A stretch of 26,166 bases of DNA from a virus. Under the pieces are notes generated by a model. The model was not told where the DNA came from and did not search any database. It was given only the letters and a program-made list of their open reading frames with translations. Positions 1 to 26,166 of this stretch are shown here, in pieces; within the stretch, counting starts at the first letter, position 1, and each line of letters begins with the position of its first letter. The DNA lies in the IMG/VR virus record IMGVR_UViG_3300042544_004687, positions 1 to 26,166 of that record. One strand, written 5' to 3'. The position numbers and the translations under genes were made by a program.

Positions 1-286
1 TCATTTGACAAGTAGCTTTAAAAGCCTCTATATCACTTTTGTCTAGCATAAACCATTCACCTAATAACTTTAACCCATCTTCAGGGTTATTCTTTTTATG
101 TTTAAAATAGTTATGCATTACCGATTCTACACCTGGAGCAATACTTGATTCATACGAATCTACTAACACCATCTTATAAGGATTTCCTGTTTGTAGGTTT
201 TTAAGTCTTCTCTCAGGGGATTGTTTGGTGAATCCGATTTTATAAATACTTGTACCTTCTATATTTACTAAATAGACATATTTCAT
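1..286 (-). CDS. T5orf172/Mug113-type GIY-YIG-like protein, 3' end cut by window
   Basis: The minus-strand frame opens at an ATG at 286 and stays open to the window edge, giving at least 95 residues, so the C-terminus is missing. It begins MKYVYLVNIEG and continues with YKIGFT, then a P-x-x-RL-x-x-LQTGNP segment, a Glu about 20 residues later (GVESVMHNYF) and GEWFML. This layout (two N-terminal Tyr/Val strands, KIG, an Arg helix, then a Glu and GEWF) is typical of the T5orf172/Mug113 branch of the GIY-YIG nuclease superfamily, common in large phages. Members are presumed DNA nucleases, but most are untested, and a homing or host-DNA role cannot be chosen from sequence. No host-type promoter was seen just upstream, so it may be read through from the 118-aa gene, 39 nt away. 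Confidence 0.82.
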   Translation of the reverse strand, partial: MKYVYLVNIEGTSIYKIGFTKQSPERRLKNLQTGNPYKMVLVDSYESSIAPGVESVMHNYFKHKKNNPEDGLKLLGEWFMLDKSDIEAFKATCQM

Positions 287-325
287 AATTTGAAATGTAT
301 CAAATTATGTCAGCAAAATAAATAG

Positions 326-682
326 TTATTGTTTTGATGAATTATCATAGAAATATCTATAATCCTCTTTAAAGTCAATATTTTCTAAACTAGGAAATAC
401 TAAATTTAAATATGGAAACATCTTTATTAATACACTATTTACTTTTTTGGTAATTGAATATATTTCCAACCAAGCGTAAATCTTATTATTATAAGAAAGA
501 TAACACCTACTCCCCTTATTGGATTTTGGGAGTTCAGAAACAACTCTCTCATAAAATAAGTCTGACTCTTTAAGTGAGTTTAAAAAAACTATATGTTCAG
601 ACCAATGTTTTTCATTGTCCATATGAATAACTATATCCCTACTTTTGGACTCTGAAATCTCTCTTATAATATCTTTTTCCAT
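326..682 (-). CDS. Unknown 118-aa protein with possible capsid-targeting-like N-terminus
   Basis: I do not recognise this protein. It is 118 aa with mixed charge and no membrane segment. The middle is rich in aromatic residues (CYLSYNNKIYAWLEIYS) and reads like a small alpha/beta fold. Its start, MEKDIIREISESKS, shares the IIRE core with the N-termini of the genes at 3931-4155 and 5661-6113, and is followed by an (I/L)-x-E site (ISE then Ser12). A TAGCTTTG box at 708-715 lies 25 nt upstream and could be the -7 element of a Bacteroidota-type promoter, without a clear -33 partner. The plus-strand gene at 766 diverges from it. Coding status is supported by a full-length frame in a tight intergenic setting; function is unknown. 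Confidence 0.7.
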   Translation of the reverse strand: MEKDIIREISESKSRDIVIHMDNEKHWSEHIVFLNSLKESDLFYERVVSELPKSNKGSRCYLSYNNKIYAWLEIYSITKKVNSVLIKMFPYLNLVFPSLENIDFKEDYRYFYDNSSKQ

Positions 683-707
683 AGTTATAAATAAATTTAA
701 ATTTTTT

Positions 708-715
708 CAAAGCTA
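708..715 (-). promoter_or_regulatory. Possible -7 element (TAGCTTTG) for the 118-aa gene
   Basis: On the minus strand TAGCTTTG matches the Bacteroidota -7 consensus TAnnTTTG, 25 nt before the ATG at 682. At the expected -33 distance there is only a T-run without the TTG core, so the call is weak. It sits back to back with the better plus-strand promoter at 722-753. Confidence 0.35.
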
Positions 716-721
716 TATGAA

Positions 722-753
722 TTTGCTTTTAGTAAAAAAAAGAATTATATTTA
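722..753 (+). promoter_or_regulatory. Bacteroidota-type promoter for the 81-aa plus-strand gene
   Basis: TTTG (722-725), 20 nt, then TATATTTA (746-753). This matches TTTG-N19/20-TAnnTTTG except for the last base of the -7 box. The ATG is 12 nt downstream, so the leader would be very short. Confidence 0.5.
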
Positions 754-765
754 TAAAAAAAAGTT

Positions 766-1011
766 ATGAAAGAGAATCAAGAAAATGAGTTGTTAGATAT
801 GGACTCTACAGATACAGTGTTTGATTCTGAAATTTCAGATTTGAACCATTTAATAAACACAATATTAGATTACTACTCTTTTAGTCAAATAGAAGAAGGG
901 GATGAATGGAAGAAAGGTACAAGTCATGAGAACAAAGCTGTACCTGAGGATGTAAATGAATTGGTTGGATTGGCTTTTAAGACTCAGCTCAAAAAATTTA
1001 TAAAAAAATAA
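766..1011 (+). CDS. Unknown acidic 81-aa protein
   Basis: This is one of only two genes on the plus strand. The 81-aa product is acidic in its first half (MKENQENELLDMDSTD, then several Asp/Glu) and ends in a basic KKFIKK tail. It has no Cys, no membrane segment and no motif I recognise; it reads as mostly helical. It has its own likely promoter at 722-753 and its stop codon runs directly into a bidirectional hairpin terminator at 1011-1031, so it forms a complete single-gene transcription unit, convergent with the unfoldase operon. That neat packaging is the main support for it being real. A small host-takeover protein is possible but not shown. Confidence 0.68.
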   Translation: MKENQENELLDMDSTDTVFDSEISDLNHLINTILDYYSFSQIEEGDEWKKGTSHENKAVPEDVNELVGLAFKTQLKKFIKK

Positions 1012-1031
1012 AGCCTAATTTATTTAGGCTT
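1011..1031. terminator. Bidirectional hairpin terminator between convergent genes
   Basis: AAGCCTAA (1011-1018), loop TTTAT, TTAGGCTT (1024-1031): a perfect 8-bp stem. The minus strand continues into a T-rich run (complement of the A-run at 1002-1010) and the plus strand into TTTTTT shortly after. The stem overlaps the stop codons of both converging genes. Confidence 0.8.
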
Positions 1032-1572
1032 CTATGTTTTTTCCCTCTTTTACTGTATAAATGACTTCTTCAAATATGCAAGTCATTATATCTAATAATG
1101 TAAATTTCACCTTTTTATCAAAACTAAATTCATCACCTTTGTAGATGAGGTTTTCATCTATTACCACAGGTAAATCACCCAACTTATCAAAACCATCCTC
1201 ATCATCTTTGATGTCTTCCATTTTTATTTCAGGAAGTATATATATATACTCATCATCATCCATAAAATCATCTGATTCTATTCTAAAACTTTTATAGAAA
1301 GTTATATTTGACATCCGTCTATCTAATTTAGTTGAGGTAGAGAAAGCTCTTGCAACCTCATACTCTTCTGAAAAATAATCGCCAATAAACTTTTTCAATC
1401 CGTATAAAGCATGTACTAACTCAGATAGCGTAATACCACTTTCTAAGGTGGTATTAAAAGCTAGTAACTGAGTTAGGTAATCATTTAAATCACCAACATC
1501 TTTTGTTGATATTAAATTACCTTCTAGGTAAAATTGGGAATCTTTTCCTATTTTTAAAATTTCTTCTGCCAT
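1024..1572 (-). CDS. Unknown 182-aa protein tightly linked to the Clp-like unfoldase
   Basis: The protein has 182 residues, is acidic, and has no membrane segment or recognisable domain. The central part carries an Asp/Glu-rich stretch (DDFMDDDEYIYILPEIKMEDIKDDEDG). The ATG follows the stop codon of the ClpC-like ATPase by only 4 nt, so both are almost certainly translated from one message and probably at linked levels. Genes so placed after AAA+ unfoldases are often adaptors, substrates or inhibitors; I infer a partner role from position alone. It is not a ClpP: there is no Ser-His-Asp pattern or protease-like sequence. The hairpin at 1011-1031 ends the unit. Confidence 0.8.
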   Translation of the reverse strand: MAEEILKIGKDSQFYLEGNLISTKDVGDLNDYLTQLLAFNTTLESGITLSELVHALYGLKKFIGDYFSEEYEVARAFSTSTKLDRRMSNITFYKSFRIESDDFMDDDEYIYILPEIKMEDIKDDEDGFDKLGDLPVVIDENLIYKGDEFSFDKKVKFTLLDIMTCIFEEVIYTVKEGKNIEA

Positions 1573-1576
1573 ATAA

Positions 1577-3589
1577 TTATGATTTTGTTACAACCACATT
1601 ACCTTTTTTATCTAAACTTAATTTAATAGTAGCTCCTTCTGCAGGATTTTCAATCAACAAGAATTTTGCTATTGGAGTTTCTATGTAAGTCGTTATTGCT
1701 CTTTTAAGAGGTCTAGCGCCGTAATCTCTATCATACCCAACTGATGCTAAGAATTTTTTAACAGCAAGACTTACTGACAACTTGTATCCTTTTTCTTGAA
1801 GTCTTTTGATAAGTTTTGTAAGTTCTAAATCAATTACACTCAAAACATCTTCATCATTTATTGGCTTGAATACTACTTTTTCATCTATCCTATTGATTAA
1901 CTCTGGTTTGAATTTCTTTTTTAGCTCACCCATTACCATATCTGTCACATCATATTCCGCAGATGAAGTTATGAAGCCCATTCTCTTTTCTGTCAATATT
2001 TTTTCTGTACCAATATTAGAAGTTAGTATAATAATAGTGTTTTTGAAATTAACTTCTTTTCCTGAAGAATCTGTAAGTTTTCCTTCGTCCAATATTTGCA
2101 ATAAGATATTAAATAAATCTGGGTGAGCTTTTTCTATCTCGTCAAATAAAACAATAGAATAAGGTCTATTTTTAATCTTTTCTGTCAATATACCTTTTTC
2201 TTCATATCCAACATATCCTGGAGGTGCACCTATTAATTTACTAACACTTATTTTCTCCATATATTCAGACATATCAAATCTAATAAAAGATTCTTCTGTA
2301 TCAAACATAAACTTTGCAAGTGTTTTAGCTAAATATGTTTTACCAACACCTGTAGAACCTAAAAACAAAAATGATGCAATCGGCTTTTCTGGGTCTTGTA
2401 TACCTATCCTTGACCTATGAATAGCATCGACAATTTTCTCAACAGCCTCATTTTGACCTATAACTTTTTCTTTCAGAAACTTATCAAGCTTAATCAGTTT
2501 AATATTTTCAGAGTCAGTAAGTTTGCTCAATGGAATTCCTGTATGTTTTGATACAACTCTTGCGACATCTTCAATTTCAATTGGAATCCTAGATTGTTTT
2601 AATTGTTCTTTCCATTTTATATTCTCCTGCTCTATTAAAGCTAGAATAGTTCTTTGTTTATCTCTGTATATAGCTGCATTTTCATAATCTTGTTTTTTTG
2701 CGGCTATCTCTTTTCTATCAACTATTTCAGACATTTCTGCCTCAAGTTTCTTGAGAGAGTCTGGAATTTTAATTTTATGAAGCTTAACGCTAGCGCCAAC
2801 CTCATCCATTAAATCCAATGCTTTGTCTGGAAAATTTCTATCCGTAATATATCTATCAGATACATCTATACAATTCTTTAATATTTCATCAGAATAAAAT
2901 ACGCCATGAAAATCTTCATATTTTATTTTTACCTGATTTAATATCTCATGTGTTTCCTCTTTTGTAGGAATATTGATATATACTTTTTGAAACCTTCTTT
3001 CGAGGGCACTATCGTTTTCTATCACTTTCTTATACTCATCTAATGTAGTTGCTCCTATGCACCTCATTTCACCTCTAGCTAAAGCTGGCTTAATAATATT
3101 TGCAGCATCCATAGACCCTGACGCACTACCTGCACCAATTACGTTATGAATTTCATCAATGAATATAATAATATCTGGATTTTTTTGAACCTCCTTCATT
3201 ATCTCGTCCATTCTCTGCTCGAAATCACCACGATACTTTGTTCCAGAAATTATAGAAGTAATGTTTAACTCTATAATTTTTTTATTAGCCAAAGACCTAT
3301 CAACTTTTTTTTGATATATCCTTAATGCCAGTCCTTCTGCAATAGCTGTTTTTCCGACACCAGGTTCACCAACCAAAATTGGATTGTTCTTCTTCCTTTT
3401 ATTTAGAATTTCAATCGTTTGGTCGATTTCATCCTCTCTTCCGATTACGGGATCTAATTTTCCTGACACTGCCAACTTTGTTAAATCTTTCCCAAACTTG
3501 TCTAAGTTTGGCGTTGGGCTATTTGTTTTTTTTATCTTATCTTGACCTGCATCATCATCTTCATGGTCAAAAGGTTTTTGTTTTTCCAT
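1577..3589 (-). CDS. ClpA/ClpC-like double AAA+ protein unfoldase without the usual N-domain
   Basis: A 670-aa ATP-driven unfoldase with two AAA+ modules. D1 has Walker A GEPGVGKT (74-81), pore loop KYRGDFE (118-124), Walker B IIFIDEIHN (about 141-149) and an Arg-finger ERR (197-199). A short UVR-like coiled linker follows (about 282-325), as in ClpC/ClpE rather than the long ClpB M-domain. D2 has Walker A GSTGVGKT (411-418), pore loop GYVGYEE (458-464), Walker B IVLFDEIEKA (479-488) and sensor-2 GARPLKR (624-630). An MGF tripeptide (537-539) sits where ClpC/ClpA carry the ClpP-docking loop (VGF/IGL), so docking to host ClpP is plausible. The two-repeat Clp N-domain is absent: only about 30 polar residues precede D1. 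A promoter lies at 3609-3640. A phage role in remodelling or degrading proteins is inferred. Confidence 0.95.
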   Translation of the reverse strand: MEKQKPFDHEDDDAGQDKIKKTNSPTPNLDKFGKDLTKLAVSGKLDPVIGREDEIDQTIEILNKRKKNNPILVGEPGVGKTAIAEGLALRIYQKKVDRSLANKKIIELNITSIISGTKYRGDFEQRMDEIMKEVQKNPDIIIFIDEIHNVIGAGSASGSMDAANIIKPALARGEMRCIGATTLDEYKKVIENDSALERRFQKVYINIPTKEETHEILNQVKIKYEDFHGVFYSDEILKNCIDVSDRYITDRNFPDKALDLMDEVGASVKLHKIKIPDSLKKLEAEMSEIVDRKEIAAKKQDYENAAIYRDKQRTILALIEQENIKWKEQLKQSRIPIEIEDVARVVSKHTGIPLSKLTDSENIKLIKLDKFLKEKVIGQNEAVEKIVDAIHRSRIGIQDPEKPIASFLFLGSTGVGKTYLAKTLAKFMFDTEESFIRFDMSEYMEKISVSKLIGAPPGYVGYEEKGILTEKIKNRPYSIVLFDEIEKAHPDLFNILLQILDEGKLTDSSGKEVNFKNTIIILTSNIGTEKILTEKRMGFITSSAEYDVTDMVMGELKKKFKPELINRIDEKVVFKPINDEDVLSVIDLELTKLIKRLQEKGYKLSVSLAVKKFLASVGYDRDYGARPLKRAITTYIETPIAKFLLIENPAEGATIKLSLDKKGNVVVTKS

Positions 3590-3608
3590 CTTTTAATTTG
3601 TGATTATG

Positions 3609-3640
3609 CAAATATAAGCATTTGACATTAGAAAATCAAC
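3609..3640 (-). promoter_or_regulatory. Bacteroidota-type promoter for the Clp-like gene
   Basis: On the minus strand GTTG, 20 nt, TATATTTG, with the -7 box at 3609-3616, leaving 19 nt to the ATG at 3589. The -7 box is an exact TAnnTTTG match; the -33 site keeps the TTG core. Confidence 0.6.
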
Positions 3641-3641
3641 A

Positions 3642-3656
3642 AAAGGTCAGTCCTTT
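3642..3656 (-). terminator. Weak hairpin over the stop codon of the 69-aa gene
   Basis: AAAGG / CCTTT, 5-bp stem with a 5-nt loop containing the TGA stop, followed on the minus strand by a short T-rich stretch. It lies just upstream of the Clp promoter. Short stem, so low confidence. Confidence 0.3.
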
Positions 3657-3856
3657 ATTTTTTTATTTACCAATTCAATGAATATTATGTCTTCATTCTT
3701 CTCACTTACTCTAATTGCGGAAATATCGTAATTTTCTGTAGAATACACTTTTCTTACTTTATCCCAAATAGCGTCAAAACCCTCATCGTCAATCTCTTTA
3801 GAAGTAACTTCGAGCACTATTTTCTCTAATGTCTTTTGTACAACTCTCATATTCAT
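3647..3856 (-). CDS. Unknown 69-aa protein
   Basis: A small protein of 69 aa with alternating charged and hydrophobic residues (MNMRVVQKTLEKIVLEVTSKE at the start), likely one helix followed by a small sheet. No Cys, membrane segment or known motif. A TAATTTTG box at 3882-3889 lies 25 nt before the ATG. It stands alone between the 74-aa gene and the Clp promoter. I cannot assign a function. Confidence 0.65.
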   Translation of the reverse strand: MNMRVVQKTLEKIVLEVTSKEIDDEGFDAIWDKVRKVYSTENYDISAIRVSEKNEDIIFIELVNKKIKD

Positions 3857-3881
3857 TTGTATTTAACAATAAATAATCAAG

Positions 3882-3889
3882 CAAAATTA
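3882..3889 (-). promoter_or_regulatory. Possible -7 element (TAATTTTG) for the 69-aa gene
   Basis: Exact TAnnTTTG match on the minus strand, 25 nt before the ATG at 3856, but without a TTG at the -33 distance. Confidence 0.35.
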
Positions 3890-3930
3890 CAAAGCAAAGG
3901 TTTTTAATAAAATTGAATTATTTTTTTAAT

Positions 3931-4155
3931 TCATTCCTCAGTTTTATCTTCATCTTCTGAGATTGGAATGTCTTCATCTGTTTCAAATTCTAAATCATTC
4001 CAAAAATCTATTTCAGTTGGTGTATTTGGGTTTTTTTTATCATATTTTGGAAACCTAGTTCCGTCTGTAGAATATATATCAGCCTTATAGAAAGCCATGT
4101 TTCCATATTCAGATAATATCTCTCTTATTATTTTCCTTAAAGCAAAATTCCCCAT
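3931..4155 (-). CDS. Unknown 74-aa protein with possible capsid-targeting-like N-terminus; start codon in a palindrome
   Basis: The 74-aa product starts MGNFALRKIIREILSEYGN, very like MKNLRKIIREMIEE of the gene at 5661-6113. The helix is followed by an L-S-E site (14-16). The rest is polar, with an acidic C-terminal tail (EFETDEDIPISEDEDKTEE). I recognise no domain. It lies 39 nt after the stop of the membrane protein and has no host-type promoter of its own, so it may be co-transcribed. The ATG and first codons lie inside a perfect 34-bp palindrome (4145-4178), which would hide the start codon in an RNA stem. A packaged or head-associated role is an inference from the N-terminus. Confidence 0.75.
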   Translation of the reverse strand: MGNFALRKIIREILSEYGNMAFYKADIYSTDGTRFPKYDKKNPNTPTEIDFWNDLEFETDEDIPISEDEDKTEE

Positions 4156-4178
4156 ATTTATATAAATATGGGGAATTT
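4145..4178. promoter_or_regulatory. Perfect 34-bp palindrome spanning a start codon
   Basis: The half-site AAATTCCCCATATTTAT is followed directly by its exact reverse complement, so all 34 bases are self-complementary. On the minus strand the right half holds the ATG (4155-4153) and codons 2-4 of the 74-aa gene. As RNA it could fold into a stem with a small A/U tip, burying the start codon. As DNA it could be a two-fold site for a dimeric protein. It contains TATAAATA directly before the ATG. It lacks a strong T-run, so a simple terminator is less likely. Confidence 0.75.
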
Positions 4179-4194
4179 CTAAATTTTGGATATT

Positions 4195-5622
4195 TTATTC
4201 TGAAGATAATACCTTAAAGATACCTTTAGCAACAGCATATTCTTTGGCTACCCTTCTATCTGAACCATTCATATCTGTTACTTTTAATAGATTACAAATT
4301 GTCAAGAAATCCAAAACCTCTTTGTCTTCATGTTCTATTCCTCTTGAGTTTAAGTCTTCTACAAACTTAGAATAGTGAGGTAATGTGTCGCCCACATTTA
4401 AAGTGCCATTCATATAAAGAGATTCTAAAAACAATTGATACTTTTCATTTGTTTGTATTCCTTGCAACTTAATATCATTAAGTATTTGAACAGCTTCAGT
4501 AGAACTTATTGAATCACCTGAGTTTTGTTGGATAAATTCACCCTCTTCGTTAGATTTATATTCTATTTTTTCTTCATCTACTTTTTCAACCTCCACTTCC
4601 TCTGCTAATTCCAAAACAGGCTGTTCTTCAATTTCAATAATTTCCAATTGTGGTTCATCCTCTTTTTCATCACTATATTCACTAGGTAAAAGAAATTCTA
4701 TATTAGAATCTAAATCTCCTTCTAAGTCAGCGCTTTTATCGCTTTCTAATTGTTCTTCTATAACCTCATCTTCTTCTTTTTTTCTTGGGACAATATCAGC
4801 TAAATTTTTTATTCCAGCTCTCTCAAGTGTTATGTTTGTTGCAAGAACCAAACATACTGCCATAGGATCAAAAACAAATATCAAAAGCAATATAAAAAAG
4901 TTTACAACAGAATCCATGCTAGACCCTGTCAGTTTAGCAATATATTTTAATGGACCAACCTCGCTTGCTACATCGTTATTTTTTAAACCTAATATTTCCG
5001 TATCTAGTTTTGCAATTTCATCATTTTTTGTTTGTATTTTTTGACCTAAATCATCTGTTTCTGTTATAACTCTAGCTACTTCAGAGTTTGATTGATTTAT
5101 TTGTTCTTCAACCCTCTTTGCTATATTTGCTCTCCCTTTGCTATATAAACTATCAACCCTAGACTCTTGCTGACTTCTTAAAGTAATCAAAGACTGAACT
5201 CTATCTTGTTTTATTTTCTGATTCGATTCTAATCGTGCAATGTCATCTCGAATGATTTTTTTCTTTTGTTCAACTAATGCTATTTGCCCATCAATACTAT
5301 CTAACTTATTCGATGTTTCCGAATATGCGCTTGATAAAAAACCATAAATACCAGCACTTGTAATAAACATAATAGTTATCGTACCTATTGTTAAATAAGT
5401 TCTTAGTTTCCAATCTATTGTTTTCCAATGCCTGTGTAAAAAAGATGCTGTAACTAATTTAGAAAATTCTAAACTAGAAGCCATAATAATAACAGCCTCT
5501 TGAGCACCTCCAAATAACTTAGATAAACCCGTAACAGAAAAGAAAGCTGCTGCACCCGCCAAAGAAAAGGCAGATAACGCAACTAAGAACGGGAAAAAAT
5601 ATTGTTTAATTCTTTCTAACAT
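4195..5622 (-). CDS. Phage membrane protein with four hydrophobic segments and a long coiled coil
   Basis: The protein is 475 aa. Hydrophobic segments lie at about 8-31, 40-58 and 75-98, then a charged coiled coil (about 100-215, rich in Glu/Lys/Gln with leucine spacing), a fourth hydrophobic segment (about 239-263), a very acidic stretch (about 280-365) and a small C-terminal domain (about 375-475). The N-terminal LEFSKLVTASFLHRHWK and the overall layout recall an uncharacterised membrane protein seen in other large T4-like and marine phages; this is from memory, not a search. It probably sits in the host inner membrane; the acidic tail may be cytoplasmic. A consensus promoter at 5627-5657 ends only 4 nt before the ATG. 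Function unknown; roles in superinfection control or anchoring of replication or assembly are guesses. Confidence 0.88.
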   Translation of the reverse strand: MLERIKQYFFPFLVALSAFSLAGAAAFFSVTGLSKLFGGAQEAVIIMASSLEFSKLVTASFLHRHWKTIDWKLRTYLTIGTITIMFITSAGIYGFLSSAYSETSNKLDSIDGQIALVEQKKKIIRDDIARLESNQKIKQDRVQSLITLRSQQESRVDSLYSKGRANIAKRVEEQINQSNSEVARVITETDDLGQKIQTKNDEIAKLDTEILGLKNNDVASEVGPLKYIAKLTGSSMDSVVNFFILLLIFVFDPMAVCLVLATNITLERAGIKNLADIVPRKKEEDEVIEEQLESDKSADLEGDLDSNIEFLLPSEYSDEKEDEPQLEIIEIEEQPVLELAEEVEVEKVDEEKIEYKSNEEGEFIQQNSGDSISSTEAVQILNDIKLQGIQTNEKYQLFLESLYMNGTLNVGDTLPHYSKFVEDLNSRGIEHEDKEVLDFLTICNLLKVTDMNGSDRRVAKEYAVAKGIFKVLSSE

Positions 5623-5626
5623 AATA

Positions 5627-5657
5627 CAAAAATAATAATTAAATTGTTAAAATCAAA
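5627..5657 (-). promoter_or_regulatory. Consensus Bacteroidota promoter for the membrane protein, near-leaderless
   Basis: On the minus strand TTTG (5657-5654), exactly 19 nt, TATTTTTG (5634-5627). Only 4 nt separate the -7 box from the ATG at 5622, so transcription should begin at or next to the start codon. Confidence 0.72.
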
Positions 5658-5660
5658 AGA

Positions 5661-6113
5661 TTATTTTTCTCCTGGCTCAAGATTACTATGAGCATTGTCT
5701 CCCAAATCATGTTTACTCTTAAATTTCTTAATTAATTTTTCAAGAAAAGCAGTTGGTCTAGCTTGAACCTCTGAGTTTGGTTTTAAATCCCTAAGATGCT
5801 TTCTGGTCCAAATATTTATTTCCCCATCATCTAATATATAATCTTGATTATTATAATACCATCTGTCTTTATACCATAAATATAACGGATGTTGTTCACC
5901 ATAAGAATACGCAACATACATTTCACCGAGACCTCCTAAATCTTCTCCATAAGTATGAGAAGCAACAAAATTTTCTCTATTATTTACTTTTTCTGAAGCT
6001 TCTTTATTGGTAATTCTCTCTTCATCTATTTGCGCCTCATCCAACTCAACTTCTTTTGTATTAAGTTCGACTTCTTCAATCATTTCTCTAATTATCTTTC
6101 TAAGGTTTTTCAT
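5661..6113 (-). CDS. Unknown 150-aa protein with possible capsid-targeting-like N-terminus
   Basis: The 150-aa product begins MKNLRKIIREMIEEVE, sharing LRKIIRE with the 74-aa gene at 3931-4155. An L-D-E followed by Ala (24-27) in the next acidic stretch resembles a T4-type head-protease site. A Tyr/Trp-rich central region follows (YVAYSYGEQHPLYLWYKDRW, about 77-96), then a basic segment (FLEKLIKKFKSKH). I recognise no domain. It lies between the ssb terminator and the promoter of the membrane protein. No host-type promoter is visible; instead an AT-rich ATATTTATATATAAAC lies about 14-29 nt before the ATG. A virion-packaged protein is an inference. Confidence 0.8.
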   Translation of the reverse strand: MKNLRKIIREMIEEVELNTKEVELDEAQIDEERITNKEASEKVNNRENFVASHTYGEDLGGLGEMYVAYSYGEQHPLYLWYKDRWYYNNQDYILDDGEINIWTRKHLRDLKPNSEVQARPTAFLEKLIKKFKSKHDLGDNAHSNLEPGEK

Positions 6114-6140
6114 TTAAAAAAGAGTTTATATATAAATATT

Positions 6141-6176
6141 CAACAAAAAACAAAACCCACCTAGTTAGGTGGGTTT
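6141..6176 (-). terminator. Rho-independent terminator after ssb
   Basis: AAACCCACC (6153-6161), loop TAGTTA, GGTGGGTTT (6168-6176), a perfect GC-rich 9-bp stem, followed on the minus strand by TTTTGTTTTTTG. Confidence 0.9.
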
Positions 6177-6201
6177 GAGAATAACAACACAAATTGTTTT
6201 A

Positions 6202-6681
6202 TTAGAATGGCATATCCTCGTCTACTGTGTTAGAAACTAAATTGTTGCTAGTTGCAGTTGCAGTTGCAGGCTCTGCTACATATTGTTGACTTTGCTGTCT
6301 TGCTGCTTCTGTTGACTCAGCAGTAGGCACGCTAGATGTTGATGATACTGAACTTCCATTTGAAAGAATTTTAATTTCAGAACCAGCTATTTTTGTTCTA
6401 TATTGTTTAACACCATCTTTTTCGTAAGAATCTGTTCTTAACTCCCCACAGATGTATAACAACATACCTTTCTTTACATAATTACCACAAAACTGCGCTG
6501 TGTCACCCCAAAATTCTACATTGTGCCACTCAGTCTTGCTTTCTTTCTCCCCGTTTTGTTTCTTATAAGTCTTATTTGTTGCTAAAACAACTCTTGCGAC
6601 TTTTTTGTCATTTTCTAAATGTCTAAGCTCTACGTCTTTTCCTACATTTCCAATTAACTTTACTTCATTTAAACCGTCCAT
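6202..6681 (-). CDS. ssb: Single-stranded DNA-binding protein
   Basis: A bacterial-type SSB of 159 aa. The OB-fold covers about 1-110, with the family signatures NEVKLIGNVGKDVELR, WHNVEFWGDTAQF and KKGMLLYICGELRTDSYEKDG. A Ser/Thr/Ala/Gln-rich flexible linker follows (about 110-152), then the acidic tip DEDMPF, close to the bacterial DDDIPF tail that recruits replication and repair partners. It should coat ssDNA as a tetramer during phage replication. T4-like phages usually carry the unrelated gp32, so a host-like SSB points to acquisition from a bacterium. It is transcribed alone from 6742-6774 to the terminator at 6141-6176 and diverges from the 375-aa gene. Confidence 0.97.
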   Translation of the reverse strand: MDGLNEVKLIGNVGKDVELRHLENDKKVARVVLATNKTYKKQNGEKESKTEWHNVEFWGDTAQFCGNYVKKGMLLYICGELRTDSYEKDGVKQYRTKIAGSEIKILSNGSSVSSTSSVPTAESTEAARQQSQQYVAEPATATATSNNLVSNTVDEDMPF

Positions 6682-6741
6682 AACTTTACTTTTTTGAATT
6701 AATTAAATACTCTACACTAAACATTGGTTGTTAATCTTATA

Positions 6742-6774
6742 CAAATATAATCATTTTATGGTATAAAAATCAAG
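6742..6774 (-). promoter_or_regulatory. Bacteroidota-type promoter for ssb
   Basis: On the minus strand CTTG (6774-6771), 21 nt, TATATTTG (6749-6742), with 60 nt to the ATG at 6681. The -7 box is an exact consensus match. Confidence 0.65.
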
Positions 6775-6856
6775 AAAAAAAACTTTTTTTTCAACACAAT
6801 GTTGATAATTAATAAAAAGCATATTGATTATAAAAAAAACAAATTTTTATTCTATT

Positions 6857-6864
6857 TATAAATA
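6857..6864 (+). promoter_or_regulatory. TATAAATA element before the 375-aa gene
   Basis: No TTG/TAnnTTTG pair is seen before this gene. Instead TATAAATA, identical to the T4 late -10 box, lies 11 nt before the ATG at 6876. In DNA this AT-rich the motif arises often by chance, so it is only a candidate for a different promoter class. Confidence 0.25.
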
Positions 6865-6875
6865 AAACATTAAAA

Positions 6876-8003
6876 ATGGAACAAAACGTTGTCAAAACAA
6901 TTCGTGAAGCCTTTAGAATTGCCTACATCAATAAAATGCTGAAAGAATCTTCTGAGGATATGTCTAGAAGTATGAATCCTGAAGAACTTGCTCAGGCAGA
7001 AGCTAGATACCCTTCTTGGGTTTCTGGAAGACTACCATTAAAATGGGGTAAAGCACAAGGATTAAGTGATGCTGCTCAAAACTACCTAATAGAAAAAGGG
7101 GTAGAAGAATATAAACAAAGTGGAGATAAAAGAATACAAGATGCAATTTCATCATTTTATTATCCAACTGAAAACAGTAAAGTATATAACTACCTTAAAA
7201 GAGATAATAGATTAATTTCTGCACTAAAAAACAGATATAGAGAATCTTGGGAAAGCGCTTTTAATGATGTTGTACTTAATGCCTGGGCTCAATCTATAGG
7301 AGACGTTGTAAAATTTGAGGATACAATTAAAAAATATGTAAAAGATAGCGCTTACGGAATTGGACCAGTTTTATTGAATGATTTGAAATTAGAGCTTCTT
7401 AGATTAGGAATGAAATCTTCTGCAGTAAGAAGAGGCGGAGATTCTAATATGAAATCATTAGATGAGCCTGGATTTGACTCAGAGGGTGGAAGAAAATTTG
7501 ACTTACCTGGTGGAGTAGAAATTAGCTCTGATGAGGAAATGTATGAAAAAATGGCAGACATGATTCAAGATTTTGGTAATCAAACTGCAGGTTATTTTGA
7601 TTCAAAAGGAAAAGAAACATTATCAACTTTAGCAAGAGAGTTTTTCATAAACAGAAAAAGCTATGCTGATATTCTTAGAGATAATTCAGAAATGTTTGCT
7701 GGTAAAAAACCTGGAGATCTTTCAACAATGATGCTTCTTCAAGTTGTGGGACCTCAAAACATTAAAAGTATAGCTGAGAAACTTGGGCCTGAATACGGTT
7801 TCCCTAAAAATTGGCTTGATAATATCATGTCTTCTAAAAACTTAAACACAATTGCTGACCTTTTCAAAGCACTTGATACGACAGCACCTGCTGTTGGAGA
7901 TGAAGAAGAAGTAGATAAAGAAGATGATTTGGTTTTCGAAAAGTTTGTCCAAAACAATATGGATAAAATTATGGAGGAAGTTTACAGAAGAATATCTAAA
8001 TAA
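6876..8003 (+). CDS. 375-aa protein, weakly sigma-factor-like, with possible capsid-targeting N-terminus
   Basis: One of two plus-strand genes. The N-terminus (VVKTIREAFRIAYINKMLKESS) is a basic amphipathic helix ending in L-K-E then Ser25. Residues about 107-180 resemble sigma region 2: NRLISALKNRYRES, then AFNDVVLNAW where sigma factors have DLFQEG-x-GL-x-A, then KFEDTIKKYVKDSA. SLDEPGFDSEGG (194-205) followed by DLPGG and SSDEE resembles the SLDEP-x-G-x-x-DL-x-D linker of sigma-70 proteins. NIKSIAEKLG (295-304) could be the first helix of a helix-turn-helix. Each match is weak alone; their order supports a diverged sigma-like protein, but a structural protein remains possible. It diverges from ssb and ends at the terminator at 8023-8055. 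CDS call is firm, function uncertain. Confidence 0.85.
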   Translation: MEQNVVKTIREAFRIAYINKMLKESSEDMSRSMNPEELAQAEARYPSWVSGRLPLKWGKAQGLSDAAQNYLIEKGVEEYKQSGDKRIQDAISSFYYPTENSKVYNYLKRDNRLISALKNRYRESWESAFNDVVLNAWAQSIGDVVKFEDTIKKYVKDSAYGIGPVLLNDLKLELLRLGMKSSAVRRGGDSNMKSLDEPGFDSEGGRKFDLPGGVEISSDEEMYEKMADMIQDFGNQTAGYFDSKGKETLSTLAREFFINRKSYADILRDNSEMFAGKKPGDLSTMMLLQVVGPQNIKSIAEKLGPEYGFPKNWLDNIMSSKNLNTIADLFKALDTTAPAVGDEEEVDKEDDLVFEKFVQNNMDKIMEEVYRRISK

Positions 8004-8022
8004 AAAATAAACCACTTAAAAT

Positions 8023-8055
8023 AAAAAAAAGCTCTCAATTTGAGGGCTTTTTTTT
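8023..8055. terminator. Bidirectional terminator between convergent genes
   Basis: GCTCTCAA (8031-8038) and TTGAGGGC (8040-8047) pair with one wobble, flanked by an A-run on the left and eight T on the right, so it works on both strands. It serves the 375-aa gene (+) and the 68-aa gene (-), whose stop codon lies in the T-run. Confidence 0.85.
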
Positions 8056-8260
8056 ATCTATCGTACGTAAACTGAGATGATTCTCCTTCTCTAACATCAT
8101 TTTTATAAAAGGATCTAAACCATTCCAAATTTTTTAAAAATTCATAAGGAAAAAAAGTTTTACCTAAACCCTCTGCCTTACCGTCAACGAAAAAAATCTC
8201 AGATTGTTTATATGACACATTGTGCCAATAAAATATTTTTAACTCTTTTTGATTATCCAT
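8054..8260 (-). CDS. Unknown 68-aa protein
   Basis: Small aromatic-rich protein (KELKIFYWHNVSYKQSEIFFVDG at the start, later FFPYEFLKNLEWFRSFYKND). The pattern suggests a small beta-rich fold. It starts one base after the stop codon of the 81-aa gene, so the two are one transcription unit driven from 8512-8543 and ended at 8023-8055. No function recognised. Confidence 0.7.
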   Translation of the reverse strand: MDNQKELKIFYWHNVSYKQSEIFFVDGKAEGLGKTFFPYEFLKNLEWFRSFYKNDVREGESSQFTYDR

Positions 8261-8261
8261 C

Positions 8262-8507
8262 TTAAATTACCTTAGTAAGAACGGCTTGAAAATTATCATT
8301 GTTGACTAATTCAAGTCTGTCTTCCATATTCTTTTTATATATATTAAGGTCTGAATCAAAAAAAACTTTTGAGTAATTCATATCAGTATCACTTAAGATT
8401 TTGTCTTTAGAGATATCCTTGATTCTTATTTGGAATTGTTCTTCTTTTGCGGACAGATAACTTTCGAACATAAAGTCAATCTCTTTATAAAAATTTTCAT
8501 CGCTCAT
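8262..8507 (-). CDS. Unknown 81-aa protein
   Basis: An 81-aa charged, probably helical protein (MSDENFYKEIDFMFESYLSAKEEQ at the start). No Cys, no membrane segment, no motif I know. It is the first gene after the consensus promoter at 8512-8543, whose -7 box ends only 4 nt before the ATG, so the message would be leaderless or nearly so. The 68-aa gene follows directly. Confidence 0.72.
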   Translation of the reverse strand: MSDENFYKEIDFMFESYLSAKEEQFQIRIKDISKDKILSDTDMNYSKVFFDSDLNIYKKNMEDRLELVNNDNFQAVLTKVI

Positions 8508-8511
8508 AGAG

Positions 8512-8543
8512 CAAATCTAATTATTTATTATGAAAAAAACAAA
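8512..8543 (-). promoter_or_regulatory. Consensus Bacteroidota promoter for the 81/68-aa gene pair, near-leaderless
   Basis: On the minus strand TTTG (8543-8540), 20 nt, TAGATTTG (8519-8512). It overlaps the 3' end of the Nudix gene. Only CTCT separates the -7 box from the ATG at 8507. Confidence 0.72.
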
Positions 8544-8964
8544 TAATATTTTCCATTGTCTTTCTATTTTTCTCTAACATTTCAGATACACCTGGATGTA
8601 AGTCCTCTGGAAATTCGCCCAAATAAAACCAACCATAATCAATAGCTTCTTCCCCTTTCTCTAAATCAGGAACAAACTCCTCATCGAATAACCCTACAAA
8701 TGTATAGAATCTCAAATGATTTGAATCTAATACATCTAGTGGTTTATTTGATATTCTGAACTTTCCGTAATATCCACTTTCTTCGACGAACTCACGCATA
8801 GCGTTGTCTTTTGGATTTAGATCCTCACCCTTTTCATATTTACCACCAAACGTAGCCCAAGTCCCAGGTTGTGGCTGATTAAACCCACGTCTAATTAATA
8901 GAACTCTTCCTGTTTTTGTACAAATAGGCAAAACGCCTGCTGCTATTACTTTTTCGTTTTTCAT
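8521..8964 (-). CDS. Nudix hydrolase
   Basis: 147 aa. The Nudix box is GGKYEKGEDLNPKDNAMREF continuing VEESGY (about 40-65): G41, E47, R57-E58, E61-E62 and G64 fit the metal-binding consensus G-x5-E-x7-RE-U-x-EE-x-G-U, but nine rather than seven residues separate E47 from R57. The N-terminus (VIAAGVLPICTKTGRVLLIRRG) and QPGTWATFGG fit the fold. Such enzymes cleave nucleoside diphosphates linked to another group; phage examples act on damaged dNTPs, NAD-type dinucleotides or RNA caps. The substrate cannot be read from sequence. It lies downstream of the sigma and UvrD-like helicase genes. Confidence 0.93.
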   Translation of the reverse strand: MKNEKVIAAGVLPICTKTGRVLLIRRGFNQPQPGTWATFGGKYEKGEDLNPKDNAMREFVEESGYYGKFRISNKPLDVLDSNHLRFYTFVGLFDEEFVPDLEKGEEAIDYGWFYLGEFPEDLHPGVSEMLEKNRKTMENIICFFHNK

Positions 8965-8989
8965 CTATTAATAAATAGCTATAAACTTT

Positions 8990-9229
8990 TTATTTTCTCC
9001 TACAACCCATAATATATCCTGTTGTATCGAATATATTATTTTTATTAGATATATAATCTAAAAGTTTATGTTTTTCCTGTGTATTTTTAACAACAATATA
9101 TGGAACAATCTCGCCTTCCTCTTCTATTTCATCATAATCATAAGCAATAGTATTGTGAAAAATCATCTTACACAACTCCTTATCTACATCAGAAAGAGTA
9201 TTAAATTTTCTAATAAAAGCTTCTTTCAT
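8990..9229 (-). CDS. Unknown 79-aa protein
   Basis: A 79-aa protein beginning MKEAFIRKFNTLSDVDKELCKMIF, with an acidic middle (YDYDEIEEEGEIVPYIV). It starts 6 nt after the stop of the UvrD-like helicase and so is probably in the same operon. No known domain. A helicase partner is possible by position only. Confidence 0.7.
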   Translation of the reverse strand: MKEAFIRKFNTLSDVDKELCKMIFHNTIAYDYDEIEEEGEIVPYIVVKNTQEKHKLLDYISNKNNIFDTTGYIMGCRRK

Positions 9230-9235
9230 AATGTT

Positions 9236-10723
9236 TTATTTAGTCATATAAATCATAAAGTATAGTTTGTGTTTTGAGCGACTCACTGCAACATAATGAA
9301 TATTTTTAGGTTCTACATCGTTATCATCATCAGGATCAAAACTAATTTGAGCAACTTGTTTTTTTGTTAACTTATGAAAATTAGGATTTTGCTCTAAAAT
9401 CTCAGGAGCAATTGAATTTACAACTACGCAAGTATGGAATTCTCTACCTTTACTTTTATGTATTGTTGTAACAAATTTATTTATACCTTTGTATCTCTTT
9501 ATAAAAGAGATGACTTCTTGGTCGTTGTTATTAAAAAATTCACTAACTGTTTTTAATTTATTTTTCAAAGGATCCATAATAATACCTTTTTCAAAATTTT
9601 CTACATCGTTTTCTGTGATAAAATTAAAATACCTCATAGGAACTTTTTTCTTAAGAAGCTGCCTCTCTAATTTCTTAATAACATCATTTGTTCTAACCAA
9701 TACAGCGACTTCTTGTGGAAGTTTCAACAACTCAACCAAATCATCTAGTCTTAACATAACTTTATCGTCTACATAACCTTCTTCTTGGCTGTTTGGAATT
9801 GCTTTTAAAGATGAGAATTTATTTGAATTTTCTACTATTACTTTATCGCTTCTAAAATTAACAGAAAGACTTAATTCTGTCGTCTTTCTTCTAGCTTTGA
9901 CCATACTTTCCAATAGATTACAGTTAGCCCCTGAGTAGCCATAAATCGATTGATTTTTGTCGCCTATCAAATAATAATATTTAGCATTTAAAGAAAGTAA
10001 AATCTGCAATTGTATCGTACTAGTATCTTGATATTCATCGATAAAAATATAGTCATATTTACCTCTAAACATCTTAAGCCACCTATCTTCTTTAAACATG
10101 TCTCTCACTTCAATAAGCATATCAGAAAAGTCACGTGATTTTTTTTCACGCAAAAATTGACTATACTCATTTATGTATGAAGGCAACTTTGATTTCAATC
10201 CATCAGCTGATTGCAATTTGAAAGATGCAATAGATGATGAAATAAATTCCGCATCTTCATATAAGTCTGAAATAGTATCATAAAAGAATTCTTTAGTTTC
10301 TTTATCAGCAAAATGATTTGGTTTGTATTTTACTTTAAACCACTCAATAAAATCATAAAAACTAGCAATTTCCTTAAACTTTCCTGTTGCTGATAGAATG
10401 TAATAGCAAAAAGCATGTATTGTAGTGATTTTTATATCCTTATTACCTACTCTTTCTTTTAACTCTTCAGTAGCTGCTTTAGTAAAACTAAAAAATATTA
10501 TTTTATTTGGATCCACCCCTCTTTTTAATAATTCTTTTACTCTTTGTACACAACTATAAGTCTTACCAGCACCAGCTGTAGCTGCCAAAATAACAGATTC
10601 TTCTCCATCAAATTCTACAAACCTTCTTTGTTCTGGGGTATAAGATTGTTTATCAATTTCAGATAATAAATCTAATTGAGCAGTCTGCTGATTAGACTTC
10701 TTCACTATATTTCTTTTTGCCAT
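9236..10723 (-). CDS. UvrD/Rep-like superfamily 1 DNA helicase
   Basis: A 495-aa SF1A helicase with the motifs in order: Q-motif YTPEQRRFV (28-36), Walker A AATAGAGKT (47-55), Ia FSFTKAATEELKERV (78-92), TTIHAFC (100-106), Walker B FIDEYQDT (227-234), motif III GDKNQSIYGYSGA (254-266), motif IV VNFRS (288-292), V TTIHKSKGREF (419-429) and VI YVAVSRSKHKL (477-487). It should move 3' to 5' on ssDNA. It is shorter than bacterial UvrD/PcrA (about 650-750 aa), which indicates a reduced 2B domain. T4 uses the smaller Dda helicase for origin and recombination steps; this protein may play that role. It lies in the sigma-factor operon, 25 nt after the 83-aa gene. Confidence 0.95.
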   Translation of the reverse strand: MAKRNIVKKSNQQTAQLDLLSEIDKQSYTPEQRRFVEFDGEESVILAATAGAGKTYSCVQRVKELLKRGVDPNKIIFFSFTKAATEELKERVGNKDIKITTIHAFCYYILSATGKFKEIASFYDFIEWFKVKYKPNHFADKETKEFFYDTISDLYEDAEFISSSIASFKLQSADGLKSKLPSYINEYSQFLREKKSRDFSDMLIEVRDMFKEDRWLKMFRGKYDYIFIDEYQDTSTIQLQILLSLNAKYYYLIGDKNQSIYGYSGANCNLLESMVKARRKTTELSLSVNFRSDKVIVENSNKFSSLKAIPNSQEEGYVDDKVMLRLDDLVELLKLPQEVAVLVRTNDVIKKLERQLLKKKVPMRYFNFITENDVENFEKGIIMDPLKNKLKTVSEFFNNNDQEVISFIKRYKGINKFVTTIHKSKGREFHTCVVVNSIAPEILEQNPNFHKLTKKQVAQISFDPDDDNDVEPKNIHYVAVSRSKHKLYFMIYMTK

Positions 10724-10748
10724 AATTATTAATCTATCGTATTTTAAA

Positions 10749-11000
10749 TTAAATCAGATTAAAATATTGACCACTTATCACATCATCAATATTAAAATCA
10801 AAATCCTTTTCTACATCATTAACATAAGTCAACTCTTCTAAACGTGCCCAAAATATAATTGTATTTTTATTTTCATTTTCAAACAACAAAAATAAAATGT
10901 CGTCTTCACTTTTAATACAATACAAATCTTGGTCTGTTGGGATTTCAACCCCATCAGACATAAGTTTATTTTCGATTAATCTATAGCAATTAAAAATCAT
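10749..11000 (-). CDS. Unknown 83-aa protein translationally coupled to the sigma factor
   Basis: Its ATG overlaps the TGA stop of the sigma-factor gene in an ATGA arrangement, so translation is likely coupled. The 83-aa product is acidic (FLLFENENKNTIIFWARLEEL, then DVEKDFDFNIDDVISGQ) and looks like a small alpha/beta protein. No domain recognised. Position makes an anti-sigma or sigma-accessory role worth considering, but nothing in the sequence proves it. Confidence 0.75.
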   Translation of the reverse strand: MIFNCYRLIENKLMSDGVEIPTDQDLYCIKSEDDILFLLFENENKNTIIFWARLEELTYVNDVEKDFDFNIDDVISGQYFNLI

Positions 11001-11872
11001 AATTTACAATTTAAAAATTCTTTTAATCTAGAACTCTTCCCGTACATTCTCAACTTTTTCAAAGCAAACTCTTTAATCTGCCTAACTCTTTCATTTGTTA
11101 GGTCAAGTTCTTCACCAATTTCTTTTAAACTCATTTCGTAGTATCCATTGAGACCAAAGTGCATATTTAATATACGTATCTCTCTAGCGCTTAAACCTTC
11201 AAAAACTGAATTTATTTGTTCTTTTAGCGAATTAAGATTAATCTTCTTATCTATATCATCCATAGTTTCCCCTGGAATGAAATCACCTATTTCACTATCT
11301 GAATCCTCCTTTATCTTATCATCTATTGACACATAAGTCATTGCATCATTAACAGAAATCTTTACTTCTCTTTCTGTTAATTCAGTAATACCTACAATTT
11401 CTTGTATAGTCGGTTCTCTATCTAATTTTTGATAAAGTTTATCAGATGCTTTATTTACTTTACCTATGTTATTTATTTTATTTATTGGAAGCCTTACTGT
11501 ATTTCCATTTTCGTACACAGACTGCATAATAGATTGTCTTATCCACCAAACAGCGTAAGATATAAACTTTACACCTTTTGTTTCATCAAACTTGCCTACT
11601 GCTTTTATAAGACCAATATTACCCTCACTAGACAACTCCTCTAAAGGGATTCCAGACCAAGAATAATCTTTTGCAATTGATAAAACGAATCTTAAATTTG
11701 ACTCTACCAATTTATTCATAGCCCTCTGATCTCCATCTTTAGCTTTTATTGCCAATTCAGTTTGCTCGTCACCAGATATTGTATCTAACTTCCTTAAGTC
11801 TTTGAAATAATTTCTTATTGAGATGCTATTGCCACTAACACCACAATCGTTGTTGTTTGTTTTTTCTGCCAT
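10997..11872 (-). CDS. Bacteroidota-type primary-like sigma factor (sigma-70 family)
   Basis: 291 aa, close in size and sequence to the short RpoD of Bacteroidota (about 287 aa). Region 1.2 spans about 17-50. Region 2 spans about 53-122: ESNLRFVLSIAKDY, LEELSSEGNIGLIKAVGKFD and GVKFISYAVWWIRQSIMQ, the core-binding and -10 recognition segment. Region 3 (about 130-180) includes RLPINKINNIGKVNKA. Region 4 (about 220-285) has MHFGLNGYYEMSLKEIGEEL and LTNERVRQIKEFALKKLR, the -35 helix-turn-helix. All regions are intact, so it should bind host RNA polymerase. Region 2.4 keeps the IMQSVYENGNTVRLP context but differs from the host-like LAEQSRIVRLP, so promoter choice may be altered. It is the second gene after the promoter at 12356-12387. 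Confidence 0.96.
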   Translation of the reverse strand: MAEKTNNNDCGVSGNSISIRNYFKDLRKLDTISGDEQTELAIKAKDGDQRAMNKLVESNLRFVLSIAKDYSWSGIPLEELSSEGNIGLIKAVGKFDETKGVKFISYAVWWIRQSIMQSVYENGNTVRLPINKINNIGKVNKASDKLYQKLDREPTIQEIVGITELTEREVKISVNDAMTYVSIDDKIKEDSDSEIGDFIPGETMDDIDKKINLNSLKEQINSVFEGLSAREIRILNMHFGLNGYYEMSLKEIGEELDLTNERVRQIKEFALKKLRMYGKSSRLKEFLNCKL

Positions 11873-11888
11873 AATGTTTATTTCTTAT

Positions 11889-12320
11889 TTAATCATTCCA
11901 TTGTAGGTTTGCCACGAAATTTTTGAAATTATTAAATTGCTCTTCTGAGCGCATTTCCATTTTAACTAATATTAAATTATTTTCTTCATATAACTCAGCT
12001 TCTTCCGCTTGGGTTATTATAGTAAATGAAACACATCTTTCTTCTACACCTTTTTGTTTTACTATTTTTAAATCGGTTTCAATAAAACCATTTTCAAAAT
12101 TTCCAGTTCTACAATATGTTCCGTTTTGCTCAAACGCATATGTTTGAGTTTCAACGCCAACTTGTGGTTGTTTTTTTTCCTGTTTCATTTGTGCTTCAAA
12201 TGCTGCTTGGTGATCAATATTTTGCTCTTGAGCCTCCATTTCGCCTACAGCTGAGTAAGGATTTTCTAATTGATCTCCCAATATACCCTTCTTTAATGCT
12301 TGTTTTGTTTGATTATCCAT
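11889..12320 (-). CDS. Unknown 143-aa protein, first gene of the sigma operon
   Basis: The 143-aa product has a Gln/Glu-rich, probably disordered N-terminal half (about 1-60, with QEQNIDHQAAFEAQMKQEKKQ) and a C-terminal part of strands (TYAFEQNGTYCRTG, IETDLKIVKQKG, CVSFTIITQ, NLILVKMEMRSEEQF), suggesting a compact beta-rich domain. I recognise no family. It is the first gene after the promoter at 12356-12387, ahead of the sigma factor by 16 nt, so it is likely expressed with it. Confidence 0.8.
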   Translation of the reverse strand: MDNQTKQALKKGILGDQLENPYSAVGEMEAQEQNIDHQAAFEAQMKQEKKQPQVGVETQTYAFEQNGTYCRTGNFENGFIETDLKIVKQKGVEERCVSFTIITQAEEAELYEENNLILVKMEMRSEEQFNNFKNFVANLQWND

Positions 12321-12355
12321 ATCTTGTAAAGTTTATAGCCAAAAATGACCGTCAA

Positions 12356-12387
12356 CAAAAGTAACTATTTTTTTTCTTTTAAACAAA
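12356..12387 (-). promoter_or_regulatory. Consensus Bacteroidota promoter for the sigma-factor operon
   Basis: On the minus strand TTTG (12387-12384), 20 nt, TACTTTTG (12363-12356), 35 nt before the ATG at 12320. Both boxes match the consensus. Confidence 0.7.
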
Positions 12388-12410
12388 AAAAAATTATAAT
12401 AAATAGAAAT

Positions 12411-12436
12411 CTTTTATGTTATTTTTAACATAAAAG
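12411..12436. other. Perfect 11-bp hairpin upstream of the sigma operon
   Basis: CTTTTATGTTA (12411-12421), loop TTTT, TAACATAAAAG (12426-12436). On the minus strand it is followed by ATTTCTATTTATT, a poor T-run, so it may be a weak terminator for the 99-aa gene, an RNA element or a protein-binding site just upstream of the promoter. Confidence 0.6.
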
Positions 12437-12442
12437 AATAAA

Positions 12443-12461
12443 CCTTTGATATAAACAAAGG
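12443..12461. other. Second hairpin, 6-bp stem, next to the first
   Basis: CCTTTG, 7-nt loop ATATAAA, CAAAGG, 6 nt from the 11-bp hairpin. The remainder of the 255-nt gap 12321-12575 shows no open frame or RNA gene that I can recognise. Confidence 0.45.
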
Positions 12462-12575
12462 GTAAACCGATAAATAATTTTGATTTTTATTTTTTTATTA
12501 GCTCTCTGTTTGCTTGTAAATATGCTCCTTAATACTTATTTCTCTTTATCCATAAATTAATCTATATACCCTTAA

Positions 12576-12875
12576 TTAAACTCTATCCTCATACTTTAAA
12601 ATTGATTGCATTTTTACTCCATCCAACACTAAACCATTTCCCCCTTCTAAAACAATTTGATAATTTTTAGATAAGGCATTTTTTATTTCCTCAAAAGATA
12701 ATCTTGTATCTCCTACTAAAAAACCTCTTTCAGAAAATATAACTTCCCAAGGCGCTGAAGAGCTTTTATCAAAAACAACTTTCACAGGTTTCTTTCTATC
12801 TACCTGCGCTTCAGCAGTTGCATTAACAACTTGCTCAATTTTTTCAGCTAAAACTTTTAATTTATCTTTTGACAC
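12576..12875 (-). CDS. Unknown 99-aa protein with GTG start
   Basis: The frame begins at a GTG (12875-12873); there is no ATG further upstream before the terminator, and the next internal Met is late. The 99-aa product has an N-terminal charged helix (SKDKLKVLAEKIEQVVNATAE), then strands (KKPVKVVFDKSS, PWEVIFSERGFLVGDTRLS), then a helix and a final VLDGVKMQSILKYEDRV. It looks like a compact small domain, but I do not recognise it. It lies after the terminator at 12912-12940, with no clear host-type promoter; read-through or an undetected promoter may drive it. Confidence 0.72.
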   Translation of the reverse strand: MSKDKLKVLAEKIEQVVNATAEAQVDRKKPVKVVFDKSSSAPWEVIFSERGFLVGDTRLSFEEIKNALSKNYQIVLEGGNGLVLDGVKMQSILKYEDRV

Positions 12876-12911
12876 AATAAAACTATTTTATATAAATATA
12901 TGAAAAAACAA

Positions 12912-12940
12912 AAAAATAAGCCCACTAGGGGCTTATTTTT
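12912..12940 (-). terminator. Rho-independent terminator of the replication/NrdAB operon
   Basis: AAAAATAAGCCC (12912-12923), loop ACTAG, GGGCTTATTTTT (12929-12940): a perfect 12-bp stem, followed on the minus strand by TTTGTTTTTTC. It lies just after the 64-aa gene. Confidence 0.9.
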
Positions 12941-12947
12941 ATTATTT

Positions 12948-13142
12948 TTATTGATTAAATCTAGATTGTAAAATTTTATCCATTAACTCATCCATTTTTT
13001 TCTGTTTAAGCGCTTTTGCTAAAACTGCTTGCTCTCTTTTTTTAGCTACAACTTCTCTAGATTTTTTAAATCTCTGAGTTCTCTTATTTCCTCTCTTGAC
13101 TTTTGCCAATCTTTTCTTTTGGTTTTTTTCTGGTTTCTTCAT
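12948..13142 (-). CDS. Very basic 64-aa protein, last gene of the replication operon
   Basis: 64 aa, with Lys/Arg making up well over a third of residues (MKKPEKNQKKRLAKVKRGNK at the start, then RFKKSREVV and KKREQAVLAKALKQKKM) and a short helical C-terminus. No zinc ligands, no aromatic core. It likely binds nucleic acid or polyphosphate and may be disordered until bound; it resembles a small basic ribosomal or DNA-compacting protein only in composition. It follows nrdA by 55 nt and ends at the terminator at 12912-12940. Confidence 0.75.
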   Translation of the reverse strand: MKKPEKNQKKRLAKVKRGNKRTQRFKKSREVVAKKREQAVLAKALKQKKMDELMDKILQSRFNQ

Positions 13143-13197
13143 AATTTATATTTTTAAATAAATCTAATAAATCTAATTTAAATTTCAAAATAATTTA

Positions 13198-15510
13198 TTA
13201 ACTACTACATCCAAAACACTCAAATTGACTATCAACAGGTCTTTCAACCTTCTTTTCAGTAGACATATCGATAGCTAAATGTTTTGCTTTATTTTCAACA
13301 GGCTGACTTCTTAAATAATACTGACCAGTTTTAAGACCCAACCTCCAACCTAAATTGTGAGCTGTACTTAATTTACCAACCGTTGGAGTATCGAAGAAAA
13401 GATTAAGACTTTGAGATTGGTCAATAAATGGACCTCTATCTGCAGACATATTAATAAGAGCACCCTGAGATAACTCCCAAACTGTTTTATACACCTCTTT
13501 TAATTCAGAACTAATCACTGGTATGTTTTGAATACTTCCGTCATTTTTGATTAACTCATTTAGAATATCTCTATTCCAAAGATCTGCCTCTTCTAAATCC
13601 TTAACTAAATGCTTGTTAACCATAGCAAATTCACCACCTGTTACTTTACGAACATATAAATTTGAAGTAAATGGCTCAAACGCTTCATTTGAACCGATTA
13701 CACGAGCAGAACTAGCTGTTGGAGGGCAAGTAGTCACTAAAGAGTTTCTTACTCCATACTTTAAGATATCTTCTCTAAGAGTAGCCCAATCGTGCATACC
13801 GCTTAAACTTTCCTCTTTCAATCCCCACATTTCCCATTGGAAAATACCTTGTGAAATAGGAGAACCTTCGTAGTGCTCATAAGTTAACCCTGTTTCTTTT
13901 GCTAAGTCACAAGATTGTCTTAAAGCATTAAAGTATATTGTTTCAAAAATATCTTTATTTAACTTTTTAGATTCATCAGAAGTAAATGGCAATCTAAGCA
14001 TAGCAAACACATCTGCCAAACCTTGGATACCAATTCCTAGAGCTCGTTGCTCTAAACCTCCCTTACGACCTTCTTTGGTTGAATATTCGTTTACATCAAT
14101 AGCAATGTTAAGAGATTTTGTAATCGAGCGAACAACTCTACCCAATTCTTTGAAATCATATTTTTTACCCTTAACAAATTTCTGAACTGGTACTGATGTA
14201 AGTGTACAAATCGCAGTTGTATCTCTATCCGTTACCTCCATAATTTCTGAACACAAGTTACTAGAATGAATCACGCCAAAGTTTTTTTGGTTTGACTTTT
14301 CATTCGCCTGATCCTTGTAACACATATAAGGCATACCTGTTTCGATTTGAGATTCTAATATCTTAATCCACAAATCATGAGCCTTAATTTTAGACCCTAT
14401 TCCAAGCGCTACAGCCTTATTGTATTCTTCTTCAAACTCTTGACCATATATTTCATAGAAAGGCTTTAAACCTGCTACTTTAATATCGTGAGGGCAGAAT
14501 AAATACCAATCACCGCTTTCTTGTACCGCTCTCATAAAGTTATCAGGAATCCAAAGCGCAGAAAATAAATCACGAGCTCTCAATGTTTCATCACCAGTCT
14601 TTTTTCTAATTTCTAAAACATCAAAAACATCTTTATGCCAAGGCTCGATATATACAGCGCAAGAACCTGGTCTCTTTCCTCTTTGATTCCAAAATCTTAA
14701 TGCCTCGTTTACAACTTTTAAGTATTTTAAAATACCACCTGCTTTACCATCTGATTTTCCTACATTACTTTCTTTTGAACGAATGTTAGATACTGCTAAT
14801 CCAATACCTTCAGCTTTAGATGATGATACTGAAATTCTACCCAACATATCTAATAAACCATCAGTAGAATCATCAGGTACAATAGAAAGATTACAAGATG
14901 CAATCTGACCGATGTTTGTACCAATATTAATTTTAATGGGAGTTGCTGGACTTTCTTTCTGACTACTTAAATCGCTGTATTTTTCTTTAAAATCTTTTGC
15001 ATTTTCGGTCACCATCAAAGCAACTCTCACATACATATGTTGAGGTCTTTCAATAACTATGCCTTCAGATGTTTTTAAAAGATAAATATCTTTTAATGAA
15101 CACCAACCAAAATAATCAAAATTATAATCTCTAGAATAATCAATAACTGATTCTATTAAATCAATATTCTCTTTTACTTTGTTATAATAAACTTCGCTTA
15201 ACAAACCGCTATTATACATTTTTTTGGTAGCTTTCATAAATGAATCTTCAGTTTCTTTATGAAGTTTACTTATTGCTATATTTGCTGCCAACTTAGAATA
15301 GTCAGGATGATTCATTGCCAATGATTCAGACACCACTGAAATTAAATCATCTAATTGGTTTGTTGTCATATTATCAGCCAAACCTTGTGTTACCTTAATA
15401 AACACCTCGTCCGCATTAACTTTTAATCCTTCTGCTTGTTTCTTAATTCTAGTTAATATCCTACTAGGATTAAAATCAATCTTGTTTCCGTTTCTTTTTA
15501 TTACTTGCAT
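13198..15510 (-). CDS. nrdA: Class Ia ribonucleotide reductase, large (alpha) subunit
   Basis: 770 aa. Reduces ribonucleoside diphosphates to deoxy forms for phage DNA synthesis, as a complex with NrdB. An N-terminal ATP-cone (about 1-90, starting MQVIKRNGNKIDF) suggests overall activity control by ATP/dATP. Active-site residues are in place: Cys206 (ASCNLSIVPDD), the N418-C420-E422 group (SSNLCSEIM), Cys435 (AICTLTSVPV), the Tyr731-Tyr732 radical relay (GLKTGQYYLR), and a C-terminal redox pair Cys765/Cys768 (ECFGCSS) used for re-reduction. The residues after Cys435 differ from the usual C-N-L-A-S. It lies 32 nt after nrdB in one operon with helicase, exonuclease and recombinase. Full-length and apparently functional. 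Confidence 0.97.
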   Translation of the reverse strand: MQVIKRNGNKIDFNPSRILTRIKKQAEGLKVNADEVFIKVTQGLADNMTTNQLDDLISVVSESLAMNHPDYSKLAANIAISKLHKETEDSFMKATKKMYNSGLLSEVYYNKVKENIDLIESVIDYSRDYNFDYFGWCSLKDIYLLKTSEGIVIERPQHMYVRVALMVTENAKDFKEKYSDLSSQKESPATPIKINIGTNIGQIASCNLSIVPDDSTDGLLDMLGRISVSSSKAEGIGLAVSNIRSKESNVGKSDGKAGGILKYLKVVNEALRFWNQRGKRPGSCAVYIEPWHKDVFDVLEIRKKTGDETLRARDLFSALWIPDNFMRAVQESGDWYLFCPHDIKVAGLKPFYEIYGQEFEEEYNKAVALGIGSKIKAHDLWIKILESQIETGMPYMCYKDQANEKSNQKNFGVIHSSNLCSEIMEVTDRDTTAICTLTSVPVQKFVKGKKYDFKELGRVVRSITKSLNIAIDVNEYSTKEGRKGGLEQRALGIGIQGLADVFAMLRLPFTSDESKKLNKDIFETIYFNALRQSCDLAKETGLTYEHYEGSPISQGIFQWEMWGLKEESLSGMHDWATLREDILKYGVRNSLVTTCPPTASSARVIGSNEAFEPFTSNLYVRKVTGGEFAMVNKHLVKDLEEADLWNRDILNELIKNDGSIQNIPVISSELKEVYKTVWELSQGALINMSADRGPFIDQSQSLNLFFDTPTVGKLSTAHNLGWRLGLKTGQYYLRSQPVENKAKHLAIDMSTEKKVERPVDSQFECFGCSS

Positions 15511-15542
15511 TTTTGTATTATTTATCGTATTTATTGTGCTTA

Positions 15543-16511
15543 TTAAATTTCTTCATCAAAACTAATTGGACCTGTTAAGTCGGCAGTTTTATATTCAGTA
15601 GGTCTATTTTCAAAAAAGTTTGATTTAGACTTTAATGCAATTTGATTCATAAACTCAAAAGGTTGTTTTGAACCAAACTCGATATCACACCCTAGCTGAG
15701 CTAAAAGTTGATCTGTCACGTATTCTAAATATTGTTTCATCAATTCAGAATTCATTCCAATTAAAGAGATAGGTAAAGACTCTGTAATAAATTCTTTTTC
15801 TATTTCAAGAGCAGATAAAAGTATTTCACGAATTCTAGCTTTTGAGGGTTTGTTTAAAATATGATTATTTAATAAATGAATTGCAAAATCACAATGCATA
15901 GCCTCATCTCTAGAAATAAAAGCATTACTACTACATAAACCTGGCATTAAACCTCTAGACTTTAAATAGAAGATACTACAAAAAGAACCTGAGAAGAAAA
16001 TACCTTCAACGGCCACAAAAGCAATCAATCTCTCTATAAAAGATTCTGATTCAACCCACTTAAGAGCCCACTCTGCCTTTTTCTTTACAGGTGGCATATA
16101 TTCAATAGCTTTAAAGCATTCATTTCTCTCCTTTGCATCTTTAATATATGTATCAATTAACAGAGAGTAAGTATTGCTATGCACATTTTCCATATGAATC
16201 TGAAGCCCGTAGAAAAATTTAGCTTCTGTATACTGAACCTCATTTAAGAAGTTAACAGCTAAATTTTCATTTACTATCCCATCAGAAGCTGCAAAAAAAG
16301 CCAATACATTTTTAATAAAAAATCTTTCATTGTCTGTAAGTTTGTTTTTCCAATGAGGTATATCTTGAGCTATATCTAACTCCTTAACAGTCCACATAGC
16401 TTTTTCTTGTTCTTCATACAAATCCCATAAGTCTTGGTGCACAATTGGAAACAAAACAAACCTGTCTTGGTTTTCTTTTAAAATCGGTTCTTCCATTTTT
16501 ATTTCATTCAT
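15543..16511 (-). CDS. nrdB: Class Ia ribonucleotide reductase, small (beta) subunit
   Basis: 322 aa. Carries the diiron-tyrosyl radical cofactor that activates NrdA. Ligands and radical site can be placed by comparison with the eukaryote-type R2: Asp46 (KELDIAQD), Glu108 and His111 (MENVHSNTY), Tyr115 (radical), Glu169 (AVEGIFFSG), Glu203 and His206 (RDEAMHCDF). FFAASDGIVNENL is also typical. The C-terminal tail (GPISFDEEI) should dock to NrdA. A complete radical Tyr and ligand set argues for a normal class Ia enzyme. The gene is 87 nt after the helicase stop; no host-type promoter was found in that gap, so it seems to be part of the operon starting at 20166-20196. Confidence 0.97.
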   Translation of the reverse strand: MNEIKMEEPILKENQDRFVLFPIVHQDLWDLYEEQEKAMWTVKELDIAQDIPHWKNKLTDNERFFIKNVLAFFAASDGIVNENLAVNFLNEVQYTEAKFFYGLQIHMENVHSNTYSLLIDTYIKDAKERNECFKAIEYMPPVKKKAEWALKWVESESFIERLIAFVAVEGIFFSGSFCSIFYLKSRGLMPGLCSSNAFISRDEAMHCDFAIHLLNNHILNKPSKARIREILLSALEIEKEFITESLPISLIGMNSELMKQYLEYVTDQLLAQLGCDIEFGSKQPFEFMNQIALKSKSNFFENRPTEYKTADLTGPISFDEEI

Positions 16512-16598
16512 TTTTATTTGTTTTTTTATTTTAGATTTGATTATTATTTAATAAGTGTAGAAATAAATAAAACCAAAAAAATAAAATCTATCTTTTTT

Positions 16599-18038
16599 TT
16601 ATAATTCGTTATCCATCAATATGTCGTTGATATTTTCTATATCATCGTCCTTCTTTTTTTCATTTTTTTTGTTGGTTGACTTCTGATTACTATTCATCAT
16701 AACACCATCTTCTGGAGGTAAAATTTCAATAAAAATTTTATGTGTATCAAAAATTGCAGGAAGATAGAAACCATCTGATCCATTTCTGTTTTTCAAAATA
16801 CCAAAAGTGGCTTCGTTCGCAACCTTGCCCTCATCAGGTCTACCTATACCTATAACTAAATCAGCAGTCGCTGCCTTACCCAAAGCTTCACCAATAGCAT
16901 CAAGACCAAACTTATCCTTGTTCATACCTGATCTATTAGTTTGAGATGCGGTCCAGATTGGAATACCAAACTCAACAGCTATACCTCTAATCCCCTCATA
17001 GATACTCGTAAGTGAGTGTCTTTTTTCGCTAAAGATAGTAAGTGGCTTCATAATATCAGCATAATCAATAAAGAGTATGTCGGGAACAAACCCTTCATTT
17101 GCCTGCAATGTCATTAAGTGAGACATTATTGTATTAGTCGTTGCTTGTCCAGTAGCAAACTCTTTAATAACTAACTGACCGCCTTTATCATCTATTTCTT
17201 GAGCATTTTCTCTTACGACATCAGGATATTCCCAAACATCTTTCATCTTTATTTGATTAAGGCAGGCATCAAACCTTTGACCAACAACCTTTTCAGATAA
17301 CTCTAATGTATAGTAAATAACCTTTTTACCTTCCAATAAAGCCGTAGATGCAATTTTAACTAAAGCCATAGATTTTCCACCACCTGGAGGTGCTAAGATA
17401 ATAGCCATCTCACCACCAGCTAGACCGCCACCAATATATTTATCCAAACCACACATAGCAGGTATTGGAGCTCTAAAATCTCTTTCTAGTCTTTTTTCAA
17501 TATCTCTTAAATAATGGTGACCTGTTTCTTTTGGCTCACCCGCTTTAAGAGCATTTTCCAACTTAACTTTCATGGAGTCATAATTATGACCCTTCCAATC
17601 TTTTACTAATTCAAATAAGCAGTTTTTAACACTTCTTTCTTTGAAGAAATAATAAGCAGAATCTTTAAGGTGATTTGGATTTGTTAATTCTGTAGACTCC
17701 AACTTGTCTATCAACCCAAGTAGATGATCTTTCGCTAATCCTTTTTCTCTTTGTCTAACAATATCTCTCAATGAGCTAAATCTAGCAATTTCCCTATATT
17801 TGTTGTAAAAATCTATTTCATAATTAAGAAGTATTTTTTGATACGATTCAAAATAGTCAACCTGAACAATATCTATAATTCTCTCTGGAAAACCATCCTT
17901 ATCTGTAACAAAAAGTTTTAAGAATCTATTTTGATAATCAACATCAAACGGTTCTATAACTTCCTCCTTAAAGAAAGATATTAAATTCTGTACATCACCA
18001 TCTACTGCAGGTTGTAAAACCTTATCTTTAACTTCCAT
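16599..18038 (-). CDS. DnaB/T4 gp41-like replicative helicase
   Basis: 479 aa, RecA-fold hexameric helicase. The C-terminal motor has CGLDKYIGGGLAGGE (196-210), Walker A APPGGGKS (216-223), YYTLELSEKVVGQR (242-255), Walker B ILFIDYADIM (321-330), WTASQTNRSG (362-371) and the ADLVIGIGR strand. The N-terminal half (about 1-170) is helical and matches the position of the DnaB N-terminal domain but has no clear sequence signature. There is no primase zinc finger or TOPRIM motif, so a primase must be encoded elsewhere. The Asp/Lys-rich C-terminal tail (about 455-479) may bind partners. It should unwind DNA ahead of the family A polymerase. The gene follows the exonuclease by 11 nt. Confidence 0.93.
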   Translation of the reverse strand: MEVKDKVLQPAVDGDVQNLISFFKEEVIEPFDVDYQNRFLKLFVTDKDGFPERIIDIVQVDYFESYQKILLNYEIDFYNKYREIARFSSLRDIVRQREKGLAKDHLLGLIDKLESTELTNPNHLKDSAYYFFKERSVKNCLFELVKDWKGHNYDSMKVKLENALKAGEPKETGHHYLRDIEKRLERDFRAPIPAMCGLDKYIGGGLAGGEMAIILAPPGGGKSMALVKIASTALLEGKKVIYYTLELSEKVVGQRFDACLNQIKMKDVWEYPDVVRENAQEIDDKGGQLVIKEFATGQATTNTIMSHLMTLQANEGFVPDILFIDYADIMKPLTIFSEKRHSLTSIYEGIRGIAVEFGIPIWTASQTNRSGMNKDKFGLDAIGEALGKAATADLVIGIGRPDEGKVANEATFGILKNRNGSDGFYLPAIFDTHKIFIEILPPEDGVMMNSNQKSTNKKNEKKKDDDIENINDILMDNEL

Positions 18039-18049
18039 AAAAACTTATC

Positions 18050-19069
18050 TTAAATTCTCATACCCTTTGAATACTCCACTTCTTTTGTCATGATTCTATA
18101 GAACGGAGAAAAGAAATCTTCCAAACTACCATCCTGTAAATGACTAATCATACCATCTCTTATAAATAAACTCACAGCCTGTTCAATACTTCTATCTTCA
18201 CCTAATGTACCATGCTTTATAGCATCCACCTTTCTAATAGCTTCATCATTCAAGAAAGGCTTTTTAAGATTCATCAATCTTGCATTTCTATACAAAATAC
18301 TTTCTGATTCTAAAATCTTATCGTATATCTTAAGCTTCTTTTTTTGTTGTGCTTCTAAGCTTTCTTCTACTAATCTACTGTAAAGATACTTTTCTTTTTT
18401 GATATTTGGAAAATATTTTATTAAAGTTTCTCTAGTTATACCTCTAACCCCATCAATTTTATCAGACTTGTCACCCTCAAAACACTTGAATAACAGCTCA
18501 TTATCTAATGAATGACCATACTTACTTTCATATTCTTTTCTATTAATAAAAAAAGAACTATCTGAACTCATGATACTAACTTTATCTGAAATTAACTGTA
18601 AATAGTCTTTATCACGACTATAAACAATTATTTCTTCATCGTCTGATTCACTTCTTAAAATGTATTGAGCTATAAGATCATCTGCCTCAATAAAATCAAC
18701 TTCAACTTGTCGAATATACAATTCATCTAAATAGTTTTGAACTTGCATTTTCTGCTTTAACATTTCTACTCTTTCTAGGTCTTGAGGATTATAAAGACCA
18801 TCAGTTGCAATAGCCTTTTGTGTTCTTTCCCAATCTTTATTTCGATTTGCTTTATATGGAGGGTAGATATCATATCGTAATTTTCCTGAATGAAAACCAT
18901 CCCACATTACCACCACTCTATCTGGCATAACTCGGTTCATAGTAGATTTTAAACTATCTATAAAACCGAAGCTACCACCACACAAATGACCTGTACTCGT
19001 CTTTAAGTCTTGACGCTTTTTGAAGTTTCTTTTAAGATTCCATTGACCATCTACTAATAATACACGCAT
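18050..19069 (-). CDS. 5'-3' exonuclease / flap endonuclease (T5 D15/T4 RNase H/Pol I N-terminal type)
   Basis: 339 aa FEN-family nuclease. Metal-binding acidic residues are visible: Asp7 (LLVDGQW), Asp57 (VVMWDG), Glu128/Asp130/Asp131 (EADDLIAQ), Asp153/Asp155 (SRDKDYLQL) and the helix-3-turn-helix acidic site GDKSDKIDGVRGI (199-211). The YPPYKANR segment (69-76) is the family's DNA-contact region. It should remove RNA primers and flaps. The DNA polymerase at 20973-22613 lacks such an N-terminal nuclease domain, so this protein supplies the missing activity as a separate gene. It starts 5 nt after the recombinase stop. Confidence 0.95.
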   Translation of the reverse strand: MRVLLVDGQWNLKRNFKKRQDLKTSTGHLCGGSFGFIDSLKSTMNRVMPDRVVVMWDGFHSGKLRYDIYPPYKANRNKDWERTQKAIATDGLYNPQDLERVEMLKQKMQVQNYLDELYIRQVEVDFIEADDLIAQYILRSESDDEEIIVYSRDKDYLQLISDKVSIMSSDSSFFINRKEYESKYGHSLDNELLFKCFEGDKSDKIDGVRGITRETLIKYFPNIKKEKYLYSRLVEESLEAQQKKKLKIYDKILESESILYRNARLMNLKKPFLNDEAIRKVDAIKHGTLGEDRSIEQAVSLFIRDGMISHLQDGSLEDFFSPFYRIMTKEVEYSKGMRI

Positions 19070-19074
19070 TTTTA

Positions 19075-20133
19075 TTAATCAATAGACACAGAATCCCAAC
19101 CTTTTTCATATTCTAAATTCCAATCTGGAGCATATTTTTTCTTGTACTCATCCATTGCTGTTTTATCATCTAAGATAAATCCATGATTTGTACAAATAAT
19201 CGTACCTTTAGCTGATGTTTCAGTGATGTGATTTTTTTCTAATAAAATACCAGACTTGATTGCGTAGTTCATTTTTTCACCATTTCTAGTCGCATCAACT
19301 TTCGCACTTCTAGTCATAACTCCACCAATTCTAAAAACTAATGTAGAAGGCAAGTATAAACTATCTCCACCATAAGGCTCAATTGTAGTATTTCTTTTAC
19401 CCATTTGAATATTTGGAGGCGACATATAACCTTGATTTACAATGAACAAAGAAGCATTATAAGGACAAGATTCTACTCTTGAGCCATTAATTCTATGAAC
19501 AAGATATCTTTGGAATTCTTCTTTCATAACCCTTGCAGCTTTCATCATAGCCCCACCTTCTCCTTCGTCTTCTTTTCTTTCCAACTCATCTTTAGTAGGT
19601 GTAGCCCCTAATGAATCCCAAATAAATAAAACATCAAATTTGAAGTCTTTTTGTTTTGGGTCGTCTAAATCATCAAGAATATTTTTAATCAACAAACACC
19701 CTTCTTCTATTGTCTTTACACCCTTAAAAAGAAGTGCATTATCTAGATTAACACCCATTTGCGTCGCTCTAGCTTCTGAAAATTTATTTTCAGTTATAAT
19801 AAAAACAGGTACAATACCTTGCTTTTGAGCGTGAGCTGCCAATTCTGTAGCCATTGTAGATTTACCAGTATCTGATTTACCGTAAATCATACACATATGT
19901 CCTATTGGCATACCTGGAAGATTAAAAGTCTGCTTATATGCAGGACTCATGTCAATCCATTCCTGCGGTTTATATTTTGTTTCCACAAAATTAATTTTTG
20001 CCTTATAGTCTTTTAAACTAGCAAACGCTTTATTTATTATTGGCTTCTCTTTCTTTTCTGAGTTTTCTAAAATTTCTCCTGTTTCTGTGTCAACTAATTC
20101 TTCATCAATTTGTTTGATTGCTTTCTTTGCCAT
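19075..20133 (-). CDS. RecA/UvsX-like recombinase
   Basis: 352 aa. The P-loop ATPase core has PIGHMCMIYGKSDTGKS (76-92, Walker A GKSDTGKS), the FIITENKFSEARA segment (111-123) with the likely catalytic Glu115, Walker B DVLFIWDS (167-174), and FIVNQGYMS (230-238) followed by RNTTIEPYGGDSLY, the DNA-binding loop region arrangement of UvsX/RecA. A non-conserved basic/acidic N-terminal 35 residues precede it. It should form filaments on ssDNA and drive strand exchange and recombination-dependent replication. It is closer in layout to phage UvsX-like proteins than to bacterial RecA. It is first in the operon behind the consensus promoter at 20166-20196, with a 32-nt leader region. Confidence 0.9.
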   Translation of the reverse strand: MAKKAIKQIDEELVDTETGEILENSEKKEKPIINKAFASLKDYKAKINFVETKYKPQEWIDMSPAYKQTFNLPGMPIGHMCMIYGKSDTGKSTMATELAAHAQKQGIVPVFIITENKFSEARATQMGVNLDNALLFKGVKTIEEGCLLIKNILDDLDDPKQKDFKFDVLFIWDSLGATPTKDELERKEDEGEGGAMMKAARVMKEEFQRYLVHRINGSRVESCPYNASLFIVNQGYMSPPNIQMGKRNTTIEPYGGDSLYLPSTLVFRIGGVMTRSAKVDATRNGEKMNYAIKSGILLEKNHITETSAKGTIICTNHGFILDDKTAMDEYKKKYAPDWNLEYEKGWDSVSID

Positions 20134-20165
20134 AAGATTTTTTTTTTAAATTGTTATTTAGATTA

Positions 20166-20196
20166 CAAATCTATGAAAGTATTTCTACTTATCAAA
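20166..20196 (-). promoter_or_regulatory. Consensus Bacteroidota promoter for the replication operon
   Basis: On the minus strand TTTG (20196-20193), exactly 19 nt, TAGATTTG (20173-20166), 32 nt before the ATG at 20133. It is one of the clearest promoters in the window and lies just after the terminator of the zinc-ribbon gene. Confidence 0.78.
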
Positions 20197-20242
20197 ATTT
20201 ATTTATTTTTTTATCAACTTATTTTTTTACCAAATTCTTATT

Positions 20243-20269
20243 GATAAAAAAAGAGCGTTAAACGCTCTT
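20243..20269 (-). terminator. Rho-independent terminator after the zinc-ribbon gene
   Basis: AAGAGCGT (20251-20258), loop TAA, ACGCTCTT (20262-20269), perfect 8-bp stem, followed on the minus strand by TTTTTTTATC. Confidence 0.88.
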
Positions 20270-20272
20270 CTC

Positions 20273-20617
20273 TTAATTTTCATCCATTGGAGTACTTGCA
20301 TCCTGCCAATCGAGAACTTTTCTGTCACCTTCTTGTTTAGTTCTTAGATAGAAGATGTCTGGATTTTCTTGTTGTTGACCAAAATTCAAATAAGATTTAC
20401 ATTTTTTGCACTTAATAGTTACATACTTAAATTTTCCTTTTGCTGCGTGAGCACCTAGATCTAAATCATCGTGACCGCATTTACCACACTTTTCAACATT
20501 GTTAAATGATAAGTTTCTAGATGTTAGAACAGCGTCAAATAAATTTGCTCCTTCTACCGAAAATGAATGTACTTCTCTTCCAATTTTTTTCTTAATGTAA
20601 TACGTAATTTTTCCCAT
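20273..20617 (-). CDS. Small zinc-ribbon protein next to the recombinase
   Basis: 114 aa. Four Cys form a zinc ribbon: Cys44-x2-Cys47 (KCGKCGHDD) and Cys70-x2-Cys73 (IKCKKCKSYLNFGQQ). The stretch after the second pair (SYLNFGQQQENPDIFYLRTKQEG) resembles the L-x-FGQ-x-K...LFxxR pattern of small zinc-ribbon proteins that I recall next to phage recombination genes; this is memory, not a search. An N-terminal beta/alpha part (1-40) precedes it. Likely binds nucleic acid and may help replication or recombination. It is its own unit, ended by the terminator at 20243-20269, directly before the recombinase promoter. Confidence 0.85.
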   Translation of the reverse strand: MGKITYYIKKKIGREVHSFSVEGANLFDAVLTSRNLSFNNVEKCGKCGHDDLDLGAHAAKGKFKYVTIKCKKCKSYLNFGQQQENPDIFYLRTKQEGDRKVLDWQDASTPMDEN

Positions 20618-20649
20618 AATAATTCTAATTTATTTATACTATCGATAAA

Positions 20650-20681
20650 TAAATATATAAAAAAAGAGTTCAAAAATCAAG
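20650..20681 (-). promoter_or_regulatory. Possible promoter for the zinc-ribbon gene
   Basis: On the minus strand CTTG (20681-20678), 20 nt, TATATTTA (20657-20650), 32 nt before the ATG at 20617. The last base of the -7 box deviates from TAnnTTTG. Confidence 0.45.
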
Positions 20682-20711
20682 ATTTTTATTAAAAAAATAA
20701 GATTTATTTTT

Positions 20712-20930
20712 TCATTTTTTATCCCACTTCACAAGTTTGCCATTTTGACAATTTTCTGCAAAATCTTCTGCTGATATAAAGTCCCAAACACTTTCTCCTT
20801 TTTTTCTTTTATAAAAAACAGAACCTCCAATATCTCTTACCTGAAACTCATATTCAGTGTTTTTTTTAGCCTCAACAATTATACCAGCTAAAGCTTGCAT
20901 TCTATATTTATAATATTCTGATAAAAACAT
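20712..20930 (-). CDS. Unknown 72-aa protein
   Basis: 72 aa. The N-terminal amphipathic stretch FLSEYYKYRMQALAGIIVEA ends in I-V-E then Ala21, which loosely resembles a T4 capsid-targeting peptide (I-A-E then Ala). The rest (YEFQVRDIGGSVFYKRKKGESVWDFISAEDF) reads as a small beta-rich domain. No family recognised. It lies 42 nt after the polymerase stop with no clear promoter. Confidence 0.68.
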   Translation of the reverse strand: MFLSEYYKYRMQALAGIIVEAKKNTEYEFQVRDIGGSVFYKRKKGESVWDFISAEDFAENCQNGKLVKWDKK

Positions 20931-20972
20931 TTAACAACTTGTCTATTATATAATAAATATGTCAAAAGTTTT

Positions 20973-22613
20973 CTAATGCGAATAATTTATGTTTTCACTT
21001 AGATTTTTATAATCTGAACCAACTTTATATGCAAGAGTAAAATTCATACCATTGTGAATTGATAATATTTTACCTATTTCATTGATTAAATATTTTTCCG
21101 AAGGGTGAATGTCAAACACTAAAGAATCATGTACTTGAAACAAAAACTGACTATTCTTTCCCTTAAAAAGTTCTCTTATTTCCCAAACTTTATCAACAAC
21201 AATTTCAGAGGCAGTTGACTGAATATAATTATTGAAACTTGCATAATTTTTTTCTATCCTGACAATTGATCCCCAATCATTAACTAAATAACCTTTATTT
21301 GAAAATTGTTCTCTCATTTCATTTGCCATTTCAATCAATGGAGATAAAAAACTTTTTACCAAATATAATTTATATTCTGGATCCGAAAGTCCCACCAATT
21401 TCTTAAGTAGAGTCTCTTCTCCTGCGCCATATAGAATAGCGTGATTTAATATTTTGCAAAAATCTCTTTCACTTTCAGATATATCAACTTTTTGATAAAG
21501 TATCTTTGCTGTTTCATAATGCAAATCGGCATCTTTATATTTATCTCTGTATTCTTCATTTTTACATTTAAACAAAGATATTCTAGTTTCAAAAGATGTA
21601 TAGTCATATACCAATATGCTACCACCCTCAAACCTTGTTATGATGTCCGCTCTTTCCTGATTATCTTTTTGAAGATTTTGAGGATTATAACTATCGTGAG
21701 CTGTTACACGACCTGTTATTGTTCTCTTATTTGAATATTCTATTTTCGATAACTTGTAATATTTTCTTATTTTGAAATTTAATCTATTGTTTGAAAAACT
21801 TTCTGAAAAGGCAATTTCTCTTGTAGACATCCAAAAAGTTGCAACATCTCGTCTACACATTCTTTTCATAAACATTTGCTCTTCAATATCTAGACCTATT
21901 GAATTAAGCTTACTCATAAAGAAAGGAGTATATTTACGATCATCAAAGTTTGGTATTATATGAAAATACTTTTCACTAGTATCAACTCCCATATTTACCC
22001 ATCTTAAATTTTCAATTGTATTTATCTCCCCTATTTCATCTAAGTCAATATATTCACAGAAATTCTTATAAGAAAAAGCTATTATCTTATAAGAATTTAG
22101 GAAAGTGGTAATTGTTTTTTTAAACTCTAACTCTGTAAGATACAAAGATTTTATGTTTATTATATAATTTTTATTGTCATTTCTAACATATAGAGCACCA
22201 CTATAAAAATATACAAAAACAGAAAATTCTTTTTTTAAATTGTTTTCACAAAATTCAAAGAAGCTTAAATTTGAAAACAAAGAATCATACTCAATAAAAT
22301 CACTTGGAAGCCATTTTTTTATTTGACTATAAAAAAACTCTTCTACTTCTTGAATAAACTTTTTTTTATCTTCCGAATGACTATAAGTCCAATATAAATT
22401 TTCTTGTATCTTTTTATCAAAAATATTTTGATTCGGGTACTTATCTTTGACATAATTCCATCCAATTAATATTGTAGGTTCATCAAAAGATTCAACACTA
22501 GAAAATACCTTATTAATCCTAACAGGGTAATTACATAAATGCTCGTTTAGAAACTGATAATCTTCGCTATCAGTTGCAATAATATTACATATAGAAAATA
22601 TATTTTGACCCAT
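20973..22613 (-). CDS. Family A DNA polymerase (T7/Pol I type), phage replicative
   Basis: 546 aa. The polymerase domain fills the C-terminal half: TGR (300-302) leading to NPQNLQ, motif A DYTSFE (337-342; Asp337 and Glu342 match E. coli Asp705/Glu710), motif B R383-x3-K387-x7-Y395-G396, and motif C VHD (494-496, Asp496 catalytic). Position 391, equivalent to E. coli Phe762, is His. The first ~280 residues are where a 3'-5' exonuclease would lie, but I see no D-x-E Exo I motif or convincing Exo II/III, so proofreading may be lost or strongly diverged. The 5' nuclease is a separate gene at 18050-19069. A TATATTTG -7 box at 22622-22629 lies 8 nt before the ATG. Likely the phage replicase; the window has no family B polymerase. 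Confidence 0.93.
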   Translation of the reverse strand: MGQNIFSICNIIATDSEDYQFLNEHLCNYPVRINKVFSSVESFDEPTILIGWNYVKDKYPNQNIFDKKIQENLYWTYSHSEDKKKFIQEVEEFFYSQIKKWLPSDFIEYDSLFSNLSFFEFCENNLKKEFSVFVYFYSGALYVRNDNKNYIINIKSLYLTELEFKKTITTFLNSYKIIAFSYKNFCEYIDLDEIGEINTIENLRWVNMGVDTSEKYFHIIPNFDDRKYTPFFMSKLNSIGLDIEEQMFMKRMCRRDVATFWMSTREIAFSESFSNNRLNFKIRKYYKLSKIEYSNKRTITGRVTAHDSYNPQNLQKDNQERADIITRFEGGSILVYDYTSFETRISLFKCKNEEYRDKYKDADLHYETAKILYQKVDISESERDFCKILNHAILYGAGEETLLKKLVGLSDPEYKLYLVKSFLSPLIEMANEMREQFSNKGYLVNDWGSIVRIEKNYASFNNYIQSTASEIVVDKVWEIRELFKGKNSQFLFQVHDSLVFDIHPSEKYLINEIGKILSIHNGMNFTLAYKVGSDYKNLSENINYSH

Positions 22614-22621
22614 ATTAGAGG

Positions 22622-22629
22622 CAAATATA
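22622..22629 (-). promoter_or_regulatory. Possible -7 element before the DNA polymerase
   Basis: TATATTTG on the minus strand in the 20-nt gap between the tail-protein stop and the polymerase ATG; no TTG at the -33 distance, so partial support only. Confidence 0.35.
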
Positions 22630-22633
22630 CGAA

Positions 22634-25600
22634 TTAATTTGGAAATCCTGAGTTTTTAACAAATTTATTAAATGAACCTATAATAAAATTAACTGATTTT
22701 TCAGTTAATTTATATATATCATACTCAATCCAACCAGCTTTATGACCTTGACCTTTTTTTGCATAATCTAAAACTCCTTTATAATTTGGATTACTTGCAT
22801 AATTTTTATTCATCTGAAACATCCCTTGAAATGTTTTTGATCCATCTGTATCAGTATTAAGACCATTTTCTATCATACCAAAATTTCCAATCCTATCCCA
22901 AGATAATCCCAAATCAGCTTGTTCATATTTTTGGAAAGCTTTTTTAATTTCAGAATAAAGCACACCGCTTCTATTTTTACCAGCACTATTAAGTTTAGGA
23001 AGCGCTTGCTCTGTTTTTTTCGCATAATGTTGCTTCCAAACATCTATAAAAGCTATTGCTAGCGATTTTGGATTTGAATAATATAAGGAATCTATATTTG
23101 CTTTTCCAACGCCAGCTGAAGACTTCAAATTTCCTGGCCAATTCGATTTTATAGCAGCCTTTGTCACAGATCCATAATTTGATTTTTTCCCTTTTGAAAT
23201 CTTGTAATGCTCCACTGCACCACCAACACCTTGATTCCACGAAAGATATATCCACAAATCAACATCTGTAACATTAGGGTCAAAATTAGCATCTAGTGTT
23301 GTATTTCCTTCAGAAGTTTCTTCAAACACAGGTTGTTGCCTAGTGGTATTTACCGCTCTATCTGTAAGACTCGATGCGTCTGTTGTTTCTTCAACAACAT
23401 TTATACTAGCTAAACTATCTAAAGTCACAGGTCTAATTCCTGCTAATTCCCCTTTTGAAAACCTCATTCTTATTCCTTCTGCTGTTGTAGACATATCATT
23501 AGGTGTAATACTATGCTTAACGTTAGTAACTTGATATATACCATTAAAAATTGGTATAGAATTTAAATAGAAATATTGCATTGGGAAAACTTGTGCGTTT
23601 CCCTTCATTTCAAAAGTTGCCTTATAGCTCCTACCTTCCATAACAGGAAGTTGAGAGCAATCTGTAGCTATCTTTTTGTTTGGATTATCATTATCAGTTG
23701 CCCTCTGAGTACTTATTATAGATTCAGCTGTCGCTTTAGTTTCATATGTGTCTACGCTAAAATTTGTAAAAATTTTATTATCTGGAGAACCAACCTTAAC
23801 TTCATAAGCATCTTGATTTGGACTTACCTCATAGTCTTCAGTTAAAGTACTTTTTTTGTCATTTATAGCCTTCACTCTAGATTCTGGTGTTGGTGTAAAC
23901 ATAACATAAAATAAGTTTTGTAATCTTACCTTTGTGCTTATTTGAGGTTTGAAAATTTCTAAATAATCATTAAAATTACCATTCCCTGGAATTGGAACGA
24001 ATGTAAAGTTGTTTTTTGTACATACTTGTTGAAACATATTTAACACAGTCGTATTACCATCAGGTCTATACATAGGTTCTATGTTTATCATTGATTTTCT
24101 AACATCAATATCAGCTTGATTATTTAAAGGGTAGTCATAAACAAAAACATTTGTATCTAGTGCTTCTATTTGACTTTTTTTATCCACACCTGATTTTATA
24201 GATGATTTTGTTGAATAATGTCTTGAATTGTCTGCAACATCTTCAGAGCCATATCTATCTTCTAATGTCTGAACTATTTTTTCAATTGGTATAATTGGAA
24301 ACTCAACATCTTTACCTGAGTCATATTTAGAATCATCAAACAACAGCGCTTCCCATTGATGATATAATGTGTGAAATTGTTTATATATTGTATCTCTACT
24401 TTCTGTAGCTTTACCTAAGACATCAGAAATAATTTGATTTCTAGTTTGTTCAACCTTATTCATCTTACTAAGTATAATACTACACATCCTCTTAATAGAA
24501 GCTCTATGATTTCTTCCTGAAGGAGAATTAAAGAAAGGTCCAAAAACTAACCCCTTATCACTAGAAAGAGGAGCCATGGCAACGGCAACAGCTAAGTTTG
24601 AAGCTGGGATTTGTAAATTAAAATCTGTAATATTTGTACTTGACGGGACTATTTTGGCTTGCTCAGCCTCATTAGAACTTGTCGGATAAAGCACCAAGTC
24701 TTCCCATTTTTGACCATCTGGAGAAAAAAGAGACGGAGAAGGATTGTTGATTTCCGAATATTTTATTACAGCAACTTTCAACCTCTCCTGAACAAAAGTT
24801 ATCCTACCTAAAGGCTCTGAAGCATTTGCGCCTGAAGCTCCCCCTGCTTGAGAAGGAAAGTATGTGTCTATAGGAACTATACCGACCAAAGGCTTTTTAC
24901 CTCCCGTTAAACTTGTTGCGTCAGGATCTTCATTTTTTGCTTGGTCATCACTAGATGCATTGTTTGCTTCTTTTGCTTTTGTTGCATCTGAACCTTGGAA
25001 AAAAACGAAAGTAAAATCATTTTTAGCAGTATCTGTTTTTGGAACTCTATATAAAATATCATTACTTAATACAGCTTGAGCCTGCATAGTTTCTTTACTA
25101 ATAAACCCTGCGTTTGATTTATCATATCCTACATCATCATCGTTTACGTTTTTTTTACTTCCAAAAACTAAATCATATATGTCATTTATATTTAGAGTAA
25201 CGCTTTCGTCAGACTTATCTACTCTAACTTTCTTATCAATAACAGTACTTGGAATTGGCTTTTTGAAATCTGAGCCAGCAAAAGGAAGACCTTCTGGTTT
25301 ACCATCTTCACCTAATAAAAAAAGACCATCATCTGTTATTAGATTTGACCAATAATAGCAAAACTGTTTTAATAACATATATTCAGTTTCTTCTATTTCA
25401 TTTAGCATTTGCTCCGATATATTATCCATATCAGAAGATGCTAACCTTAAAACTTCTTCTACAGATTCTCTATCTATTTTCCAAAAAGTATCATAATCAC
25501 CTGGATAATTTGGGTCATTACTTCTTGTTAAAAAAGAAGCAATACCAGCTCTTACCATTATATTTTGTGCAATATTCCTAAAATAAGGCTTGTATGGATT

Positions 25601-26166
25601 TCCTTTTGGAGCTTCTATGTTATTAATTCTTCTAAGAAGTTTTGTATCATCAGGTAAACCACCTATTTGATTTTCTCTTATTAAGTCTTGCGCAACACCT
25701 TGACTTACTGCGGTAATAAATTTATCTACAAAATTTAACTCATAATTTTCTATGTCAACTCCCGAACCAATAGCAGGGACTTCATTTCCAGTTTCAGTAT
25801 CTATTTTTAAAGGAAATTGCTTTCCGATTATTTCTTTTAATTGTACTTTTTCATCTCTATCTGTCGTATTTTTACTATACCCAAGAGCTCCAGCCTCCAA
25901 TATTTTACCCATAATATAACCAGAATCTCTACCCATTTGTCTAAAAATTTGACCTATAGTTATTTTTTCTAGCTGACTTTTACTTGAGTCGTATATTCTT
26001 TTTTTTATAGCAGCTTCTATAACTCTTATATTATTATCAATAAGTGTAATTCTAGATCTCATTTCTTCTGATTCATATGATCCAGAATTAAAATTCACAC
26101 TACCCAAGCTCACATTCTTGCTAGTTGCTGAACCTATTTGTGCATTAAGTAAAAGATATGTATTTA
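22634..26166 (-). CDS. Large baseplate/tail-hub-like structural protein with C-terminal lysozyme-like region, 5' end outside window
   Basis: An internal GTG at 26113 would give 1159 aa (numbering used here), but the frame is open upstream to the window edge (about 17 more codons, including YLLLNAQIGSATSKN), so the true start is probably outside. The N-terminal 250 residues are helical; the middle is Ser/Asn/Asp-rich. About 820-890 (SYKATFEMKGNAQVF, FNGIYQVTNVKHSITPNDMS) resembles the beta-barrel of hub/VgrG/gpD-like tail proteins, where a G-x-Y-x-V-x-x-V-x-H strand is typical. The C-terminus has LSWNQGVGGA (957-966) and IENGLN...FQGMFQMN (1081-1102), resembling two transglycosylase motifs but in swapped order. 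It is likely a tail-tip protein that helps penetrate peptidoglycan; family assignment is inferred. Followed after 20 nt by the polymerase. Confidence 0.88.
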   Translation of the reverse strand, partial: NTYLLLNAQIGSATSKNVSLGSVNFNSGSYESEEMRSRITLIDNNIRVIEAAIKKRIYDSSKSQLEKITIGQIFRQMGRDSGYIMGKILEAGALGYSKNTTDRDEKVQLKEIIGKQFPLKIDTETGNEVPAIGSGVDIENYELNFVDKFITAVSQGVAQDLIRENQIGGLPDDTKLLRRINNIEAPKGNPYKPYFRNIAQNIMVRAGIASFLTRSNDPNYPGDYDTFWKIDRESVEEVLRLASSDMDNISEQMLNEIEETEYMLLKQFCYYWSNLITDDGLFLLGEDGKPEGLPFAGSDFKKPIPSTVIDKKVRVDKSDESVTLNINDIYDLVFGSKKNVNDDDVGYDKSNAGFISKETMQAQAVLSNDILYRVPKTDTAKNDFTFVFFQGSDATKAKEANNASSDDQAKNEDPDATSLTGGKKPLVGIVPIDTYFPSQAGGASGANASEPLGRITFVQERLKVAVIKYSEINNPSPSLFSPDGQKWEDLVLYPTSSNEAEQAKIVPSSTNITDFNLQIPASNLAVAVAMAPLSSDKGLVFGPFFNSPSGRNHRASIKRMCSIILSKMNKVEQTRNQIISDVLGKATESRDTIYKQFHTLYHQWEALLFDDSKYDSGKDVEFPIIPIEKIVQTLEDRYGSEDVADNSRHYSTKSSIKSGVDKKSQIEALDTNVFVYDYPLNNQADIDVRKSMINIEPMYRPDGNTTVLNMFQQVCTKNNFTFVPIPGNGNFNDYLEIFKPQISTKVRLQNLFYVMFTPTPESRVKAINDKKSTLTEDYEVSPNQDAYEVKVGSPDNKIFTNFSVDTYETKATAESIISTQRATDNDNPNKKIATDCSQLPVMEGRSYKATFEMKGNAQVFPMQYFYLNSIPIFNGIYQVTNVKHSITPNDMSTTAEGIRMRFSKGELAGIRPVTLDSLASINVVEETTDASSLTDRAVNTTRQQPVFEETSEGNTTLDANFDPNVTDVDLWIYLSWNQGVGGAVEHYKISKGKKSNYGSVTKAAIKSNWPGNLKSSAGVGKANIDSLYYSNPKSLAIAFIDVWKQHYAKKTEQALPKLNSAGKNRSGVLYSEIKKAFQKYEQADLGLSWDRIGNFGMIENGLNTDTDGSKTFQGMFQMNKNYASNPNYKGVLDYAKKGQGHKAGWIEYDIYKLTEKSVNFIIGSFNKFVKNSGFPN
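22686..22711. other. Perfect 11-bp hairpin inside the end of the tail-protein gene
   Basis: AAATTAACTGA (22686-22696), loop TTTT, TCAGTTAATTT (22701-22711), about 50 nt before the stop codon. Same stem and loop lengths as the hairpin at 12411-12436, but different sequence. It may slow or weaken read-through from the structural gene into the polymerase gene. Confidence 0.5.

Follow-up and report, generated by a model that had tools for sequence, protein, structure and literature searches.

Shared N-terminal tags on unrelated proteins of T4-type phages as predicted capsid-targeting propeptides

A short N-terminal peptide is common to otherwise unrelated proteins encoded by a 26,166-base IMG/VR virus fragment (hereafter the window, meaning the whole stretch of DNA analysed) and by other phage sequences, marine relatives among them. 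It occurs on 283 protein families, and in the window on the products of the genes starting at 3931, 5661 and 6876. We interpret these shared N-termini as removable capsid-targeting propeptides, with a probability of about 0.78 for a reading that spans docking on the core, cutting, presence in the virion, injection and early action in the host. Docking of each otherwise unrelated protein, on the core or scaffold within the prohead, would fall to an amphipathic helix, which reads [LIV][RK]x[IL]I[RK]E in type A tags and RMQxLAGII in type B tags. A prohead protease of the gp21 type (Peptidase_S77) would cut past (L/I)xE during head assembly, and the propeptide would be lost. The freed cargo would remain with the DNA and enter the next host together with it. 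A preliminary description of the window had proposed a T4-like capsid-targeting role, and this interpretation is supported by enrichment of the motif, a site specific for E, S77 genes in large contigs and the types of cargo.

Hardly anything is so far known of the proteins that large environmental phages inject, since virion proteomics depends on isolates. If the tag predicts head cargo, hundreds of candidate host-takeover or counter-defence families, most without a known domain, would become available from metagenomes alone. The tags would also supply new short packaging signals for putting chosen proteins into T4-type heads. Somewhat less firmly, we favour the broader view that they form a general packaging code, in which a few interchangeable tags load up to about 30 mostly orphan proteins per virion in ocean and Bacteroidota T4-type phages. 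The injected proteome would then be readable from sequence.

Tagged genes in the window

The window has its polA-like, RecA, exonuclease, DnaB, NrdB and NrdA genes arranged in the order seen in Flavobacterium phage vB_FspM_immuto, and window genes 20973 to 13198 match immuto genes 1-10. Judged by the gene order of this module, the window's source is an immuto-like T4-type Bacteroidota phage. Immuto (MW353175) is a myovirus of the T4 type, and its annotation includes a terminase, a gp20-like portal, a prohead protease and a gp23-like capsid protein. Two sequences closely related to the window, G006 (52.9 kb) and G007 (71 kb), were located via DnaB and make up the window clade together with the window. 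At 1577-3589 the window also holds a phage-encoded two-domain ClpB/ClpC-like AAA ATPase (phrog_4871).

All five N-termini quoted in the preliminary description match exactly on re-reading. The gene at 3931-4155 (minus strand) encodes a tagged protein of 74 aa without known domain. Its type A tag (4108-4155, minus strand) is MGNFALRKIIREILSE, with a predicted cut after E16 and Y at P1'. The strict motif is matched, and the orthologues in G006 and G007 have the same tag layout, LRKIIREx[LI]SE|Y.

The gene at 5661-6113 (minus strand) encodes a tagged protein of 150 aa, for which the AlphaFold2 model is unusable (pLDDT 40). A type A tag plus linker, MKNLRKIIREM...VELDE, occupies 6036-6113 (minus strand), with a predicted cut after E26 and A at P1'; the full N-terminal stretch up to this site is MKNLRKIIREMIEEVELNTKEVELDE|A. 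In the G006 and G007 orthologues the helix and L[DE]E|A are constant, and the linker between them differs in length and sequence. A variable linker next to a constant L[DE]E|A is the behaviour expected of a cutting site.

The gene at 6876-8003 (plus strand), transcribed opposite to its neighbours, encodes an all-helical tagged protein of 375 aa. Its type A variant tag (6876-6947, plus strand) is MEQNVVKTIREAFRIAYINKMLKE, with a predicted cut after E24 and S at P1'. The structural model places a helix at residues 2-24 with low confidence. TIREAF is retained in the G006 and G007 orthologues, and the sites read LKE|S, INE|S and LKE|A ([LI]xE|[SA]). A fold search of this protein gave no significant match. 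We considered a virion sigma factor on account of weak Foldseek matches to sigma-RpoB models; this was unsupported, with a best fold E of at least 0.27, and comparing profiles of the protein and of the sigma factor encoded in the window gave no match.

These three genes bear out, by retention in relatives, three of the four main cases that had been described as a helix plus (I/L)xE. The fourth, at 326-682 (minus strand; MEKDIIREISE|S), we rejected as a tag carrier. It lacks the L/V-R/K helix motif, and it is unsupported because the site is lost in the G007 orthologue, where ISES is replaced by ICRD. A looser fifth case, the gene at 20712-20930 (minus strand; 72 aa), stands as to helix and site, both retained in G007, and is more aptly regarded as a tag of a second type. 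Its type B tag (20871-20930, minus strand) is MFLSEYYKYRMQALAGIIVE, with a predicted cut after E20 and A at P1'. LAGII[VS]E|[AS] is retained in G007, and this tag is also found on another cargo in immuto.

Enrichment and spread of the tags

To count type A tags (core [LIV][RK]x[IL]I[RK]E) we used the motif [LIVMF][RKQ]x[ILVM][ILVM][RK]E within the first 25 residues; type B was defined as (R/K)MQxLAGIIxE. The regular expression was drafted after inspecting the window, with the expectation taken from internal positions, so the decisive tests are those on other genomes. In the window itself two genes match against 0.04 expected (p=7e-4), and 6876 and 20712 fail the strict expression. The window clade has 10 tagged genes from 6 distinct families against 0.21 expected (p=1e-7). 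The 15 genomes or fragments that were unselected for the tag have 1868 genes, of which 25 are tagged against 1.67 expected (p=5e-21). When all 3648 genes are taken together, the motif lies in the N-terminal 25 residues of 131 and in the C-terminal 25 of 4. Enrichment across the full gene sets of relatives, a check that the preliminary description had called for, is therefore present, and at N-termini only.

Such counts leave hardly any room for a chance likeness of short helices in small, acidic, AT-rich proteins. That explanation draws on the commonness of I/L-x-E, an earlier caveat that was well placed (about 14% of any 13-residue stretch has (I/L)xE), and on the lack of conservation of gene 326, one of the five earlier cases. 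It does not account for the excess of N-terminal over C-terminal matches or for the p-value in the window clade.

Further tagged genes in the window clade include a GNAT acetyltransferase (G006 29378) and a 153-aa protein encoded a few genes from the portal, with sites LFE|A, LFE|V and IIE|S among relatives. Searching IMG/VR with the pattern MKI(S/T)xxQLRxII(K/R)EE returned at least 120 stretches. In this database the tag kind MKITKxQLRxIIKEE...LxE is carried by at least 283 unrelated protein families and the type B tag by 83. In the fetched IMG/VR loci, each of which was chosen for at least one tag, 19.8% of genes are tagged against 0.28% expected. Whole contigs carry 31 (G029), 20 (G018), 16 (G035) and 11 (G028) tagged genes. 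One cargo island (G029:C1:150364-159549) has about 22 consecutive or nearly consecutive tagged small genes in 9 kb, with the head module distant at 25-36 kb.

A scan of 257 Gb of bacterial and archaeal sequence placed the strict type A pattern on 4 contigs only. One MAG was checked among these, and 19 of its 19 tags lie on a single contig that also has the S77 gene. NHDW01000006.1, a contig of about 306 kb in the bin of Methylococcaceae bacterium TMED69, has 19 tagged genes together with an S77 protease and is apparently a mis-binned T4-type jumbo phage. PBIO01000025.1, another of the four contigs and part of a Halobacteriovorax MAG, has the same size (101,404) as IMG/VR 2788500220_000014, which indicates viral contamination of a bacterial bin.

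A tblastn comparison of the short consensus tag with phage isolates gave no match, and a literature search for the tag sequences found no mention of them. A candidate tag swap on an orthologous gene in locus L523 was dismissed: the genes are unrelated, and both tag types merely coexist there. Immuto has a third tag-like start on two adjacent genes (117631-118931), NF[ND]L[RK][SK]FL[TV]ENKLTxN[AS][QK][LI]LKE, followed by G or N.

Within genomes, the first two codon positions of the tags show an identity of 0.71-0.85. For identical residues, the third-position values are 0.45-0.62 in four genomes and 0.80 in G028, and the DNA flanking or upstream of the tags is at random identity (0.25-0.28). 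Because third positions and flanks vary, what is conserved is the peptide and not a copied piece of DNA. Another reading of the shared start is conservation at the DNA level, as a leader that enhances translation or a mobile 5' gene end, which would agree with the tagged genes standing in tandem runs in one genome. We give it next to no weight: DNA-level shuffling and a translation leader are disfavoured by the random identity upstream and by third codon positions, whose conservation falls well short of that at positions 1 and 2 in four of five genomes.

Predicted cutting site and protease

Site statistics were computed on the 283 type A families left after removing similar mature parts. At +3 to +16 past the helix, 54.8% of families have [LIM]xE, compared with 13-15% further in (about fourfold), and the peak lies 4-5 residues past the helix. 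[LIM]xD is rarer past the helix, at 9.9% against a background of about 20%. The longer pattern [LIM]xE[ASGN] reaches 27% versus 3%; whichever of two registers the E occupies, the residue behind it is small (p=3e-5 and p=4e-6). N-terminal LxE[ASGN], counted free of the tag motif, is up about twofold in tag-rich genomes (G018, p=5e-6; G029, p=1.5e-5), and LxD is flat in most genomes tested, G026 being the exception. For type B, site-residue statistics were left unused because the search pattern itself imposed those residues.

An (L/I/M)xE site that favours E, excludes D and is followed by a small residue is, as far as sequence can tell, what the prohead protease of T4 cuts. The gp21 consensus, (L/I)xE with Asp disfavoured, is found at the end of the peptide. 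For T4 IPIII, residues 4 and 7 are reported to hold most of the targeting information and residues 8 and 10 the information for processing; Asp at residue 10 blocks processing and still allows targeting (PMC9026906). In about 45% of tagged families no clear [LIM]xE stands directly past the helix, so these may be cut elsewhere (e.g. in-helix I-I-R-E|A) or may be uncut.

Peptidase_S77 (T4 gp21) is encoded on 14 of 14 type A contigs of at least 114 kb and on 6 of 6 type B contigs of at least 104 kb, a count of 20/20 that covers tag-bearing contigs of at least 104 kb. Shorter tag-bearing contigs often lack S77, as fragments would be expected to. The comparison set consisted of five large contigs picked via NrdA; S77 is present in 2 of 5, and the negative ones, where tested, are without full-length head genes.

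The head module has tag-like N-termini as well, in line with a T4-type capsid-targeting sequence: they are found on small genes beside the protease. A small gene adjoining the protease has a tag-like start in G036, G026, G027, G024, G029 and others (e.g. MSKISKSKLKTLIKECLVEILTE|ST), and tagged genes lie directly beside it in G029 (30886), G027 (192175) and G024 (94930). Capsid proteins have ENQAxQ(L/V)L(K/R)E immediately ahead of the conserved shell domain. The protease, scaffold and major capsid protein of the window clade were not on any contig found via DnaB, NrdA or portal relatives. With this head module not found, the window's protease is inferred from immuto and other T4-type relatives.

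The helix could instead dock a different phage or host partner, such as a regulator, polymerase, adaptor or replication factory, and involve neither packaging nor cutting, LxE then acting as a helix cap. The helix is indeed amphipathic, with basic and acidic residues, a clear LxE is missing from many tagged families, and a literature search found no virion proteomics for immuto or other tag-bearing phages. We nevertheless consider this unlikely. It does not explain why E is favoured over D with a register-linked small residue behind it, why every large tag-bearing contig has an S77 protease or why tag-like genes adjoin that protease.

Cargo and comparison with known systems

Only about one in ten of 149 tagged families has a Pfam match. 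These include GNAT acetyltransferases, P-loop kinase, HAD, NUDIX, L,D-transpeptidase and pterin dehydratase, and a weak match to ART-PolyVal (E 9e-4). PHROGs adds polynucleotide kinase and endolysin. Untagged genes at the same loci, some of which were fetched for S77, belong instead to replication, packaging and chaperone families. In G007, a tagged 57-aa ORF (G007:C1:23818-23991, minus strand) has a very basic, Cys/His-containing remainder, NCKHPKGFSQKAHCDARKKRRSGQKTKSKPLK, and is possibly a DNA-binding head peptide.

The presence of enzymes bears on whether the tagged proteins are components of the head core (scaffold) that are cut up in maturation, like T4 gp67/gp68, and not injected cargo. 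Some tagged genes do adjoin the protease, in the three genomes named above, and many tagged proteins are small and acidic. However, tagged genes are too numerous and diverse per genome (31 in G029) and often sit in distant clusters, so that together with the enzymes we judge a scaffold role to be very improbable. We continue to read the tagged proteins as packaged cargo.

The nearest functional counterparts are the propeptides of T4 IPI, IPII, IPIII and Alt, which are likewise short N-terminal peptides on unrelated cargo. The predicted cut after (L/I)xE and the gp21-type protease, the latter in the genomes of relatives, are also shared with T4 capsid-targeting sequences. T4 Alt is a leader-bearing ADP-ribosyltransferase that modifies host RNA polymerase (PMC9026906), and by analogy it would be the obvious parallel to the ART-like protein among the tagged cargo here. 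The tags differ from T4 capsid-targeting sequences in sequence and are usually longer (about 16-26 versus 10-19 residues; in the record of T4 IPIII the leader is annotated as 10 residues). At least two tag types occur here, with tens of cargos per genome versus about four in T4. No significant alignment was found between the tags and the T4 IPI-III leaders, and the general likeness, a hydrophobic-x-E near residue 10, is by eye only. The tags appear functionally like T4 leaders, and their sequence similarity to the IPI-III leaders is weak.

Type A tags are nearer to the start of the T4 vertex protein gp24 than the T4 internal-protein leaders are. Gp24 (NC_000866 107323-108606) starts MAKINELLREST; its helix ends in L-[LI]-[RK]-E with S as the next residue, which is near tags such as the G043 sequence MKHTIKKLLRESLLKES. 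As a shell protein, gp24 is unlike the tagged cargo, and this likeness is one of sequence and not established homology. In the giant phages SPN3US and phiKZ, many inner head or ejected proteins have N-terminal propeptides that a gp21-like protease cuts (PMC5694885). Those propeptides are mostly longer than 100 residues, whereas the present tags have about 20.
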